In this document: positions 1 through 64,000 of the stretch, piece by piece
Layout of the letters: each line of letters starts with the position of its first letter
Numbering within the stretch: the stretch's first letter is position 1
Origin: Deferrisoma camini S3R1
GTDB taxonomy: Bacteria > Desulfobacterota > Deferrisomatia > Deferrisomatales > Deferrisomataceae
Reading direction: 5' to 3'
DNA: 64,000 nt
Assembly: GCF_000526155.1 (NCBI RefSeq)
Contig: NZ_JAFN01000001.1
Location: 748,501-812,500, forward strand
Program-made: the position numbers and the translations under genes
Notes under the pieces: model-generated
Databases searched by the model: none
What the model was told of the DNA's origin: nothing
What the model saw: only the letters and a program-made list of their open reading frames with translations

Positions 1-286
1 CCACGATCTCGTCGGGGTTCTTCAGGTCGTACACCGGCGCCTCGGTCCGGTGATGGGCCGACTGGGCGCAGAAGGCGCAGTCCTCGGGGCACCGGCCGCT
101 CTTGGCGTTCACGATGCCGCACAGCTCCACGTCGTACCCCTTGAACCTCCGGGCGACCCGGTTGGCCGAGGGGAACAGGTCGTACACCTCGGGCCCCTCG
201 AGCTCCATGAGCTCCACGGCCTCCTCGGCCGTGACCTGCCCCCCGTCGTAGATCCGCTGCTCCAGCGCCTCGATCCGCTCTCGCAT
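1..286 (-). CDS. bioB: Biotin synthase, N-terminal part (runs off left edge)
   Basis: Radical-SAM enzyme that inserts sulfur into dethiobiotin, the last step of biotin synthesis in the cytoplasm. Only the first 95 codons are present; the gene continues beyond base 1. Translating the complement from the ATG at 286-284 gives a short helical lead and then the BioB signature CGIVNAKSGRCPEDCAFCAQS at about residues 56-76, with the iron-sulfur cluster cysteines C66, C70 and C73 (CxxxCxxC). A GGAGG-type ribosome site (complement of 293-297) lies 6-7 bases before the start. It is transcribed away from the polysaccharide locus and is separated from it by a repeat-rich gap. The motif makes the call firm; nothing can be said about the C-terminal half. 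Confidence 0.93.
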   Translation of the reverse strand, partial: MRERIEALEQRIYDGGQVTAEEAVELMELEGPEVYDLFPSANRVARRFKGYDVELCGIVNAKSGRCPEDCAFCAQSAHHRTEAPVYDLKNPDEIV

Positions 287-558
287 CCGTGGCCTCCCAG
301 AAAGAACCGCCGCCCCGCGGGCGGCGCGAACGCCCGTAGGTAGCACGGGGAAGGGCATGCCGTCAACCAAAAGAGCGGCGTTGGTTGACGGTGGTGCTTT
401 CGGCTCCGCCGGAGTGGAACATGGCGTAACAGGGTGGGAAGAAAAGTTCTTAGGGTGGGGCAGTTGGACGTTGGGACGGCAGGACGCTAGGAAGTAGAAG
501 CGTGCTCCTGCAGGCGATCCCGGGCAGGAGGCCCGGTCAGCGGACGCGAAGCGTCCGA

Positions 559-604
559 ACGATTCACGATTCACGATTCACGATTTACGATTTACGATTT
601 ACGA
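559..604. repeat. 7-bp tandem array, open orientation (GATTCAC/GATTTAC units)
   Basis: About six and a half units: GATTCAC three times, then GATTTAC three times. Read on the plus strand it has no stop in any frame. It lies in the 558-bp gap 287-844, which holds no recognisable gene. The rest of that gap has an 8-bp-period stretch (about 461-495), a motif shared with the region before 49197 (about 640-725), a CTAGAGA array and a palindrome. Confidence 0.9.
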
Positions 605-730
605 ATCCCCCGGCCCCCCTCTTGCATCCCCGACGGCCCTCGGTGTTCCGCCCGTCTTCCCTGGGAGCCCCCATCGGCCCCGGCGGGGCCCTACAACGGA
701 GAAGGGTCACTTGCGTTGGTCCGGGGCGAG

Positions 731-764
731 CTAGAGACTAGAAACTAGAGACTAGAGACTAGAA
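731..764. repeat. 7-bp tandem array of CTAGAGA-type units
   Basis: Four to five degenerate units of CTAGAGA/CTAGAAA. It uses a different unit from the GATTCAC arrays but the same 7-bp period, and it sits in the same gap between bioB and the first polysaccharide-locus gene. Confidence 0.85.
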
Positions 765-777
765 CGTATGGGAATCC

Positions 778-826
778 GGGAGGTTTTCAAACCTCCCAGC
801 GTCCCAGCGTCCTAGCGTCCCAACGG
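778..826. repeat. Palindrome followed by an 8-bp array (CGTCCCAG/CGTCCTAG)
   Basis: A perfect 9-bp dyad, GGGAGGTTT at 778-786 and AAACCTCCC at 789-797, leads straight into an 8-bp-period array of CGTCCCAG/CGTCCTAG/CGTCCCAA units that ends just before the next gene. The dyad has a two-base centre and no T-tract, so it is not a convincing terminator. It could be a protein-binding palindrome or part of the repeat element. Confidence 0.7.
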
Positions 827-844
827 AAGTTGCATGGAGCTCGA

Positions 845-2857
845 TTGAGACTTCTGTCGGTTCTCCTCGTGTTCGCCGCGTCGCTGGTCCTGACCGGGCC
901 GGCCGGGGCGGGGGTGCGGCCGAGCCAGGTGCTGGTCCTGTACAACGCCGACTGGTCCGGCGACGCGCCCCTCACCGACCCGGGGCCCGACTCCCGGGAG
1001 ATCGCCGAGCTCTACGTGGCCCGGCACACCGACCCCGCCACCGGCGAGCGGCCGTACCTGCTGGGCCTGCGGTGCCGGCATCGCATGGGCCACCTGAACG
1101 GGCCCCACCTGGTGGAGGAGAGCCGGGACAACGGGGCCGGGGTGGTGCTGCGGGGCGAGGGGAGGGCGGCCGCGCCCGCGGGCGAGGTGCGGGACAGCCG
1201 GCTGGTGGAGCTGGTGCTGCCGAAGACCGAGGCGGGGTGGCGGTTCGACACGCTGCGGGTGGTGCTTTGGCCGGAGAAGGGTGACCCGGTCGTGGTGGTG
1301 GACCGGGGCCGGAGCCGGTTTCCGAAGCGGGTGTCGGTGCAGGAGGAGGGCAAGTGGAACGTGCGCCTGAACGGCCGGTCGTTCCTCACGGGCCCGCTCA
1401 CGGCCGAGGCCTCCATCGAGGACACCACGGACAAGGTGCACACCTGGACGGCCCGGTACGCCGACATCCTCGACGTGTCGTGCAGCCGCACCGGCGCCGA
1501 CGGCGTGCCCGACGACCGGAACTTCGAGGAGGACGTGGCCGAGCCGGTGCGCCGGTTCCTGGAGGACCCGGCCAACGCGCGGCCCGACGGCACCCTGCTC
1601 AAGGACCACGTGCTGTTCCTGGTGGTGTGCTACGGCCTTCCCAAGACGGCCGCGGCCACCTACGGCATCGCCCGGGGGGTCACCGCGAGCCGGGGGGACC
1701 ACGGCCCGGCCGTGTCCTTGGAGCAGCGTCTCCAGCTCCTCTACTACGACGTGGAGGGGGCCCTGGGGTTCGTGCCCCGGCCCCACCGGTTCAACGGCCG
1801 AAACCCGTTCACGGCGTACCTGTTCCGGGCCCCCCAGGCCTGGCCCCTGTACGGCAAGCGGGTCAACCCGTTCCTCCACCCCCTGGCGTACAAGAAGGAC
1901 AAGGGGAGCCTGGACGCGCTCCCAGACCCCCTGCGGTTCACCCCCCAGAACCGGGCCCGGTTCCCGGGCCGGCACCTCTACTTCGCCATGCGGGTGGACG
2001 GCACCACCCCCCTGGAGGCCCGGGGCCTGATCGACCGGGCGGTCTACGCTATCCGGTACGCGGGGCCGGCGATGGGGGTATTGTCGGGGGTTACTTTGTC
2101 GAAAAATGAGGAGCGGGTGGGAAGCGTTGACCGCAATCGGGCTGGCGTTCTTTTGTGGGCCCGAGGCTACAGGCATGTTTACTATCGCTATACGAGCAGC
2201 CAGCGCCTCGCTCTTTTTACCCTCAGACCGGGGTCTGGCTTCTGGAATCAGACCGACGTGTACCTGCCCGGAGGAGTCCAGGGCACGGTGATCTCGAACA
2301 ACGGTTGGAACCGCAGGACTGCGGCTATGGTGCGGGCTCTGGCCCGTGGGGTGACGGTCACCGTTGGCGCGGCTCGGGTGTATAACGGCGCCCCCCACAT
2401 CCACGACAAGAGCTGGTGGGACGACGAGATCCTCTACCCGCTCCTGCTCCGGGGGTACACCGTGGGCGAGGCCCTGCTGGCCAACCAGATGCACCTGGAG
2501 TGGATCACCACGTTCGTGGGCGATCCGCTGTACCGCCTGCCCTCGGAGCCCGAACCGGACACCCGGCCTCCCTCGATCGCTTCAGGCGGGGTGCGCACCT
2601 ACCGATACCTGACCGAGGAGGGCAAAAAGGCCCTGTGGGTCGCCGTGGACCTGGACCAGACCCGGGGCCCCGAGGTGGCCCAGATGCGGCTCACGGCCGG
2701 CGACCAGACCGCCGTGTGCCAGACCTTCGAGGCCCGGCCTTACGTCAGCCTGCTCCGGACCGACGCCGTGGACCGGGGCCCGTGGAAGATCGAGCTCCTG
2801 GACCCGTACGGGAATCGGAGCGAAACCGTGTGGACGTTGGGACGGATGGGGCCGTAA
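845..2857 (+). CDS. Secreted protein, TIGR03790-like, of the exopolysaccharide locus
   Basis: About 670 residues with a Sec signal peptide (LLSVLLVFAASLVLTGPAGA). The mature start VLVLYNADW and the overall layout recall the TIGR03790 family, whose function is unknown to me. Start chosen: TTG at 845, with GGAG 6-7 bases upstream; an in-frame TTG at 830 is an alternative. Bases 2080-2240 are less GC-rich at third positions than the rest, as if patched by recombination, but the frame stays open. The last residues (WTLGRMGP) and the stop are encoded by dispersed repeat sequence, so the native C-terminus is probably lost or extended. It is the first plus-strand gene of the locus. The family call is from memory and moderate; the secreted character is clear. 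Confidence 0.6.
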   Translation: MRLLSVLLVFAASLVLTGPAGAGVRPSQVLVLYNADWSGDAPLTDPGPDSREIAELYVARHTDPATGERPYLLGLRCRHRMGHLNGPHLVEESRDNGAGVVLRGEGRAAAPAGEVRDSRLVELVLPKTEAGWRFDTLRVVLWPEKGDPVVVVDRGRSRFPKRVSVQEEGKWNVRLNGRSFLTGPLTAEASIEDTTDKVHTWTARYADILDVSCSRTGADGVPDDRNFEEDVAEPVRRFLEDPANARPDGTLLKDHVLFLVVCYGLPKTAAATYGIARGVTASRGDHGPAVSLEQRLQLLYYDVEGALGFVPRPHRFNGRNPFTAYLFRAPQAWPLYGKRVNPFLHPLAYKKDKGSLDALPDPLRFTPQNRARFPGRHLYFAMRVDGTTPLEARGLIDRAVYAIRYAGPAMGVLSGVTLSKNEERVGSVDRNRAGVLLWARGYRHVYYRYTSSQRLALFTLRPGSGFWNQTDVYLPGGVQGTVISNNGWNRRTAAMVRALARGVTVTVGAARVYNGAPHIHDKSWWDDEILYPLLLRGYTVGEALLANQMHLEWITTFVGDPLYRLPSEPEPDTRPPSIASGGVRTYRYLTEEGKKALWVAVDLDQTRGPEVAQMRLTAGDQTAVCQTFEARPYVSLLRTDAVDRGPWKIELLDPYGNRSETVWTLGRMGP

Positions 2858-3075
2858 GTCGTGAATCGTGAATGGTGAATGGTGAATGGTGAGTCGCAGG
2901 TCGTTGGTCGTTGATCGTTGGTCGTGGGGCTTCGCCCCTCACGACCCGCGGCAGTTCCAACGATTCACGATTTACGATTCACGGTAGTTCACAACGGCAG
3001 TGCACACGACAAACGACCTCCGACGAACGACCTGCGGCAGTGGTCCCGTCCACACGTTTCACCGCGCACGACGCC
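2837..3075. repeat. Composite 7/8-bp repeat block between genes
   Basis: It starts inside the preceding gene's 3' end with an 8-bp unit. It continues as GTGAATC/GTGAATG units (stop-bearing orientation), then (GGTCGTT)n-like units, then the opposite-orientation GATTCAC/GATTTAC units near 2960-2985, and finally ACGACAA/ACGACCT-like units up to about 3050. The two orientations face each other, so the block is a dyad that could fold. No gene is visible inside it. Confidence 0.85.
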
Positions 3076-3091
3076 GAGCAAAGGAATCGGT

Positions 3092-4453
3092 TTGACCAAG
3101 AACCTTCTGTTCATAGCCCACCGGGTTCCGTATCCCCCGGACAAGGGAGAGAAGATCCGGGCGTTCCATCAGATCCGGCATCTCGCCGGAAAGGGATGGA
3201 AGGTTCACCTGGTTGCCCTCGCGGACCGGCCGGAGGATGCTGAGTCCTGGGGCGCCTTGAAGCGCTGGTGCGCATCGGTGTTCTGCGAGGTCGTGGATGC
3301 GCGGTACCAGAAGTTTCGGTGCCTCGCGGCTCCGTTTCTCCGGCGTCCGCTGTCCGTTCCCTATTTTCACCGTAGAGTCCTGCAGCGAAGGGTGGACCAG
3401 ATCCTGGAGCAACGCCCGATCAGGGCGGTGTTCTGTTACTCGGGTGCCACGGCCGAGTACGTGTTCCGCTCGAAAATCCTGCGGCTGTCCGAGCGGCTCG
3501 GAGGTCCGGTCGCCGGAAGGCCCCAACGCCGCTCCACCAGGGTTGGACCCCCGGGTCAGCCTCCCAGCCTTCCGGCGTTCCAGCCTTTCAGCGACGAGCC
3601 GCGGAGCCCGCGGCTCGTCATGGACCTCGTGGACGTGGACTCGGACAAATGGGCCCAGTACGCCCGCTGGAACCCCTGGCCGTGGAAGGTCGTCTACCGG
3701 CTGGAGTCGATCCTCCTTTCCCGCTACGAACTCGCCGTGGCGCGGGCGTTCGACGTCGTGACCCTGGTCTCTCCGGCCGAGGCGGAGCTGTTTCGGGGAA
3801 GGGTCGGCCCGGAGGCGCGGGTAGAGGCGCTGGCCAACGGCGTGGATCTCGAGTATTTCCGGCCCGGGGCGGTTGCCGAAGGGGACGCCGAGGCTGCCCT
3901 AGGCGGTTCCGAGATCGCCTTTTGCGGCGCCATGGACTACTACCCCAACGTGGACGCGGTGGTCTGGTTCGCAAACCGGGTGTTGCCGCTCGTTCGTGGC
4001 GAGGTGTCAGATGCGCGGTTCGTGATCGTGGGCTCGAGTCCGGCGCCAGCCGTGCAGGAACTGGCCAAACTCCCGGGGGTGGAGGTGACCGGACGTGTCG
4101 AAGACGTTCGGCCCTTTGTCGCCGGGGCCCAGGTGTCCGTTGCTCCCATCCGCATCGCCCGGGGCGTGCAGAACAAGGTGCTCGAAGCCATGGCCATGGG
4201 GAAGCCGGTGGTGGCAAGCCCCCAGGCCCACGAGGGTATCGACGCTTCGCCCGGGGTACACCTCCGGGTATGCGAGTTGCGTCCAGAGGGGTTTGCGAAT
4301 GAGGTGGTTGCGTTGCTGAGAGATCCAGAGCTTCGCTTTGAGTTGGGTCGGCGCGCCCGGGAGCGTGTGGAGGAGGTGTACCGGTGGGATCGGTGCTTGG
4401 AGCCTCTGGAGGTTTTGCTCACCGGGAACTCGCCCAGGGAGACACGAGCATGA
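3092..4453 (+). CDS. Glycosyltransferase, TIGR03087-like (XrtA/PEP-CTERM-associated sugar transferase)
   Basis: 453 residues, GT-B fold. The N-terminal LLFIAHRVPYPPDKGEKIRA is the hallmark of TIGR03087 (Stp1) sugar transferases of exosortase-A polysaccharide loci. The C-terminal lobe has the NGVDLEYF loop near residue 250 and an APIRIARGVQNKVLEAMAMG nucleotide-sugar segment. Start: TTG at 3092, preceded by AGGA about 7 bases upstream; upstream sequence is repeat DNA. Residues about 137-170, rich in Pro, Arg and Ser, are a low-complexity insertion in the inter-domain region. The bases CCTCCCAGCC and TTCCAGCC there match the 8-bp repeat class, so the insertion looks repeat-derived and in frame. 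The stop overlaps the next start (ATGA). Confidence 0.85.
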   Translation: MTKNLLFIAHRVPYPPDKGEKIRAFHQIRHLAGKGWKVHLVALADRPEDAESWGALKRWCASVFCEVVDARYQKFRCLAAPFLRRPLSVPYFHRRVLQRRVDQILEQRPIRAVFCYSGATAEYVFRSKILRLSERLGGPVAGRPQRRSTRVGPPGQPPSLPAFQPFSDEPRSPRLVMDLVDVDSDKWAQYARWNPWPWKVVYRLESILLSRYELAVARAFDVVTLVSPAEAELFRGRVGPEARVEALANGVDLEYFRPGAVAEGDAEAALGGSEIAFCGAMDYYPNVDAVVWFANRVLPLVRGEVSDARFVIVGSSPAPAVQELAKLPGVEVTGRVEDVRPFVAGAQVSVAPIRIARGVQNKVLEAMAMGKPVVASPQAHEGIDASPGVHLRVCELRPEGFANEVVALLRDPELRFELGRRARERVEEVYRWDRCLEPLEVLLTGNSPRETRA

Positions 4454-5502
4454 CCGAGAGCGGGCTTATCGTCTCATACCTGCGAACGGGGGAGGAGCCG
4501 GAATGGAACGCGTACGTGGAGCGCCATCCCTTGGGCAGCCCATACCACCTCACCGCGTGGCGGGACGCCATCGAGCAGACCTTCGGTCACGAGGCCAGAT
4601 ACCTGACGGCGCGCAGGGGGGGCGTGATGGTGGGCGTGCTGCCCCTCTTCCACGTGCGTTCCCTGCTGTTCGGCTCGATGCTGGTGTCCGTGGCGTTCGC
4701 CGTGTACGGCGGGGTCCTGGCAGACGACGAAGACGCAGCCCGGGCCCTGGAGGACGCGGCGGTCGGTTTGGCTGAGTCCCTGGGGGTGGACTACCTCGAG
4801 CTTCGAGATCGGGTGGACCGCACCGATCGGGGCGGCACTCGAAAGGATCTCTACGTGACGTTCCGAAAGCCGCTTCCCGGCTCGCCCGAGGAGGTTCTGG
4901 GGCAGATCCCGCGGAAGACGCGGCGGATGGTGCGGTTGGGCATCAAGGCCGGACTCGTGGGGGAGCTGGGGCGTGGGGCCCGGATGGTGGACGAGTTCTA
5001 CCGGCTTTTCGCGCTGAACCTGCGAAAACTGGGCACCCCGGCCTTTCCGAAGACCCTGATCCAGAACCTCCTCGCGGCGTTCGGGGAACGGGCCGACATC
5101 CTGGTGGTTCGAACGCCCGAAAAGCGGCCCGTGGCCGCGGTGCTGAACCTCTACTTCCGAGACGAGGTGTTGCCGTACTACAGCGGCGCGACGCCCGAGG
5201 CGCAGCCCCTGGGCGGCAACAATTTCCTCTACTATGACCTCATGGTGAAAAGTATCGAGCGGGGCCACCGAATCTTCGATTTCGGTCGGAGCAAGGCCGA
5301 CACGGGGCCCTACCACTTCAAGCGGCACTTCGGGTTCGAGCCCGAGCCGCTCCCATACCGGTTCCACCTGGTGCGGGCCCAGGCCCTGCCGGACCTGAAC
5401 CCGACGAATCCCAAGTACCGCAAGGCCATCGAGGCGTGGAAGCGCCTTCCCCTGGCCCTCACGACCTGGATCGGCCCCCGCATCGTCCGGGGCATCCCGT
5501 AG
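4450..5502 (+). CDS. FemAB-like protein, exopolysaccharide locus type (TIGR03019-like)
   Basis: 350 residues with the FemAB/GNAT-like acyltransferase fold: an N-terminal WNAYVERHPLGSPYHLTAW motif, a central IPRKTRRMVRLGIKAG stretch, and a C-terminal IFDFGRSKADTGPYHFKRHFG motif typical of the PEP-CTERM-associated FemAB family. Such proteins usually transfer aminoacyl or acyl groups; the substrate here is unknown, probably a sugar intermediate of the polymer. The ATG at 4450 overlaps the upstream stop by 4 bases, so the two genes are probably translationally coupled. Full length for the family. Confidence 0.85.
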   Translation: MTESGLIVSYLRTGEEPEWNAYVERHPLGSPYHLTAWRDAIEQTFGHEARYLTARRGGVMVGVLPLFHVRSLLFGSMLVSVAFAVYGGVLADDEDAARALEDAAVGLAESLGVDYLELRDRVDRTDRGGTRKDLYVTFRKPLPGSPEEVLGQIPRKTRRMVRLGIKAGLVGELGRGARMVDEFYRLFALNLRKLGTPAFPKTLIQNLLAAFGERADILVVRTPEKRPVAAVLNLYFRDEVLPYYSGATPEAQPLGGNNFLYYDLMVKSIERGHRIFDFGRSKADTGPYHFKRHFGFEPEPLPYRFHLVRAQALPDLNPTNPKYRKAIEAWKRLPLALTTWIGPRIVRGIP

Positions 5503-5533
5503 CCGTTGCCGTTCTCGAGGGAGACACGAATTC

Positions 5534-7384
5534 ATGCCGTTTCGCGTTCCAGTGGGTGGTTTCGTCGTCGTTGCGGGGGCCGATGCTCGGATTCCCCCCG
5601 GCACCGGGCCGGCGCCGGATCGGGAGTGCCGGTCCGACGGGGTGGGGGGAGCGGTCTGGGCAGAGTTCCCGGGGCAGGGTATGTGGGAGGGAGAAGGCCT
5701 GCTCGTGGCCCACGATCTGGATCTCACGAACGAGAGGGCACTCCGGCAGGAGTTGGGGCTTGGTGGGGGCGAGTCACCGGCTGCCGGCGAGCTCCTGGCC
5801 CGGGCGTACCGGGCGTGGGGCGTGGGCATGGCGGACCGGCTGAGGGGGGCGTTCGCCTTTGCCGTATGGGACCCCCAGGCGCGCACCTTGTTCGCGGCCA
5901 CCGACCCCTACGGCATCCGGCCCGTGGTGTATGCCGAGGTGCCGGAGGGGCTGGTGGTCGGCTCCCGCATCCGCCACGTGCTGCTCCACCCCGACGTGGA
6001 TCGCGCCCTCGACCCCGACGCGATCTACCAGTACCTCTTCTTCTCCGCGATCCCCTCGCCCCACACCGTCTACCGGGGGGTGCGCAAGCTCGAGCCGGGC
6101 CACTGGATCCGATGGACTCCCGAGGGTTGGAAGGTGGGGCGGTACTACGACATCCGGTACCGGCCCGACCGGAGCGTGGACGAGGGGTACTGGCGCCGCG
6201 CCATCCCCCTGGAGGTGCGGAGGGCGGTGGGCCGGTTCGTGCCGCTCTCCGATCCGGACCGCACGGGCTGCTTCCTGTCGGGCGGTACCGACTCGAGCTC
6301 GGTGGCGGGGTACTACACCCGGCTCGCGGGCCGGCCGGCCCGCACCTTCTCGATCGGGTTCGACGAGCCCGGGTACAACGAGCTCGACTACGCCCACACC
6401 GCGGCCCGCCACTTCGGCACCGAGCAGCACGACGCGTTCGTGACCCCGGCCCAGGTGCTGGAGCTCCTGGAGCACCTGCCCTCCGTGTACGACGAGCCGT
6501 TCGGCAACTCCTCGGTGATCCCCACCTACTACTGCGCCCGCTTCGCCCGGGAGCACGGGGTGGAGGTGCTGCTGGCCGGCGACGGCGGCGACGAGATCTT
6601 CGGCGGAAACGAGCGCTACGTCACGAATCTGGTGTTCGAGCGGTACCGCCGGATTCCCGGGCCCCTCCGAAAGGGGGTGATCGAGCCCCTGGTCCGGGCG
6701 CTTCCCGGCCGGGGGGTGGTGTACAAGGCCCAGCGGTACATCCGGCGGGCCAACATCCCGAACCCCGATCGGTTCTACTCGTACAACCTGCTGTACGAAG
6801 AAGGGGCGGCCCGGGTGTTCCGGCCGGAGTTCCTGGACCAGGTGGATCCGGAGAGCTTCCTGCGCCTGGCCCGGCGCCACTATGCCGCGGCCGCCCCGGC
6901 CCACGACACGGACCGGCTGCTCTACCTGGACATGAAGTTCACCATCACCGACAACGACCTGCGCAAGGTCACCCAGATGACCGAGGCGGCCGGGGTGCGG
7001 GTGCGCTACCCCCTCCTGGACCGGGACCTGGTGGACTTCACGGCCACCATCCCCCCGGAGCTCAAGGTCAGACCGGGGCGGAACCGCTACGTCTTCAAAC
7101 GGGCCATGGACGGGTTCCTCCCCCGGGAGATCATCGAGAAAACGAAGCACGGATTCGGGCTGCCGGTGGGGCCCTGGTTCGCCCGCCACCCCCAGCTGAA
7201 CGCCCTCGTGCGCGACGCCTTGCTCACCCCCAGCGCCCACATCCGCGACTGGATCCGCCCCGAGTTCCTCGAAGAGCTCCACCAGGGCCTCTACGGCGAC
7301 AGCCCCTCCTACGCCGGCGGCAACCTGTGGGTGTTCTTGGTGCTTGAAATGTGGATGCGAAAGGCCGTGAATCGTAAGTCGTGA
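5534..7384 (+). CDS. Asparagine-synthase-like amidotransferase lacking the glutaminase cysteine
   Basis: 616 residues. N-terminal Ntn-glutaminase-like domain (residues about 1-190: LLVAHDLDLTNERAL, LRGAFAFAVWD) and C-terminal ATP-PPi synthase domain with the loop LSGGTDSSS near residue 249, AGDGGDEIFGGN, and KTKHGFGLPVGPW. Exosortase-A loci normally carry AsnB-like proteins of this build that start MCGI. Here the N-terminus is MPFRVPVGG and no Cys2 nucleophile is present, so it should not hydrolyse glutamine and may use ammonia or another amine donor, as beta-lactam-synthetase-type relatives do. The last residues (KAVNRKS) and the stop come from a 7-bp repeat array, replacing the native C-terminus. 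Confidence 0.82.
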   Translation: MPFRVPVGGFVVVAGADARIPPGTGPAPDRECRSDGVGGAVWAEFPGQGMWEGEGLLVAHDLDLTNERALRQELGLGGGESPAAGELLARAYRAWGVGMADRLRGAFAFAVWDPQARTLFAATDPYGIRPVVYAEVPEGLVVGSRIRHVLLHPDVDRALDPDAIYQYLFFSAIPSPHTVYRGVRKLEPGHWIRWTPEGWKVGRYYDIRYRPDRSVDEGYWRRAIPLEVRRAVGRFVPLSDPDRTGCFLSGGTDSSSVAGYYTRLAGRPARTFSIGFDEPGYNELDYAHTAARHFGTEQHDAFVTPAQVLELLEHLPSVYDEPFGNSSVIPTYYCARFAREHGVEVLLAGDGGDEIFGGNERYVTNLVFERYRRIPGPLRKGVIEPLVRALPGRGVVYKAQRYIRRANIPNPDRFYSYNLLYEEGAARVFRPEFLDQVDPESFLRLARRHYAAAAPAHDTDRLLYLDMKFTITDNDLRKVTQMTEAAGVRVRYPLLDRDLVDFTATIPPELKVRPGRNRYVFKRAMDGFLPREIIEKTKHGFGLPVGPWFARHPQLNALVRDALLTPSAHIRDWIRPEFLEELHQGLYGDSPSYAGGNLWVFLVLEMWMRKAVNRKS

Positions 7385-7410
7385 ATCGTGAATCGTAAAT
7401 CGTGAATCGT
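7373..7410. repeat. 7-bp array, stop-bearing orientation, at the 3' end of the AsnB-like gene
   Basis: Units GTGAATC/GTAAGTC/GTAAATC on the plus strand. The array supplies the final codons and the stop of the preceding gene. In this orientation every frame meets a stop within 21 bases. Confidence 0.9.
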
Positions 7411-7429
7411 GGGATGGGGGGTGGCAGAG

Positions 7430-7801
7430 ATGGCGGCGGATCGACCGCACAAGAGGCTGGATGCATGGAATCTATCGATGGAGTTGTGCCGGGAGGTCTA
7501 CGCGCTTTGTCAGCGATTGCCCCGGGAGGAAAGGTACGGGCTCGGGGCGCAGATGAAGCGCGCGGCGGTGTCGGTGCCGAGCAACATCGCGGAAGGGGCG
7601 GCAAGGGGCACCTCCAAAGAGTTTGCTCATTTTTTGTCGGTTGCCCAGGGATCGCTCGCGGAACTGGACTCCCAGTTGGAGCTTTGCAGCGCATACCTGG
7701 GGCTCATAGACCGGGAAGAGGCGGCAAAAGTTCTTGAGAAAGCAGCCCGTGTGGGGCGCATGATCACCGCTCTTCGTCGCTCGTTGGAGCACCGAAAGTA
7801 A
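7430..7801 (+). CDS. Four-helix-bundle protein of the S23/IVP family, intact copy
   Basis: 123 residues. Family signature: RPHKRLDAW at the start, AVSVPSNIAEGAARG in the middle and AHFLSVAQGSLAELDSQLELC after it, as in the 23S-rRNA intervening-sequence proteins (S23, TIGR02436/PF05635). The fold is a small cytoplasmic four-helix bundle; molecular function is unsettled, and relatives act as accessory proteins in diversity-generating retroelements. Start: ATG at 7430; an in-frame GTG at 7409 would add seven residues. It lies between two 7-bp arrays and has no functional link to the polysaccharide genes. A second, frameshifted copy lies at 9708-10078 with the same 3' flank. Confidence 0.85.
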   Translation: MAADRPHKRLDAWNLSMELCREVYALCQRLPREERYGLGAQMKRAAVSVPSNIAEGAARGTSKEFAHFLSVAQGSLAELDSQLELCSAYLGLIDREEAAKVLEKAARVGRMITALRRSLEHRK

Positions 7802-7868
7802 AGCCCTGAGATTCACCGCCGACCCCGTCGGCTCAACCATTCACCATTCACGATTTACGATTCACGGT
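7799..7868. repeat. Shared 3' flank of the S23 cassette plus 7-bp array
   Basis: From the stop codon the sequence AAAGCCCTGAGATTCACCGC continues through a small hairpin (GCCGAC 7818-7823, GTCGGC 7827-7832) into GATTCAC-type units up to 7868. The same run follows the second S23 copy from 10076, with one visible difference in the hairpin. This suggests that gene and tail moved together. Confidence 0.85.
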
Positions 7869-7872
7869 CCCA

Positions 7873-9117
7873 ATGAAGATCATACATCTCCTCGACCACA
7901 GCCTTCCCCTCCACAGCGGCTACACCTTCCGGAGCCGGAACATCCTGTTGTGCCAATTGCGGCAGGGTCTCCGTCCGGTGGCCGTGACGTCCCCGAAACA
8001 CGAGGCGGCTTGGAGCGGGGAGTGGCGGCCAAAGGAAGAGTTCGACGGAATCGCCTACCACCGATCCGGACCGGTCTCCGGGCGGGTGCCGGTCTGGGCT
8101 GAGATCCGGCTGATGGCCCGGAGCCAGACCAAGGTGCGAGAAGTCGCCCGGGAGGAGTCTCCCGCCGTGATCCACGCCCACAGCCCGGTGCTGAACGCGT
8201 TTCCAGCGCTTCGGATCGGAAGGGAACGGCGCGTTCCGGTTGTGTACGAGATCCGGGCCTTCTGGGAGGACGCGGCCGTGGACCATGGCACCCACCGGGA
8301 GTGGGGGCTACGGTACCGGCTCACCCGGGCCCTCGAGACCCGGGCCTGCCGCCGGGCCGACGCAGTGGTGACCATCTGCGAGGGGTTGCGATCCGACCTG
8401 GTGTCGCGGGGCATCCCCTCGGAAAAGATTACCGTGGTGCCCAACGCTGTGGACCCCGAGGAGCTCCGGCCCGTGCCCCGCGACCCCGCCCTGAGGGCCC
8501 GCTGGGGGGTGGGGGAGGCCGACTTCGTGATCGGGTTCATCGGCTCGTTCTACCACTACGAAGGCCTCGACCTCCTCCTCCACGCCCTGGCCTACCTGAA
8601 GGAAGGAAGGGGTGACAACGATTCACGATTCACGATTCACGATTCACGCGCGCCCCGCGCGCTGCTGATCGGCGGCGGTCAGGAGGACGAGCGGCTCCGT
8701 GCCTTGGCCCAAGACCTGGGCGTGGCCGACCGGGTGGTGTTCGCCGGCCGCATCCCCCACGCCGAGGTGCCGGCCGCCTACGCGGCCTGCGACGCCCTGG
8801 TGCTGCCCCGAAAGTCGATCCGGCTCACCGAACTGGTCACTCCCCTCAAACCCCTGGAGGCCATGGCCCTGAACACCCCCGTCATCGCGAGCGACGTGGG
8901 CGGCCACAAGGAGCTCGTGCGGGACGGGGAGACCGGGCTCCTGTTCCCGGCGGGGGACCCGGCGGCCCTGGCCGACCGGATCCTGGCCCTGGCCCGGAGC
9001 CCGGATCTGGCGAACCGCCTCCGGGAGAACGGCCGCCGCTGGGTCACGGCCGAGCGCACCTGGAAACGAAACGGCGAGATTTATCGGGAGGTGTATGGGA
9101 AGACGTTGGGACGTTAG
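7873..9117 (+). CDS. Glycosyltransferase family 4, exosortase-A locus type (TIGR04063-like)
   Basis: 414 residues, GT-B retaining glycosyltransferase. Features: MKIIHLLDHSLPLHSGYTFR at the start (Gly-rich acceptor loop, characteristic of the Stp3/TIGR04063 group), VVPNAVDPEELRPV near residue 190, RKSIRLTELVTPLKPLEAMA (sugar-nucleotide-binding region) near residue 315. A 31-bp GATTCAC array at 8618-8648 lies inside the gene and is translated in frame as residues 249-259 (NDSRFTIHDSR) in a loop before the strand RALLIGGG. The C-terminus (KTLGR) and stop are supplied by an 8-bp repeat. It probably adds a sugar to the lipid-linked repeat unit on the inner membrane's cytoplasmic face. Confidence 0.83.
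   Translation: MKIIHLLDHSLPLHSGYTFRSRNILLCQLRQGLRPVAVTSPKHEAAWSGEWRPKEEFDGIAYHRSGPVSGRVPVWAEIRLMARSQTKVREVAREESPAVIHAHSPVLNAFPALRIGRERRVPVVYEIRAFWEDAAVDHGTHREWGLRYRLTRALETRACRRADAVVTICEGLRSDLVSRGIPSEKITVVPNAVDPEELRPVPRDPALRARWGVGEADFVIGFIGSFYHYEGLDLLLHALAYLKEGRGDNDSRFTIHDSRAPRALLIGGGQEDERLRALAQDLGVADRVVFAGRIPHAEVPAAYAACDALVLPRKSIRLTELVTPLKPLEAMALNTPVIASDVGGHKELVRDGETGLLFPAGDPAALADRILALARSPDLANRLRENGRRWVTAERTWKRNGEIYREVYGKTLGR
8618..8648. repeat. 7-bp GATTCAC array inside a glycosyltransferase gene
   Basis: A little over four perfect 7-bp units, in the orientation without stops, in frame with the host gene. It encodes part of the heptapeptide cycle DSRFTIH. Confidence 0.95.
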
Positions 9118-9120
9118 GAC

Positions 9121-9549
9121 GTGGGGTCGTTGGTGCTCCGCGCGTTCGAGGGGGTGGACGCCGACGTGTTTCTGTTCGGCTCCCGGGCCACCGGAGGGGC
9201 ATCGGAACATTCTGACTGGGACATCGGGTACCGGTGCGCGGCCGAGACGCCTCGTCGCGCCCTGGTCCGCGTGGAAGAAGAGCTGGAAGATCTCCCGGTC
9301 CCGACACCCTGTCACGACCACCGCGACGAACTGGGTGAGAGGGATGTAATGGCGAACGAGATCAGGACCCAGTGTCCGGACACGGTGCATCATCCGGGCA
9401 CGCTACGGTCTTCCGGAGCAGTGACCCGGAGGGGTGTGTACCCCGTTTCCCTCTTCGCCTTCCCAAGGCACTCGATGTCACAGTGTAGGAAAAAAAGTTC
9501 CCTTCGTATCCGTCGGGCCGGGCCAAGAGCGGTATTCGTAAATAGGTAA
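9121..9549 (+). pseudogene. Remnant of an MNT-type nucleotidyltransferase
   Basis: The frame beginning at GTG 9121 encodes VFLFGSRATGGASEHSDWDI, the GSRA(x)G...SDxD active-site motif of minimal nucleotidyltransferases (MNT domain), and continues as a plausible helix (ALVRVEEELEDL). After about residue 60 the similarity stops and the frame runs on into unrelated Cys/Arg-rich sequence. A normal MNT protein has a second conserved Asp strand there, so I read this as a truncated or frameshifted relic. MNT proteins are often antitoxins or partners of HEPN toxins; no partner is visible. It sits between the glycosyltransferase and the broken S23 copy. Bases 9550-9707 hold nothing I recognise. Confidence 0.5.
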
Positions 9550-9707
9550 ATGGCGGGAGCGCCCGGGTCCCTGCGTCGCCCAAGCTCATACCGGCGCTGC
9601 AATCCCTTCTCTTCCTCTCCTTCCCCACGCCTTGGCATCTCTCTTGCAAAACACGCCTCCCGGTAAACGGCGGCGCCCAGAGGGTGGCCGGCAAAAGGCT
9701 GGGGCTC

Positions 9708-10078
9708 ATGCACCTCGATCGCCCACACAAGAAATTGGACGCGTGGAAAGTGGCCCTGGAGCTGTGCAAGGAGGTCTATGTCCTTTGCGAGAGTCTGCCG
9801 CCGGACGAACGGTTTAGCATGGCCACGCAGTTGCGGCGCGTGGCGGTTTCGGTGCCAAGCAACATCGCGGAAGGGGCGGCAAGAGGTACCGTGAGGGAGT
9901 TCGCCCATTTCCTGTCGGTTGCTCAGGGCTCGCTCGCAGAACTGGACACCCAGTTGGAACTTTGCAGCGCATACCTGGGGCTCATAGACCGAGAAGAGGC
10001 GACAAAGGTTCTCGAAAAGCGGCCCGTGTGGGGCGCATGATCACCGCTCTCCGGCGCTCGTTGGAGCACCGAAAGTAA
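9708..10078 (+). pseudogene. Four-helix-bundle S23/IVP protein, frameshifted second copy
   Basis: The frame from ATG 9708 gives RPHKKLDAWKVALELCKEVY and AVSVPSNIAEGAARG, like the copy at 7430, but runs out at 10040 after KVLEKRPVWGA. In the first copy the matching sequence reads GAGAAAGCAGCC; here it reads GAAAAGCGGCC, one A short. Restoring one A gives KAARVGRMITALRRSLEHRK and the same stop (10076-10078) and 3' flank. It is a recent single-base deletion in an A run or a sequencing error. The second half is nearer in sequence to the intact copy than the first half is. Confidence 0.8.
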
Positions 10079-10172
10079 AGCCCTGAGATTCACCGCCGAC
10101 CCCGTCGGTTCAACCATTCACGATTTACGATTCACGATTTACCATTTACGATTCACGATTTACGATTTACGG
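10076..10172. repeat. S23-cassette 3' flank and 7-bp array before the chain-length gene
   Basis: Repeats the flank seen at 7799-7868 (AAAGCCCTGAGATTCACCGC, then the small hairpin), followed by a longer mixed run of GATTCAC/GATTTAC/CATTTAC units that ends 10 bases before the next start codon. Confidence 0.88.
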
Positions 10173-10182
10173 AAAAGAGCCC

Positions 10183-11976
10183 ATGCAATCCCCCATTCCC
10201 AACACCCCCTTCGACATCTTCCGATACCTTCGCCTCCTGTGGAAGCACAAGTGGCTGATCCTGCTCCCTGCCATCGTGTTCCCGGCCGTGGCCGCCTGGT
10301 ACGCCATGCAGCTGCCCGACCGGTACAAGTCCACCACCCTGATCCTGGTGCAGCCCCAGAAGGTGCCCACCAAGTTCATCCCGAGCACGGTCACGGCCAG
10401 CATCCGCGACAGGCTCCAGACGATCAGCCAGCAGATCTTCAGCCGCACCCGGCTGGAGCAGATCATCCAGGAGTTCAACCTGTTCGAGCGCGAGCGCAAA
10501 CAGAAGACCCCCGAAGAGATCATCGAGATGATGCGCTCGCGCATCAACCTGCAGGTGCACCGGAACGACGCCTTTCAGCTCTCGTACATCGACGCGAACC
10601 CGCGGCTTGCCATGCTGGTGACCAACAAGCTGGCTAGCCTGTTCATCGAGGAGAACCTGAAGGTCCGGGAGCAGCAGGCCATCGGCACCACCCAGTTCCT
10701 GGAGGACGAGATCCAACGCTACCGTTCGAAGATCCGCGAGAGGGAGAAGCTGATCTACGAGTTCAAACAGAAGCACATGAACGAGCTGCCCGAGCAGCTC
10801 GCTTCGAACCGGGCCCGGCTGAACCAGCTCCAGAACCAGCTCCAGATCAACAACGACAACCTGAACGCGGCCGAGTCCCGGAAGATCCAGATCCAGCAGC
10901 AGATCGCCGAGATCGAGCGGAGGGTGGAGGAGCGGGCCGTGGGCGGTGCGGGGATGGCGCAAGGGCCGGATCTAAGTATCTCGAAACAACTCGAGGCCCT
11001 TTTCCAGACTCAACTGGAGGATGGGGAGGGCGGAGGCGGGATCCAGATCGACGAGAGCCGGCTCCGGGCGATCCGCAAGGAGAAGCAGAAGGTCCAGAGC
11101 AAGATCGAGGCTCTGTTGCTCCGCTACACCGAGAAGCACCCGGACGTGGTCGCCCAGAAGGCCATCCTGGCTCGTCTGGAGGAGCAGGAGCAGGCCGAGA
11201 TGACCGAGCTGGAGAAGAAGCGCCAGGAGGCGGAAAAGCAGCGGGCCGAGCAGGAGGCCGCAACCGCGGCTCAGGAGCCGGAGGTGGCCCAGGAGGAGGA
11301 GGAGATCCCCCCCGAGCCGCCCAAGCCCCAGTACCCGCCGGCCTACGAGCGCTTGAAGGCGGAGCTGGCCCGGGTGGACGCGGAGATCGCTCGGATCACC
11401 GCAGAGAACCAGGAGATTCAGCGCCAGATCGAGAAGTACCAGGCCCGGATCGCCGCGGCCCCGGCCCGGCAGCTCCAGCTCCAGCAGCTTTCCGAGGACT
11501 ACGACAACCTGAAGCGCGTGCTCGAAAGCTTGATCAACAAAAAGCTCCAGGCCGACCTCTCCGAGAACCTGGAGCGCAAGCAGAAAGGCGAGCAGTTCAA
11601 GATCCTCGATCCGGCCAACCTGCCGGAGAAGCCCTTCTATCCAAAACGGCTCCGCTACGTTGCAGCGGGTCTGATAGGTGGGCTGGGGCTCGGCGTGGGG
11701 CTGGTGCTCCTGTTGGACATCCTGGACGGCAGCATCCGCAGCCGGGACGAACTGCACCAGATCACCGAAACGCCGGTGCTCACCATCATCCCCGAGATCG
11801 TCACGCCCGAGACCCTGCGGCGGCGATGGATGATCCGGGTGGGCGCGACCGGCGCCGGCCTAGCCTGCGTGGCGATCCTGCTGATCGTGGTCCACTTCCA
11901 GGTGAAACCGCTGCCGAAGGCGTTGTCGGACCTCTATACCCAGGTGCGGAACACACACTGGACTACGGTGAGATAG
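10183..11976 (+). CDS. Polysaccharide chain-length determinant (Wzz/BexC-type, TIGR03007-like)
   Basis: 597 residues. Inner-membrane co-polymerase that sets polymer length and contacts the export apparatus. Topology: a cytoplasmic start with FDIFRYLRLLWKHKW, TM1 at about residues 24-45, a long periplasmic coiled-coil region with many Gln/Glu/Arg heptads (residues about 150-480), TM2 at about 490-512 (GGLGLGVGLVLLLDIL), and a further hydrophobic segment at about 552-571. No Walker A tyrosine-kinase domain is fused, which fits the XrtA-type family in which the kinase is a separate gene. A Glu/Pro-rich patch (EEEEIPPEPPKPQYPP) breaks the coiled coil. The ATG follows a 7-bp array by 10 bases, so its promoter or ribosome site abuts repeat DNA. 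Confidence 0.9.
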   Translation: MQSPIPNTPFDIFRYLRLLWKHKWLILLPAIVFPAVAAWYAMQLPDRYKSTTLILVQPQKVPTKFIPSTVTASIRDRLQTISQQIFSRTRLEQIIQEFNLFERERKQKTPEEIIEMMRSRINLQVHRNDAFQLSYIDANPRLAMLVTNKLASLFIEENLKVREQQAIGTTQFLEDEIQRYRSKIREREKLIYEFKQKHMNELPEQLASNRARLNQLQNQLQINNDNLNAAESRKIQIQQQIAEIERRVEERAVGGAGMAQGPDLSISKQLEALFQTQLEDGEGGGGIQIDESRLRAIRKEKQKVQSKIEALLLRYTEKHPDVVAQKAILARLEEQEQAEMTELEKKRQEAEKQRAEQEAATAAQEPEVAQEEEEIPPEPPKPQYPPAYERLKAELARVDAEIARITAENQEIQRQIEKYQARIAAAPARQLQLQQLSEDYDNLKRVLESLINKKLQADLSENLERKQKGEQFKILDPANLPEKPFYPKRLRYVAAGLIGGLGLGVGLVLLLDILDGSIRSRDELHQITETPVLTIIPEIVTPETLRRRWMIRVGATGAGLACVAILLIVVHFQVKPLPKALSDLYTQVRNTHWTTVR

Positions 11977-12084
11977 AAAACTTAAGGCCGCGCATCGTCG
12001 GACCTTCCTTTCTGGAGTCTGGGGTCCCGCATAAAACTGCGGTGGAAACCAGATTTGTCGGAGAATTTGTAAAGGAGGAAGAGG

Positions 12085-12348
12085 GTGGAAGCTTTGCTGT
12101 TTGAGGTGACCGAATTCTTGCTTCGGGATCCCGACCTGGCGACGGGACGGGAACAAATAGATCCGGATGAACCTTTACTGGAGGGCGGGCTCATCGATTC
12201 CATGGGTGTGCTTAAGTTGATCGCCTTTTTGGAGGAGCGTTTTGGCGTTGTTTTTGGCGATGACGATATCGATGCGGAAAAGTTCAGATCTATCCGCACG
12301 ATCGTTTCGTTGGTTAGCAGTAAACGGGATGCCAAGGCTGTTTCCTGA
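12085..12348 (+). CDS. Acyl carrier protein
   Basis: 87 residues, acidic. The attachment motif GGLIDSMGVLKL places the phosphopantetheine serine at residue 39. It should carry an acyl or aminoacyl group activated by the ligase encoded next (12483). Start GTG 12085, with a strong AAAGGAGGAAGAG ribosome site. The composition is visibly less GC-rich than its neighbours. ACP + acyl-CoA ligase + PLP decarboxylase is the usual trio of exosortase-A-associated loci, so the acyl group probably ends up on the polysaccharide or its anchor. Confidence 0.9.
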   Translation: MEALLFEVTEFLLRDPDLATGREQIDPDEPLLEGGLIDSMGVLKLIAFLEERFGVVFGDDDIDAEKFRSIRTIVSLVSSKRDAKAVS

Positions 12349-12482
12349 CTTGCAGAACTAGCCACCCTTGTCTGGCTTTGAGTCGGGCGGGGAAATGTTC
12401 TCGATAATCGGCTGAAGATAGTCCATTTGCCCTGGGGAACTTGAGCGCAGGCTCGCCAAACGGCGGGCATCTGAGGGATGCA

Positions 12483-14081
12483 GTGATTCGGATCACCGTA
12501 GCAGACAGCCTGAGGGAACAGGCCGGGATCTGGCCGGACAAGGAAGCGCTCGTTCACCGCCAGCGCCGCATCTCCTACGCGTCCTTGGATGCCGAGGTCG
12601 ATCGGCTGGCCTGTTTGCTCCTGGACCAGGGCCTGCGCAAGGGCGACCGTGTCGCCGTCTACATGGAAAAGAGCCCGGAGGAGGCGGCTTCCCTCCTGGC
12701 CGCGGCGCGGGCCGGGGGGGTGTTCATCGACGTGAACCACCTTCTCAAGCCCCCCCAGGTGGAGCACATCCTGTGCGACTCGGGGGCGCGGGTGCTCCTG
12801 ACCACCCGCCAGCGGGCGGCGGGGCTCGCCGAGGTCTTGGCTCGCTGCCCGGACCTGGAGGTGCTGATCCTCCACGGGCCCGGTGAGACCCCCGAGATCC
12901 AGAGACTCCGGGTCGTGGAGCGGGGATGCTGGGGCGAGGAGGGCTGTGGACAGGCGCGGTTTCCCCGGGTGGTGGAGACGGACATCGGGGCCATCATCTA
13001 CACCTCCGGCAGCACCGGAAAGCCCAAAGGCGTGGTGCTCTCCCACCGGAACCTGGTGGCCGGGGCGGAGAGCGTGTTCACGTACGTGGAGAACACCCCC
13101 GACGACCGGATCCTGAGCGTGCTGCCGTTCAGCTTCGACTACGGGCTCAACCAGCTGACCTGCAGCCTCCACGTGGGCTGCACCTGCGTGCTGATCAACT
13201 ACCTGTTTCCCAACGATATCTTGAAGGCCCTCGAGGCCGAGAACATCACGGGGCTCGGGCTGATCCCGCCCCTGTGGCTCCAGCTGCTCAAGCTCGAATG
13301 GGACCACACCCGCTTCCCTCACTGGCGCTATCTCACGAACACCGGGGGGGCCATGCCGGTGCACGCCACCCGGGAGCTTCGCCGGCGCCTGCCCCACACC
13401 CGCATCTATCTCATGTACGGGCTGACCGAGGCGTTCCGGGGAACCTACCTGCCGCCTGAAGAGGTGGACCGCCGGCCCACCAGCATCGGAAAGGCCATCC
13501 CCAACGCGGAGATCTGGGTGCTGAACGACCGCGGCGAGCACTGTAAGCCGGGCGAGGAGGGCGAGCTGGTGCAGCGGGGCGCCCACGTGGCCCTCGGCTA
13601 CTGGAACGACCCGGACAAGACGGCCGAGCGGTTCCGGCCGAACCCCTTCGCCCCGCCGGGGCTCCAGATGCAGGAGATGGTGGTGTTTTCGGGCGACCGC
13701 GTGAAGACCGACGAGGAGGGGTACATCTACTTCGTGGAGCGGGCCGACGAGATGATCAAGACCTCCGGGTACCGGGTGAGCCCGACCGAGGTGGAAGACG
13801 CCCTCTATGCCACGGGGTTGGTGGAACACGCGGTGGCCTTCGGCGTGCCGGACGAGGTGCTGGGGCAGGTGGTTGCGGCCGTGGTGTCGGCGAAAAAGCC
13901 GGGGGTTCAGCCCCGCGACCTCACCGCGGCGTGCGCCCAGACCCTTCCCAACTACATGGTGCCCAAGCACATCGAGGTGTGGGAGCGCCTGCCCCTGAAC
14001 CCCAACGGCAAAATCGACCGGAACGCGGTGAAAAGGGATTTCTTGAACCGCGGAGGCGCGGAGGACGCGGAGAATTCTTGA
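12483..14081 (+). CDS. Acyl-CoA ligase (AMP-forming), exosortase-A-associated (TIGR03098-like)
   Basis: 532 residues, ANL superfamily. P-loop-like YTSGSTGKPKG near residue 173, YGLTE motif (LMYGLTEAFRGTY), hinge FSGDRVKTDEEGYIYFVERADE and the catalytic lysine motif NPNGKIDR near the C-terminus. It should activate a carboxylic acid as acyl-AMP and load it on the ACP encoded upstream. Start GTG 12483 with GAGGGA five to six bases upstream; a TTG at 12441 is possible but less like the family start. The final residues (LNRGGAEDAENS) are encoded by the 9-bp GC-rich repeat that flanks the GxxExxY gene, so the native end is altered just past the catalytic lysine. Confidence 0.88.
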   Translation: MIRITVADSLREQAGIWPDKEALVHRQRRISYASLDAEVDRLACLLLDQGLRKGDRVAVYMEKSPEEAASLLAAARAGGVFIDVNHLLKPPQVEHILCDSGARVLLTTRQRAAGLAEVLARCPDLEVLILHGPGETPEIQRLRVVERGCWGEEGCGQARFPRVVETDIGAIIYTSGSTGKPKGVVLSHRNLVAGAESVFTYVENTPDDRILSVLPFSFDYGLNQLTCSLHVGCTCVLINYLFPNDILKALEAENITGLGLIPPLWLQLLKLEWDHTRFPHWRYLTNTGGAMPVHATRELRRRLPHTRIYLMYGLTEAFRGTYLPPEEVDRRPTSIGKAIPNAEIWVLNDRGEHCKPGEEGELVQRGAHVALGYWNDPDKTAERFRPNPFAPPGLQMQEMVVFSGDRVKTDEEGYIYFVERADEMIKTSGYRVSPTEVEDALYATGLVEHAVAFGVPDEVLGQVVAAVVSAKKPGVQPRDLTAACAQTLPNYMVPKHIEVWERLPLNPNGKIDRNAVKRDFLNRGGAEDAENS

Positions 14082-14090
14082 ACCGCGGAG
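14045..14090. repeat. 8/9-bp GC-rich array (CGCGGAGG-type), ligase 3' end
   Basis: Units CGCGGAGG, CGCGGAGGA and CGCGGAGAA, begun by GAACCG and repeated again after the ligase stop. The same repeat appears inverted at 14175-14204 and 14627-14658, around the GxxExxY gene. Confidence 0.88.
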
Positions 14091-14174
14091 GGGTGGGGAG
14101 AGGAAGGCTTCTGTGGGGAGATCGCATGGGCGAGAGACGCTGTGGTAGGGCACCGAAACATCTTGGTGATGTGG

Positions 14175-14204
14175 TTCCTCCGCGCTCTCCGCGTCTCCGC
14201 GGTT
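14175..14204. repeat. CTCCGCG-type array upstream of the GxxExxY gene
   Basis: TTCCTCCGCG, CTCTCCGCG, TCTCCGCGG units: the inverse complement of the repeat at 14045-14090, ending 17 bases before the GxxExxY start codon. With the copy at 14627-14658 it brackets that gene. Confidence 0.88.
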
Positions 14205-14221
14205 AGAAAAAAGGGGTGGCC

Positions 14222-14668
14222 ATGGGAATCGAGGACGTCTCGCCAGAGCTCAACCGCCTCACCGAGGCCGTGATCGGCGCCGCCATCGAGGTGCACCGAC
14301 ATCTTGGGCCCGGGTATCTCGAGAGCGTGTACGAAGAGGCGCTGGGGATCGAGCTGGATCTGAGGGGCATCCCGCACCAGCGCCAGGTTCCGGTGAGCGT
14401 GGATTACAAGGGCAGATCGGTGGGAGAAGGGCGGTTGGATCTACTGGTAGGTGACCGTCTTGTGGTCGAGCTGAAGGCGGTCGAGGCGCTCGCACCCATT
14501 CACCATGCCCAGGTCATATCGTACCTGAAGGCAACCGGAAGCCCGGTGGGGCTTCTCCTGAACTTCAATGTCCCCTCGATGAAGGAAGGCATCCGTCGGG
14601 TTGTTCTAACCGAAAAAATACAGATGTTCTCCGCGCCCTCCGCGCCTCCGCGGTTCAAAAGGTTTTGA
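14222..14668 (+). CDS. GxxExxY-family protein (PD-(D/E)xK-like)
   Basis: 148 residues. The name-giving motif is present as GYLESVYEEAL (residues about 34-44), followed by a nuclease-like core RLDLLVGDRLVVELKAV (D and E-x-K positions) and AQVISYLKATG. The family (PF13366) has a PD-(D/E)xK-like fold and unproven function; it is typically a stand-alone accessory gene. Start: ATG 14222 with AAGGGG five bases upstream. Both flanks are CTCCGCG/CGCGGAG arrays, and the downstream array writes the C-terminus (FSAPSAPPRFKRF) and stop. It interrupts the ligase-decarboxylase pair, which suggests insertion as a repeat-bounded cassette. Confidence 0.85.
   Translation: MGIEDVSPELNRLTEAVIGAAIEVHRHLGPGYLESVYEEALGIELDLRGIPHQRQVPVSVDYKGRSVGEGRLDLLVGDRLVVELKAVEALAPIHHAQVISYLKATGSPVGLLLNFNVPSMKEGIRRVVLTEKIQMFSAPSAPPRFKRF
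14627..14658. repeat. CTCCGCG-type array at the 3' end of the GxxExxY gene
   Basis: TTCTCCGCGCCC, TCCGCGCC, TCCGCGG units translated as SAPSAPPR in the GxxExxY frame. Same orientation as the copy at 14175-14204. Confidence 0.88.
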
Positions 14669-14674
14669 GCCCAC

Positions 14675-15940
14675 ATGGAACATAAAGCTCTCTCCTCCAT
14701 TCTTCGCTACTTCGCGGTTCGGGACGGGCGGCTCCTCATCGGCGGCCGCACCTGTGCCGAGATCGCCGCCGAGGTGGGCACCCCGTTCTACGCCTACGAC
14801 CTGGGTGTGGCCCGAAAGAAGTACGAAAGGCTCCGGGCCGCCCTGCCCGACGAGGTGGAGATCCACTACGCCGTCAAGGCCAACCCCCACCCGGAGATCG
14901 TGCGGTTCTTCCGCGACCTCGGCTGCGGGTTCGACGTGGCCTCGGCCGGAGAGCTTCGGGTGGTTCTGGACGCCGGCGCGAATCCCGCCGCGGTGGGGTT
15001 CGCCGGGCCGGGCAAGCGGGAGTTCGAGATCCGGGAGGCCTGCCGCGCCGGCATCGGCAGCCTGAACGTCGAGAGCGAGGCCGAGCTGGAGCTCGCCGAC
15101 CGGATCGCCGGCGAGGAAGGCCGCAGATTGCGGGTGGCCATCCGGGTGAACCCGGCCTACGAGCTGGTGGGCTCGGGCATGAAGATGGGCGGCGGCCCCA
15201 AGCCCTTCGGCATCGACCAGGAAAATGTGCCCCGGCTCCTCGCGCGGTTCCCCGAGTGGCCGAACCTCGGGTTCGCGGGGTTCCACATCTTCGCCGGCTC
15301 CCAGAACCTCAGGGCCGAAGCCATCGTGGCCGCTTTCGAGGGCGCGCTTTCCGCGGTGGCCTCGTTCCTCCCCCACTGCCCCAACGCGCCCGAGCTCGTG
15401 AACTTGGGCGGCGGCTTCGGCATCCCCCACTACGCGGCCGATAACGAGCTCGACATCGAGGCCGTGGGGGCTGGGCTGGGAGAGCTCCTGGAAAGGCATC
15501 GCCCGGAAATGCCCCGCACCCGGCTCGTGGTGGAGACCGGCCGGTACCTGGTGGGGGAGTGCGGCGTTTACGTTTGCCGGGTGCTGTACCGAAAGGAGTC
15601 CAGGGGCCAGGTGTTCCTGGTCCTCGACGGCGGCCTGCACCACAACCAGGCCGCGTGTGGGAACTTCGGCCAGGTGATCAAGCGGAACTTCCCGATCTGT
15701 GCCCCTGAGAAGATCGGCGGGGAACCCGTGGAGGAGGTGAACCTCGTGGGCCCCCTGTGCACGCCCCTGGACCGGCTGGGGAGCAAGGTGGAGATGCCCA
15801 GGTTGGACGCTGGAGCCCTGGTGGCGGTGATGGTTGCCGGGGCGTACGGGTTTACGGCGAGCCCGAGATCGTTCCTGGGCCATCCCGAGCCTGGGGAGGC
15901 CGTTGTGGAACCGCCAAGACGCCAAGGGCGCCAGGGTTGA
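14675..15940 (+). CDS. PLP-dependent decarboxylase, exosortase-A-associated (TIGR03099-like)
   Basis: 421 residues, fold-type III (alanine-racemase-like) decarboxylase related to diaminopimelate/ornithine decarboxylases. PLP lysine K68 in HYAVKANPHP, Gly-rich phosphate loop LVNLGGGFGIPHY, and catalytic cysteine C362 in VGPLCTPLD. In XrtA loci this enzyme accompanies the ACP and ligase and probably decarboxylates an amino acid or an ACP-bound intermediate to make an amine or acyl substituent. The last residues (VVEPPRRQGRQG) are translated from a CCAAGACG/CCAAGGGCG repeat, another example of a repeat-derived C-terminus. Confidence 0.88.
   Translation: MEHKALSSILRYFAVRDGRLLIGGRTCAEIAAEVGTPFYAYDLGVARKKYERLRAALPDEVEIHYAVKANPHPEIVRFFRDLGCGFDVASAGELRVVLDAGANPAAVGFAGPGKREFEIREACRAGIGSLNVESEAELELADRIAGEEGRRLRVAIRVNPAYELVGSGMKMGGGPKPFGIDQENVPRLLARFPEWPNLGFAGFHIFAGSQNLRAEAIVAAFEGALSAVASFLPHCPNAPELVNLGGGFGIPHYAADNELDIEAVGAGLGELLERHRPEMPRTRLVVETGRYLVGECGVYVCRVLYRKESRGQVFLVLDGGLHHNQAACGNFGQVIKRNFPICAPEKIGGEPVEEVNLVGPLCTPLDRLGSKVEMPRLDAGALVAVMVAGAYGFTASPRSFLGHPEPGEAVVEPPRRQGRQG
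15909..15937. repeat. 8/9-bp array CCAAGACG/CCAAGGGCG at the decarboxylase 3' end
   Basis: AACCG, then CCAAGACG, CCAAGGGCG and CCAGGG, ending in the stop codon. It is a third sequence class of short-period repeat, distinct from GATTCAC and CGCGGAG but of similar unit length and position. Confidence 0.8.
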
Positions 15941-15958
15941 CCCGGTGATTGAGACGAG

Positions 15959-16786
15959 ATGAGCGGAATCAAACAAAGGGTCAAGAAGCTTCTCTTGAAG
16001 ACCGTCTGGGCCTTCGGACCGGAGGATGTCGTACGGACGATCCGCCGTCTCGGGGTGAGGCCCGGCGACGTGATGATGGTGCACGCAGGATGGCGGCCGG
16101 ATTCGGGTTTTCGGGGCTCCGTCCAGGACCTGGTGCAGGCCTTCCTGGACGCCGTTGGCCCGGAGGGCACCCTTTGCATGATGAGTATGCCGTTCCACGG
16201 CATGACCATGGCCGAGTACCTCAAGCTGGGGAAAGTGTTCGACGTTCGGCGCACGGTCTCCATGGTGGGGTTGCCGAGCGAGGTGTTTCGGCGGCGCAAG
16301 GGGGTGGTGCGCAGTCTCCACCCCACCCACTCGGTGGCAGCGTATGGCCCGAAAGCGGAATGGTTGATTGAGGGGCACGAGCGTTGCGCAAGCCCTTTTG
16401 GAAAAGGAAGCCCGTTCGACAAGATGGTGGAGGCGAAAGGTAAGATTCTGATTTACGGCGTCCCTTTCAATACGATGACGTTCGAGCACTATCTTGAAGA
16501 TTTGCTCCAACACCGATTGCAGGTATCTGTTTACAGTGCAATGACGGTTCCTGGCTTAGTAATTGATTCGGCCGGGCGTCGGTTGATTGTGAAGACCAAA
16601 GTCATTTCTGACGAACTGAACCGGTCTAGAAATACAGATTCACTGTATTCATGGATGAAAGAAACAAAAGTGGCCCGGAAAATGAATCTGAAGCACATCG
16701 TGGTTACAGTGGTTGATGCTGGAGACGCGGTAAAGGCACTGCTGCGCGCGCCAGAGCCTCCCCCGGGATGGCATATTGCTTTTTAA
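15959..16786 (+). CDS. AAC(3)-family N-acetyltransferase
   Basis: 275 residues. Fold and motifs of the antibiotic/aminoglycoside 3-N-acetyltransferase superfamily: VRPGDVMMVHAGWRPDSGF near residue 32 and the acetyl-CoA site HPTHSVAAYGP...SPFGKGSPFDKM at about residues 121-155. Inside a polysaccharide locus it most likely acetylates an amino sugar of the repeat unit rather than a drug. The 3' third is markedly AT-richer than the 5' part, so the gene is compositionally mixed. The next 105 bases (16787-16891) hold no gene and end at an IS4 insertion. Confidence 0.78.
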   Translation: MSGIKQRVKKLLLKTVWAFGPEDVVRTIRRLGVRPGDVMMVHAGWRPDSGFRGSVQDLVQAFLDAVGPEGTLCMMSMPFHGMTMAEYLKLGKVFDVRRTVSMVGLPSEVFRRRKGVVRSLHPTHSVAAYGPKAEWLIEGHERCASPFGKGSPFDKMVEAKGKILIYGVPFNTMTFEHYLEDLLQHRLQVSVYSAMTVPGLVIDSAGRRLIVKTKVISDELNRSRNTDSLYSWMKETKVARKMNLKHIVVTVVDAGDAVKALLRAPEPPPGWHIAF

Positions 16787-16881
16787 GTTAAGGTGTACTG
16801 CCGTCGGTCGTCCGCGAAGTTGATAGATTAATCAGCCTGAAAAAAAGTCCCTCGGTTGGCCTGGCGGCACCACATGTTGCG

Positions 16882-16891
16882 GGTCTAGCGA
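16882..16891. repeat. Left target-site duplication of the IS4 element
   Basis: GGTCTAGCGA, repeated exactly at 18362-18371 on the far side of the element. Confidence 0.9.
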
Positions 16892-18361
16892 CAATACTGT
16901 TCACTTAGTGTGCCTTCGTGCTATTCTTCTCTCGTCTTCCTTACTCATGGAAAGCGAGGTGAAGGATGGCTCGAACTCCAGCAGGGCTTCCCGAAGGCAC
17001 GCGGATCACGGATTACATCACGCTGGGGGTCATCGCAAAAACGTTCCCCCTGCCCAAGGTGCACGAGGTGCTGCAAGCCACAGGCAAGGCGAGCCAGCGA
17101 CAGCGCGCCTTACCTGCCCATGTCGTGGTCTACTATGTGATCGCACTGGCGTTGTACATGAGCGTGTCCACACGAGAGGTGCTCCGCTGTTTGCTCGAAG
17201 GTCTCCAGTGGCTCATGGGGCCCCGTGAACGCGTTCGCGTTGCCGGAAAATCGGCCATCTCCCAAGCGCGGTCCCGTCTGGGGGCGGAACCGATCGAACG
17301 GCTGCACAACGAACTCGTCCGGCCGATCGCCGAAACGGCCACCCGAGGGGCGTGGTACCGGCGCTGGCGGCTGGTCAGCCTGGACGGCAGCACCTTGGAT
17401 GTGGCCGATACTCAGGAGAACGAACAAGCCTTCGGACGCCCCAAGGCCGCCCGGGGACGGAGCGCCTATCCGCAGATCCGGTTCGTCTCCTTGGTGGAGA
17501 ACGGAACCCACGTGCTGTTCGGCTCCCGCATGGGTGGATACCACACGAGCGAGGTCGCGTTGGCTCGGCACGTGGTGGAGTCCTTGCGGCCCGGGATGCT
17601 GTGTCTGGCCGATCGGTGTTTCTTCTCCTGGCCCTTGTGGACCCAGGCCTGCGCAACCGGAGCCGATCTGCTGTGGCGAGTGAAGGCAAGCGCACGCCTG
17701 CCGTGCATCCGCCGTCTGTCCGATGGTTCCTATCTGAGCAAGATCTATCCCAACGCCTATGCTCGCCAAAAGGATCGGGGCGGTGTCATGGTCCGGGTGA
17801 TCGAGTACACACTGGACGGAGTCCCAGGCGCAGAGGACGTGTACCGGTTGGTGACCACGATCCTCGACCCTGAAGATGCCCCGGCAGAGGAGTTGGCCGC
17901 CCTGTACCAGGAACGCTGGGAGATCGAGACTGCACTCGACGAGTTGAAAACGCACCTCCGAGGGGCTCGGATTGTGCTCCGGAGCAAGACCCCGGAGCTC
18001 GTCCGACAGGAGTTCTTTGGGTTCCTGATGGCGCATTTTGCGATACGAGGACTCATGCATGAAGCCGCCCGCAAGGGCGATGTGGATCCTGACGAACTTT
18101 CCTTCGTTCACACGGTGCGGGTGGTGCGTCGGAGACTGCCCGCTTTCGTCGCCACTCCCCCCTGAGCACAGGGCGGCGTTCCATGCGCAGGTGCTGGAGG
18201 AGATTTTGGAAGAGCGAGTGGTGTCCAGTCGTGGTCGACGCAACCCGCGAGCGGTGAAGCGGAAGATGACCCCGTATCCGACTCGGCATCGCCAAACGGT
18301 CTCGCCCATGCGACTGCAGCCCATTTGCGAACACGTTCGTATCTTAAAGTGAACAGTATTG
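16892..18361. mobile_element. IS4-family insertion sequence, 1470 bp
   Basis: Terminal inverted repeats begin CAATACTGTTCACTT at 16892 and end AAGTGAACAGTATTG at 18361 (15 bp, perfect). They are flanked by a 10-bp direct repeat GGTCTAGCGA (16882-16891 and 18362-18371), in the size range known for IS4-family insertions. It carries one transposase gene, frameshifted near its end. It lies between the AAC(3)-like gene and the O-acyltransferase gene, in intergenic DNA. The perfect ends and duplication indicate recent insertion. Confidence 0.93.
16966..18352 (+). pseudogene. IS4-family transposase, frameshifted near the C-terminus
   Basis: DDE transposase: N-terminal IS4 domain (residues about 1-110), first Asp in VSLDGSTLDV, second Asp in MLCLADRCFFSW, and the YREK signature YQERWEIETALDELK near residue 310. 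The first frame stops at 18165 (399 residues). The expected C-terminal tail (PPEHRAAFHAQVLEEILEE to HVRILK, end 18352) continues in the +1 frame. The junction is a run of six C at 18157-18162; five C would join both parts in one frame. So it is a one-base insertion, a programmed shift, or a base-calling error. The missing tail is short and the catalytic core is complete. Confidence 0.82.
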
Positions 18362-18499
18362 GGTCTAGCGAGTTGGTAGCCACTACATATTGTGGCCGGT
18401 CTTGCCCCGATCGCCTTTTTGCAGCCTCATCATAGATTGAATCCGATAGAAGGTGTTTTATAAAAGCTTTTTCTGGGATTCAGCGAGGAACCCGGGACA

Positions 18500-19936
18500 A
18501 TGCTTTTCAACTCGGTCGAGTTCTTCGTCTTTCTGACTGCCGTGCTCACGGTGTACTATTGTCTCGGGTGGCGCTGGCAGAACTACTGGCTGCTGGCCGC
18601 GAGTTATGTGTTTTACGGCTGGTGGGACTGGCGATTCGTGTTCCTCCTCGCCGGCTCGACGGGTTTCAACTACATTTGCGGCGCCTGGATCGCCCAGGCG
18701 ACAGAGGCCTGCAAGAAAAAGATCTTGATACTCAACGTTGCCGCAAACCTGGGCCTCTTGGGGATCTTTAAGTACTTCAATTTTTTTTGCGACTCTTTCG
18801 TCGCGGCTTTTGCCCTGCTTGGTCTGGAGTTGCCGGTCCCTGCCGTCCAAATTGTTTTGCCAGTGGGTATTTCTTTCTTCACCTTCCAATGCCTTTCGTA
18901 CACGGTGGACATCTACAGGGGACAGACGAAGCCTGAGCCGAGCTTGCTCACGTTTGCACTCTATGTATCGTTTTTCCCCCAGCTCGTGGCCGGCCCGATC
19001 GAACGGTCCACGCGGTTGCTGCCCCAACTGCTGGGACCCAGACGGGTGGAATGGCCGAACCTGGGGAGGGGAGTCGAGCTAATTCTGCTCGGTCTGTTCA
19101 AGAAGGTAGGCGTCGCTGATGCGTTTGCACCCCTCGTGGATTTGCGCTTCCGCAACCCGGAGCTGGCGAGCGGCGCCGACCTCTTAATGGCCGCCTACCT
19201 GTTTTCGATCCAGATCTACTGCGATTTCTCGGGCTACACCGACATCGCTCGGGGGGTTGGCAAACTTCTCGGCATCGACCTGATGAAAAACTTTCAACAA
19301 CCCTATCTCTCAAGGAACCCCACCGAGTTTTGGCGTCGGTGGCACATATCGCTTTCCACCTGGTTGCGAGACTATCTGTATATTCCGCTCGGGGGGAACC
19401 GAAAAGGGGTTAGAGCCACCTACCGGAATCTCATGATCACCATGCTCCTGGGCGGGCTGTGGCACGGGGCTAACTGGACGTTTGTTGTCTGGGGTGGGCT
19501 CCACGGGGTCTATCTGGCGTTGCACAAAGCGTGGACCGAGGTGCGTCAGGGAGCTCAGGGGGTACTCGAACGGAGAAAGAGCTCGCCGTGGATGCGTGTC
19601 GCGCAAGTCATCGCGATGTTTCACCTAGTGACGTTCACATGGATCTTTTTTCGATCCGAGACGTTGGGGGCAGCCCTGCGTTACTGCACCGGGCTCCTTC
19701 GCTGGCAACCCGGTTCGGGCGCGTTCAAGGCGATCGCCGTAACCTCGCCCCGAATTTGGGCTCTGGTGCTCTTGATGCTGGTGATTGATGTAAGTCAGTA
19801 CTGGGCCGGAAGGCACACCGTAATGCTGCGCTTGGCTTGGCCGGTGCGCGGCATAGCCTACGCCGGGTTGATGGCCACTGTGCTTATTTTGGGCGGTGTT
19901 TATGGGCAGGTTCCGTTTATCTATTTTCAGTTTTGA
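18500..19936 (+). CDS. MBOAT-family O-acyltransferase (AlgI/PatA-like)
   Basis: 478 residues with about ten hydrophobic segments. MBOAT motifs: LPVGISFFTFQCLSYTVDIY, FPQLVAGPIER, QPYLSRNPTEFWRRWHISLS, and the catalytic histidine H322 in GGLWHGANWTF. The family moves acetyl or other acyl groups across the inner membrane to a polymer or to a periplasmic partner. The next gene encodes an SGNH-type protein, the usual partner, so the pair probably O-acetylates the exopolysaccharide. The start (ATG 18500) has GAGGAACCCGGGAC upstream as a weak ribosome site. The 128 bases between the IS4 element and this gene hold no gene. Confidence 0.9.
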   Translation: MLFNSVEFFVFLTAVLTVYYCLGWRWQNYWLLAASYVFYGWWDWRFVFLLAGSTGFNYICGAWIAQATEACKKKILILNVAANLGLLGIFKYFNFFCDSFVAAFALLGLELPVPAVQIVLPVGISFFTFQCLSYTVDIYRGQTKPEPSLLTFALYVSFFPQLVAGPIERSTRLLPQLLGPRRVEWPNLGRGVELILLGLFKKVGVADAFAPLVDLRFRNPELASGADLLMAAYLFSIQIYCDFSGYTDIARGVGKLLGIDLMKNFQQPYLSRNPTEFWRRWHISLSTWLRDYLYIPLGGNRKGVRATYRNLMITMLLGGLWHGANWTFVVWGGLHGVYLALHKAWTEVRQGAQGVLERRKSSPWMRVAQVIAMFHLVTFTWIFFRSETLGAALRYCTGLLRWQPGSGAFKAIAVTSPRIWALVLLMLVIDVSQYWAGRHTVMLRLAWPVRGIAYAGLMATVLILGGVYGQVPFIYFQF

Positions 19937-20924
19937 AACCCTCAGACTCAAGGCGGTGCCCCTGGAGTGGTGGCTCTCTCTCGCCTTGGGCTCCGCTTTG
20001 TTGCTGGGGGTAGAAGGCGCGGCGCGCTATTTGATGCGCCCTTTGGGTGAATACGCATGGGCCTACTGGGACGATCAGGCCATGGTGAAGTTTGAATGGT
20101 TCCGCGCTGTCGCGTCCGCCGGCTCTCCCCCTGAGGTGTTGGTCATCGGGGACTCCACCGGTGCCAGAGATTTCTGCCCCAAAGCATTCACCGAGACTTC
20201 GGGTGGGCTAACAGCTTTCAACTTGGCTTGGCCGGCGAACTTCCCGTTTGCGCTTGAGGCCACAACCTTGCCGTTCCTTCGCGACAACACTCTAAAAGCC
20301 CCGCGATATGTCGTGCTTTTTCAGAGCCCAGCCGCATTCGTGGACTCTGCTGACGTTGAGCGGTTTGAGGCTGGGATCCTTTCCAGCCCCATTGCCCGCT
20401 TGGCGCGAGGGGATGTGTGGCCGGTTGATCGCGTGGCGCTCGCCCGGATCTATCGTTGCCGTCACCTCTTGGTGAGATACTGGCTGCGGGGAGAGCCACC
20501 TATTACGAGCCCTACGCGGGACGGGTTCATGCCTGAGCGTGGAACCGGCCGCACGGGCCAGGGGAACGACAAGAAACCGGTCGAAGTACCTTTGTCCAAA
20601 CGCCGCCTCGACGTCGTACGCAAATTTGCGCAGGTGGCACGAGAGAGGGGGACTCAATTGATCGTGGTCGTCCCCCCTGTGCGCGTGCGACCGGTGCCCT
20701 CCTTGTTTCAGAAGTATCGCCGGTGGCTGGAGAACACGGCCGGTTCAGAGATGTTTCGCGTGATAGATTGCGCCGAGCTTCCCGAGTTGGGTGAGGCCGA
20801 CTACAAGGATTTTATCCACTTGAATGAGCGCGGAGCCGAGCGATTTTCTGCCATCCTAGGTCGAGTTTTCGCCGATGGGATCGCGACATGCAGTCCCGCA
20901 AGCGGGCCAGCCCAGGGTTCTTGA
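19902..20924 (+). CDS. Membrane-anchored SGNH/GDSL-type acetylation partner
   Basis: 340 residues. One N-terminal membrane anchor (WWLSLALGSALLLGVEGAA, residues about 22-40), then a periplasmic SGNH-like domain: nucleophile block VLVIGDSTG with the serine at about residue 84, and a C-terminal YKDFIHLNERG block with D and H of the triad near residues 303-306. The start overlaps the MBOAT gene end by 35 bases; ATG 19902 chosen over GTG 19896 because GGGCGG lies at a proper distance. Probably takes the acyl group delivered by the MBOAT protein and places it on the polymer, as AlgJ/AlgX-type partners do. The exact substrate is not readable from sequence. Confidence 0.78.
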   Translation: MGRFRLSIFSFETLRLKAVPLEWWLSLALGSALLLGVEGAARYLMRPLGEYAWAYWDDQAMVKFEWFRAVASAGSPPEVLVIGDSTGARDFCPKAFTETSGGLTAFNLAWPANFPFALEATTLPFLRDNTLKAPRYVVLFQSPAAFVDSADVERFEAGILSSPIARLARGDVWPVDRVALARIYRCRHLLVRYWLRGEPPITSPTRDGFMPERGTGRTGQGNDKKPVEVPLSKRRLDVVRKFAQVARERGTQLIVVVPPVRVRPVPSLFQKYRRWLENTAGSEMFRVIDCAELPELGEADYKDFIHLNERGAERFSAILGRVFADGIATCSPASGPAQGS

Positions 20925-21407
20925 GCGCCATTGAGCACTACGATGGACGTTTTGAAGCAACGCAGCAGCGCCTGGAGAGAAAGGCGAACATGAGGGAATC
21001 AAATCCCAACCCGCGCCGCCGTGGGCCGAGATGCATGGCACCCAACTTTCAGGGCGAACACCACGGCGCCCGTCCCAGAAGGCCGTCGCAGGGGCTGGAT
21101 CGCGCTGGTTGCCCGCGAGGCTCAGTATGGCGAATGGCTCAGCTTGGCGGTGACTCGCAGCCATCCTCAGGGGTTGCTTCGGGGACGGAGGTGGGGCCGT
21201 GTCGGGAAGTGGGTGCGTTTCATCCGCGAATAGGGGGATCAGAAGGAGAGACTCAGTCTCGGGTAATCGGGAACATCCAGTTGAAGACCACCGTGCATCT
21301 TTGTTCGCGAGCCGGTGCCGGGACGCACGTGCCAAAAGGGGGGGGCGGCGAGTTGGGAGGTGCCGGTTCAAAAAGGGCAGTGTTGGCGGAACGGAGTGGG
21401 AGGGAAG
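20925..21407. other. 483-bp gap without a convincing gene
   Basis: No frame shows a recognisable domain. A plus-strand frame at 21021-21233 (70 codons, ending GKWVRFIRE) reads smoothly, but I cannot match it to a family and it lacks a clear ribosome site. No 7-bp arrays are present here, unlike most other gaps of this size. A GGAGGGAAG ribosome-like site at the right end precedes an ATG at 21408 (see the next gene). Confidence 0.4.
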
Positions 21408-21424
21408 ATGAGGGTTTTGGGCCC

Positions 21425-22177
21425 TTGCGGAGCGCTACAACTGGTCCGGCAGGCAGACGCGAGCGAGCGGCAGCACCAGAGGGCTTCCCCGGCACGAGGT
21501 TACTCGGCGCCGTTTTGGGATTGTGCCTCCTCGTGCTCCCCTCCATCGCATGGGGCCTGTCACGTTACGCCCTGGAAGTTTGGCCCCGCCCTCAAGGAAC
21601 CTATTTGGAGGGTGCGGATTATACTTCAACCGACCATGTGGCGCTCGGCTACAACAAGATGTGGCGGGGAGAGAAATACTATGCGTATGCAAAGGAGGAA
21701 TTTTTGTACCTTATCAGCTATCGAAACTACGAGCACCTACGTTCGGAGTCGCCTGCCGGCGTCTTGAGCCTGCGCGGGCTCTCTGAATTATCTCTTCGCA
21801 TGAAGAATCCTGATTTGGCAACAAAATGGTATGTCAAGGCGCTACAGCTGAAACCGGAGTCTTCGGTTTATTGGAATGGTCTCGCAAACCACCTGTTTCG
21901 TGCGGGGCAGTACAGGGAGGCTCTGAAGGCGGCGAAGAGAGCCGAGAGCCTGAATCCTCAAGATTTGCAACTCACCTACAACCGGGCACTGATCGAGGTA
22001 GCCCTTGGAAAAATCGATGACGCCCGTGCGACCTTGACGTTCTTGCGAAAGAAGAAATTCAGCCCGAAGCGCTGTGAGAAATTGGAGAAAATCATCGAAT
22101 CTCTTCAGGGCGAAGGCTCTGGAAACGGGACCTCCGATAAACCCGCGGCCGCAGAAGAGGCGAGCGCCCAGCAATGA
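21425..22177 (+). CDS. TPR-repeat protein with N-terminal membrane/signal segment
   Basis: About 250 residues. A hydrophobic segment (LLGAVLGLCLLVLPSIAWG) is followed by a periplasmic part with tetratricopeptide-like helices (ALQLKPESSVYWNGLANHLFRAGQYREALKAAKRAESLNPQD, split over residues about 135-180). It resembles the small TPR proteins that accompany polymer export or O-ligases. The start is unclear: the only ATG with a good ribosome site (GGAGGGAAG, ATG 21408) is in another frame, and the reading frame used here has only TTG 21425. One base missing in the TTTTGGG stretch just after 21408 would reconcile them. The stop overlaps the flippase start. Confidence 0.6.
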   Translation: MRSATTGPAGRRERAAAPEGFPGTRLLGAVLGLCLLVLPSIAWGLSRYALEVWPRPQGTYLEGADYTSTDHVALGYNKMWRGEKYYAYAKEEFLYLISYRNYEHLRSESPAGVLSLRGLSELSLRMKNPDLATKWYVKALQLKPESSVYWNGLANHLFRAGQYREALKAAKRAESLNPQDLQLTYNRALIEVALGKIDDARATLTFLRKKKFSPKRCEKLEKIIESLQGEGSGNGTSDKPAAAEEASAQQ

Positions 22178-23640
22178 GCCTGCTTCGCGAGATTGCGAAG
22201 GGCGCGGCTTGGACCGCGGCGTCGCGGTGGCTGAGCCAGGCGACCCAGGTTGTGGTCAGCGTGATCGTGGCGCGACTGCTCTCACCCGAGGACTACGGTC
22301 TGATGGGCATGTCTGCGGCGTTTACGGGTTTCGTGGTGTTGTTTGCAAACCTCGGGATGGGGCCTGCGCTCGTGCATGCCGACGAACTGGACGAACCGTT
22401 GGTGCATACGGCTGTCTGGTCCACGCTGGGGGTGGCGGCGGTGTTGTACGTGCTGAGCTTTGCGGCTGCACCGATGATCGGAGCGTTCTTCAACGAGCCG
22501 CGTGTTGTGCCGGTGATCCGGGTGGCGGCGCTGGCTTTTCTGGTGGGGCCGGCCGCGGGCGTGTTGTCGGCGGTGCTCACCCACGACATGCGCTTTCGTG
22601 CGCTGGGGTGCGTGGATCTGGCGGGGGCTTGGGCTGGACAGATGGCCGCGCTTATCGCGGCATGGCAGGGCTTTGGTGTGTGGAGCCTGGTGGCCGCGAG
22701 TCTGACGCAGCAGTGCGTTCGGTTGGGCCTGCTTTTGCGCATCACGCGATACCGGCCCAGGCTGTGGTTCGATCGACTCCGCTTCAAAGCGCTGTTTTCA
22801 TACGGCTCGAATATCTTGGGGAGTAACATTCTAGGGTTCTTTGGCAGGAATGCTGACAATTTGCTGATCGGTCGGTATCTGGGAGCCCAGGCCCTGGGGT
22901 ACTACGATCTGGCTTATCAGATCATGATGCGCCCGATCGTATATCTTTCGGGTACGGTCACACGCCCCCTGTTCCCTGCCCTTTCCAAGCTCAAACACGA
23001 CAAGAAGAAGGCTGCTGAAACCTATATGCAGGTAATAGGGTTTTTGGCGCTGCTCACAACACCTGTCATGCTGGGGGTTGCCTCGGTCGCGCCAGAGTTC
23101 GTGCACGTGGTCCTCGGCGAGAAGTGGGGGCCCGCGGTGCCCCTGATCCAAATACTCGCTGTGGTCGGCGCCCTGCAATGCGTGGGAACCACGGTGGGGG
23201 ACATCTACCAGTCACAGGGCCGCACCGACCTCATGTTCAAGCTGTATTTGTTCGGTACGCCGATGGTCGTCCTCGTGTTTTGGGTCGGGGTCCGCTGGGG
23301 CGTGCTGGGGGTCGCGTTGACCTATGCGGCGTGGTGTTTTGCGTACGCGGGGCTGAGCCACGCCATCGCCAACCACGTGATCGGGCTCCCGAACCGGCGG
23401 TTTTTGCAAACCCTGCTGCCATCGACCCTGGCGAGCCTGGTGATGGTGGGGGCCGTATGGGGGGGGCGGGTAGCCCTGACGGGCTCGCTGCCGATGGGGC
23501 TCCCGCGCCTGGTGGTGCTGGTGGCCGTGGGGGTGGTTGTGTACGTGGGGGTGATGGTGGCCCTTGGCCCACCCGAGGTGGCGAGCCTGCGCGCCTTGGC
23601 GCGCGAGCGCATCGCCCGCTGGCAGGCCCAGCGGGCCTGA
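22174..23640 (+). CDS. Polysaccharide flippase, Wzx-like (MOP superfamily)
   Basis: 488 residues with about 12-14 hydrophobic helices. It starts SLLREIAKGAAWTAASRWLS and contains GRYLGAQALGYYDLAYQI and RPLFPALSKL, motifs of the lipopolysaccharide-biosynthesis flippase family (PF13440/PF01943). It should move the undecaprenyl-linked repeat unit across the inner membrane. ATG 22174 overlaps the preceding stop (ATGA). Full length for the family; no defect seen. Confidence 0.9.
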   Translation: MSLLREIAKGAAWTAASRWLSQATQVVVSVIVARLLSPEDYGLMGMSAAFTGFVVLFANLGMGPALVHADELDEPLVHTAVWSTLGVAAVLYVLSFAAAPMIGAFFNEPRVVPVIRVAALAFLVGPAAGVLSAVLTHDMRFRALGCVDLAGAWAGQMAALIAAWQGFGVWSLVAASLTQQCVRLGLLLRITRYRPRLWFDRLRFKALFSYGSNILGSNILGFFGRNADNLLIGRYLGAQALGYYDLAYQIMMRPIVYLSGTVTRPLFPALSKLKHDKKKAAETYMQVIGFLALLTTPVMLGVASVAPEFVHVVLGEKWGPAVPLIQILAVVGALQCVGTTVGDIYQSQGRTDLMFKLYLFGTPMVVLVFWVGVRWGVLGVALTYAAWCFAYAGLSHAIANHVIGLPNRRFLQTLLPSTLASLVMVGAVWGGRVALTGSLPMGLPRLVVLVAVGVVVYVGVMVALGPPEVASLRALARERIARWQAQRA

Positions 23641-23653
23641 GAGAGGGAGCAGG

Positions 23654-24606
23654 ATGCGGGAACCGTTGGTTTCGGTGGTCATTCCCTGTTTCAACGCGGC
23701 CCGATATGTGGCGGAGACGTTGTCGAGCGTGCTCGCCCAGACCTACCCCCGGCTCGAGGTGATCGTGGTGGACGACGGATCCACCGACGGGACGCTGGAT
23801 GTTCTGCACTCGTTTCGGGAAGCGGTTACGGTGGTCCGGCACGACAGAAACCGGGGCGTGGCGGCGGCCCGGAACACGGGCGCGGGGCTCGCGAGGGGAG
23901 AGTTCCTGGCCTTTGTGGATGCGGACGACCTTTGGACGCCCCAGAAGCTGACGCGGCAGATCGAGGCCGCGTCGGAGCCAGATGTGGTGTTGTTGGTTCA
24001 CACCGACCTGGGGTACATCGACGAGACCGGCGCGCCGCATCCCAGGCCGTGGCCCATGTGGACCACCGCCGACGGGGACTGTTTTGCCGAATTGCTGCGA
24101 TCGAACGGGGTGGCCGCGTCAGCGGCCCTCGTGCGGCGCCCGGCGTTCGAACGGTGCGGCGGTTTCGAGGAAGGCCTGAGGGGCACAGAAGACTACCACC
24201 TCTGGCTGCGCCTGACGCTTCGGGGAAGGTGCGGCGGATCCCCGAGCCCCTGACCCTGTACCGTCTTCATGCGGGCCAGGTGAGCTCCGACCGCGTGTTC
24301 ATGGCCCAGCAGCGGCTGAGAGCCGTCGTCGATGTGTTGACCACCGAGCCCGGGGCCCTGGTGTGCACCGGCTGGTGGTTTCGGGCCCGCCGGATGTCGG
24401 GGCTCCGGCGTCGGGTGGGGTACGAGCTGTGGCGGGCGGGGCGCCGCAGAGAATGCCTTCTCACTTTGGCCTCGGCATGGGCGAGGTTCCCGCTCGACCC
24501 CCACCACTTGGTGGGACTGCTCGATCTGGGGGCCCCACGGCTCGCGGCCTCTGCCCGCTGGTATCTGAAACGCATCTTTGGGTTAGAGGACCTGGCATGG
24601 ACGTGA
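23654..24606 (+). pseudogene. Glycosyltransferase family 2, split by a single-base frameshift
   Basis: The first frame (ATG 23654, AGGAGC-like site upstream) encodes a GT-A domain: VSVVIPCFNAARYVAETL, VVDDGSTDGT, DADDLW and GTEDYHLWLRL, then ends at 24253 after RGRCGGSPSP. The remainder (KVRRIPEPLTLYRLHAGQVSSD to LEDLAWT, stop 24606) continues in the next frame. The junction is the G run in CTTCGGGGAAGG near 24222-24229; one more G joins both parts into a normal protein of about 317 residues. Either a real frameshift, slippage-based switching, or a sequencing error. The end overlaps the next start. Confidence 0.85.
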
Positions 24607-25775
24607 ACAGGCCCGCGGGGCTTGGAGTGGTTTCGTTCTCCCCGGTGACCTGGCCGGTGCGTGGGGGCCTTTCCACCGTGGTCCACAGTCTGGCCGAGGC
24701 CGGGCGGAAGGCCGGCGACCGTGTCGTGTTGGTCCGTCCTGTGGGGTCGCGAAGCGAGGAGGGGGAAGACGAGCACTGTCGGCGCGTGTGTATCCCGGCT
24801 CCCGGAGACGGGGCTTCCACGCTCGGCAGGGTTCGTGAAGCCCTGCTGACGTTGCGGGCCCGCAGGGTTTTGGCGGGCATGGTCAAGGGCCGAAGCGTCG
24901 TCCACGTGCATTTTCCGCAGGAGCGGTTCGACGTGCTCCGGGGCGCCGATGCCCCGCTGGTCCTGACGTACCACGGAAGCGACGTCTTGCGTTTGGGGAA
25001 CGGCTCCGCCCCGAACCCCCTCGACCGGCTGAACGATCGGGCGAGCCGCATTTTCGTGGTCTCGGAGTTCTTGCGGCGGGACCTCCTTGACCGCCGTCCC
25101 CACCTGGAACCGAAGGTGGTGTGCATTCGCAACGGCCGCCCCCCGCTTCCCGCGCCTCCCCCCCGGCGTTGGGCACGCGGGGATGGCAGCCGGATCTTGT
25201 TCGTGGGCGACCTGCTCCCTGTGAAGGGCGTGGACCTGCTCGTCCGGGCTTTTGGCCGGTTGCGAGCCGGTGGAATCAGGTGCTCGCTCACCCTGGTCGG
25301 AGTCGGGCCCGAGAGGACGAGCCTGGAGGAGACGGCAGCGGATTTGGGAGTCGCCGGGGAGGTCAGGTTCCGGGGGCAGGTTCCCAACCAGGAGGTCTTG
25401 GCAGAGATGCTTCAGGCGGACGTGCTGGTTCTGCCATCGCGGCGAGAAGGGCTTCCGAACGTTCTCTTGGAAGCCATGGCCGCCGGATGCCCTGTGGTGG
25501 CGTCGACTGCCGGCGGGATCCCCGAGATCGTCGATGGGGGACGGAACGGGCTGCTTTTCCCAGCGGGGGATGGGGATGCCCTCTTCGCGAGGCTGCAAGA
25601 ACTGCTCACCTCGCCTGGACTGAGGTGCCGCCTCGCGGAGGGGGGCAGGGAATATGTGGCCGGTTACCCTGACTGGGGGCAGGTGTACGAGCGGTACCGG
25701 GAACACTACCTTGAGGTGGTTCGCGAATGGGAGCGGGCCGGGCGCAGACGGATACGGAGGGCCCATGCGGGATAG
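24597..25775 (+). CDS. Glycosyltransferase family 4
   Basis: 392 residues, GT-B. N-terminal VVSFSPVTWPVRGGLSTVVH (Gly-rich acceptor loop), DVLRLGNG, C-terminal domain with ILFVGDLLPVKGVDLLVRAF near residue 200 and the E-x7-E motif REGLPNVLLEAMAAG near residue 283. Retaining sugar transferase acting on the lipid-linked intermediate. ATG 24597 overlaps the end of the split GT2 gene, and its own end overlaps the next gene by 11 bases, so this stretch is tightly packed. Confidence 0.9.
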   Translation: MDVNRPAGLGVVSFSPVTWPVRGGLSTVVHSLAEAGRKAGDRVVLVRPVGSRSEEGEDEHCRRVCIPAPGDGASTLGRVREALLTLRARRVLAGMVKGRSVVHVHFPQERFDVLRGADAPLVLTYHGSDVLRLGNGSAPNPLDRLNDRASRIFVVSEFLRRDLLDRRPHLEPKVVCIRNGRPPLPAPPPRRWARGDGSRILFVGDLLPVKGVDLLVRAFGRLRAGGIRCSLTLVGVGPERTSLEETAADLGVAGEVRFRGQVPNQEVLAEMLQADVLVLPSRREGLPNVLLEAMAAGCPVVASTAGGIPEIVDGGRNGLLFPAGDGDALFARLQELLTSPGLRCRLAEGGREYVAGYPDWGQVYERYREHYLEVVREWERAGRRRIRRAHAG

Positions 25776-26850
25776 GGAGATAGGGTCAGCGGTGAAAGCC
25801 GTTGTGGAATGGATGAAGCGGGCACAGGATGCGACTCAGGACGTGGGAGTTGCTCAGGCATATTTCGTAAACCGCGGCGAGTGGACGGCCTCGTATCCGG
25901 AAACCACCGGCTACATCATCCCAACCTTTTTCGACTACGCCGAACTGACCGGCGACTCCGACGCGAGACGCCGGGCGGTGGAGATGGCCGGGTGGGAGTG
26001 CGAGGTGCAGCTCCACAGCGGCGCGGTGCGGGCCGGGACCATGGCCGACCACGCCGACGATCCAAGGCCAACCATTTTCAACACGGGCCAGGTGCTGTTT
26101 GGCTGGGCCCGGGCGTGCCAGGAGACGGGGGAAGAACGGTTCCACACGGCCCTGGAGAGGGCTGCGGACTGGTTGTGCGACGTCCAGGACGAAGACGGTT
26201 GCTGGCGGCGTTTTGGTTCCACGCGGACCGCCACGTCGGTGAACACGTACAACACGCGCACGGCCTGGGGGCTGATCGATGCGTACCGCGTTACCGGAAA
26301 CGAACGGTACCGCGAGGCGGCCCGGAAAAACTGCCAGTGGGCGTTGGGCCAGCAGCTTCGCAACGGATGGTGGAGGAACAACTGCCTTCTGGATAACTCC
26401 AAACCGTTCACCCACACCATCGCTTACGCGATGCGCGGTTTCCTCGAAGTAGGCGATTTTCTGGGGGAGGAGCGTTTCGTCGAGGCCGCCCTGAAGGCCG
26501 CCCGGGCGTTGGTGAAGCGGCAGCGGGACGACGGCTCGTGGGCGGGGCAGTACAGCCGGTGGTGGCGGCCCAAGGCCGAGTGGACCTGCTGCACCGGAAA
26601 CTGCCAGTTGGCGGTGAACTTCATTCGCCTCTATGAGATCACGGGGGACAGGGCGTTCTTCGACTCAGCCGTCCGGGCGAACCGGTTCACCATGTCGATC
26701 CAGGACCTGGAGACCGATGACCCCAACGTCCGGGGCGGAATCCCTGGATCTTGGCCGATCGACGGACGCTACCACCCCTATCAGTACCCCAACTGGGCCG
26801 CAAAGTTTTTCGCCGATGCACTCATGGCGGAGATGAGGAACGCACCGTAG
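25765..26850 (+). CDS. (alpha/alpha)-toroid enzyme of the polysaccharide locus
   Basis: 361 residues. Repeated helical-hairpin motifs with Asp/Trp/His-rich loops (YTGYIIPTFFDYAELTGD-type start, NTRTAWGLIDAYRVTGNERY, WWRPKAEWTCCTGNCQLAVN, PNWAAKFFADALMAEM) indicate an alpha/alpha barrel or toroid like glycoside hydrolases of the GH88/GH105 type, epimerases or polysaccharide lyases. No signal peptide, so it is probably cytoplasmic. The conserved CCTGN and NWAAKFFADAL segments look functional. ATG 25765 chosen because the preceding in-frame residues read as another gene's tail. Substrate and reaction cannot be named from sequence. Confidence 0.65.
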   Translation: MRDREIGSAVKAVVEWMKRAQDATQDVGVAQAYFVNRGEWTASYPETTGYIIPTFFDYAELTGDSDARRRAVEMAGWECEVQLHSGAVRAGTMADHADDPRPTIFNTGQVLFGWARACQETGEERFHTALERAADWLCDVQDEDGCWRRFGSTRTATSVNTYNTRTAWGLIDAYRVTGNERYREAARKNCQWALGQQLRNGWWRNNCLLDNSKPFTHTIAYAMRGFLEVGDFLGEERFVEAALKAARALVKRQRDDGSWAGQYSRWWRPKAEWTCCTGNCQLAVNFIRLYEITGDRAFFDSAVRANRFTMSIQDLETDDPNVRGGIPGSWPIDGRYHPYQYPNWAAKFFADALMAEMRNAP

Positions 26851-26875
26851 CCGAACGCATGGCGACTTTGGCGCG

Positions 26876-27973
26876 ATGAGAGTGAGCCCTAAACCCGGAG
26901 CGGGGACTTTTACGCCAAGGATTCTTTGGCTGGATGTGGTGCGGCTTATCAGTATTGTATGGATCTGTCTGTTTCATGTGCCCAAACCGCCGCAGAATGA
27001 TTGGGTGCGATACCTCTTCCGCAAGGGGTCCCTAGGAGTTTTCGTTTTTCTCATCGTTTCTGTTGTGTCGCTGGCGTTGTCCGAAAAAAGTGGCAGGAGG
27101 AGAACTTATAGTAGTTTTTTGTTGACTAGGTTGACTCGTATAGCGCCAGTATACTATGTCGCATTGAGTTTTGTTGTGGTGGCCAGGTGGGGGCTCTGGG
27201 GGAAAATACCGACCTGGCCGGATCTGCTTATTCATGGCCTGTTTTTGCAGGACCTGTTTTCTTCGTATTCACAGAGTATTATAGCTCCTGCTTGGTTTTT
27301 GACGTCTGTCTGGCAAATTTATTTATGCTTCCCGCTGATGAGCGGTTCCCTTGACCGCTTTGGTCTGTCGAAGGTGCTGGCTGCCTGTTTGCTGATGAGC
27401 TTTGCTTGGAGGCTTCTGTGGCGCGGAATCGTCAACCCTGGATGGTTCAACCCGGGTGGCGTGATTTTCCACTTTCTCCCCTTGATGGCCCTTACCCTTT
27501 ACTTGGCGAAAACAAGACTTCGGGGGGAGAAGTTGATCACGGGCGGCTTAGGGGCGATGGCGGTGGTGGGGGTAGTTTTTCTCGTGGTGATGAAGTTTGC
27601 CAGTGGGCGTCCGATAGCAGACTTAGTTACATCTTTAGGCGTCGCTAGAGCTGCCATCCCTGGGGTTCTGTCGTTTTTTGTAATCGCCGTGGCGGCCATA
27701 TCGCTGGAACATGTGGGCGGCCCGGTGGTAAGGGGGTTGGCTTTTTTAGGTAAGAAAAGTTACGCATTTTTCCTTCTGCACGGACCTTTCATAGGTGTTG
27801 CCCAGTGGTTTTTTGAGCAAAAGCTGGGCTGGGGCGTATGGTGGTTCATAGTTGTCTATGTTGCGTTACTGTTTGCCATGTCGGTTCTTTTTGAGGCGTG
27901 CGTGAATAGGCTGTTCAGGATTGGATTTGGCCTGTTGACGCGAGAAGTTTCGAGCATCCCTGTGTCTCGGTGA
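26876..27973 (+). CDS. Acyltransferase-3 family membrane protein
   Basis: 365 residues, about ten hydrophobic helices. It opens RILWLDVVRLISIVWICLFH, with the conserved Arg and the catalytic His of the acyltransferase-3 family (PF01757), and contains RLTRIAPVYYV. Likely acetylates a sugar of the polymer or intermediate. Third codon positions are much AT-richer than in the flanking glycosyltransferases, suggesting separate acquisition. ATG 26876 follows the previous stop by 25 bases. Confidence 0.85.
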   Translation: MRVSPKPGAGTFTPRILWLDVVRLISIVWICLFHVPKPPQNDWVRYLFRKGSLGVFVFLIVSVVSLALSEKSGRRRTYSSFLLTRLTRIAPVYYVALSFVVVARWGLWGKIPTWPDLLIHGLFLQDLFSSYSQSIIAPAWFLTSVWQIYLCFPLMSGSLDRFGLSKVLAACLLMSFAWRLLWRGIVNPGWFNPGGVIFHFLPLMALTLYLAKTRLRGEKLITGGLGAMAVVGVVFLVVMKFASGRPIADLVTSLGVARAAIPGVLSFFVIAVAAISLEHVGGPVVRGLAFLGKKSYAFFLLHGPFIGVAQWFFEQKLGWGVWWFIVVYVALLFAMSVLFEACVNRLFRIGFGLLTREVSSIPVSR

Positions 27974-27998
27974 GGCGCTTTATGGAAAGAGGCATGCT

Positions 27999-29267
27999 TT
28001 GAGAGCTCTTTTCATCGCCAGCTACTTCCCCCCCATCGCCGGCGGGTCCGCCGTGGTGTACGAGAACCTCTGCCGTCACCTGGGCGATGCCGCGGCTGTG
28101 CTGGCACCGTGGCGCTACTACATGGATGGCCGGGAGGTTGAGGGCTGGCGAGAGGCGGACCGGGCCCAGCCGTTTCCTGTGCGCCGGGTGGAGCTGCTTC
28201 GTCCCGTGGTCAAACCGGCGCCGCGGCACGCGCTCCAGTCAGCCTGGCGGTTGCTGACGGAGGATCTGCCCCTCCGGCGCAGGGTCCTTCGGGAAGCCCT
28301 CCGGGCGGTGGACGCCCATGGGGCGGACGTTGTGGTTCTAGGGGAGCTGGTCGCCCTGTCATGGCTGGGTCCGGCGCTACGCCGCAGACGGGGGGTGGCG
28401 ATCGTTCATTATATCCATGGGGAAGAGGTCACCACGCGCCCGACGTCCCGGTTGTACGGGAGACACGCGTTCCGCCATCTCAGGCAGGCCGAGGCGGTGG
28501 TGGCGGTCAGCTCGTTCACCCGGGACGAGCTGGTCCGGCGCGGCGTGCCGGCCGAGCGCATCCACGTGATCACCAACGGGGTGGATCTGAAACGGTTCAC
28601 GCCCGGGCCCAAAGACCCGGAGATCGTCGAGCGCCACGGCCTTCAAGGCAAAAAGGTGCTTCTCACGGTGGCGCGGATCGAGGAGCGCAAAGGCCACGAC
28701 AAGGTGATCGAAGCCCTTCCGGCCATCGCAGAGAAGGTGCCCAAGGTGGTCTATTTGATCGTGGGTAAGGGGGGGTACCGCCCCCGCCTCGAGGAGCTGG
28801 CTCGGGAGCACGGAGTGGCCGACCGGGTCGTTTTTACCGGACTGGTCCCGTGGGACGACCTGCCGAGGTACTACCGCACCTGCGACGTGTTCGTGATGCC
28901 CAACCGGACCCTCCCCAACGGCGACACCGAGGGGTTCGGCCTCGTCTTCCTTGAGGCGAATGCCTGCGGAAAGCCGGTCATCGGAGGCCGGGCGGGCGGG
29001 GTGCCGGATGCTGTGGTGCATGGTGAGACGGGGCTCTTGGTCGATGGGGCGTCGGCCCAGGAGGTGGGGCGGGCGGTGCTGCGGTTGCTCTTGGACCCGG
29101 AGTTGAGATTGAGAATGGCAAACTCGGGTCTCTCACGAGCCCGGGAATTCTCGTGGGCCCATAAAGGAGACGAGTTCTCCGGGGTGTGTCGGCGGTTTTC
29201 CCGACATTCCGTGAGGTCCTCCTTTGGGAGCTCTGAAAAAGTGGTCGGGAAAACGGACCGAGTATGA
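27999..29267 (+). CDS. Glycosyltransferase family 4
   Basis: 422 residues, GT-B. RALFIASYFPPIAGGSAVVY at the N-terminus, VITNGVDLKRFTPGP near residue 195, VGKGGYRPRLEELAREHGV, and TEGFGLVFLEANACGKPVIG (E-x7-E motif) near residue 310. Start is TTG 27999 with GAAAGAGG upstream; no ATG is available nearby in frame. The last about 35 residues after the family core (from about 29160) are Ser/Phe-rich and less conserved-looking. It is the first of two adjacent glycosyltransferases. Confidence 0.88.
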   Translation: MRALFIASYFPPIAGGSAVVYENLCRHLGDAAAVLAPWRYYMDGREVEGWREADRAQPFPVRRVELLRPVVKPAPRHALQSAWRLLTEDLPLRRRVLREALRAVDAHGADVVVLGELVALSWLGPALRRRRGVAIVHYIHGEEVTTRPTSRLYGRHAFRHLRQAEAVVAVSSFTRDELVRRGVPAERIHVITNGVDLKRFTPGPKDPEIVERHGLQGKKVLLTVARIEERKGHDKVIEALPAIAEKVPKVVYLIVGKGGYRPRLEELAREHGVADRVVFTGLVPWDDLPRYYRTCDVFVMPNRTLPNGDTEGFGLVFLEANACGKPVIGGRAGGVPDAVVHGETGLLVDGASAQEVGRAVLRLLLDPELRLRMANSGLSRAREFSWAHKGDEFSGVCRRFSRHSVRSSFGSSEKVVGKTDRV

Positions 29268-29306
29268 AAGCATCCGAGGCTTAGGGAATCTCAAAGGAAT
29301 AGATGA

Positions 29307-30677
29307 ATGCGGGTCTTGATCGTCGCAGCGGAGTTCCCACCGTATATCGGGATCGGTCGGCTGAGGCCTTTGAAGATGTGCCAACACCTCCCGGATTTCG
29401 GGTGGGAGACGGCGGTGCTGACGGTGAACGAGGCCTCGGTGTTCCCCCGAGACCCAGCCACGTTGAGGGAGATCCCTGACGGGGTGCCGGTGCACCGTGC
29501 CTGCCGCCCAAGGCCATTGGAGAGCCTCCTGGCACTGATCTCCCAGCGAAAGGCGCATGCCGGGGAGGCGATGATCTCTTCGGAAGGCCCCCAGGGCCAG
29601 AAGGCGAGGGGAACGCAGGCTGGGGCAACGAAGGGGGAGATTCGAAGGTTGGCGGGGGCTGCAAAGAAACGGTGGGACCTGTTCGCCCGCGCCCATCTCC
29701 TGGTTCCGGACGGATGGGCCCTCTGGATTTTCCCGGCCGTACGAAAGGCGCTGAAGGTTGTCCGGGAGTGGGGGCCGGACGTGATCTTCAGCACCGCACC
29801 GCCTTTCTCCGGTTTCCTCGTCGGATGGGCCGTGAAAAGGCGCACCGGGCTTCCGTGGGTGGTGGACTACCGGGACCTTTGGACGGGCGACGTGCTGCGG
29901 GAGTGGCTGCCCCCATGGCGCAAGCGGTTTGAGTTGTGGTTGGAAAGGCGCCTGGTGGGACAAGCCGACGCGGTGATCGCCGTCTCGAAGCCGAAAGAAG
30001 ACGTTTTGCGTGCCCGGCTTCGCAGCGTCCCCGCCGATCGCTTTTTCACCATTACCAACGGCTTCGACCCTGAGGAGTACGACGGTGTCGAGCCGGAGCT
30101 CGGCGAACCCGGAGCGGTCAGAGTCGTTTACACGGGACGGCTGTTCAAGAATCGCCGCGGTTATGAGGTGGTCGAGGCGGCAGCGCAACTTTTCGACGAG
30201 CTCCCCGCGGCCAGGTCGCGGCTACGTTTCGAGTATTACGGAGGCGTGGCTCCTGAGATCGCGGAGACCATGAACAGGACGGTCGAGCGGCATGGTGTTC
30301 GAGAAACTTTCCGGTTTTTCCCGGCGGTGCCTTATCAGCGTTCCAAGGCCCTGCAGAAGGGAGCCGATGCGCTGTTGATGATTGTGGATACGGGGGAAAC
30401 GACGGCTGGGGTTCTCCCGGGTAAGCTCTTTGAGTACATCGCGGCACGAAGGCCGGTGCTGTGCATTGCTGCGGACGGCGCAGCCGCTGAGATCGTCCGG
30501 AAAGGGGGGCTCGGGTGGGTGGTGCCGCCGGGCGACGTGGCAGGGCTGAAGAACGTTTTGAAACGACTGTTGAACGGCGAGGCCCATTGCCATCGTGACG
30601 ATGAGTACCTGGCTGGTTTTGAGCGTAGAACATTGATCGGTCAAATGGCCGAAGTCCTGATGCACGTGGCGACATAG
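29307..30677 (+). CDS. Glycosyltransferase family 4 (group 1)
   Basis: 456 residues. RVLIVAAEFPPYIGIGRLRP start, WVVDYRDLWTGD near residue 189, ITNGFDPEEYDGV and GVLPGKLFEYIAARRPVLCI near residue 370. This arrangement (DYRDLW plus GKLFEYIAA) is typical of glycosyltransferases acting on UDP-sugars in capsule loci. ATG 29307. It ends 8 bases before the O-ligase start, so probably the same transcript. Confidence 0.88.
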   Translation: MRVLIVAAEFPPYIGIGRLRPLKMCQHLPDFGWETAVLTVNEASVFPRDPATLREIPDGVPVHRACRPRPLESLLALISQRKAHAGEAMISSEGPQGQKARGTQAGATKGEIRRLAGAAKKRWDLFARAHLLVPDGWALWIFPAVRKALKVVREWGPDVIFSTAPPFSGFLVGWAVKRRTGLPWVVDYRDLWTGDVLREWLPPWRKRFELWLERRLVGQADAVIAVSKPKEDVLRARLRSVPADRFFTITNGFDPEEYDGVEPELGEPGAVRVVYTGRLFKNRRGYEVVEAAAQLFDELPAARSRLRFEYYGGVAPEIAETMNRTVERHGVRETFRFFPAVPYQRSKALQKGADALLMIVDTGETTAGVLPGKLFEYIAARRPVLCIAADGAAAEIVRKGGLGWVVPPGDVAGLKNVLKRLLNGEAHCHRDDEYLAGFERRTLIGQMAEVLMHVAT

Positions 30678-30685
30678 GAGTACCA

Positions 30686-32008
30686 GTGCCCATCCGTGAC
30701 GCATTTGTCGCCCTCGTTCTTTTCGCCGGAGTTCCCGTGGCGTTTTTTCGCCCGGTTTGGGGGGTGCTTCTGTACGCTATGTTCGGTTACCTGAACCCTC
30801 ACCGGCTGACGTGGGGATTCGCGCAGAACCTCCCCGTGGCGTTCTATACGGCGCTGGCGACGATGGCCGGCTGGGTGTTCTACTCGGGCGACCGCCGACT
30901 TCCCGTGACGCGCGAGGTCATACTGATGGGGCTCCTGTGGGGCCTTGCGTCGGTGGGCTGGCTGACCGCGTTGAATCCTCAGGGGTTCGTGGCGGATTGG
31001 AGCCGGTATAGCAAGATTCTTCTTATGATTTTCGTGGCCGTGAGTCTCATTAAGACCCGAGAGGATTTGAGGCGGCTTTACTGGGTGATCGCGTTGAGCA
31101 TCGGGTTCTATGCCCTCAAAGGAGCCATCTGGGGAATGCGGGGGGGGACGGGATGGGTGTTCGGGCCGCCCGGCTCGTTCTTCGAGGGCAACAACGGTCT
31201 CGGGCTCGCGATCAACATGGTCTGGCCCCTTTTCCTCTTGATGGCGCGCAACGAGCGGCGTCCGTGGCTGCGGCTGGGGCTGTGGTTGCTTTTCTGGGTT
31301 TCTCCGTTAACCGTGATCCTCACTAAGTCTAGGGCGTCCGCCCTTGCGATGGCGGTTGTCGGGGCGATCCTGTTTCTGCGGGTGAAGAGAAAGGGCCTTT
31401 TTATTGTTCTCGGAGTCACTGCTGCACTGGTTCTAGCTCCGTTCGTGCCTGCCGAGTGGTACACCCGGATGAAGACCGTGGAGACGTACCGCGAGGATCC
31501 TTCCGCAATGGGGCGGATCAACGCATGGCATGCAGCATGGAATTTGGCGGTAGACCGCCCTCTCACCGGAGGCGGGATGAACGCGTTCACCCGGGAGATG
31601 ATTTTTCGTTACGCCCCCAACCCGGAGGACTATCACGATTCGCACAGCATCTATTTCGAGATCCTGGGGGAGTTGGGCTTCCCGGGGCTGGCCGTTTTCC
31701 TGGTGCTGCTGCTGTCGACGATGGCGAAACTAAACAAGATAAAAAGAGTGTGTGCTGGAAACAAAGATCTAGCGTTCTTCGAGAGCTATGCGGATGCCAC
31801 GTTCCTCGGGTTGGTGGGGTACGCGGTCAACGGTGCATTCGTCGGAATGGCGTACTTCGACCTGTACTACCAACTCGTTGGACTTACAGTGAGTCTCGAA
31901 ACAGTTTTGACATCGGAGCTGTGGCGGACGGAGGATGTTTCTTCCTCGTCTTATGCTCCTGCTACCGAGGTGCCGGCTATGGGTAGTAGGTGGAGAACGG
32001 AGATATAA
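30686..32008 (+). CDS. O-antigen-ligase-like protein, exosortase-A-associated (TIGR03097-like)
   Basis: 440 residues, about 11 membrane helices, Wzy/WaaL superfamily. The start RDAFVALVLFAGVPVAFFRP and the segment FGYLNPHRLTWGFA are distinctive of the putative O-glycosylation ligase of exosortase-A loci. A large periplasmic loop carries GGGMNAFTREM and the conserved HSIYFEILGELGFPG. It should polymerise the repeat unit or ligate it to protein or lipid. GTG 30686 with AGGAG at a distance of five bases. The 3' end is less GC-rich, with a Ser-rich tail. Confidence 0.88.
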   Translation: MPIRDAFVALVLFAGVPVAFFRPVWGVLLYAMFGYLNPHRLTWGFAQNLPVAFYTALATMAGWVFYSGDRRLPVTREVILMGLLWGLASVGWLTALNPQGFVADWSRYSKILLMIFVAVSLIKTREDLRRLYWVIALSIGFYALKGAIWGMRGGTGWVFGPPGSFFEGNNGLGLAINMVWPLFLLMARNERRPWLRLGLWLLFWVSPLTVILTKSRASALAMAVVGAILFLRVKRKGLFIVLGVTAALVLAPFVPAEWYTRMKTVETYREDPSAMGRINAWHAAWNLAVDRPLTGGGMNAFTREMIFRYAPNPEDYHDSHSIYFEILGELGFPGLAVFLVLLLSTMAKLNKIKRVCAGNKDLAFFESYADATFLGLVGYAVNGAFVGMAYFDLYYQLVGLTVSLETVLTSELWRTEDVSSSSYAPATEVPAMGSRWRTEI

Positions 32009-32012
32009 CTAC

Positions 32013-32966
32013 ATGAGGTTCTTGTGCCCCGCGTGTCGGACGCCAATGGATGAAAAGGACTCGATGCTTTTGTGCCCGAGCTGCGGTTCCACCGGGACGC
32101 GCGAAGGTGCCATTGTGTGGTTCTGCCACCGAGACGAGTTCTACGGGGAGTTGACGCGGCCGCAGATGAAGCAGTTGCTCGAGCTGGCGGAGCGTGAGGG
32201 CTGGAGGGACGCGGTGGCCACGTACGTGACCGCCGTGAACCCCGGCCTTGTCCGAACCATCGAGCATCCTCATCGTCTGAACGGGATATTGGACGCGGGA
32301 CCTAGTCTGATGGATGCCGTGGTTCTGGATTACGGATGTGGACTGGGGGGGGTTTGTATTCCGTTGGCTGGTCTCTGCAAGGAGACCGTAGGGGTAGACG
32401 GTTGCCTCGAGCGGCTTCGATTCACCGCGTTACGCGCAGAACAGGAAGGGCTGGAGAAACTGACCCTGGTGCTCCACGACGACGCAATGAGGTTGCCGTT
32501 TCCGGACCATTCGTTCGATTTGGCAATTCTTAATTTGGTGCTTCCCTATCTCCCATCGGCTTATCCTGACATGAGCAGGTGGAGTGCAGAGCGGGCAATA
32601 CTAGCCGAGTTCCGGAGGGTGATCCGCCCAGGCGGAGTACTGTATCTTGCAGAGCGCAATCGGACAAGCGTGTACTGCTGGTCACGGCTGGGGTTGCCAA
32701 CCACGACCAGGAGATCCTATGGCCATAGGCAGTATCTCCGGCTTCTGCGGGAGGCCGGATTCTCCGATGTCTCGTTCCGTTGGCTGATCCCAGATTACAA
32801 AACGCCGAGCCACGTGATTGATTTAGATCAACCGTATCACTCCATTTGTAGAGAGCTTGATGCGGTGTCGGAATTTCCAAAAATAAAAAAGACGTTTTTC
32901 AAATTCATTGCGCGCGTCTCTTCATATTGGATGGCTCATGTGCTCGGAATCGTCGCGAGAGCATAG
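32013..32966 (+). CDS. Class I SAM-dependent methyltransferase with N-terminal zinc ribbon
   Basis: 317 residues. Residues 1-30 hold two CxxC pairs (CPACRTP, CPSCGST), a zinc ribbon. The methyltransferase core follows: VVLDYGCGLGGVCIPLA (motif I, near residue 110), DDAMRLPFPDHSFDLAILN (motif II region) and EFRRVIRPGGVLYLAERN. C-terminal YGHRQYLRLLREAGF is common in Methyltransf_11 proteins of polysaccharide loci. Probably O-methylates a sugar. ATG 32013 chosen because the zinc ribbon begins there. Its end overlaps the following gene by 29 bases. Confidence 0.85.
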   Translation: MRFLCPACRTPMDEKDSMLLCPSCGSTGTREGAIVWFCHRDEFYGELTRPQMKQLLELAEREGWRDAVATYVTAVNPGLVRTIEHPHRLNGILDAGPSLMDAVVLDYGCGLGGVCIPLAGLCKETVGVDGCLERLRFTALRAEQEGLEKLTLVLHDDAMRLPFPDHSFDLAILNLVLPYLPSAYPDMSRWSAERAILAEFRRVIRPGGVLYLAERNRTSVYCWSRLGLPTTTRRSYGHRQYLRLLREAGFSDVSFRWLIPDYKTPSHVIDLDQPYHSICRELDAVSEFPKIKKTFFKFIARVSSYWMAHVLGIVARA

Positions 32967-33996
32967 TCTGTCTGCCAGAAATCGACATCTTGACGACATG
33001 GCGCGGGCCTTGGAGTTGTGGCTGTCGGCCGAGGTGGGGGTGAAAAACGCTCAGGTTGAGGAGGCACGGCGGAATCCGTCCTCTTCGACGTGGAGGGTGG
33101 CCGCTACGGACGCACGTGGCGAGCCCGTGCGTTTTTTTGTGAAGCGTCATGCGTCGAAGCGGATGTTTGAGCGTGAGGTGATGGGGCTGACACTTCTATC
33201 CGAATACTCGGGGGCAACTGAACCATATGCGGTCCCAAGACTCGTGGCCTGCGATGAAAGACGTCGATTGGTGGTTCTCTCGTGGGTCGAAGGCGTCCAG
33301 GTCGGGAATCTCCTCCGAAATGCTGTGGGGCGGGGTGCGGACGAAAAAAGTTTTCGAAGAGGACTTCGAGCGGCTTGGATGGTGGGGAGGTGGTTGACAC
33401 ATCTGGAGAGACGGACGCGCGCTGACGAGCCCGCAAAGTTTCCCGTGGAGCCGATCTTAGCCCGGATTTCGGAACTTTGCGACGAGATTTCGGGTTGGCG
33501 CGTGCCCGGGATGACGAGGGGCGTGCTCAGCCGGTTGAGGGATGTTGCTGAAATGCTGGGATGCCGTCTAACTGGGCACTATTCCGTCAGCCTGACCCAT
33601 AGAGACTTCTGGCCAGATCATATTTTCGTCCACCCGAAGGTGAGACGGATCGTTGTCATTGATTTCGGGCGCTGCCTTATGGGCCCTGCCGGCAGAGATG
33701 CGATGCAGTTCTGGATGCGCTTGGCCGACCTCGCTTTGGGGAATCCTCTAGTCAGTAGGTCACGGGTGTTCGCGCTCCAGGCCGCGTTTCGCGACGCGAA
33801 CCCGGACTTTCAGCCCGGAGCACCAGAATGCCAGCTGTTTGGGCTGTTGTATCGGTTGGAGCAGGTTTGTTCTATGTGGTCAGCTATCAACAGTCGGAGA
33901 CGTACAGGTTTCAGGGATCATATTAGAATGATCGTTCTTTGTTCTGCCGCCAGAAAAGATGTCAAACGGGCAAGGAGGGTCGCGGTAAGGATGTAA
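32938..33996 (+). CDS. Aminoglycoside-phosphotransferase/kinase-like protein
   Basis: About 352 residues. A kinase-like C-lobe is visible: SLTHRDFWPDHIFVHP near residue 220 (catalytic-loop HxD with N-like metal position replaced by H) and VVIDFGRCLMGP (DFG). The N-lobe has FFVKRHASKRMFEREV (candidate Lys) and LVVLSWVEG. This matches the APH/choline-kinase superfamily; the substrate is unknown, plausibly a sugar or lipid carrier of the locus. Start uncertain: ATG 32938, overlapping the methyltransferase, or ATG 32998. It is AT-richer than the 5' half of the locus. Confidence 0.65.
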   Translation: MCSESSREHSLSARNRHLDDMARALELWLSAEVGVKNAQVEEARRNPSSSTWRVAATDARGEPVRFFVKRHASKRMFEREVMGLTLLSEYSGATEPYAVPRLVACDERRRLVVLSWVEGVQVGNLLRNAVGRGADEKSFRRGLRAAWMVGRWLTHLERRTRADEPAKFPVEPILARISELCDEISGWRVPGMTRGVLSRLRDVAEMLGCRLTGHYSVSLTHRDFWPDHIFVHPKVRRIVVIDFGRCLMGPAGRDAMQFWMRLADLALGNPLVSRSRVFALQAAFRDANPDFQPGAPECQLFGLLYRLEQVCSMWSAINSRRRTGFRDHIRMIVLCSAARKDVKRARRVAVRM

Positions 33997-34103
33997 ATTG
34001 TTTCCTTTATCTTGGCTGTGGCAGCTTTGTTAGAGATTGCTTGTGTGTCGCGTGTGGATTTCGCTGGTTGGATGGGTAACAGCAAGTGGAGAGATGTGTG
34101 TTG

Positions 34104-35507
34104 ATGGGGGTATGTCAGGGGATGCATTCTGCTCATATACGTCCTGCGTCGTCAAGGAGATGGGTTGTAGAATTTGGATGCTTGGCAGCATGGTGTGTGC
34201 TCGGGTTCTGTTCGGTGTTTTTTGGGGGAGAGACTCTCTCGTTTTCGAAAGCAGCATTCGAAAACGCCCGAGTTCTAGCAGATTTTGAACAGGGCGTCCC
34301 TGTTTCCTCTTTTGTTCAGCCTGGATTTCGGCCACGAGACGCAAAGATCGCGATGATTCTGGAGAGAGAGTCTCCTGTAGGTGGGAAATTTGCCAGATTT
34401 TTGATTGGTTCTGACCATCGTGATTTGTTCTTTCAGTACGCCGTTCGATGGAGGTATCTAGTTAACGGAACTGCCCTTTACCGCGAGCTTCCCCTGAACT
34501 GCTTAACGTTCACTCTCCGAGTGAGAAATGGAAGCCCTCTGATTGATGTGGGCAAGAATACATTAGGTGTTTGGACGTACCACTGGGCTCCTGGCGATCG
34601 GTGGGTAGGCGGCAAGAATGGTAGGTCTGGGACCACTGACTCAATGATGCACGGGTACGCCAATATGCGACTCTTGCCTGGAGCAGAAGGTCGCTGGGTT
34701 CGGGTGGAGTTGTCCCCGAGTGCTTTCCGTCACCAAAGGGAATACTACCATTTTTACGCGGCCAGAGCGGTATCTGGGGAATTGGATTTCTTTTCTTCTT
34801 TGCGACAGCTTCAATTCCGAGTATTGGCAAACGTTGGCAATATCACCCCTTTGGATATAGATAATATGGCCGTGGTTCGGAAGGAGGCGACGGCCATATT
34901 TGAACCAGACTATGTGGCTCGCGAGGTTCCTTCTTCTGAAGCAGAAGTTCGAGTCCCCATTGTTTTGATCAACCCCACGAATCGGGCACGAAGATACCGG
35001 GTGTTCATATCGAGTTTTTTGGGCACCTCCCGAAGCGAGCTGAACCGAGCGTTTGGTGAGGCCGATTCGGTGGGCGCGCCAACGGCCGTGCAAAAGGCGG
35101 TAGGCGGTGACGGGGGACTAGGGGTGGCCTACTTGGCGGATGCGAAGGGTGAGCCCGCGGGCTATCGGGAGATTGGGGTTGCGGCCGGGGGGAAGTGGAA
35201 AGGTTTTTTGGTTCACCGTCTTCGGCCCGAGATGTTGGGACCGTCAGTCACCGTGCGTTACCGGGGACGTAAGTGGGCCGTCCGGCGCGACACGCTCACC
35301 ACCTCGGTGATCGCCTGGGATCCGGATGAGCCCTCCGCTCCCGGCATGGAGTGGATCCGGGTGGCGCCGAGCAACGCCGACGATGGGCAGCATCGCCCCC
35401 CGCCGGGCTTCCCGCCCCAGGAACGTCCCCCAGAAGGCTGGCGTAGCGAGGACGTTCCTCCGGATCAGGTGGCTGCCTATTTGGTGACGGAGATCACTCT
35501 GCGATGA
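34104..35507 (+). CDS. Secreted protein of unknown function
   Basis: About 467 residues. The N-terminus has a hydrophobic segment (FGCLAAWCVLGFCSVFFGG) that could act as signal or anchor. The body is rich in beta-strand-like segments (ARFLIGSDHRDLFFQYAVRW, TYHWAPGDRWVGG, WVRVELSPSAFRHQREYYHF), consistent with one or more beta-sandwich carbohydrate-binding-like domains. The tail is Pro-rich (PPPGFPPQERPPEGW). I do not recognise the family. Base composition changes within the gene: AT-rich to about 35000, then GC-rich like the neighbours, as if a foreign segment was joined to a resident 3' end. Start uncertain (GTG 34086, ATG 34104, ATG 34122). Confidence 0.6.
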   Translation: MGVCQGMHSAHIRPASSRRWVVEFGCLAAWCVLGFCSVFFGGETLSFSKAAFENARVLADFEQGVPVSSFVQPGFRPRDAKIAMILERESPVGGKFARFLIGSDHRDLFFQYAVRWRYLVNGTALYRELPLNCLTFTLRVRNGSPLIDVGKNTLGVWTYHWAPGDRWVGGKNGRSGTTDSMMHGYANMRLLPGAEGRWVRVELSPSAFRHQREYYHFYAARAVSGELDFFSSLRQLQFRVLANVGNITPLDIDNMAVVRKEATAIFEPDYVAREVPSSEAEVRVPIVLINPTNRARRYRVFISSFLGTSRSELNRAFGEADSVGAPTAVQKAVGGDGGLGVAYLADAKGEPAGYREIGVAAGGKWKGFLVHRLRPEMLGPSVTVRYRGRKWAVRRDTLTTSVIAWDPDEPSAPGMEWIRVAPSNADDGQHRPPPGFPPQERPPEGWRSEDVPPDQVAAYLVTEITLR

Positions 35508-36679
35508 CGGCAGCCGGGGACGGGGGCCTGCGGGTCCTCACGTTCACCTCCCTTTTTCCCAACGCCGTCCAACCGGATTTCGGCGGGTTCGTGGCCCGGC
35601 GCATGGGGGCATGGGCGGAGAGGTATGCCGAGGGGTGGGCCGTGGTGACGCCGGTGCCGTTGTTCCCCCGGCTTCCCTGGAAAACAAAATGGGACGTGTT
35701 CTCCCGCATTCCCCGGGAAGAGCGACGAAACGGTTGGCGGATCTGCCACCCCAGGTATTTCATGGTTCCGGGCGTGGGCGGGTTCTTCCAGGGCGACAGC
35801 ATGGCCCGGGGCGCGGTTGGCGTCGCGGAGCGCTTGTGGCGCGAAGAGGGGCCGTTCGACCTCATCGACGCCCACTTCGTGTATCCGGACGGCTATGCGG
35901 CCGTGAAGCTGGGCCGGCGGTTGGGCGTGCCCGTGGTGGTGAGTGCCCGGGGCACGGACGTGAACCTGTACCCGGATCTGCGGGGAATCGGGGGTAAGGT
36001 GCGGTGGGCGGTTCGCCACGCGGACGCACTGATCGCCGTGAGCCAGGAGCTCAAGGACCGTATGGTGGCCTTGGGGGCAGACTCGATGCGGGTCCATGTG
36101 ATCCCCAACGGGGTGGATCTAGGGCGTTTCTCCCCTCGCGAAAGGCCAAGAGGGTCCCGCCACCGCCTGCTCACCGTGTGCAACCTGGTGCCTGGCAAGG
36201 GGGTGGATGTGGTGATCCGGGCCGTCGCCGGCCTCGAGCCCGAGGCCGAGCTGTGGGTGGCTGGCGACGGCCCCGAGCGCCCGCACCTGGAGGCCCTGGC
36301 CCGGGGCCTGGGCCTGGAGGCCCGGGTCCGGTTCCTGGGGCGGGTACCTCACGAGGAGATGCCCCGACTGTACGCGGAGGCAAGCCTGTTCTGCCTCGCT
36401 AGCCGGGCCGAGGGGTGCCCCAATGTGGTGCTAGAGGCGCTGGCGAGCGGGGTTCCGGTGGTGGCCACGCGGGTCGGCGGCATCCCCGAGTGGGTGGAGG
36501 AGGGCCGGACGGGGTTTCTGGTGGAGCCCGGAGACCCCGAAGCGTTCCGGGGGGCGTTGTCGCGGGCGTTGGCGCACCCCTGGGATCCGGCGGCCATTCG
36601 TGCAGCCCTGCGAGGCCGTACCTGGCAGGACGTGGCGGAGGCCGTGGAGGCGGTGTTTCGGGGGGTGGTGGGGGCTTAG
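35504..36679 (+). CDS. Glycosyltransferase family 4
   Basis: 391 residues, GT-B. N-terminal RVLTFTSLFPNAVQPDFGGF and DLIDAHFVYPDGYAA, VVVSARGTDVNLYP, VIPNGVDLGRFSP near residue 200, and the C-terminal EGCPNVVLEALASGVPVVA motif near residue 303. Start ATG 35504 overlaps the preceding stop by 4 bases. It is the last clear gene of the exopolysaccharide locus; past it the island of repeats and toxin-antitoxin genes begins. Confidence 0.92.
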   Translation: MTAAGDGGLRVLTFTSLFPNAVQPDFGGFVARRMGAWAERYAEGWAVVTPVPLFPRLPWKTKWDVFSRIPREERRNGWRICHPRYFMVPGVGGFFQGDSMARGAVGVAERLWREEGPFDLIDAHFVYPDGYAAVKLGRRLGVPVVVSARGTDVNLYPDLRGIGGKVRWAVRHADALIAVSQELKDRMVALGADSMRVHVIPNGVDLGRFSPRERPRGSRHRLLTVCNLVPGKGVDVVIRAVAGLEPEAELWVAGDGPERPHLEALARGLGLEARVRFLGRVPHEEMPRLYAEASLFCLASRAEGCPNVVLEALASGVPVVATRVGGIPEWVEEGRTGFLVEPGDPEAFRGALSRALAHPWDPAAIRAALRGRTWQDVAEAVEAVFRGVVGA

Positions 36680-36740
36680 GTGCCGAGTGCCCGTCGGCCA
36701 CAGGTGGATACGGATTTTCACGGTGAACTGCGGTGACGGG

Positions 36741-36945
36741 AGGACGCGCGGACGTTGGGACGTGCGGACGGGATGCCGTGTGGACGGTGGGACGTGCGGA
36801 CGTGCGGACGGAACGTCCCAACGTCCCAACGACTCACGACCAGCGATTCACCATTCACCATTCACGATTCACGGCCCCATCCGTCCTAGCGTCCTAGCGT
36901 CCCAACGTTCCCCGCCCCGTGGCGTCGTTGCGCCGTGGCGTGAGC
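36741..36945. repeat. Composite 8-bp/7-bp repeat block upstream of vapBC copy 1
   Basis: In order: (GGACGTGC)n-type 8-bp units, the opposed CGTCCCAA units, ACGACTCA/ACGACCAG, then CATTCACC/GATTCAC units, GGCCCCATCCGTC, CGTCCTAG units, and finally GTGGCGTCGTTGCGCCGTGG. Very similar blocks precede or follow each accessory cassette at 44978-45325, 46085-46410, 47514-47770 and 48560-48748. GGGACG and CGTCCC arms face each other and could pair. No gene is seen within 36680-37053. Confidence 0.9.
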
Positions 36946-36985
36946 TCTGGGGTTCGGAAGGGGGGCGACATCGCCCGGCCAGCGT

Positions 36986-37025
36986 TTGTCGGGTGCCGGA
37001 TCTTGTGCTATCAATGGTGATATCA
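36986..37025 (+). promoter_or_regulatory. Probable vapBC promoter and operator, copy 1
   Basis: TTGTCG (36986-36991) and TATCAA (37009-37014) are spaced 17 bases apart, a plausible sigma-70 promoter. It is followed by the perfect palindrome TGATATCA at 37018-37025, a likely autoregulatory site for the RHH antitoxin. The sequence recurs unchanged before copy 2. Confidence 0.55.
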
Positions 37026-37053
37026 TTCCCCTTGGCTTCGCAGGATGGATCCC

Positions 37054-37284
37054 ATGGCTCAGGTGATCGTGCGCAACCTCGACGATCGGGTGGTCCGTGC
37101 CCTCAAGGCGCGGGCCGCGCTTCACGGCAGGGCTCTGGAGCAGGAGCTCCGGGAGATCCTGACCCGGGCCAGCGAACTCAGCCCGGAGGAGCGGCTGGGG
37201 CTGGTGGACCGGATTCGGGCCATGGCGCCGCGTCCCTCCACGGACAGCGTGGATCTGATTCGCGAGGATCGGGATTCACGATGA
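37054..37284 (+). CDS. FitA/VapB-like ribbon-helix-helix antitoxin, copy 1
   Basis: 76 residues. AQVIVRNLDDRVVRALKARA is the RHH DNA-binding strand and helix of the FitA-type antitoxin family; the C-terminal half (LSPEERLGLVDRIRAM) is the toxin-wrapping part. It should repress its own operon and neutralise the PIN toxin encoded next. ATG 37054 has AGGA eight bases upstream; ATG 37045 is an alternative. The stop overlaps the toxin start by 4 bases. It is almost identical to copy 2 at 47883. Its toxin partner is cut by an IS21 element, so this antitoxin may now act alone, possibly against the toxin of copy 2. Confidence 0.88.
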   Translation: MAQVIVRNLDDRVVRALKARAALHGRALEQELREILTRASELSPEERLGLVDRIRAMAPRPSTDSVDLIREDRDSR

Positions 37285-37510
37285 TCTGCGTGGTGGATGC
37301 GTCGGTCGCGGCCAAGTGGTTCTTTGACGAGCCGTTGACCCCCAACGCCAGGGCGGTGCTGGGTCGGCACGAGGGGCTCATCGCGCCGGACCTGGTGCTG
37401 CTGGAGGTTGCGAACGTCGCTTGGAAGCGGGTGTCTCGGGGTGAGGCTCCACCGGAGCACATGAAGGCGGTGGTGGATGCTTTGCCCCATCTGTTCTCCC
37501 TGCTGGTCCC
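37281..37510 (+). pseudogene. VapC-like PIN toxin copy 1, 5' part, cut by IS21
   Basis: The first 76 codons match copy 2 (CVVDASVAAKWFFDEPLTP, LVLLEVANVAWKRV) and carry the first acidic residues of the PIN ribonuclease site. At 37510 the coding sequence is interrupted by the IS21 element; translation would run into the element and stop at 37577. The rest of the gene resumes at 40305. The downstream PIN aspartates are in that second part, so no active toxin is expected. Confidence 0.88.
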
Positions 37511-37660
37511 TGTCACGGATCGCCCTAATGGAGCCACCCATGATCGGCCTAATGGAGCCAGTTTGGGGGTCTCATGATCGGGCTAATGGAGCCGGGTCAT
37601 GATCGGCGTAATGGAGCCACTCAGACCGGCCTGCCTCAGAGGGTCCCGGCGGTGTTGACC

Positions 37661-38443
37661 CTACCCCTTCCGACGCGTCGAGGCAACGGCCTCCCGGGGG
37701 GCGTCGTCCGGCAGGGGGCGGGGTGAGCGGTAGCTCTGGCCTTCCAGGACGATCCGGTAGGCGCCGTGGCGGATCCGGTCGATGGTGGCGGCCCCCAGCA
37801 GGCGGTTGGGGAAGGCCTGGCCCCACTCGCCCAGGTCGAGGTTGCTGGTGAGGATGGTGGAGGCGCGCTCGTAGCGTTCGTTCATGAGGTCGTGGAAGTC
37901 CTCGTCCTGGGGTGGGCGCAGGGGTTTGAGGCCGAAGTCGTCGATGATGAGCAGATCGACCCGTGCCAGGGCGGCGAAGCGGCGTTCGTAGGTATCGGTG
38001 GCCCGGGCGGCATGGAGCGAGCCCAGGAGCTTAGAGGCGGAGGTGAAGAGCACATCGTGGCCCTGGCGGATGGCGCAGTGGCCGATGGCCTGGGCGAGGT
38101 GGCTTTTGCCGGTGCCGGTGGGGCCGACGATGAGGACACAGACCTTCTCGTGGAGGAAGCGGCAGGTGGCGACATCGAGGATGAGGGCCTTGTTGACGCC
38201 GGGGTTGAAGGCGAAATCGAAGTTCTCGATGGTCTTCTCGCCGCGGAATCCGGCACGCCGGAACCGAAGGGCGAGCTTTTTGTGCTCGCGGCGGGCGATC
38301 TCGTCCTGGATGAGCAGGGAGAGGAACTCGGTGTAGGAGAGCTGATGCTCCACGGCCTGACGGTTTCGGGCCTCGAGGGAGTCGAGGATGCCGGAGAGGC
38401 GAAGCTGCTTGAGCAAGGGGGCGAGCTGAGGCATGGGGTTCAT
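37661..38443 (-). CDS. istB: IstB-like transposition helper ATPase
   Basis: 260 residues, AAA+ ATPase. Walker A GPTGTGKSHLAQAIG near residue 108, Walker B VDLLIIDDFGLKPL, and DLMNERYERASTILTSNLD. It helps the IstA transposase choose and capture its target. Start chosen at 38443 (family-like PMPQLAPLLKQLRLSG start); upstream in-frame sequence is Pro-rich and unlike the family. Downstream of istA, with a 61-bp gap. Confidence 0.93.
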   Translation of the reverse strand: MNPMPQLAPLLKQLRLSGILDSLEARNRQAVEHQLSYTEFLSLLIQDEIARREHKKLALRFRRAGFRGEKTIENFDFAFNPGVNKALILDVATCRFLHEKVCVLIVGPTGTGKSHLAQAIGHCAIRQGHDVLFTSASKLLGSLHAARATDTYERRFAALARVDLLIIDDFGLKPLRPPQDEDFHDLMNERYERASTILTSNLDLGEWGQAFPNRLLGAATIDRIRHGAYRIVLEGQSYRSPRPLPDDAPREAVASTRRKG

Positions 38444-38504
38444 GGGTTCGTCTCCGTTGAGTGGAGGGGTGGAAGAGGAACAGGCTCCGCCGTGAGGCGG
38501 CACC

Positions 38505-40091
38505 TCAGTGGGGTTCGCCGGGTCCGGGCCGCTGGGGTGCCGGGGGTGGATCCCACAGGCGCAGTTGGGTGGCATCCCGGCAGAAGCGACCCTTGCCGGT
38601 GTAGGCCTCGGCAAGCGCGGAGGGCTCGGCCGGTTCGGGCTGTTGATCGAGGCCTTTTTGGAGGATGGTCTTCACGGTGCGGTAGCGGGGGTCGTCGAAG
38701 CGAAGGGCGCGGCGGCAGGCGGCCTCCAGGCGTTCGGGCCCGAAGCGCTGGGCCAGGCGGATCACCCCCTGGGCGGCACGGAGGTTGTCGAGGACCCGGT
38801 GGGCGAACAGGCGCTCGATGAGCTCGTGGGTGGCGGGCCCCAGGGAGCGGGCCTTCTTGAGGCACCACTGGGGATCTTGCATCCAGTAGGCCACCGCCTC
38901 CGGGGGGAGGTGATCGGCAACCGTGGAGCGCTCGCCGGGGCGAGCCAGCCGAGGGTGGGAGGCGACGAGCTCGTGGTCGAGGTAGAGCTCCACGGTCGAG
39001 GGGGTGGCGCGCAGCCACAGCGTCTGGCGCACGAGGCGAAAGGGGGCGGAGTAGTAAGCCTTCTCGAACGTGACGTGGCAGTTGCCATGGAGCTTCACGC
39101 GGGTCCACACGCCGATGATGGGGGGCACGTCAGGAAGGGGGCGAAGCACGTGGCGCTCCACCTCGGCGAACCGGGTGAGGGGCCGCTCGTGGGTGGTGCC
39201 GTGGAGGCGGTTTCCGGCGGTGGAGCGGATCCACTCGTGGAGCTGGCGGTTGGCGTCGACTCGGTCGCGGAACTCGCGCAGCGGCAGAAACGAGCGCTTG
39301 ATGTACTTCACCCCCGACTCCACCCGGCCCTTCTTCTTGGGGTCCTGGACGGGACAGGGGGCGATGAGGAACCCGTAGCCCTCGGCCAGCTCGGCGTAGG
39401 AGCGCTGGACCTCGGGATCGTGGTAGCAGGCGCGCACGATGGCGCACTTGGCGTTGTCGATGATGATCCGGGCGGGAACGCCGCCGAACCACTCGAAGGC
39501 GCGGCGGTGGCAGGCGAGCCAGGTGGAGACCTTCTGGTCGGGGACGACCTCGGCGTACTGATGGCGGCTCCAGGCAAGGGTCATCACGAAGACCCAGGTG
39601 GACTGGAGCTCGCCGGTGAGGGGATGGGGGATCGTGGGCCCCTTGCCGAAGTCGACCTGGGCGGCCTCTGCGGGGGCGAACTCCAACATCACGGTGGCCT
39701 GGGGGTTGGCCTTACGGATCCCCCGCACGAAGCGGCGCACCGAAGAGTAGTGTCCAGTATAGCCGTGCTTTCGGCACAGGGCCTCGTGGATGGTGGTGCC
39801 CTGGATGCCGAGTTCGATCCAGCGGGTGATCTCGTCGCGGTAGCGCTCGAGGGAGGACCCGGCCCGCGGGGTGGCCCGCCCGGTGGAGCCGAGGGCCTGG
39901 GCGATGGCGGCCTCGTCGGGCACGGGGGAGTCGGGATCGAGCCAGCCGTTCTGGGCGGCGAGTTTCCGGAAGGCGGAGGCCTTGGCGCGGCCCATGAGGC
40001 CGGCCTTGGCGATCTTGCGGTTGGACTCGCCGAGCCGCATGCGAACGAGGACGTTTCGGTACTGGTGCATCTCGAACCTCCGGTTGGCCAT
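38505..40091 (-). CDS. istA: IstA-like IS21 transposase
   Basis: 528 residues. N-terminal helix-turn-helix (YRNVLVRMRLGESNRKIAK), then the DDE integrase core: AAQVDFGKGPT (first D), ARIIIDNAKCAIV (second D), KKGRVESGVKYIKRSF (E). The C-terminal half contacts the IS ends. Appears intact and full length, so the element may still be mobile. Confidence 0.94.
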   Translation of the reverse strand: MANRRFEMHQYRNVLVRMRLGESNRKIAKAGLMGRAKASAFRKLAAQNGWLDPDSPVPDEAAIAQALGSTGRATPRAGSSLERYRDEITRWIELGIQGTTIHEALCRKHGYTGHYSSVRRFVRGIRKANPQATVMLEFAPAEAAQVDFGKGPTIPHPLTGELQSTWVFVMTLAWSRHQYAEVVPDQKVSTWLACHRRAFEWFGGVPARIIIDNAKCAIVRACYHDPEVQRSYAELAEGYGFLIAPCPVQDPKKKGRVESGVKYIKRSFLPLREFRDRVDANRQLHEWIRSTAGNRLHGTTHERPLTRFAEVERHVLRPLPDVPPIIGVWTRVKLHGNCHVTFEKAYYSAPFRLVRQTLWLRATPSTVELYLDHELVASHPRLARPGERSTVADHLPPEAVAYWMQDPQWCLKKARSLGPATHELIERLFAHRVLDNLRAAQGVIRLAQRFGPERLEAACRRALRFDDPRYRTVKTILQKGLDQQPEPAEPSALAEAYTGKGRFCRDATQLRLWDPPPAPQRPGPGEPH

Positions 40092-40304
40092 GGGGATCTC
40101 CTCTGAGGCTCCTGGGAAAGGGGAGCGAGGAGGATACCCCGGTGGATGGAAGTCCGAGACCCTCGGGCAGACAGATCAGGTGGCTCGATTACCCCGATCC
40201 TGGGGTGGCTCGATTAGGCGATCATCGGGTGGCCCCATTAGGCGATCATGAGGTGGCTCGATTACGGCGATCCTCGAATGGCTCCATATTGGCGATCAGC
40301 AACA

Positions 40305-40464
40305 GTCCCCGCCGCCGAGGTTCTTGCCGAAGCCGCGGAGACGGCGATCCGCCTCGACCATGCCGTGTACGACTGCGCGCATCTGGCCTTGGCTCGAAAG
40401 CGCAACGTGCCCCTCGTGACGGCAGACCACCGGCTGAAGGCCCGGGCCGGCGCACGCACGCTGA
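40305..40464 (+). pseudogene. VapC-like PIN toxin copy 1, 3' part
   Basis: Directly after the IS21 element, the sequence resumes at the duplicated GTCCC and encodes AEVLAEAAETAIRLDHAVYD and LARKRNVPLVTADHRLKARA, the second half of the PIN toxin with its conserved aspartates. Removing the element and one GTCCC restores the reading frame of copy 2. After about 40450 the sequence departs from copy 2 and runs toward the IS200-like element, so the native C-terminus is also missing. Confidence 0.85.
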
Positions 40465-40524
40465 AGGGGGAGACACGTGAGCAGAGTGGATGGTTCAATT
40501 TCGAAGTGCCAGGTCACAATCCTT

Positions 40525-41117
40525 CGCCTTTAGGCGGAATTGCTTCAGCAGGTTTTTCTTTGTAGGGTTGGCGGACCAGCAAGGAGGTCCGCGATGGCAG
40601 AGTATCGAAGAGGGGCACACACAGTCCATGACATCAAGTATCACTTTGTATGGGTGACGAAATATCGATACAAGATTCTGAGAGGGGAGATAGCGGAGCG
40701 CGCGCGGGATATTATCCGGCAAATATGCATGGCGCGAGAGATCACGATACTGAAGGGCTATGTAAGTAAGGATCATGTTCATCTGTTTGTGTCAGCTCCT
40801 CCGAGCTTGTCGCCGGCTCGGATCATGCAGTATGTGAAGGGACGATCGTCAAAGATGTTGCAGCAAGAGTTTCCGTCTCTTCGGAAACGGTATTGGGGGC
40901 AGCACATTTGGGCTCGGGGCTACTTTTGTGCTTCGTCGGGCACGGTGACGGACGAGGTGATCAAAGCGTATATCGAGCAGCAGACTGTGCCGCCGGAGGA
41001 CGACTTCAAGGTGTCCGACGAAGCACGGGCTTGAGCCGGCTTTAGCCGCACGACAGCGGCTTCAGCCGCAACCAGCGACTTTCAGTCGCAACAGAACCCA
41101 CCGGCTTTAGCCGGTGG
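40525..41117. mobile_element. IS200/IS605-family element (single tnpA)
   Basis: Subterminal hairpins bracket the transposase: left CGCC-TTTA-GGCG (40525-40536), right an 8-bp perfect stem CCACCGGC-TTTA-GCCGGTGG (41098-41117). Such imperfect-palindrome ends, rather than inverted repeats, are typical of the family, which moves as single-stranded DNA without target duplication. The exact ends cannot be fixed; the left one lies somewhere in about 40450-40525. Between the gene and the right hairpin are small GCGGCTTCAGCCGC-like palindromes. Confidence 0.82.
40594..41034 (+). CDS. tnpA: IS200/IS605-family TnpA transposase (Y1/HUH)
   Basis: 146 residues. HUH motif HVHLFV with H61 and H63, and the catalytic tyrosine Y126 in DEVIKAYIEQQ. 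Start ATG 40594, with AAGGAGG a few bases upstream. No tnpB gene is attached. Appears intact. Single-strand transposase that nicks and joins hairpin ends. Confidence 0.93.
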   Translation: MAEYRRGAHTVHDIKYHFVWVTKYRYKILRGEIAERARDIIRQICMAREITILKGYVSKDHVHLFVSAPPSLSPARIMQYVKGRSSKMLQQEFPSLRKRYWGQHIWARGYFCASSGTVTDEVIKAYIEQQTVPPEDDFKVSDEARA

Positions 41118-41205
41118 TCGTTCAGTTAGTCTGATCCTGATATTTTTTTTCGCCTGCTTCGGCTTCGTAACGCCTGGTCTGGCTGGGCTGAATGAGCAGG
41201 AGCGT

Positions 41206-42222
41206 ATGTATGTTCTGTTTACAATAGACGTGGAGACACGGGGTAGTGGTCGAGGTGTCGGGAATCCCCTGATCGATATACTTGGGCGAGTGCCAGGAGA
41301 AGATGAACGGTTTGGGCTTGAAAAGATGATGGATATTTTAGATCGACATGGAGTGAAAGGCACGTTTTTTGTGAATCCGTATGAGACACCAGTTTACGGC
41401 GAGGAAGTTCTTTCTCAAGCCTGTCGGACTATAGTACGACGTGGGCATGATCTTGAACTGCACACTCACCCGAAGCCTGCCTTCGGTTTTTGGTCGATGC
41501 GAGAGGTAGATCGAACCACTCAAACTAAAGTTTTGAAGTGGGGGCTTGAAAAGATTCAGGGCTGGGTTGGAGACTGGCGGCCGGTGGCGCACCGTGCAGG
41601 AGCTTACGCTGGAAACCTTGACACTTTGCTCGCCTGTGCTGCGGTCGGGATCCCGATGGATTTCAGCTACAACTACTCTGTGCCATTCTGGCGCCCAGCA
41701 CAAAAACGTGTCGGGACCTTCAACCGCCCGGTCGTCGTAAACGGGATCTTGGAAGTGCCAGTTACAAGCTACGTGCAGTTCTCCTTGGGCCCATGGGAGA
41801 AGCTTGGCTTTGTTGACTTAGAGTCCTCCACTCTTAGCGAGATCCGTTACGTTCTGAGATCGCTACTCGAGGCTGGGGTCGGCACGGCGGTTGTCATGAT
41901 GCACAGCTTCAGTTTTGTTCGCAACGGAGTGCCTGATAGAGAAGTTATCGGTAAGTTTGACCAGCTCTTGGGGATGTTGGTGCCCGATCCCAGATATGCT
42001 GTGGTCAGCGCCAGAGAGCTGTTTGATGCGGCAAAAAGTGGAGAGGTAGCATTGGACACGTCGGACTTGCTCCCCGAAACAGGATTGGTACTAACGTATT
42101 TGCGCGCTTGGGCACGAATAGATGAGGGGTGGAGGAACACGGCAGTGGCGTTGGCACCAATCGGGATCATCGTCTTACTCTTACTAAGACCTTCAAAAGT
42201 ATTGCCGGATGTGCTAGTATGA
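41206..42222 (+). CDS. Polysaccharide-deacetylase-like protein, C-terminus rewritten by IS630
   Basis: 338 residues. NodB-type fold: TIDVETRGSGRG with the metal Asp D8, HGVKGTFFVNPYE, and the metal pair H86/H88 in ELHTHPKP. Probably removes acetyl groups from an amino sugar of the locus polymer. No signal peptide at the N-terminus. The C-terminus enters a hydrophobic run (APIGIIVLLLL) that is cut at 42183 by the IS630 element, whose first bases supply the present last codons RPSKVLPDVLV. Without the element and one TA copy the frame continues LLTVAVARRRWQASKRDSRDG and stops at 43349: a complete C-terminal membrane anchor with a basic cytoplasmic tail. Confidence 0.82.
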   Translation: MYVLFTIDVETRGSGRGVGNPLIDILGRVPGEDERFGLEKMMDILDRHGVKGTFFVNPYETPVYGEEVLSQACRTIVRRGHDLELHTHPKPAFGFWSMREVDRTTQTKVLKWGLEKIQGWVGDWRPVAHRAGAYAGNLDTLLACAAVGIPMDFSYNYSVPFWRPAQKRVGTFNRPVVVNGILEVPVTSYVQFSLGPWEKLGFVDLESSTLSEIRYVLRSLLEAGVGTAVVMMHSFSFVRNGVPDREVIGKFDQLLGMLVPDPRYAVVSARELFDAAKSGEVALDTSDLLPETGLVLTYLRAWARIDEGWRNTAVALAPIGIIVLLLLRPSKVLPDVLV

Positions 42223-43287
42223 GCGCATGAAATGTAAACGGAGAACAGACAACCGATCGCTCGACAAAAAAGCTCAGGAAGCCTTGCGCATCCGGGTGGT
42301 GCGCCAGGTACGCGAAGGGGTCAGCCCTGAGCAACTCGCCAAGACCCTGGACATCAATCCGCGGACGATCTACCGCTGGATCGAGCGCTTCCATTACGGG
42401 GGCGAGGAGGCGCTTCGAAACAAGCCCAAGACGGGGCGGCCTCCGAAGCTGACGGCGGCGCAGATGGCATGGATCGCCCACACGGTCCGAGACAAGAACC
42501 CGCAGCAGATGAGCTTTCCGTTTGCCCTGTGGACGTTGGGCATGATTCGAGAGTTGATCCGCTGGAAGTTTGGGGTTCGGTTGAGCGAAGTCTCGGTGGG
42601 GCGGGTGATGCGGGCCTTGGGGTTCACGCCGCAGAGGCCGCTTCACCGGGCGTACCAGCAGAACCCGGCCTTGGTGGAGAAGTGGCGGGAGGAGGAGTAC
42701 CCGAAGATCCGCAAACGGGCGCGCAAGGAGAACGCCCTGATCTTCTTTGCGGACGAGTCTGGGATCCGGTCGGACTACCACAAGGGGCACACGTGGGCGG
42801 AGGCGGGGCGCACGCCGGTGGTGAAGGCGACGGGGAAGCGCTTTTCGGTGAACATGCTCTCGGCCGTGAGCCCTCGGGGTGAGTTTCGGTTCATGGTGCA
42901 CGAGGGCACGGTGACGGCGGAGGTGTTTTGCACGTTCTTGAGGCGGTTGGCCGCCGGGGTGGAGCAGAAGATCTTCCTGATCGTGGATCGGCATGCGATT
43001 CACCGTGCCAAAAGGGTTCGGGAGTTGTTGGAGGAGATGGACGGGAAGATCACGCTGTTTTTCCTTCCGCCGTACTCGCCGGAACTCAATCCAGACGAAC
43101 TGGTGTGGTCGCAGGTGAAGCGGCGAGTGGCCCGGGAGTTGATGCAATCGAAGGAGGACCTGAAGGCTCGGGTCCTCTCCGCCCTGCGCTCGTTGCAGCG
43201 GATGCCAGACAAGATTCGAGGGTTTTTCCTGGCCCCAAGTTGCCGATACGCCGCGTAGGGAATTGGCAATACTTTTGTAGGTATTAG
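42184..43287. mobile_element. IS630-family insertion sequence, 1104 bp
   Basis: Terminal inverted repeats of 23 bp with two mismatches: CTAAGACCTTC-AAAAGTATTGCC at the left, CTAATACCTAC-AAAAGTATTGCC as complement of the right end (43265-43287). It is flanked by TA on both sides (42182-42183, 43288-43289), the target duplication of the IS630/Tc1 group. One intact transposase gene inside. It is inserted in the last codons of the deacetylase gene. Confidence 0.9.
42227..43258 (+). CDS. IS630-family transposase
   Basis: 343 residues. N-terminal helix-turn-helix (GVSPEQLAKTLDINPRTIYR), a GRPPKL linker, then the DDE core FFADESGIRSD, IFLIVDRHAIHRA and PPYSPELNPDELVWS. Start ATG 42227. Full length and apparently functional; same strand as the gene it interrupts. 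Confidence 0.94.
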   Translation: MKCKRRTDNRSLDKKAQEALRIRVVRQVREGVSPEQLAKTLDINPRTIYRWIERFHYGGEEALRNKPKTGRPPKLTAAQMAWIAHTVRDKNPQQMSFPFALWTLGMIRELIRWKFGVRLSEVSVGRVMRALGFTPQRPLHRAYQQNPALVEKWREEEYPKIRKRARKENALIFFADESGIRSDYHKGHTWAEAGRTPVVKATGKRFSVNMLSAVSPRGEFRFMVHEGTVTAEVFCTFLRRLAAGVEQKIFLIVDRHAIHRAKRVRELLEEMDGKITLFFLPPYSPELNPDELVWSQVKRRVARELMQSKEDLKARVLSALRSLQRMPDKIRGFFLAPSCRYAA

Positions 43288-43350
43288 TAACAGTCGCTGT
43301 GGCGCGTCGGCGTTGGCAAGCTTCGAAACGGGATTCTCGTGACGGGTGAC

Positions 43351-43667
43351 CTGCCCTTTAGCCACAGTTGACACCGTGGGTTCCCAGGCGACCCAGGGAG
43401 ACGCTACAGGCAGGGAGAAGTCATAAGAATGCCAGGCAATATCAACATATTAGATCTACTCGTGCACTTTGGGGTAGCCGGGCCTTCCGGTTCGCTTTCA
43501 GGCTCGAAGAGTATCGCTTCTGGCTTCAAGAGTGCCTCTCTTGCACAACGCCCTCAAGGCGTGATGCGGCCATTCCAGAAAAACGCCACGGGACTAACGG
43601 ATTCTCGGCCCATCGCGCCCTGTGGCCCCAAGGTCATGCCACGGTGTCAACTGTGTCCAAGGGACAG
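43351..43667. mobile_element. MITE-like element, 317 bp, with 29-bp inverted ends
   Basis: The left end at 43351-43379 and the complement of 43639-43667 match at 25 of 29 positions: both begin CTG and share an unbroken CACAGTTGACACCGTGG. Exact 9-bp direct repeats ACGGGTGAC lie immediately outside (43342-43350, 43668-43676). It is too short for a transposase; a plus-strand frame from 43429 is uncharacterised and runs through the right end into repeat DNA. I read it as a non-autonomous element or deletion derivative of an IS. It sits just behind the former stop codon of the deacetylase gene. Confidence 0.85.
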
Positions 43668-43700
43668 ACGGGTGACGGGGGAGGGCGACAGGCGCGCACT

Positions 43701-43858
43701 TTGGGAAGTTAGGACGGATGGGGCCGTGAATCGTGAATCGTAAATCGTGAATGGTTGGAAAGGCCGCTGGTCGTTGGTCGTGAGTCGTTGGGACGGCACG
43801 ACCAACGACAAACCACCTGCGACGAACGGCCTTTCCGCCTCCCAGCGTGCCAGCGGAG
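43701..43858. repeat. Composite repeat block forming a long dyad, downstream of Rpn copy 1
   Basis: GTGAATC/GTAAATC units (stop-bearing orientation on the plus strand) lead into a nested palindrome: outer arms GGAAAGGCCG (43757-43766) and CGGCCTTTCC (43827-43836), inner arms GTCGTTGGTCGTG (43770-43782) and CACGACCAACGAC (43797-43809). All arm pairs are perfect. It could fold as a stem-loop in RNA downstream of the minus-strand Rpn gene. Confidence 0.85.
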
Positions 43859-43865
43859 GATGTCC

Positions 43866-44150
43866 TCAGCCCAAAACGATTCGCAGGGCCTTGCGGAACG
43901 CGTCGAGGTTTTCGACCCGCACGGCCTGTCGGAGGAGGATCTTGAGCTTTGCCGGGTCGTCGGCCAGTCGCACCCGGTCCACGATGTCCCCCGGCACGGG
44001 CTCGAACCGCGCCTCCAAGGCGTCGATCACGTCCTCCCGGGCCGCCTTGATCTGTCCCTCCATCAACCCCTGCTGAAGCCCCTGCTGGAGTCCCCGCTGG
44101 AGCCCCTTCTCCATTCCCTGTTCGATCCACTTCTGGGCGATGGTCGGCAT
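43866..44150 (-). CDS. Probable intragenic short Rpn product (RpnS-like), copy 1
   Basis: 94 residues in the frame of the long Rpn gene, starting at ATG 44150-44148 (PTIAQKWIEQGMEKG). Directly upstream is a strong ribosome site AAGGAGAGGAG (complement of 44154-44164), unusual inside a coding region. Reported Rpn systems use such internal initiation to make the antitoxin; here it is inferred from the site and the matching site in copy 2. Confidence 0.55.
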   Translation of the reverse strand: MPTIAQKWIEQGMEKGLQRGLQQGLQQGLMEGQIKAAREDVIDALEARFEPVPGDIVDRVRLADDPAKLKILLRQAVRVENLDAFRKALRIVLG

Positions 44151-44888
44151 GATCTCCTCTCCTTTCGCCCCCAGAGCCTCGGTGACCGCCCGCTCCAGAT
44201 CGGCCGGGCCCACCGTGTCCGTCGCCACCGTCACGTAGCGTAGCAGTACCTCCACCGCCTCCAAACCCGAGGCCGTGTCCACCAACTCCCTCAGCAGTCC
44301 CAACGCCCGGGGCAGCGCCTGCCTCAGGTCCTCCCGAAAGATGTGCTTCAACACCAGCAGCGACGCCTGCAGAATCGCCGCCCCCCGGATCTCTTCGTCC
44401 CCATACCGCCCCAGGTCGCACAACTCGTACCGAAGCCGGGGTTGATAGGCTGCGAGCCCCTCCGGCGCCTCCACCAGATCCCCCACGTCCCGCGGCGCTC
44501 TCCACTCGGATCTACCATGATACAGCACCACCGGGATCACCGCGGGCAGCCCGTTCACGCCGGTTTCCCTGAGCGCCCGCTCCCACAGCCGTACGATGTA
44601 CCTGAGCACTTGGAAGGCCGCGAATCGGTCCGGGTGGCTCTTGTGCTCGATCAGCACGTACACATAGGCGTCGCTGCCGTCCTTCAGGCTCACCGAGAAC
44701 ACGGCGTCGGCCAGGTGCTCCCTCAGTTCCGGGTCCACGAACGAGCCGGGTACCGGCTCCAGGGTGTTCAGATCCACGCACTCCACGACCTCGGTGGGCA
44801 GGTAGTGTCGCACGAAGTCCCGGGCAGCCTCGGGCCGGGCGAATAGGTCGCGGAAAAACCGGTCATGGGGCGTCTGAAGGTCGGCCAT
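43866..44888 (-). CDS. Rpn-family recombination-promoting nuclease/toxin, copy 1
   Basis: 340 residues. Transposase_31/Rpn family: PHDRFFRDLFARPEAARDFV at the start, PD-(D/E)xK-type core LADAVFSVSLKDG...VYVLIEHKSHPD near residues 60-85, PVVLYHGRSEW. The C-terminal part has a variable repeat region KGLQRGLQQGLQQGLMEGQ. In E. coli the long Rpn protein is a DNase with a role in phage defence and is restrained by a short protein made from an internal start; the same arrangement is seen here (internal ATG at 44150). A nearly parallel copy lies at 46421. It is bounded by composite repeats on both sides, and about 100 bp of upstream DNA is shared with copy 2. Confidence 0.88.
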   Translation of the reverse strand: MADLQTPHDRFFRDLFARPEAARDFVRHYLPTEVVECVDLNTLEPVPGSFVDPELREHLADAVFSVSLKDGSDAYVYVLIEHKSHPDRFAAFQVLRYIVRLWERALRETGVNGLPAVIPVVLYHGRSEWRAPRDVGDLVEAPEGLAAYQPRLRYELCDLGRYGDEEIRGAAILQASLLVLKHIFREDLRQALPRALGLLRELVDTASGLEAVEVLLRYVTVATDTVGPADLERAVTEALGAKGEEIMPTIAQKWIEQGMEKGLQRGLQQGLQQGLMEGQIKAAREDVIDALEARFEPVPGDIVDRVRLADDPAKLKILLRQAVRVENLDAFRKALRIVLG

Positions 44889-44977
44889 GGGCGTAGTCTA
44901 CCCTGACCCGACGCATTCGAAAAGGCCGCAGCGGGACCGGCTTCGGGCTCACGCGACGCCCCGACGCACCGGAATAG

Positions 44978-45325
44978 CCGTTCGTGGTTGATCGTCCGTC
45001 GCAGGTCGTGGGTCGGCCACCACGAACGACCTCCGACGAACGACCAACGGCAGTTGGGATGCCGTGTGGACGCTGGGAGGTGCGGACGTGCGAACGGTAT
45101 TCCGTGTGGACGCTAGGACGTGCGGACGTGCGAACGGTATTCCGTGTGGACGTTTGGACGTGCGAACGTGCGAACGGAACGTCCCAACGTCCCAACGACT
45201 CACGACCAGCGATTCACCATTCACCATTCACGATTCACGGCCCCATCCGTCCCAACGTCCTAGCGTCCCAACGTCCTAGCGTCCTAACGTCCCCCGCCCC
45301 GTGGCGTCGTTGCGCCGTGGCGGGA
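44978..45325. repeat. Composite 7/8-bp repeat block between Rpn copy 1 and the PIN gene
   Basis: The 387-bp gap 44889-45275 and the 3' end of the PIN gene are built almost wholly of repeats: GGTCGTT/CGACCTC units, two near-exact runs of GGACGTGCGAACGGTATTCC-type sequence, CGTCCCAA units, ACTCACGACCAGCGATTCAC, GGCCCCATCCGTC, CGTCCTAG units and GTGGCGTCGTTGCGCCGTGG. The first about 90 bases (44889-44985) are shared with the upstream region of Rpn copy 2. Confidence 0.88.
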
Positions 45326-45731
45326 GATCCGTGGGCCAAATCTCGAAGCCGGCGAGTTGGAAGTGGCGGTCGTAGGTGAACGCACGCCGAAGTCTGGCTT
45401 GATCCATGAGAACGAAGGAAATGCAGTCGGTGTAACTGACCGCCTGGTCGCCGAATTTCTCGAACAGGCTGACCGCTTTTTCTTCTTCCTCAGGGCCTGG
45501 GCGAAGAATGGTCAGTCGTGCAGACGACAGGATGGCTCGGGCCCGGTCGGCGGCGAACCGGTACGTGGTTCGGCGGGCCAGGAGGGTGAAGAGCTCGTCG
45601 AGGACGAAGTTGCTGGTGAATACAGGGCCGGAGGTGGTTTCCAGTTCTTTCCAGGCGAGGCGTGCCGAGGAATGGTATTGGTCTCGGGCCACGTAGCGGG
45701 CGAAGAAGGCGCCCGTGTCGACGTAGGTCAT
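45276..45731 (-). CDS. PIN-domain ribonuclease toxin (VapC-like)
   Basis: 151 residues. PIN motifs: TYVDTGAFFARYV (first Asp), TSNFVLDELFTLLARR (Glu), and VSYTDCISFVLM (Asp pair region), then RAFTYDRHFQLAGFEIW. Endoribonuclease toxin; partner antitoxin encoded just upstream with a 4-base overlap. It is not closely similar to the vapC copies elsewhere in the island. Its last residues (RRNDATGRGTLGR) are translated from the GTGGCGTCGTTGCG and 8-bp repeats, so the C-terminus has been replaced or extended by repeat DNA. Confidence 0.85.
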   Translation of the reverse strand: MTYVDTGAFFARYVARDQYHSSARLAWKELETTSGPVFTSNFVLDELFTLLARRTTYRFAADRARAILSSARLTILRPGPEEEEKAVSLFEKFGDQAVSYTDCISFVLMDQARLRRAFTYDRHFQLAGFEIWPTDLPPRRNDATGRGTLGR

Positions 45732-45958
45732 GCCCCTTCACCGTAGAGGTACCGGTCGTGTTCCGCGGCCATGTCGGCGGGGCCCGAGTCTTCATAGACG
45801 GCGTCGTCCGCGAAGAAGGGATCGAGCCCCCGAGGTTCCTCGAGAAAGCGGGCGAGGGAGCGGCGAATGAGTTCGCCGAGAGAAATCCCCTCGGCCTCGG
45901 CTCGTTGCCGAGCGCGGTGAATCAATGCGTCGTCGAGCATGATCGTGGTGCGATGCAT
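45728..45958 (-). CDS. Ribbon-helix-helix antitoxin of the PIN pair
   Basis: 76 residues. HRTTIMLDDALIHRARQRAE is an RHH strand-helix, GISLGELIRRSLARFLEE the second helix, and the acidic tail wraps the toxin. Start ATG at 45958; the longer frame upstream lacks a good start. Encoded directly before the PIN toxin, overlapping it by 4 bases. It presumably represses the pair. Confidence 0.85.
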   Translation of the reverse strand: MHRTTIMLDDALIHRARQRAEAEGISLGELIRRSLARFLEEPRGLDPFFADDAVYEDSGPADMAAEHDRYLYGEGA

Positions 45959-46084
45959 GGTGCGCCTCCTGGATGCCACAACGATAGCGCCATAACTGAG
46001 CCACGACAAGGGCTGGAGCCGGGATGAGAAGGCCGTGCGTCCCAGGTCGCTCGTGGTTGGTCGTGGGAAAGGCCGTGACGGGTG

Positions 46085-46410
46085 GCGACGCCTCGCGTCG
46101 GCTGGGAGGCTGGAACGCTAGGAGGCTAGGAAGCGGAAAGGCAGGGCTGGCTGTTCGTCGTCGGTGGTTGAAGGTGTACAATGTACGCGACCGGCGATTT
46201 ACGACCTGCGGCAGTTCAGATGACGTGCGGACGGTATTACGTGTGGACGCTAGGACGTGCGAACGAGCGGACGGTATTCCGTGTGGACGTTTGGACGTGC
46301 GGACGTGCGAACGGAACGTCCCAACGTCCCAACGACTCACGACCAGCGATTCACCATTCACCATTCACGATTCACGGCCCCATCCGTCCTAGCGTCCCAG
46401 CGTGCCAGCG
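46085..46410. repeat. Composite repeat block between RHH/PIN and Rpn copy 2
   Basis: The 462-bp gap 45959-46420 holds no gene. It has GGAGGCTA/GGAACGCTA-type 8-bp units near 46100-46135, ACGACCTGCGGCAGTT, then GGACGTGCGAACG runs, CGTCCCAA units, GATTCAC/CATTCACC units, GGCCCCATCCGTC, and CCCAGCGTGCCAGCGG, which also ends the block before Rpn copy 1. Confidence 0.88.
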
Positions 46411-46420
46411 GAGGGCGTCC

Positions 46421-46681
46421 TCAGCCCAAAACGATTCGCAGGGCCTCGCGGAACGCGTCGAGGTTTTCGACCCGCACGGCCTGTCGGAGGAGGATCTTGA
46501 GCTTTGCCGGGTCGTCGGCCAGGCGCACCCGGTCCACGATGTCCCCCGGCACGGGCTCGAACCGAGCTTCCAGGGCTTCCAGCACGCTTTCTCGGGCGGC
46601 TTCCAGCCGGCCCTCCTGAACTCCCTGCTGAAGGCCCTTCGTCCTCCCCTCTTCGATCCATTTCTCGGCCAGCGTCGGCAT
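46421..46681 (-). CDS. Probable intragenic short Rpn product (RpnS-like), copy 2
   Basis: 86 residues in frame with the long gene, starting PTLAEKWIEEGRTKG at ATG 46681-46679. The ribosome site GAAGGAGAAGAG (complement of 46685-46696) is at the same distance as in copy 1. The short products of the two copies differ by eight residues, all in the Gly/Leu/Gln repeat region. Inferred from sequence only. Confidence 0.55.
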   Translation of the reverse strand: MPTLAEKWIEEGRTKGLQQGVQEGRLEAARESVLEALEARFEPVPGDIVDRVRLADDPAKLKILLRQAVRVENLDAFREALRIVLG

Positions 46682-47419
46682 GATCTCTTCTCCTTCGGGC
46701 CCAAGAGCCGCTGTGAGGGCGTTTCGGATTTCCTCCGGACCCACCCGATCGGTGGCCGTGGCCACGTACCGGAGCATCACCTCCACCGCTTCGAGCCCGG
46801 TCTGGGACTGGCAGAGGTCTGCCAGGAGTCCCAGGGCCCGCGAGAGCGCCTCCCCCAGGTCGTCGTGGAAGATGTGCTTCATGACCAGCAGCGACGCCTG
46901 GAGGATCGCGGTCCCACGGATCTCCTCGTCCGCGTACCGGCCCAGGTCACAAAGCAGGTAACGAAGCTCCGGCTGATACGCGCGCAGGATTTCGGGGGCG
47001 TTCAGGAGCTCCGAGAGCCGCTCCGGTACCCGCCAGGGGGGTCGGCCGTGGTACAGGACCACCGGGATCACCGGCGGAAGGCCGGGCTGCCCGGTCTCCC
47101 GGAAGGTTTTCTCCCACAACCGGACGACGTAGCGCAGCACCTGGAGTGCCGTGAGCCGGTCCGGGTAGCTCTTGTGCTCGATGAGCACGTACACGAAGGC
47201 CTCGCCCCCATCCTTGAGGCCCACGGTGAACACGGCGTCGGCCTGGTGGCTGCGCAGATCGGGGTCGACGAACGTGCCGGGCACGGTGGTCACCGTGTCG
47301 AGGTCGAGGGCCGCCGTGACTTCCGACGGGAGGTAGTGGCGCACGAACTCCCGGGCCGCGTCCGGTCGTGCGAAGAGATCCCGGAAGAACCGATCGTGGG
47401 GGGACTGGAGGTCGGCCAT
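46421..47419 (-). CDS. Rpn-family recombination-promoting nuclease/toxin, copy 2
   Basis: 332 residues, same build as copy 1: PHDRFFRDLFARPDAAREFV, QADAVFTVGLKDG...VYVLIEHKSYPD catalytic region, PVVLYHGRPPW. The last about 55 codons (FEPVPGDIVDRVRLADDPAK to RIVLG) are nearly the same as copy 1 down to the DNA, while the middle has diverged. The repeat region is shorter (TKGLQQGVQEGRLEAARES). An internal ATG at 46681 with a strong ribosome site is present here too. Strong divergence in the middle with near-identity at the ends suggests recombination between copies. Confidence 0.88.
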   Translation of the reverse strand: MADLQSPHDRFFRDLFARPDAAREFVRHYLPSEVTAALDLDTVTTVPGTFVDPDLRSHQADAVFTVGLKDGGEAFVYVLIEHKSYPDRLTALQVLRYVVRLWEKTFRETGQPGLPPVIPVVLYHGRPPWRVPERLSELLNAPEILRAYQPELRYLLCDLGRYADEEIRGTAILQASLLVMKHIFHDDLGEALSRALGLLADLCQSQTGLEAVEVMLRYVATATDRVGPEEIRNALTAALGPEGEEIMPTLAEKWIEEGRTKGLQQGVQEGRLEAARESVLEALEARFEPVPGDIVDRVRLADDPAKLKILLRQAVRVENLDAFREALRIVLG

Positions 47420-47513
47420 GGGCGTAGTCTACCCTGACCCGACGCAATCGAAAAGGTCGCAGCGTGACCGACTTCGGGCTCACGCAACGCCCCGAAGCAC
47501 CGGAATAGCCGTC

Positions 47514-47770
47514 CGTCGTAGGTCGTAGGTCGTGGGTCGGCTACCACGAACGACCGGGGGCAGTTGACACCACGAACGACCTCCGACGAACGACCAACGG
47601 CAGTTGGGATGCCGTGTGGACGCTGGGACGTGCGGACGTGCGAACGGAACGTCCCAACGTCCCAACGACTCACGACCAGCGATTCACCATTCACCATTCA
47701 CGGCCCCATCCGTCCTAGCGTCCTAACGTCCCAACGTTCCCCGCCCCGTGGCGTCGTTGCGCCGTGGCGT
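47514..47770. repeat. Composite repeat block between Rpn copy 2 and vapBC copy 2
   Basis: GTCGTAGGTCGTAGGTCGT units, ACGAACGACC units, GGCAGTTGACACC, GGACGTGCGAACGG, CGTCCCAACG, ACTCACGACCAGCGATTCAC, GGCCCCATCCGTC, CGTCCTAA units and GTGGCGTCGTTGCGCCGTGG in the same order as before vapBC copy 1. From about 47640 on, the block and the following operon are a near-duplicate of 36815-37510. Confidence 0.88.
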
Positions 47771-47814
47771 GAGATCTGGGGTTTGGAAAGGGGGCGACAT
47801 CGCCCGGCCAGCGT

Positions 47815-47854
47815 TTGTCGGGTGCCGGATCTTGTGCTATCAATGGTGATATCA
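47815..47854 (+). promoter_or_regulatory. Probable vapBC promoter and operator, copy 2
   Basis: TTGTCG (47815-47820) and TATCAA (47838-47843) with 17-base spacing, followed by the palindrome TGATATCA (47847-47854). Same as in front of copy 1; likely the autoregulated promoter. Confidence 0.55.
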
Positions 47855-47882
47855 TTCCCCTTGGCTTCGCAGGATGGATCCC

Positions 47883-48113
47883 ATGGCTCAGGTGATCGTG
47901 CGCAACCTCGACGATCGGGTGGTCCGTGCCCTCAAGGCGCGGGCCGCGCTTCACGGCAGGGCTCTGGAGCAGGAGCTCCGGGAGATCCTGACCCGGGCCA
48001 GCGAACTCAGCCCGGAGGAGCGGCTGGGGCTGGTGGACCGGATTCGGGCCATGGCGCCGCGTCCCTCCACGGACAGCGCGGATCTGATTCGCGAGGATCG
48101 GGATTCACGATGA
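47883..48113 (+). CDS. FitA/VapB-like ribbon-helix-helix antitoxin, copy 2
   Basis: 76 residues, differing from copy 1 by one residue near the C-terminus (STDSADLI instead of STDSVDLI). RHH domain AQVIVRNLDDRVVRALKARA, toxin-binding tail behind it. ATG 47883 chosen, AGGA eight bases upstream. Overlaps the toxin start by 4 bases. With its toxin intact, this is the functional operon of the two. Confidence 0.9.
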   Translation: MAQVIVRNLDDRVVRALKARAALHGRALEQELREILTRASELSPEERLGLVDRIRAMAPRPSTDSADLIREDRDSR

Positions 48114-48538
48114 TCTGCGTGGTGGATGCGTCGGTCGCGGCCAAGTGGTTCTTTGACGAGCCGTTGACCCCCAACGCCAGGGCGGTGCTCGGCCGGCACG
48201 AGGGGCTCATCGCGCCGGATCTGGTGCTGCTGGAGGTCGCGAACGTCGCTTGGAAGCGGGTGGCTCGGGGTGAGGCTGCACCGGAGCACATGAAGGCGGT
48301 GGTGGATGCTTTGCCCCATCTGTTCTCCCTACTGGTCCCCGCCACCGAGGTTCTTGCCGAGGCCGCGGAGACGGCGATCCGCCTCGGCCATGCCGTGTAC
48401 GACTGCGCGTATCTGGCCTTGGCTCGAAAGCGCAACGTGCCCCTCGTGACGGCAGACCACCGGCTGAAGGCGCGGGCCGGCGCAGGGGGCTGGGAGGGCG
48501 AGATCATCGCGCTGGAGGAGGTTCCGCCCCTGGATTGA
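48110..48538 (+). CDS. VapC-like PIN toxin, intact copy 2
   Basis: 142 residues. PIN residues: D in CVVDASVAAKW, E in LVLLEVANVAWK, D in HAVYDCAYLALARK and D in LVTADHRLKA. RNase toxin expected to cleave RNA when released from the antitoxin. Complete, with a normal acidic C-terminus (ALEEVPPLD) that copy 1 lacks. It shows what copy 1 looked like before the IS21 insertion. Confidence 0.92.
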   Translation: MICVVDASVAAKWFFDEPLTPNARAVLGRHEGLIAPDLVLLEVANVAWKRVARGEAAPEHMKAVVDALPHLFSLLVPATEVLAEAAETAIRLGHAVYDCAYLALARKRNVPLVTADHRLKARAGAGGWEGEIIALEEVPPLD

Positions 48539-48559
48539 AGGGGTGAGAACTGCCCGACA

Positions 48560-48748
48560 TCTGCCACGGTTCACGACCAACGACCCACGGCAGTTGGGGT
48601 GCCGTGCGGACGCTGGGACGTGCGAACGAGCGGACGGAACGTCCCAACGACTCACGACCAGCGATTCACCATTCACCATTCACGATTCACGGCCCCATCC
48701 GTCCCAGCGTCCGCACGTCCCACCGTCCTAACGATTCACGGCAGTTTA
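48560..48748. repeat. Composite 7/8-bp repeat block after vapBC copy 2
   Basis: CACGACCAACGACC, GGCAGTTGGGGTGCCG, GGACGCTGGGACGTGCGAACG, CGTCCCAACGA, CATTCACC/GATTCAC units, GGCCCCATCCGTC, CGTCCGCACG and CGTCCTAACG. It closes the accessory island. Confidence 0.88.
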
Positions 48749-49196
48749 GCGGTGACGTGTGACCGGGGCAGCGCGGTTGACGCCGTTCCTGCCGAGTACC
48801 AGAATGGATCGATCGCGAGCCCGTGATGTCGGGGGTGGGCAACGCCGGAGGATGTCGATGCCCCGGTCCGGACGAGAGGGAGAAGGCTCTTCGGTGCCCC
48901 GAGAGGATCCCCCGGGAACCCAAACCGCTTTTCGGGATTTCCTGTCTCCTGTCCGCTGAATTCCGGTTCCTGAAACCCATGCCCCGCCGCCGGCACCGGC
49001 CCCGGACCAACGCACGTTACCCCTCCCCGGCGCCCGGCCCCGCAAGGGGCCTGACGCTGCTTCCAAGTGACGTAAAGCCCCGCGTTTCCCGTGCCGATAG
49101 GTAGCCCCGTGCGGAGGGAGAGGGTAGACTTTTCCGCCTTTGGGATCTCAACCGCGGATTCGTCCCAGGGGCGGTCCCGCTGACATCGGAGAACCC
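48749..49196. other. 448-bp gap before the histidine kinase, with a motif shared with 640-725
   Basis: No gene seen. The stretch GCCCCGGACCAACGCA at 48990-49015, and the C-rich bases after it, recur on the complement at about 690-725, upstream of bioB. A weak resemblance to the 3' half of a c-di-GMP-I riboswitch (GACGTAAAGCC and GATAGGTAGC at 49066-49110) is present, but the 5' half is not found. Confidence 0.35.
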
Positions 49197-50750
49197 ATGG
49201 CCACCACGGAGGATCGAGCCACCTTTTCGCGGCTGGCGCTGCGGTTGGCCGAGGCCTCGACCCTGGAGGAGGGGGCCGAGGTTTTGGCCTGGGCCTGCGC
49301 CGAGCGGATCGAGTTCTACCGGCTGTCGATCGTGCTTCCCCTGACCGAGCCCGGAGAGTACTGGGTGGGCGCGTCCTGGGCCGAGCGGCCCGAGGAGGAG
49401 ATGGCCGGGTACACCTTCCGCCTGAGCGGCCACCCCCTGGCTCCCGTGGTGGAGCAGGGGAGCAGCGTGGTGCGCCACGACCCGGAGAACGATGCCCCCG
49501 AGCTGCCGGTGTCGCGGCTGTTCCGGGGCGAGGGGAAGCGCTGGGAGCTGGCGGTTCCCCTGCACATCGGGGCCCGGCGGGGCATGCTGGTGTTGGCGAG
49601 CCGCGCGCCGTCCGGGCCGGGCCCGGACGCGGTGGCCTGGGCCGAGGAGGTGGCCTTGTGGGCCTCGGTGTGGAGCCGGGCTTGGTGCGGCCCGGACGCG
49701 CCCGAGGTGCTGCGTGAGCTGTACCAGTCGCTCCTGGAGGGGGCTTTGGACGGGATCGCCCTGCTGCGGGACGGGGAGGTGGTGTTCGCGAACCCCTCGT
49801 TCCGGGAGCTGTTCGGCCTCTCCGCGGCGGAGACGGCGGGGCTGGGGTTCGAGACCCTACTGATGCCCCGGTCCCGGGAGCGGTTCCGGGAGGCCCTGGC
49901 CTCCCTGGCCGAGCGGCCCCGGGTGCTGCCCCGGGTCGAGGTCGAGGGTCGGGGCCGGGGGGGACGGACCCTGGTGCTGGATCTGGGGATGCAGATGATC
50001 CTTCACCGGGGCGGCCCGGCCGTGCTGGTCCAGGTTCACAACGCCACCCCTCGGGCCCGGCGGGAACAGGAGACCCGGGAGCGGGTGGACCAGCTGCTGC
50101 GGGTGCTCGGCCACGACATGCGCACCCCCCTGACGGCGGTTCTCGGGTACGCGCAGCTGGTGTCGGAGCGGCTGGGCAAGGAGGATCCGAAGCGCCTGCG
50201 GGAGATGCTGGCGATCCTGCGGCGCTCGGCCGACGGGCTACGCAACCTGGTGGAGGGCATGCTGGAGTACAGCTCGCTGGGGCGGGAGAGCAGCCCCCTG
50301 GGGCCGGTGGCCCTGGAACCGCTGTTCCGGGCGGTGGAGGCCGAGATGGCGGACCCGATCGAGCGCTCCGGCGCCCGCATCCGGTACCACCAGGTGCCGC
50401 CCCGGGTCTGGGGGCGGCCGGCCGAGGTGAGCCGGGTGTTCCGGAACCTGATCGAGAACGCCATCCGCTACGCCCGGCCCGGCGTGGCCCCGAGGGTGGA
50501 GGTGCGGGGCGAGGGCGAGGAGAACGGGTTCCACGTGCTGTGCGTGGCCGACAACGGCCGCGGCGTGGCCCCGGCGGACCGGGAGCGGGTGTTCGACCTG
50601 TTCGTGAAGGGCCCGGGGGGCGGGTGCGGGGTGGGCCTGGCCGTGGTCCACAGGATCGTGACCGGGTACGGGGGCCGCATCTGGGTGGAGGACGGCCCGG
50701 AGGGGGGCAGCCGGTTCTACGTGACCCTCCCCCGGCTCCCGGAGGAGTAG
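49197..50750 (+). CDS. Sensor histidine kinase with GAF and PAS domains
   Basis: 517 residues, soluble (no membrane segment). A GAF-like domain fills residues about 1-165, a PAS domain about 175-290 (GALDGIALLRDGEVVFANPS), the HisKA helix about 295-365 with the phospho-acceptor H306 in VLGHDMRTPLTAVLGY, and the HATPase about 400-515 (NLIENAIRYARP, DNGRGVAP, GCGVGLAVVHRIV). Start ATG 49197 has CGGAG about 8 bases upstream. No response regulator is adjacent. It converges with the PilZ gene and overlaps it by 34 bases. Confidence 0.92.
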   Translation: MATTEDRATFSRLALRLAEASTLEEGAEVLAWACAERIEFYRLSIVLPLTEPGEYWVGASWAERPEEEMAGYTFRLSGHPLAPVVEQGSSVVRHDPENDAPELPVSRLFRGEGKRWELAVPLHIGARRGMLVLASRAPSGPGPDAVAWAEEVALWASVWSRAWCGPDAPEVLRELYQSLLEGALDGIALLRDGEVVFANPSFRELFGLSAAETAGLGFETLLMPRSRERFREALASLAERPRVLPRVEVEGRGRGGRTLVLDLGMQMILHRGGPAVLVQVHNATPRARREQETRERVDQLLRVLGHDMRTPLTAVLGYAQLVSERLGKEDPKRLREMLAILRRSADGLRNLVEGMLEYSSLGRESSPLGPVALEPLFRAVEAEMADPIERSGARIRYHQVPPRVWGRPAEVSRVFRNLIENAIRYARPGVAPRVEVRGEGEENGFHVLCVADNGRGVAPADRERVFDLFVKGPGGGCGVGLAVVHRIVTGYGGRIWVEDGPEGGSRFYVTLPRLPEE

Positions 50751-51064
50751 CGGCCGCGCAGGAAGGCGGCGTCTCCCTTGGAGAGGGCCTCCCACCGCAC
50801 CCCGATCCGGCCGTCGGGCCGCACGTACACCACCCGGCCCGCCAGCGTGCGCACCCCGCGTTCGAACACCACGGAGAATCGCCAGAGCCGGCCCGGTACC
50901 GGAAACGGGGGGCGTTCGAACCGGATCGCGGCGCCGGCCTCCGACAGATCGAGGGTCTTCCCCAGATTCTCCCCCCCCGGCCCGTGGCCGAGCACGGTCC
51001 GTACCTCCCTCCACCGGGGGGAGAGGCGGGCTTCGTCGATCCATTCGGGCAGGCGAGTCGACAT
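50717..51064 (-). CDS. PilZ-domain protein
   Basis: 115 residues. The c-di-GMP-binding PilZ pattern is partly present: RWREVRTVL-type N-terminus, LGKTLDLSEAGAAIRF (the D/NxSxxG motif), and GRVVYVRPDGRIGVRWEAL at the end. The upstream RxxxR is not clearly kept, so nucleotide binding is uncertain. It starts at 51064 and is divergent from the secreted-protein operon across a 123-bp gap, so it may share a control region with it. Confidence 0.78.
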   Translation of the reverse strand: MSTRLPEWIDEARLSPRWREVRTVLGHGPGGENLGKTLDLSEAGAAIRFERPPFPVPGRLWRFSVVFERGVRTLAGRVVYVRPDGRIGVRWEALSKGDAAFLRGRYSSGSRGRVT

Positions 51065-51187
51065 GGGCACAACCTCCGGGATCGGCCCCGGTGCGTCCGG
51101 CTCGGTTCCACGGGGGGAAAGCCGGTTGTGGTGGCTCGGAGTGGCGGACAAAGGCAGGATATACGGTTTCTGCCGAGAGACAAGAGG

Positions 51188-52504
51188 ATGGAGAAGACGT
51201 TTCGAGCCGGAACGACTCCCGTGGCCCCATGCCGCGGCCGCCGGGTGTGGGCGGTCGCGGTGGCGGCGTGGCTCGCATGGACCGCGGGGGCCGGGGCGGA
51301 GCCGTTTCGGGTGGTGGAGCCGCCCCCCCCGACGGCCCGGCCCGTGGCCACGGTCGCGGGGCAGGCCCTGCAGGGGGGTGAGCCGCCGGCCGAGCTCCTG
51401 GAACGGGCCGCTGCGGCGCTGGCCTCGGGTGGGGGGCTGCTGTTCGTGGGCCGAACCGACCCGGTCGGCCCGCGGCCGGTGAACCAGGAGCTCGGCCGGA
51501 TGTGGGCCGAGGCCCTGGCCCTGGGGACGGCCCGGGCGCTGGGGGTCGAGCCGCGCCGCTTCGCGGTGGCGTCGGCAGGGGAGGGGACGGCCTCGGAGGT
51601 GCGGGTGTACCCGTGGAGCCCTCCTGGCGAGGCCCGGGCCCGGCCCGGCCCGGTCACGGTGCTCGAGCCGGGGCCGGGCGTCGCCCCGGCGGGCCGGGTG
51701 TGGGCCCTGGGGCGGCCCGCGGGGGCGGTCTGGGCCGAGGCCGACGGGCAGCTGTGGCGGTACCGGCCGGCCGAGCCCCTATGGACCCTGCCGGTGCCGG
51801 TGGGGGGGGCCGGCCTGGCCGCGGCCGCTGCGGGCGGGGTGTGGACCCGGCGGGTGGGACCGGCCGGACCCCGGTGGGACGCCCTGAGGGCCCGGGTGGA
51901 GGCGCAGGAGGACTGGTGGGCCACGCTTCGGGTCGAGGTGCCCGAGGGGGCCCGCGATCCGGTGGTGTGGGCCGGGGGCATCCCGTACCCGGTGGCCCCG
52001 GGCGCCGGGGACGTGCCGGTGCTGCTGTTCCCCTCCGCCCGGCAGGCTCGGCTGGAGGCCACCGATGCCGAGGGCCGCCGCCGTGGGGGGCCCGGGGTGG
52101 CGCTGCCGGCCGGCCAGGGCGAGCCGCCCCGCTGGGCCCTGGTGCTCTCGTGGGAGGGGGCCTCGGTCGATCTGGACCTGTGGGTGACCGACGGCCGGCG
52201 GCGCACGGGGCCGGCGAGGCCGGACCCCCTGTTCGACCCCGGGGCCGTGGACGGGGTTCGGCTGCTGTTCGACGGGGGGGTGGGGGGCTCGGCCGCCGCG
52301 GTGGCCGGATGGCGGGATCCGTCCGGCCTGCGCGCGTGGGTCACCTGCTTCAGCGACCTGGGTGGCGGGGGCGCCCGGGCGCGGGCGTACCTCGTGGAGA
52401 ACCCGGGGGACCCCCTGGAGGGAACGATCCGGTTCCTGGGCGTGCGCAAGCTCTCGCTCCGGCCGGTGCAGGCGGCCTGGCGGGTGTGGGAGCGTGGCCG
52501 GTAG
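51188..52504 (+). CDS. Secreted protein, first gene of the Agl/Glt-like operon
   Basis: 438 residues with a long N-region and signal peptide (WAVAVAAWLAWTAGAGA, residues about 21-37). Residues about 75-125 (LLFVGRTDPVGPRPVNQELG and following) weakly recall an OmpA-type peptidoglycan-binding domain. The C-terminal third has WALVLSWEGASVDLDLWVTD, like DUF2135/YfaP-type domains. Probably periplasmic or outer-membrane associated. It precedes a small secreted protein and the TPR proteins; the 83-bp gap to the next gene has no terminator. No family assigned with confidence. Confidence 0.6.
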   Translation: MEKTFRAGTTPVAPCRGRRVWAVAVAAWLAWTAGAGAEPFRVVEPPPPTARPVATVAGQALQGGEPPAELLERAAAALASGGGLLFVGRTDPVGPRPVNQELGRMWAEALALGTARALGVEPRRFAVASAGEGTASEVRVYPWSPPGEARARPGPVTVLEPGPGVAPAGRVWALGRPAGAVWAEADGQLWRYRPAEPLWTLPVPVGGAGLAAAAAGGVWTRRVGPAGPRWDALRARVEAQEDWWATLRVEVPEGARDPVVWAGGIPYPVAPGAGDVPVLLFPSARQARLEATDAEGRRRGGPGVALPAGQGEPPRWALVLSWEGASVDLDLWVTDGRRRTGPARPDPLFDPGAVDGVRLLFDGGVGGSAAAVAGWRDPSGLRAWVTCFSDLGGGGARARAYLVENPGDPLEGTIRFLGVRKLSLRPVQAAWRVWERGR

Positions 52505-52587
52505 GCCGCGAGGCGGGCGGTTTCCAGTGGGCAGAGGGCCCCGGACCGACGACCGATGACTGACGACCGAACTGACCGGGAGGCTCC

Positions 52588-53067
52588 GTGAGACGGTTTT
52601 GGGCTGTGGCGGTTGCTGCGGTGCTGCTCCTGGGGGCCGGCGCGGCGCGGGCGGCCGACCCCGTGGACGACTACGACGCCCGGCTGGAGGAGATCGCCCG
52701 GGAGGTGGAGGCGATCCGCAAGGACCTGGAGGCCGTGGCCCGGGAGGTGGTCTGGGCCGGCATGGCCCAGGTGTTCGTGTTCGTGGAGAAGCCGGACCCG
52801 GCGTGGAGGGACCAGCCCGTGGAGGTGCGGGTGGACGGCACCCGGGTGGCGGTGCGACGGCTCCTGCCCGAGGAGTGGGAGCTGCTGGAGAAGGGGCTCG
52901 CGGTCGAGGTGGCCCGGGTGTGGGTGGCCGCCGGGGAGCACGAGGTGTGGATCGGGGCGGCGGGCGGGGAGCCCGGCGATGCGGCCCGCCTGGAGGCGCC
53001 GGCAGCCCGGCCCTCGGCCTGGGTGGCCGCGGCAGGGGAAGGGGAAGTGGAGTGGCGGGTCGAGTGA
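52588..53067 (+). CDS. Small secreted coiled-coil protein
   Basis: 159 residues. Signal peptide RRFWAVAVAAVLLLGAGAARA, then a short coiled coil (ARLEEIAREVEAIRKDLEAV, residues about 28-48) and a beta-rich C-terminal half (VFVFVEKPDPAWRDQPVEVR). GTG 52588 with GGGAGG seven bases upstream. The end overlaps the next gene by 16 bases, so it is in one transcript with the TPR proteins. Not recognised; resembles the small periplasmic proteins of Tol/Glt-like operons. Confidence 0.65.
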   Translation: MRRFWAVAVAAVLLLGAGAARAADPVDDYDARLEEIAREVEAIRKDLEAVAREVVWAGMAQVFVFVEKPDPAWRDQPVEVRVDGTRVAVRRLLPEEWELLEKGLAVEVARVWVAAGEHEVWIGAAGGEPGDAARLEAPAARPSAWVAAAGEGEVEWRVE

Positions 53068-54785
53068 CCCTGGCGGCCGCCGTGCTCCTGGCGTGTGCCG
53101 GGGCCGCGCGGGCCGGGGTGTGGGGGGAGGCCGGCGTGGTCCGGGCCCTGACCGGCGACGGGGCCGAGGCCGTGGACCTGCTGGCACGGTCCCCCCGGCC
53201 GACCCGGGCCGAGCGGTACTTCCGGGCCCTGGCCCTGGACCGGGCCGGGTTCCGGCCCGCCGCGTTCGGGCTGTGGGCCGAGCTGTCCGTGTCGGACGGC
53301 GCGTTCTCCGGCCCGGCCCTGGAGGAGCTGGTGAAGCGGGAGTTCGGCCGGGCCCGGTACGACCGGGTGATCGCAAGCTACGAGGCGGCCCGCCCCGGCC
53401 GCCTCACCGACCCGGCCGGCCTGTGGTACCGGGTGGGCCAGAGCTACCGGATGCTGGGCCGGCAGCAGGAGGCGGCCGAGGCCCTGGCCCGGGTGGACGG
53501 GGGGACGTTCCTCCCCTACGCGCTTCACACCCTGGCCCAGATCCGGTTCGAGCAGGACCGCCACGCCGAGGCGCTCGAGCTGTTGGCCAAGGCCATCGAG
53601 GCGGCCCCCCCACCCCTGGCCGACCGGATCCGGCTGACCCGGGGCCGGGTGCTCTACCAGGTGGCCACCGGGCTGTCGGACCTGACCCCCCAGGCCCGCA
53701 GACGGGCCTTGGCCACGGCTCGGGCCCAGTTCGACCGGATCGGCCCCGACAGCCCCTGGTACCCGGAAGCCTTGGAGGGGATGGGGTGGTGCGGCCTGGA
53801 GCTGGGGGCCGCGGCCGAGGCCCTGGCCGCGTTCGGCCTGGCGGCCGAGCGGGATCCCGGGAGGGAGCCGTTGTACCTCTGGGCCGAGGGGCGGGCCTAC
53901 GAGGCGGCGGGGGTGCCGGCCGAGGCGGCCCGGTGGTACGGCAGGGCCAGGGATCGGGCCCGGGCCGCGGCGGCCGCGCTCGAGGCCCGGGCCGACCGGC
54001 CCGAGGTGGCGGCCGTGTGGCGCCGGGAGCTCGACCGGATCCGTCCGGTGGCGAGGCGCCTCGACACCCTCGCCGCACGCCTCGAAGCGGTGTCGGCGGC
54101 CCTGGGGGTGCGAGAGGGGTTCCTGGCCCGGCGGGCCGGCCGGGTGGACCGGGCGGAGGCGGGGCTGGCGGCCCTGGGGGCGGAGCTGGGGCGGATGTCC
54201 GAGGGGGTGGGTGCGTACCTGGACACGGTGCCCCTGGACGTGCTGGTCCCCCGGCAGACCCGGCCCAGGGTGTCGGCCCTGTCGGCCCGGCACCGGGGGC
54301 TCGACCGGGAGGCGGACCGGCTCTACGGCGCGGTCGAGGCCCTGGAGGCCGCCTCGCCTGGGGCGGCCCAGGGCCTGCGGGACCGGCTGCTGGCGGTGCG
54401 GCAGCGCCTGGCGCGGGCCCGGGCCGCGTTCCTGGAGGGGCTTCGCCAGCGGGTGTCGGCCCGGCAGAGGGAGCTGGCGGCCCGGATCGCCCAGGAACGG
54501 GAGGGGCTCGCCACGGTGGCGTCGTCGGTGGAGGGGGTGCGGGAAGCGCTCGACGAGGCCGCGGCCCGGGTGGGCCGGGCCCGGCAGGCCTTGCAGGGGC
54601 TGAGGGAGCGGATCGAGGCGGTCCGGGGGAAGATCGAGGCCCTGCGCGCCGAGGCCGAGGCCCAGGGGCGCAGGGCGACGCGGGAGCGCCTGGTGGCCGA
54701 GGCCTCGCGTTGGCGCAGACGCGCGGACCTCTACGCTCTGGACGAGACCCAGGCCCTACACCTGCTCCGGGAGGGCCGGCCGTGA
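53052..54785 (+). CDS. TPR and coiled-coil envelope protein (possible lipoprotein)
   Basis: 577 residues. The N-terminus (VTLAAAVLLACAGAARAG) is a signal peptide with a possible lipobox LLAC. Residues about 40-310 are TPR-like (WYRVGQSYRMLGRQQEAAEA, ALHTLAQIRFEQDRHAEALE). Residues about 330-560 are long Arg/Glu/Ala-rich coiled coils (ARIAQEREGLATVASSVEGV). Start GTG 53052 within the preceding gene's end, with GGGGAA upstream. This build is like the GltD/AgmU-side proteins of myxobacterial gliding operons, but that is a structural resemblance only. Overlaps the next gene by 4 bases. Confidence 0.68.
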   Translation: MAGRVTLAAAVLLACAGAARAGVWGEAGVVRALTGDGAEAVDLLARSPRPTRAERYFRALALDRAGFRPAAFGLWAELSVSDGAFSGPALEELVKREFGRARYDRVIASYEAARPGRLTDPAGLWYRVGQSYRMLGRQQEAAEALARVDGGTFLPYALHTLAQIRFEQDRHAEALELLAKAIEAAPPPLADRIRLTRGRVLYQVATGLSDLTPQARRRALATARAQFDRIGPDSPWYPEALEGMGWCGLELGAAAEALAAFGLAAERDPGREPLYLWAEGRAYEAAGVPAEAARWYGRARDRARAAAAALEARADRPEVAAVWRRELDRIRPVARRLDTLAARLEAVSAALGVREGFLARRAGRVDRAEAGLAALGAELGRMSEGVGAYLDTVPLDVLVPRQTRPRVSALSARHRGLDREADRLYGAVEALEAASPGAAQGLRDRLLAVRQRLARARAAFLEGLRQRVSARQRELAARIAQEREGLATVASSVEGVREALDEAAARVGRARQALQGLRERIEAVRGKIEALRAEAEAQGRRATRERLVAEASRWRRRADLYALDETQALHLLREGRP

Positions 54786-57583
54786 GGCGGTGGGCGCTCC
54801 TGTGGGGGGCCGCGCTCCTCGTCTCGGGCTGTGCCGGTGCCCCTCCGGCTCCGCGGCAGCGGCCGGCTCCCCCCGGCCGGCAGGAGGCCGCACCCCGTGC
54901 CCGCACCCTGTCGGAGGCCACCCGCCAGGCCCGGGCCCGGCTCGAGGCCCTGCGCAGGGGCGGGGCCGCGCCCCCCGAGCCGGGCGACGACCTGGTCGCC
55001 CGGTACGAGGACCTGCTGCGCCGGCCCGGCACGCCCGAGGACCGCAAGCCGGAGATCCTGCTGCGGCTGGCGGAGCTCGCGTTCGAGCGGGAGACCGAGG
55101 CCCTGCGCCGGGCCTACGAGGGCGAGGCCGACATCCCCCCCCGCGACCGGTACGTGGACACCGTGGGGTACTACGAGCGCCTGGTGCGGAGGTACCCCGA
55201 CAGCCCCCAAGCCCTGACCGCCTTCTACAACCTGGGGTACGTGTACGGCGAACGGGGCGAGGTCCGTCGGGCCGCCGAGGCCTACCGCGAGGTCCTGCGC
55301 CGGGACCCGGACACGCCGTACCGGGACGAGATCCACATGCGGCTGGGCGAGGTGGCCTTCGACGACGGCCGCCTCGAGGAGGCCGCGGCCCACTACCGGG
55401 CCGTGGTCGAGGAGGGCAAGGAGGCCTACCGGGCCGCGGCCCTGTACAAGCTGGGCTGGTGCTTCTTCAACCTGGAGCGGTACCCCGAGGCGGTGGAGGC
55501 GTTCCACCGGGTGCTGGCCGACGCAGATCCCAGCCGGGAGGACCTCAGGCGGGAGACCCTGGAGGTGCTCAGCAAGACCTTGCTCGAGTGGGGGGGGCTT
55601 CCCGCCCTCGAGCGGTACCTGGCCGACCACCCGGAGGTGGCCGACCGGGGCCCGGACCTGTACCGCAAGCTCGGAGACCTGTTCCTGGACGCCAGCCGCT
55701 ACGACGAGGCCGTGGCCACCTACGCGGCCGGGGTGGAGGCGTACCCGACCTCGGCCCTGTGCCTGGAGATGGAGCGGGGCATCCTGGCCGCTTACCGGAT
55801 CCGGCGGGACGTGGAGGCCGCGATGACGCGCCGGGAGAGCTGGGTGCGGCGCTACGGGCCGGGGTCGGCCTGGGACCGGGCCCACGCCGGCACGGACCTG
55901 GCCGCCGAGCGCGACGCCATGGTGGAGGAGGGGCTTCGGCTGGCCGCCCTGTACCGCCACGGCCGGGCCCAGCGGGGGCAGGGCGAGCTGGGCCGGGCCC
56001 TGGCCCTGTACCGGGCGTACCTGGACTGGTTCGGGGACGGCTCCGAGGCCGGCTACGAGATGGCCTACCGGTACGCCGACGCCCTCCGGGAGGCCCAGCG
56101 GTTCCGGGAGGCGGCCGACGCCTACCGGCGGGTGGCGGAGCGGGAGGACCGGCGGAACCGCCGGGAGGACGCGGCCCTGCGGCGGATCGAGGTGCTGGGC
56201 CGGCTGGTCGAGGAGGATCCCTCCGTGCTGGACGAGTGGATCGAGAGCCACGCGGACTTCGTGCGGTGGAACCCGACCTCGCCCCGGGTCCCGGAGGTGC
56301 TCCTGGCCCAGGGGGACCGGCTGCTGGCCGCGGGCCGCCTGGAGGCGGCCGCGGCGGTGTACGAGCGGCTCCGGGCCGGCCACCCCGCCTCCGCCCAGGC
56401 CGCCCGCTCCTGGGGCCGGACCGCCACGTGCCTGTTCCGGCTCGAGCGCTACGCCGAGGCCGAGGCGGCCGCCCGCAAGGCCCTGGAGGCGGCGGCCGAT
56501 CAGGACGAGCGCAGCCGGGCCCGGGAGTTGGTGGTGTTCAGCGTGTTCAAGCAGGGGGAGGCGGCCGAGGCCGCGGGCCGGATCGACGAGGCGAACCGGC
56601 ACTTCCTGCGGCTGGTGGAGGAGTTCCCGGCGGCCCAGGCCTCGCGCATCGCGCTGTACCGGGCCGCCGAGAACCTCCGGAACGCCGGCCGGCAGGGGGA
56701 GGCGGCCGAGCTGTACGAGCGCCTGGCCCGGACCTACCCGGGCTCGGACCACGCCCGCGCCGCCCTGCTGCTGGCCAGCCGCATCCACGAAGGCCAGGGG
56801 GACTGGGTCCGGGTGGCCCAGGACCGCGAGGCCCTGTTCCGGGGCTCGTCGGACCCGGCCGAGGCCGCGGACGCCCTGTTCGGGGCGGCCCGGGCCTGGG
56901 CCAAGGCCGAGAGGTGGGACCGGGCGGCCGACCGGTACGCCGAGTTCGCACGCCGGTTCCCGGATGACCCCCGGGTGGCCGAGGCGTGGGTGGGCCGGGC
57001 CGAGGCCCTGGAGGCCGGCGGCGGCGACCCCGAAGCGGCCTATCGGGCCGCCTGGGCGACCCCGGCCGAGGGCCCCGGCGCCTACCACCGGGCCCGGGCC
57101 GCCCTGGCCCTGGCCCGCCGTCGGCTGGAACGGTTTCGGGCCGTGGAGCTGCGGGGCGATCTGGAGGCCCGGCTGGCCGAGAAGGAGGCCCTGCTGGAGG
57201 AGGCCCTGGCCTGGCTCACCCGGGCGGCAGGGGTGCCGTTCGCCGACGTGGTGACCGAGGCCCTGTACCGGGCCGGGGAGGCGTTCGAGCACATGAAGCA
57301 GGCCTTGCTGGAGTCGGAGCGGCCCGAGGGGCTGAGCCCGGAGGAGCTGGAGGAGTACGACTTCCTCCTGGAGGAGCGGGCGTTTCCCCTGGAGGAGCGC
57401 GCGGTGGGGTTTTACCAGAAGGGCGTGGCCGTCGCCCGACGGGCCGGGACGGTCACGCCGTGGGTGGAGCGGATGTTCACCCGGCTGGAGGCGCTGGTGC
57501 CCTGGGCGTACCGGAGGCCCGAGCAGGCCGTAACCGCGGTGGACCCGCCGGCCCCGCCCCCGGCGCCGGAGGCGGAGCGATGA
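54782..57583 (+). CDS. Large TPR lipoprotein of the Agl/Glt-like operon
   Basis: 933 residues. Lipoprotein signal RRWALLWGAALLVSGCAGAP with the lipidated Cys in VSGC (about residue 17). The rest is more than ten TPR-type repeats (FYNLGYVYGERGEVRRAAEA, ALYKLGWCFFNLERYPEAVE, LYRAAENLRNAGRQGEAAEL and others) covering residues about 120-750, and a C-terminal helical part before a Pro-rich end. Large periplasmic scaffold, probably anchored in the outer membrane. Similar TPR proteins accompany the TolQR-type motor in delta-proteobacterial gliding/Tol-like operons. GTG 54782 overlaps the upstream stop; the end overlaps the next start (ATGA). Confidence 0.82.
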   Translation: MRRWALLWGAALLVSGCAGAPPAPRQRPAPPGRQEAAPRARTLSEATRQARARLEALRRGGAAPPEPGDDLVARYEDLLRRPGTPEDRKPEILLRLAELAFERETEALRRAYEGEADIPPRDRYVDTVGYYERLVRRYPDSPQALTAFYNLGYVYGERGEVRRAAEAYREVLRRDPDTPYRDEIHMRLGEVAFDDGRLEEAAAHYRAVVEEGKEAYRAAALYKLGWCFFNLERYPEAVEAFHRVLADADPSREDLRRETLEVLSKTLLEWGGLPALERYLADHPEVADRGPDLYRKLGDLFLDASRYDEAVATYAAGVEAYPTSALCLEMERGILAAYRIRRDVEAAMTRRESWVRRYGPGSAWDRAHAGTDLAAERDAMVEEGLRLAALYRHGRAQRGQGELGRALALYRAYLDWFGDGSEAGYEMAYRYADALREAQRFREAADAYRRVAEREDRRNRREDAALRRIEVLGRLVEEDPSVLDEWIESHADFVRWNPTSPRVPEVLLAQGDRLLAAGRLEAAAAVYERLRAGHPASAQAARSWGRTATCLFRLERYAEAEAAARKALEAAADQDERSRARELVVFSVFKQGEAAEAAGRIDEANRHFLRLVEEFPAAQASRIALYRAAENLRNAGRQGEAAELYERLARTYPGSDHARAALLLASRIHEGQGDWVRVAQDREALFRGSSDPAEAADALFGAARAWAKAERWDRAADRYAEFARRFPDDPRVAEAWVGRAEALEAGGGDPEAAYRAAWATPAEGPGAYHRARAALALARRRLERFRAVELRGDLEARLAEKEALLEEALAWLTRAAGVPFADVVTEALYRAGEAFEHMKQALLESERPEGLSPEELEEYDFLLEERAFPLEERAVGFYQKGVAVARRAGTVTPWVERMFTRLEALVPWAYRRPEQAVTAVDPPAPPPAPEAER

Positions 57584-58665
57584 GGCCCTCCCGGCTCGTG
57601 CCCTGGATCGTGGCGGGCCTGCTGGCCGCCTGCGCCGGCCCGCGGCCCGCGCCGACCCCCGCGCCGACGGAACAAGCCCCGGCCCTGGGGGAGGCCGCGG
57701 CCCGGCTGGGCCCCGCCCAGTGGGCGGCCCGGGCCCGGGCCGCGCTCGAGCGGGGCGAGTACGGGAGGGCCATCGAGGCCGCCCAAAGGGCCCGGACCCT
57801 GGACCCGGACCTGGCCGAGGCCTGGCGGCTGGAGGCCCGGGCCCGGGAGGCCACCGGCGACCTGGCCGGAGCCCGGGAGGCCTGGGCCGGGGTGGTGGAC
57901 CGGCTCCCCGGGGATGCCGGGGCCGTGGAGGCCTACGCCCGGCTCTCGGCCCGGCTGGGTCGCGAGGCGGAGAGCTGGCAGGGCCTGGCCGACCGGGGGG
58001 CCGTGGCCGCGGGGTGGGCCGGGTGGCTGGCCCTGCGGGCGGGGCGGGTGGACGAGGCGTCCCGGCTGCTGGAGACGGCGGTGGGGGCCGAGGAAGGGGA
58101 TCGGTGGTGGGTGCCCTTGGGCCGGGCCCGGCTCCTGCGGGGGGACCTGGCCGGGGCGGCCGAGGCCGCGCAGGCGGCCGTGGAACGGTGGCCCCGGGAT
58201 CCGGAGGCGTGGGGCCTGCGGGGGGACGTGGCCAGGGAGCAGGGGCTCGGCGCCGAGGCCCGCTCGGCGTACGAGGAGGCGCTTCGCCTGGATCCGGGGC
58301 GGTACGCGGCCCGGGTGAACCTGGCCGTGGTGCTCCTGGGCCAGGGGGAGGCGGCCGAGGCCGAGGCCGTGCTCCGGGAGGCGATCGAGAAGGAGCCCGA
58401 ACGGCCCGAGGCCTGGAACGACCTGGGCCTGGCCCTTCGGTCCCAGGGCAGGTATGCGGAGGCGGCCGAGGCGTACCGAAAGGCCCTGGAGGTCCGGCCC
58501 GGCTACCTGCCGGCCCTCAAGAACCTGGGCATCTGCTACGAGAAGTACCTGGGGCGGCTGGCCGACGCGATCCAGGTGTACGACCGGTACCTGGAGCTGT
58601 CCCCGGACGACCGGGACGTGGCCCGGTGGCGCAAGGCGGCAAAACGAAGGGCAGGGGAGAGATGA
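57580..58665 (+). CDS. TPR lipoprotein, GltE/AglT-like
   Basis: 361 residues. Lipobox in GLLAACAG (Cys at about residue 19), a Pro/Ala-rich linker, then TPR units through the rest (LERGEYGRAIEAAQRARTLD, AYEEALRLDPGRYAARVNLA, AWNDLGLALRSQGRYAEAAE, AIQVYDRYLELSPDD). Outer-membrane-anchored periplasmic protein. In myxobacteria, AglT/GltE is a TPR lipoprotein of this size encoded with the gliding apparatus. Coupled by ATGA overlaps on both sides. Confidence 0.82.
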   Translation: MRPSRLVPWIVAGLLAACAGPRPAPTPAPTEQAPALGEAAARLGPAQWAARARAALERGEYGRAIEAAQRARTLDPDLAEAWRLEARAREATGDLAGAREAWAGVVDRLPGDAGAVEAYARLSARLGREAESWQGLADRGAVAAGWAGWLALRAGRVDEASRLLETAVGAEEGDRWWVPLGRARLLRGDLAGAAEAAQAAVERWPRDPEAWGLRGDVAREQGLGAEARSAYEEALRLDPGRYAARVNLAVVLLGQGEAAEAEAVLREAIEKEPERPEAWNDLGLALRSQGRYAEAAEAYRKALEVRPGYLPALKNLGICYEKYLGRLADAIQVYDRYLELSPDDRDVARWRKAAKRRAGER

Positions 58666-59237
58666 AGGGTTCGGGGACGCCCGGTGCGAATCGGGGGGGA
58701 ACGTGTGGATGTGCTGGGGCCGCGCCGCGGCGGGCCGGTCGGCGTGGGTCGCAGGTCGCTGGTAGCAGGTGGTGGGAAAGGCCGTCCATTGCAGGCCGGA
58801 GCGCGCTGGTCGTTGGGTCTTCCGAACGAACGACCAACGACAAACGACCTGCGGCAGTTGCTACCACGAACTACCTGCGATCTACGACCTACGGCCGTTC
58901 AACCATTCACGATTCACGATTCACGATTCACGTAAGTTGGCCCATTCCCGATTCCCGATTTACGATTCACGACCTCCGGCCATTCCTCGCGCTTCTCGTC
59001 GCCCTGGCGCTCTTGGGTGTTGGAGGGGCCGTGCCGGCGGCGGAACGGCCGAAGCCGCCGGCCGAGATCCGGATGAAAGAGGTCGAGATCCGGGGCGAGG
59101 TGGAGCGGCCCGGGGTGTTCTACGTGATCCCCCGACGGCCCACCCCCCTGGACCTGGGCCCCCGCACCCGGGACTTCCGGCCCGAGATCCTGGAGCCCTT
59201 GCTCCCGCAGGGGGAGGCTGGGAGGCGAGGCGGCTAG
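58662..59237 (+). CDS. Small secreted protein of the Glt-like operon, N-terminus invaded by repeats
   Basis: 191 residues in one open frame from ATG 58662, which overlaps the upstream stop. The recognisable protein is the last third: a signal-like segment FLALLVALALLGVGGAVPAA (about residues 107-126) and then a compact conserved-looking domain (PPAEIRMKEVEIRGEVERPG, VFYVIPRRPTPLDLGP). Between the start and the signal segment, bases about 58741-58980 are repeat arrays, translated as TTNDKRP-, DSRFTIH- and DLRP-like heptads. The last residues (GEAGRRGG) and the stop come from a GGAGGCGA/GGCGGCTA repeat. If the native signal peptide now starts about 105 residues in, export may be lost unless a downstream start is used. 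Confidence 0.65.
   Translation: MKGSGTPGANRGGTCGCAGAAPRRAGRRGSQVAGSRWWERPSIAGRSALVVGSSERTTNDKRPAAVATTNYLRSTTYGRSTIHDSRFTIHVSWPIPDSRFTIHDLRPFLALLVALALLGVGGAVPAAERPKPPAEIRMKEVEIRGEVERPGVFYVIPRRPTPLDLGPRTRDFRPEILEPLLPQGEAGRRGG
58741..58980. repeat. 7-bp composite array inside the small secreted-protein gene
   Basis: In order: GGTCGCAGGTCGCTGG units, GGTCGTTGGG and its opposed CGACCAACGACAAACGACC, CTACCTGCGATCTACGACC, three GATTCAC units (58906-58932), a GATTCCC/GATTTAC/GATTCAC run, ending ACGACCTCCGGCC. All in the stop-free orientation relative to the host gene. Confidence 0.88.
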
Positions 59238-59318
59238 GCGGCTGGGCGGCTCGTCCCAACGATTCACGATTTACGATTCACGATTCACGGCAGTTTACGA
59301 TTCACGGCAGTTCACACG
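59212..59318. repeat. Composite array between the small secreted protein and tolQ
   Basis: GGAGGCTGGGAGGCGAGGCG 8-bp-like units at the gene end, then CGTCCCAACGATTCAC, GATTTAC/GATTCAC units, and two GGCAGTTTAC/GGCAGTTCAC ends. A break of 24 bases follows to the TolQ start. Confidence 0.88.
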
Positions 59319-59341
59319 ACCGATCATCCGGAGGTACGCGC

Positions 59342-59977
59342 ATGTGGGAAGGTTTGGCCAGGGCGTTTCAGGAGGGAGGGGTGTTCATGTACGCCATCAC
59401 CGGCGCCCTGGGGTTCGGGGTGGCGGTGATCCTGGAGCGCCTGTACTGGCTTCTGGTGCGGTTCAATGTGGACGGCCGGAAGTTCTACGGCGAGCTGAGA
59501 CGCCTGATCGAGGCCGGAGATCTGGAGGCGGCCCGCGACCTGTGCGGGGACGCGCCCCTGCCCCGGATCCTGCGGGCCGGCATCGAGGCCGCCCTCGGCG
59601 CCGGGGGAACGGAGCGGGCGGTGCAGAACGCCGTGGACGAGGAGGCCCTGGCCGTGATCCCCAAGATCGAGAAGCGGATCCACTACCTGTCGATGATCGC
59701 GAACGTGGCAACCCTTCTGGGGCTCCTGGGCACGATCCTGGGCCTGATGCAGGCGTTCCAGGCCGTGGCCGGGGCCGACCCCTCCCAGAAGGCGGCCATG
59801 CTGGCCCGGGGCATCTCCATGGCGATGAACACCACGGCCTACGGCCTGCTGGTGGCGATCCCGTGCATGGTGTTCTACGCGTTCCTCCAGTCGAAGGCGG
59901 CGAAGATCGTGGACGAGATCGACGAGTACTCGGTGAAGCTGATCAACCTGCTGACCACCTCCCGGAGGGAGGGGTAG
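59342..59977 (+). CDS. TolQ/ExbB/MotA-type proton channel protein (AglR-like)
   Basis: 211 residues. TM1 about residues 14-36 (MYAITGALGFGVAVILERLYWL), a cytoplasmic loop, then TM2 and TM3 about 118-180 (SMIANVATLLGLLGTILGLM, GISMAMNTTAYGLLVAIPCM). The LLGLLGTILGLMQAF and NTTAYGLLVAIP motifs are those of the TolQ/ExbB family. It forms the inner-membrane stator with the two TolR proteins that follow. ATG 59342 with GGAGG upstream. Confidence 0.93.
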   Translation: MWEGLARAFQEGGVFMYAITGALGFGVAVILERLYWLLVRFNVDGRKFYGELRRLIEAGDLEAARDLCGDAPLPRILRAGIEAALGAGGTERAVQNAVDEEALAVIPKIEKRIHYLSMIANVATLLGLLGTILGLMQAFQAVAGADPSQKAAMLARGISMAMNTTAYGLLVAIPCMVFYAFLQSKAAKIVDEIDEYSVKLINLLTTSRREG

Positions 59978-59980
59978 CGG

Positions 59981-60469
59981 ATGCCCGGCCTGCGGCCCAG
60001 CAAGCGGCGCCACCGGGTGCACGCGGACGTGGAGCTCAAGCTGATCCCGGTGATGAGCCTGCTCGTGGTGCTCGTGCCCATGCTGCTCCAGACCGCGGTG
60101 TTCCAGAAGGTGGCCGCCATCTCCATGAGCCTGCCCAGCGCCGACGAGGTCCGGTACCTGGAGGAGCCGACCCCCGAGGAGCTGGCCCGGTCGGTCACGG
60201 TGGCCATGACCGACGAGGGGTTCGTGGTGGCGTCGGGGGACGAGACGCTGGAGCGGGTGCCCCTGACGGCCGAGGGGGGGTACGACTTCGAGGCCCTGGC
60301 CGCGGCCCTGGCCCGGGTGAAGAGGTCGTTCCCCGGCCAGGAGGCCCTGGTGCTGCTGGTGGAGGACGCGGTGCGCTACGAGGACGTCGTGCACGCCATG
60401 GACCGGGCCCGGCCCCACTTCCCCGACGTGTCCCTGGCCGACCGGGTCCAGGCCCCGGTCGAGGAGTGA
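59981..60469 (+). CDS. TolR/ExbD-type protein, first copy
   Basis: 162 residues. One TM helix near the N-terminus (about residues 22-41: LKLIPVMSLLVVLVPMLLQT), then a periplasmic ExbD/TolR domain (FVVASGDETLERVPL, LVLLVEDAVRYEDVVHAMDR). The usual TolR Asp in the TM helix is replaced: the segment reads VELKLIPVMSLLVVL with no Asp, so the proton-carrying residue is probably on the second copy. ATG 59981, three bases after the tolQ stop. Confidence 0.88.
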   Translation: MPGLRPSKRRHRVHADVELKLIPVMSLLVVLVPMLLQTAVFQKVAAISMSLPSADEVRYLEEPTPEELARSVTVAMTDEGFVVASGDETLERVPLTAEGGYDFEALAAALARVKRSFPGQEALVLLVEDAVRYEDVVHAMDRARPHFPDVSLADRVQAPVEE

Positions 60470-60472
60470 GCC

Positions 60473-60973
60473 GTGCCGTTCTCGCCCACCAAGCGCAAGA
60501 AGCACTTCCGGCGCAGGCCCCGGGAGATGACCCTGCAGATCACGTCGATGATCGACGTGTTCACGATCCTGTTGGTGTTCCTCCTGAAGAGCTACTCCAC
60601 CGAGGGCCACCTGATCAACATCGCCGAAGCGATCCGGCTGCCCACCTCCACGGCCACCCTCGAGGTGGCCCGGGCCGTGAGCGTGGGGTTCAACGACCGG
60701 GCCCTGTACCTGGACGGCGAGCTGCTGGTGGAGGACGTGACGCCCTATCTGGCCTCGGACGACATGGCGATCCCCCCGCTGCTGCGGGCCCTGGAGGAGC
60801 GGGCCGCGAGGGTCAAGGAGGTCGCGGCGAAGAACCCGTCGGTGGTGTTCACCGGTGAGATCGTGCTCCAGGGCGACCGGGAGATCCCGTTCCGGCTGCT
60901 CAAGAAGGTCATCTACACCGCGGGCCAGGCCGGGTACGTGAACCAGTCGCTGGCCGTGTTTCAGGAGGAGTAG
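60473..60973 (+). CDS. TolR/ExbD-type protein, second copy (AglS-like)
   Basis: 166 residues. The TM helix TLQITSMIDVFTILLVFLLK (about residues 20-39) keeps the conserved Asp (SMIDVFTILLVFLL), the proton-accepting residue of TolR/ExbD. Periplasmic domain follows (VSVGFNDRALYLDGELLVED, PSVVFTGEIVLQGDREIPFR). With one TolQ and two TolR proteins, the order and number equal the AglRQS stator of myxobacterial gliding. GTG 60473. Confidence 0.92.
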   Translation: MPFSPTKRKKHFRRRPREMTLQITSMIDVFTILLVFLLKSYSTEGHLINIAEAIRLPTSTATLEVARAVSVGFNDRALYLDGELLVEDVTPYLASDDMAIPPLLRALEERAARVKEVAAKNPSVVFTGEIVLQGDREIPFRLLKKVIYTAGQAGYVNQSLAVFQEE

Positions 60974-62479
60974 ATGGGGCTGGCCAAGCCGAAGCCGGGT
61001 GCCCCCGCCGCCCGTCGGGTGCTGTGGGTGCGGTTCTGGCGGGGCGACCGCCGGGTGGGGCAGGTGGTCGCCCCCACCGGCCGGGTCCGGTGGGGGCCCA
61101 GCGTGGGGATCGAGTTCGCATACCCCGTGCCGGGGGTGGACCGTTGGGAAGACCTGTTCCTGCCGGGCCCGCGGCTGGTGGTACGGCCCGGCATGACCGG
61201 CGAGATCCGTACGGGCCGGTCGGTGCTGGCCGTGGAGGACCTGGAGGCCCTGGGGCTCCTGCAGGGGGGGCGCCGCCGCCGGTGGTTCGGCCTGACCCCG
61301 GCCATGGAGGGCACGGTGGAGGCCCGGGGCCTCCGCATCGAGTTCTCGTTCGGGCCTCCGCCCCTGCTGGAGCCGGTGGTCCGGTTGGGCGGGGTGCCCC
61401 GCCGGTTCCGCCGCGGGCTGCTGAGCCGGGAGGAGTGGCCGTTCGCCCTGTTCTCGTGGGCCCTGTACGGCGTGCTGGCCCTCCTGTGCCTGCGCCTGGG
61501 CACGGTGCCCGTGCCCCCCGCCCCCAAGCCCGAGGCGGTGAGCCGGCGGTTCGCGAAGCTGATCTACGAGGCCCCCCAGGAACGCACCCGGATCCAGCAG
61601 GAGCTCCTGGCCCAACGCCGGGCCGAGGAGGCCCGGAGGGCGCCCGCGACCGAGGCGAAGAAGGAGCCCGCCGAACCCGCGCCCCAGCCCAAGCCGGAGC
61701 CGGAACGCGAGCCGAAACCGCAACCCGAGCCCGAGCCCCGGGCGCAAGCCCCGGCCGAGGAGGCGCCCCAGCAGACTCCGCCGGCCCCCGCGGCCGGGCC
61801 CCCGGCCGGGGAGAAGCCGGCCGGCCCGGCGGAGCGGCCCGCCGGACCCAGCCGCGAGCAGATCCGCAAGAGGGTGGCCAACAAGGGCCTCCTGGGGCTT
61901 CTGAGTGGCCGGGGCCGGGCCTCGGTGTCCCGCCGCCGGGCCTCGGTGCTCCAGGGCGGCGGAGCGGCCGCGGACCTGGACCGGGTGCTGGAGAAGGTCC
62001 AGGGGCTCGAGGCCACCCCGCCCGCGGGGGGCGGCGGGGGCGGGGGCTCGGGCGGGCCCGCGGTGGCCACCGGGGTGGACGAGGCCGCGAGCCGGGTGGC
62101 GGCGGCCCCGGAACCGGTGGAGCTGGAGGGCCCGGCCGAGGAGGCCGTGGAGGCGCCCCAGGAGGAGGGGTGGGACGAGGTCACGATGCGCGAGGTGCTG
62201 GCCGAGCTCCACCGGGCCGTGGGCGCCTACCTGGGTGGGCTGCGGTACCTGTACAACCGGGCCCTGCGCCGCAACCCCGACCTGGAGGGCAAGTTCACGG
62301 TGCGCATGACCGTGGGGCCGGACGGCAGGATCCAGGCCCTGGAGGTGGTGGAATCCACCCTGGGGGATCCCGAGCTGGAGAAGGCCCTGCTCGCCCGGAT
62401 CCGCCGTTGGACCCTTCCGGCCGTGGCGGACCGTCCGGTCACGGTCACCTATCCGTTCGTGTTCTTCCCGAGCATGTGA
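60974..62479 (+). CDS. TonB-like protein with AgmX/PglI-type C-terminal domain (GltG/GltJ-like)
   Basis: 501 residues. N-terminal beta-rich cytoplasmic domain (residues about 1-150), one TM helix (about 158-178, FALFSWALYGVLALLCLRLG), a long Pro/Glu/Lys-rich periplasmic linker (PKPEPEREPKPQPEPEPRAQ near 235-255), a Gly-rich stretch, and a C-terminal TonB-type domain (YLYNRALRRNPDLEGKFTVR, IQALEVVESTLGDPELEKAL). The last part is the AgmX/PglI C-terminal domain of gliding/Glt systems. It should connect the TolQR stator in the inner membrane to outer-membrane lipoproteins. ATG directly follows the previous stop. Confidence 0.88.
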   Translation: MGLAKPKPGAPAARRVLWVRFWRGDRRVGQVVAPTGRVRWGPSVGIEFAYPVPGVDRWEDLFLPGPRLVVRPGMTGEIRTGRSVLAVEDLEALGLLQGGRRRRWFGLTPAMEGTVEARGLRIEFSFGPPPLLEPVVRLGGVPRRFRRGLLSREEWPFALFSWALYGVLALLCLRLGTVPVPPAPKPEAVSRRFAKLIYEAPQERTRIQQELLAQRRAEEARRAPATEAKKEPAEPAPQPKPEPEREPKPQPEPEPRAQAPAEEAPQQTPPAPAAGPPAGEKPAGPAERPAGPSREQIRKRVANKGLLGLLSGRGRASVSRRRASVLQGGGAAADLDRVLEKVQGLEATPPAGGGGGGGSGGPAVATGVDEAASRVAAAPEPVELEGPAEEAVEAPQEEGWDEVTMREVLAELHRAVGAYLGGLRYLYNRALRRNPDLEGKFTVRMTVGPDGRIQALEVVESTLGDPELEKALLARIRRWTLPAVADRPVTVTYPFVFFPSM

Positions 62480-62481
62480 CC

Positions 62482-63435
62482 ATGGGGAGCCGAGCCTGCG
62501 CCGTGGCCGTCGCGGCCGTCCTGACGCTCGCCGGGCCGGGGACCCGAGCCCAGGTCCAGGGGGCTGCTGCCGCGGCCGCCCGGGTCGAGGCCGTGGCCCA
62601 AGACCCGGCGGCGCTGGCCGACCTGATGGGGGACGGCACCCTCGCGCCCGCGGCGCGGGCCCGGGCGCTGCTGGCCCTGGGCCGGCTGTGGTCGGGGCCG
62701 CTGGAGTCCGAGGCCCGGCTCCTGCTGGCCCGGAGCCTGGAGGATCCGTCGCCCCGGGTGCGCCGGGCGGCCGTGCGGGTGGTGGGGGAGCTGGGGGAAC
62801 GGCCCCTGGAGCGGACCGTTCTGAAACGCGCGGCCGAGGACCCCGACCCCGGGGTCCGGCGCGAGGCCCTGGCCGCGGTGGAACGCTGGACCCGCCCCAC
62901 CCACCTGTACTACCTGGAGGCCGCGCTCGGCTTCGGGGACCCGGGCGTACGCGCCCAGGCCCTGCGGAACCTGGGCCGTTTGGGGGTCAGGGACCTGCGG
63001 CCCGAGCTGGTGGCCGCGGTGCGGACCGCCCTGCGCCGGGGCTCCCCGGCGGAGCGGGCGGCCGCCCTGGGGGCGCTGAGGGCCTGGGACCGGCTGGGGG
63101 ACGAGGATCTGGCCGACCTGCTGCAGGACCCCGGCGCCCCGGAGTTCCTGGTGCTGCAGGCCCTGGAGGCGGCGCGGGGCCGGGAGGGGGTGGCGGATGC
63201 CGTGGCCGACCTGCTGGCCCGGTCCAAGGGGCTTCGCACGGCCTGGGCCGCGTTCACCTGGCTGCGGCAGGAGGCGCCGGGCCACGACCGGGTGGCCCCG
63301 GCCGTGGCCCGGATCGTGGACGGCGAGACCCGCCGGAACCGGGCCCTGCTCGAGATGGCCGCCTACCTCAAGGGCGAGGGGTACCGCGTGGAACAGACCC
63401 CCTCGGGCTGGCGGGTGCTGGGGAAGGGGCCGTGA
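62482..63435 (+). CDS. Secreted HEAT-repeat protein
   Basis: 317 residues. Signal peptide (CAVAVAAVLTLAGPGTRA), then HEAT-like helical repeats (LEDPSPRVRRAAVRVVGELG, AAEDPDPGVRREALAAVERW, ALGFGDPGVRAQALRNLGRL). ATG 62482, three bases after the preceding stop, so it is in the same operon. Probably a periplasmic scaffold. Its stop is 6 bases from the end of the convergent HEAT gene; no terminator hairpin is obvious. Confidence 0.8.
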   Translation: MGSRACAVAVAAVLTLAGPGTRAQVQGAAAAAARVEAVAQDPAALADLMGDGTLAPAARARALLALGRLWSGPLESEARLLLARSLEDPSPRVRRAAVRVVGELGERPLERTVLKRAAEDPDPGVRREALAAVERWTRPTHLYYLEAALGFGDPGVRAQALRNLGRLGVRDLRPELVAAVRTALRRGSPAERAAALGALRAWDRLGDEDLADLLQDPGAPEFLVLQALEAARGREGVADAVADLLARSKGLRTAWAAFTWLRQEAPGHDRVAPAVARIVDGETRRNRALLEMAAYLKGEGYRVEQTPSGWRVLGKGP

Positions 63436-63441
63436 GGGCCC

Positions 63442-64000
63442 CTAGCCCACGAACTGCTTGGCCTTGGCGGCCTCGGCCCGGACCACGTAGGCCACGTCCC
63501 AGTTCTCGGCGTCGTCCTCGCCGAGGATCCGGGCCAGCATGGAGGCGAGCTGCTCCTTCTGCTCGGGCTCCAGGTAGCCGAACCGGGCCATCTTCCCCAG
63601 GCTCCGCACCGCCTTGCTGCGCACCCCGGCGTACCGGTCCGACAGCCGGGCCATGAGCCGGTCGAACATCTCCTTGCGCAGCGTCTGGTCCACCCGGTCG
63701 GGCTTCACGTACTCGCAGATCTTGCCCACCGCCCGAGACGCGGTGTCGCGAACCTCGGGGTTGGGGTCCTCCATGGCCTCGAACAGCACGGGCAGGGCCC
63801 GCACCACCTCGGGGTCCCGGATCTTGCCGAAGGCGTACAGCAGGAACACCCGGTCGTCGTCCCGCTCGGCCGTGCGGTAGGCCTGGAGCAGCGGGTCCAC
63901 GGCCGCGTACCCCATGCGGCCCAGCACGGCCGCCAGGTGGAAGTGGGTCTTCAGGTCGGACTCGGCCAGCATCTCCAGGAGCACCGGGATGATCCGGGTG
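63442..64000 (-). CDS. HEAT-repeat protein, C-terminal part (runs off right edge)
   Basis: At least 185 residues; the 5' end lies beyond base 64000, as the frame stays open to the edge (TRIIPVLLEMLAESDLKT). HEAT/armadillo-type helices: FHLAAVLGRMGYAAVDPLLQ, VFLLYAFGKIRDPEVVRALP, DPNPEVRDTASRAVGKICEY, DRYAGVRSKAVRSLGKMARF. No signal sequence is visible because the start is missing. Convergent with the preceding operon. The stop is TAG at 63444-63442. Confidence 0.85.
   Translation of the reverse strand, partial: TRIIPVLLEMLAESDLKTHFHLAAVLGRMGYAAVDPLLQAYRTAERDDDRVFLLYAFGKIRDPEVVRALPVLFEAMEDPNPEVRDTASRAVGKICEYVKPDRVDQTLRKEMFDRLMARLSDRYAGVRSKAVRSLGKMARFGYLEPEQKEQLASMLARILGEDDAENWDVAYVVRAEAAKAKQFVG

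Follow-up and report, generated by a model that had tools for sequence, protein, structure and literature searches.

Long SSRs with 7-nt units were reported by Mrazek et al. 2007 (summarized in PMC4679880), and heptanucleotide examples include GGGAATC of Xanthomonas and Nostoc (PMC4692102) and TAACTGA of Beggiatoaceae (PMC4679880). Rickettsia palindromic elements (Ogata et al. 2000; reviewed in PMC10969869) are units of about 150 bp that fall into defined families and encode a conserved peptide. In the Borg aaTRs, the repeat units located in open reading frames are divisible by three and nearly all perfect (PMC9879509). The extended signal peptides of autotransporters carry a charged N-terminal extension of about 25 residues before the signal part (PMC2805444). 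Our literature search found the ATTCACG array string in no paper, and nothing on repeats in Deferrisoma.

Here we analyze a gene of Deferrisoma camini S3R1 in which a heptamer array lies between the start codon and the signal peptide. The genome is a single contig of 4,236,551 bp, and "the window" denotes the whole stretch of 64,000 nucleotides that was analyzed. The features in and next to the gene are as follows.

57580-58665, plus strand: upstream TPR gene (Pfam TPR families; frame and overlap by direct reading)
58654-58659, plus strand: GGGGAG, Shine-Dalgarno-like, 2 nt 5' of the ATG (direct reading)
58662-59237, plus strand: gene under study, 191 aa, comprising an array-coded N-terminal tail, a signal peptide and a conserved small periplasmic-type domain
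58665-58749, plus strand: G-rich 5' arm of the inserted segment, not 7-periodic (GC skew +0.42 and +0.32 in the first two fifths; periodicity test)
58750-58900, plus strand: degenerate heptamers AGGTCGC, ACGACCA and ACGACCT (lag-7 match 0.47; 0 of 2000 shuffles)
58905-58971, plus strand: ATTCACG, ATTCCCG and ATTTACG heptamers, encoding TIHDSRF-type heptapeptides (TRF period 7; lag-7 match 0.70 over 58900-58972)
58965-58967, plus strand: ATT, the rare-start candidate nearest the signal, common to the sister genome, with no SD 5' of it
58983-59027, plus strand: hydrophobic core of the signal peptide, residues 108-122 (hydropathy; AlphaFold helix 102-121, pLDDT about 75-78)
59070-59138, plus strand: conserved core RMKEVEIRGEVERPGVFYVIPRR (12-member alignment; dN 0.032 and dS 0.298 between the window genome, G000, and its relative G002)
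59214-59253, plus strand: run of octamers (GGCTGGGA-type) giving the C-terminal tail EAGRRGG and the stop codon; the tails differ among three Deferrisoma species

The ATG at 58662-58664 overlaps the TGA of the TPR gene at 58663-58665 in an ATGA junction, in agreement with the coupled start described in the sequence-only reading, and the frame is open from there for 191 codons, up to the TAG at 59235-59237. The hydrophobic 15-mer FLALLVALALLGVGG, recognized by hydropathy as the signal-like core, begins only at residue 108, which confirms that the signal-like segment lies far behind the start. A codon-usage gene caller placed the start at 59031; this position is behind the signal core and was rejected, since the signal would be lost. 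Searches of the protein with Pfam and NCBIfam profiles assigned no family.

A 7-bp-periodic array spans about 58750-58973, between the start codon and the signal segment. Over 58741-58980 the lag-7 self-match is 0.53, as compared to 0.17-0.34 for the other lags between 3 and 15 (multiples of 7 excluded), and none of 2000 shuffles of the same segment reached 0.53 (mean 0.25, maximum 0.34). The claim of an array of 7-bp units is thus supported by the periodicity, but it does not extend to the stretch of roughly 85 bp directly behind the ATG (58665-58749), where 1864 of 2000 shuffles reach the lag-7 value, and clean ATTCACG-type runs occur only at 58905-58932 and 58944-58971. The ATTCACG orientation is stop-free in all frames, the opposite orientation carries TGA, and every frame reads the same heptapeptide, TIHDSRF, because 7 mod 3 = 1. 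The frame does stay open through the array, as had been stated, but this is in itself weak evidence of coding since the orientation has no stop in any frame; the weight rests on the missing start codon after the array and on the comparison with relatives. The GC skew within the in-gene segment shifts from +0.42 to -0.35, as in the spacers, and with this G-to-C shift the segment looks like a spacer element minus the stop-bearing left units. An Rfam search of 57000-60500 at E 0.1 gave no match to a structured RNA.

We searched 12 genomes of the order, 11 of which contain the gene. The nearest relatives are two MAGs of the same genus, G001 (the sister) and G002, and G003 belongs to the same family. 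In nine array-free orthologues the signal core starts at residue 3-12, right behind the TPR-overlapping start codon; the only genomes that differ are G000, with the core at residue 108, and G001, with the core at residue 58. The site is empty in G002 (GTGAGGTGGGTGG...), in G003 (GTGATCCGCCCGTTCCTGGCG) and in seven further orthologues, which bears out the proposal that an array was gained between the start codon and the signal peptide. The N-terminus of G003 is M-IRPFLAAVLAL (MIRPFLAAVLAL), and the window reads ...DLRPFLALLVALALL. The retained RPFLA start shows this to be the ancestral signal, with the array located between the start and the RPFLA motif. Relatives with the same long N-terminus had been named as the finding that would speak against a gain. 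Such a terminus was observed in one sister only (G001), where the tail is 50 residues shorter, which refines the claim rather than refuting it.

The arrays of G000 and G001 share their 3' end to the base, that of G000 being 150 nt longer in the same frame. The distances from the ATG to the signal are 324 nt in G000 and 174 nt in G001, both multiples of 3; with two carrier species there is little power to detect selection on the frame, the chance of a shared frame being about 1/3. The ATGA junction and a purine-rich SD are kept in both carriers, and the G001 counterpart of GGGGAG is AGGGAGAG 5' of its ATG. The dS of the flanking TPR gene between G000 and G001 is only 0.079, yet the arrays differ by 150 nt, so that the array changes quickly when measured against point substitutions. 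Most probably, a composite heptamer element of the intergenic type entered the ATGA junction just 3' of the coupled start codon before the window species and G001 diverged from their common ancestor, and its length has changed rapidly since.

In the window genome, no in-frame ATG, GTG or TTG is located between 58662 and the signal core, the next one being TTG 59013 inside the core. G001 has a single TTG in frame, 42 codons 5' of its core and before most of its array. Two alternatives had been offered, an internal start or a long extension. The extension is favoured by the missing start codons and by the same frame in the sister, whereas internal initiation would have to use a rare codon, for instance ATT 58965, that no SD precedes. 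Based on these comparisons of sequence, translation probably runs through the array from 58662, so that a signal peptide that is otherwise conserved follows an unusually long N-terminal tail in the cytosol. From ATG 58662, ribosomes would read through the array, which is possible because its signal-side arm has the orientation without stops and its overall length is divisible by three, and they would produce a disordered, arginine-rich tail of 107 residues (57 in G001) before the old signal. The earlier description as a heptad-repeat extension applies to roughly the last 30-35 residues of the tail and implies no coiled coil: residues 1 to about 90-100 are predicted by AlphaFold to be coil, with pLDDT values of about 41-58 in a model that is low overall (mean pLDDT 54).

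A spacer function has to be weighed against this reading. If the array were only a spacer, translation would begin behind it at a non-standard codon. The likeliest candidate is ATT 58965, from which the protein would read (M)HDLRPFLALLVALALLGVGG..., and re-initiation or SD-independent initiation in the A+T-richer array would give a signal peptide of ordinary short length. G000 and G001 do not differ at ATT 58965 or in its context, the distance of this codon is ideal for a normal signal peptide and the resulting signal would be of normal length. In this genome, genes are often preceded by stop-free arrays with an open frame running through them, most of the sibling arrays are spacers (many end near a start codon), and some genes start right behind an array without an SD-like motif. 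We nevertheless judge a start behind the array to be unlikely, as no SD-like motif was found in 58901-59021, ATT start codons are very rare in bacteria, and both carriers retain the ATGA start with its SD as well as the open frame.

With translation from 58662, the signal would act as an internal, N-extended Sec signal with the tail remaining in the cytosol, and the protein would either be cleaved by signal peptidase (at about AVPA) or be anchored as a type II membrane protein; export and cleavage are both predictions from the sequence. A normal signal preceded by a charged N-terminal extension recalls the extended signal peptides of autotransporters. Unlike these, the extension described here is about 100 residues long, array-coded and absent in relatives; it is unconserved and precedes a small protein that is not of the autotransporter type. 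The position of the signal core at residue 108 amounts to an n-region extension only if 58662 is the start, and at roughly 107 residues it would be extreme as compared to the approximately 25 known for autotransporters.

Such a length, far beyond usual signal n-regions, could also be taken as a sign of gene decay, in which the insertion of the array abolished export and the open frame is a remnant. The C-terminus, too, has been overwritten by octamer sequence in all three Deferrisoma species. However, the mature part is under purifying selection, with a dN/dS of about 0.11 between G000 and G002, and the proteins of G000 and G001 are identical across 59 core residues. The signal segment is retained with one conservative change, both carriers have kept the frame, and we find decay quite unlikely. 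The octamer-derived C-terminal tail is species-specific in the three Deferrisoma species, and the outgroups mostly end in a ..FE.. motif.

The tail may alternatively have been recruited, as a cytosolic domain or as a hairpin in the operon mRNA that tunes export or expression. The predicted RNA fold of the 329-nt region is slightly better than that of shuffled sequences (z -2.1; equalled by 2 of 100 shuffles), and the arginine-rich composition recalls extended signal regions. The fold excess is, however, modest and composition-dependent, the tail is predicted to be disordered, its length and sequence differ between the two carriers, and the third species of the genus has no tail. Recruitment thus seems improbable, and the tail is most likely carried along as tolerated baggage, not selected for a new function.

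The genes downstream are arranged as follows.

59259-59312, plus strand: second heptamer array, in the spacer 5' of tolQ (TRF)
59342-59977, plus strand: TolQ/ExbB-type gene (PF01618)
59981-60973, plus strand: two TolR/ExbD-type genes (59981-60469 and 60473-60973; PF02472)
60974-62479, plus strand: protein with a TonB-C / AgmX-PglI C-terminal domain (NF033768, 78.3 bits, cutoff 40)

The term "Glt-like operon" used earlier is a fair description of this arrangement, although no cutoff for a Glt protein model was reached: the Glt equivalog models gave 44 of 225 bits for GltE and 60.9 of 650 bits for GltG. Among the Glt/Agl-related models, the only one to pass its cutoff was that for the AgmX/PglI C-terminal domain. 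By the equivalog models, the operon is thus not placed with the Glt/Agl gliding operon of Myxococcus.

In-frame arrays are also present in two enzymes.

L053 15094-17100 (minus strand), L121 1501-3504 (plus strand) and L122 1501-3510 (minus strand): asparagine synthase (AsnB) with an array-coded insert, in three Deferrisoma species
7873-9117, plus strand: glycosyltransferase with an in-frame heptamer array in a loop (8618-8648, NDSRFTIHDSR)

The asparagine synthase insert occupies about residues 41-82, 3' of the catalytic MCG N-terminus, at one site in the three species. The inserts, WEAGKLGSPASYQRPNDSRFTIHDLRS, LEAGKLGSSNHSRLTIHDSRAHG and VGTLGRWDAGTWEKQ...SQRPNVLTSQHPND, differ in sequence family and length, and the nearest PDB relative has no insert but continues from ...RGPDASGQWL directly to HAALGHRRLSIIDL. 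The activity of asparagine synthase needs both the N-terminal cysteine and the following domain. Since the catalytic cysteine precedes the insert and the following domain is also required, these arrays must be translated, which provides a precedent for array translation in this genome. The glycosyltransferase loop was compared at 8618-8648 of the window and at L123, L124, L125 and L126. It reads GDGSRVT...RPNV or RPHV in G001 and G002 and TQHSALSTQHSEPSTQHSAP, built on another heptamer (AGCACTC), in G005 of another family; G004 has no insert.

The Rickettsia palindromic elements resemble the arrays in that repeats of an intergenic type also occur in frame inside unrelated genes. The insertions here are likewise in frame in conserved genes and absent in relatives (gene 58662-59237, AsnB and the glycosyltransferase). 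Unlike the elements as described there, the arrays consist of 7-8 bp units, no mobile unit was recognized, and inserts at the same site differ by species, those in AsnB forming no fixed family with a conserved peptide in the three species. By this comparison, the Rickettsia elements are the nearest precedent for intergenic-type repeats inside genes.

The pattern ACGATTNACGATTNACG has 122 matches in the genome of the window, with a further 17 in G001 and 37 in G002; read backwards, the same pattern has none in any of the three. A census covered about 459 kb, a non-random sample mostly chosen around array matches and biased to array-rich regions, with genes called by a purpose-written codon-usage caller. 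In this sample we counted 53 period-7 arrays in spacers and 2 in genes, 41 and 1 with period 8, and 0-2 for each of the periods 5, 10, 11 and 13. Only 2 of the 55 sampled heptamer arrays of the window genome are thus within called genes, in addition to the array of gene 58662-59237. In the sampled genome, lags 7 and 8 are prominent, and other lags that are not multiples of three are near zero. In co-directional spacers, CGTGAAT is found just 3' of the upstream stop (first half in 17 of 18; median 12 nt), and 21 of 30 in the ATTCACG orientation lie in the second half; the two orientations differ in position by the Mann-Whitney test (p 4.7e-7). A shift from G-rich to C-rich along the spacer was observed in 102 of 134 spacers.

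Composite co-directional spacers in the window and in L043-L062 begin, after the upstream gene, with stop-bearing G-rich units and carry the reverse complements of these units ahead of the following gene. They look like large inverted repeats assembled from several families of 7- and 8-mers. Further arrays with periods of 8, 16, 24, 32, 40 or 48, some related to the octamer families, are located at 36735-36810, 40175-40298, 45062-45293 and 46223-46314. In the phylum, ACGATTN heptamer repeats occur in 30 of 247 genomes with a very patchy distribution: a few unrelated genera have them in abundance, and most of their neighbours lack them.

As for the heptanucleotide long SSRs, each genome has many short arrays that lie almost exclusively in spacers, their occurrence among taxa is patchy, their length changes fast between near relatives, and the tandem 7-nt units exceed chance (lag-7 match 0.53 versus a shuffle maximum of 0.34). 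The arrays differ from these SSRs in that several 7- and 8-mer families are combined in composite spacers, G-rich on the left and C-rich on the right, and in that some lie in frame within conserved genes despite a unit length not divisible by three. The Borg aaTRs (PMC9879509) likewise include tandem repeats in both spacers and genes, with those in genes making disordered segments. In contrast to the aaTRs, the in-gene units are 7 or 8 nt long and degenerate, and the frame is kept by the total length only.

A possible but doubtful reading is that Deferrisoma has an active process by which 7- and 8-mer arrays are written and rewritten at fixed sites that tolerate them (gene junctions, protein loops and termini), adding new disordered segments in any phase, and that in the gene studied here it shifted the signal by 100 residues with export kept. 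Neither 7 nor 8 is divisible by three, and the orientation that faces the gene lacks stops, so that such arrays could join a coding frame in whatever phase.

Since the arrays by nature keep frames open, the annotation of start sites beside them is unsafe. The empty site, the sister with a short array and the species with a long array stand side by side, and the two enzymes are independent cases. They constitute a natural experiment on the greatest distance from the N-terminus at which a Sec signal peptide still functions, and on how non-coding repeat arrays become protein sequence.
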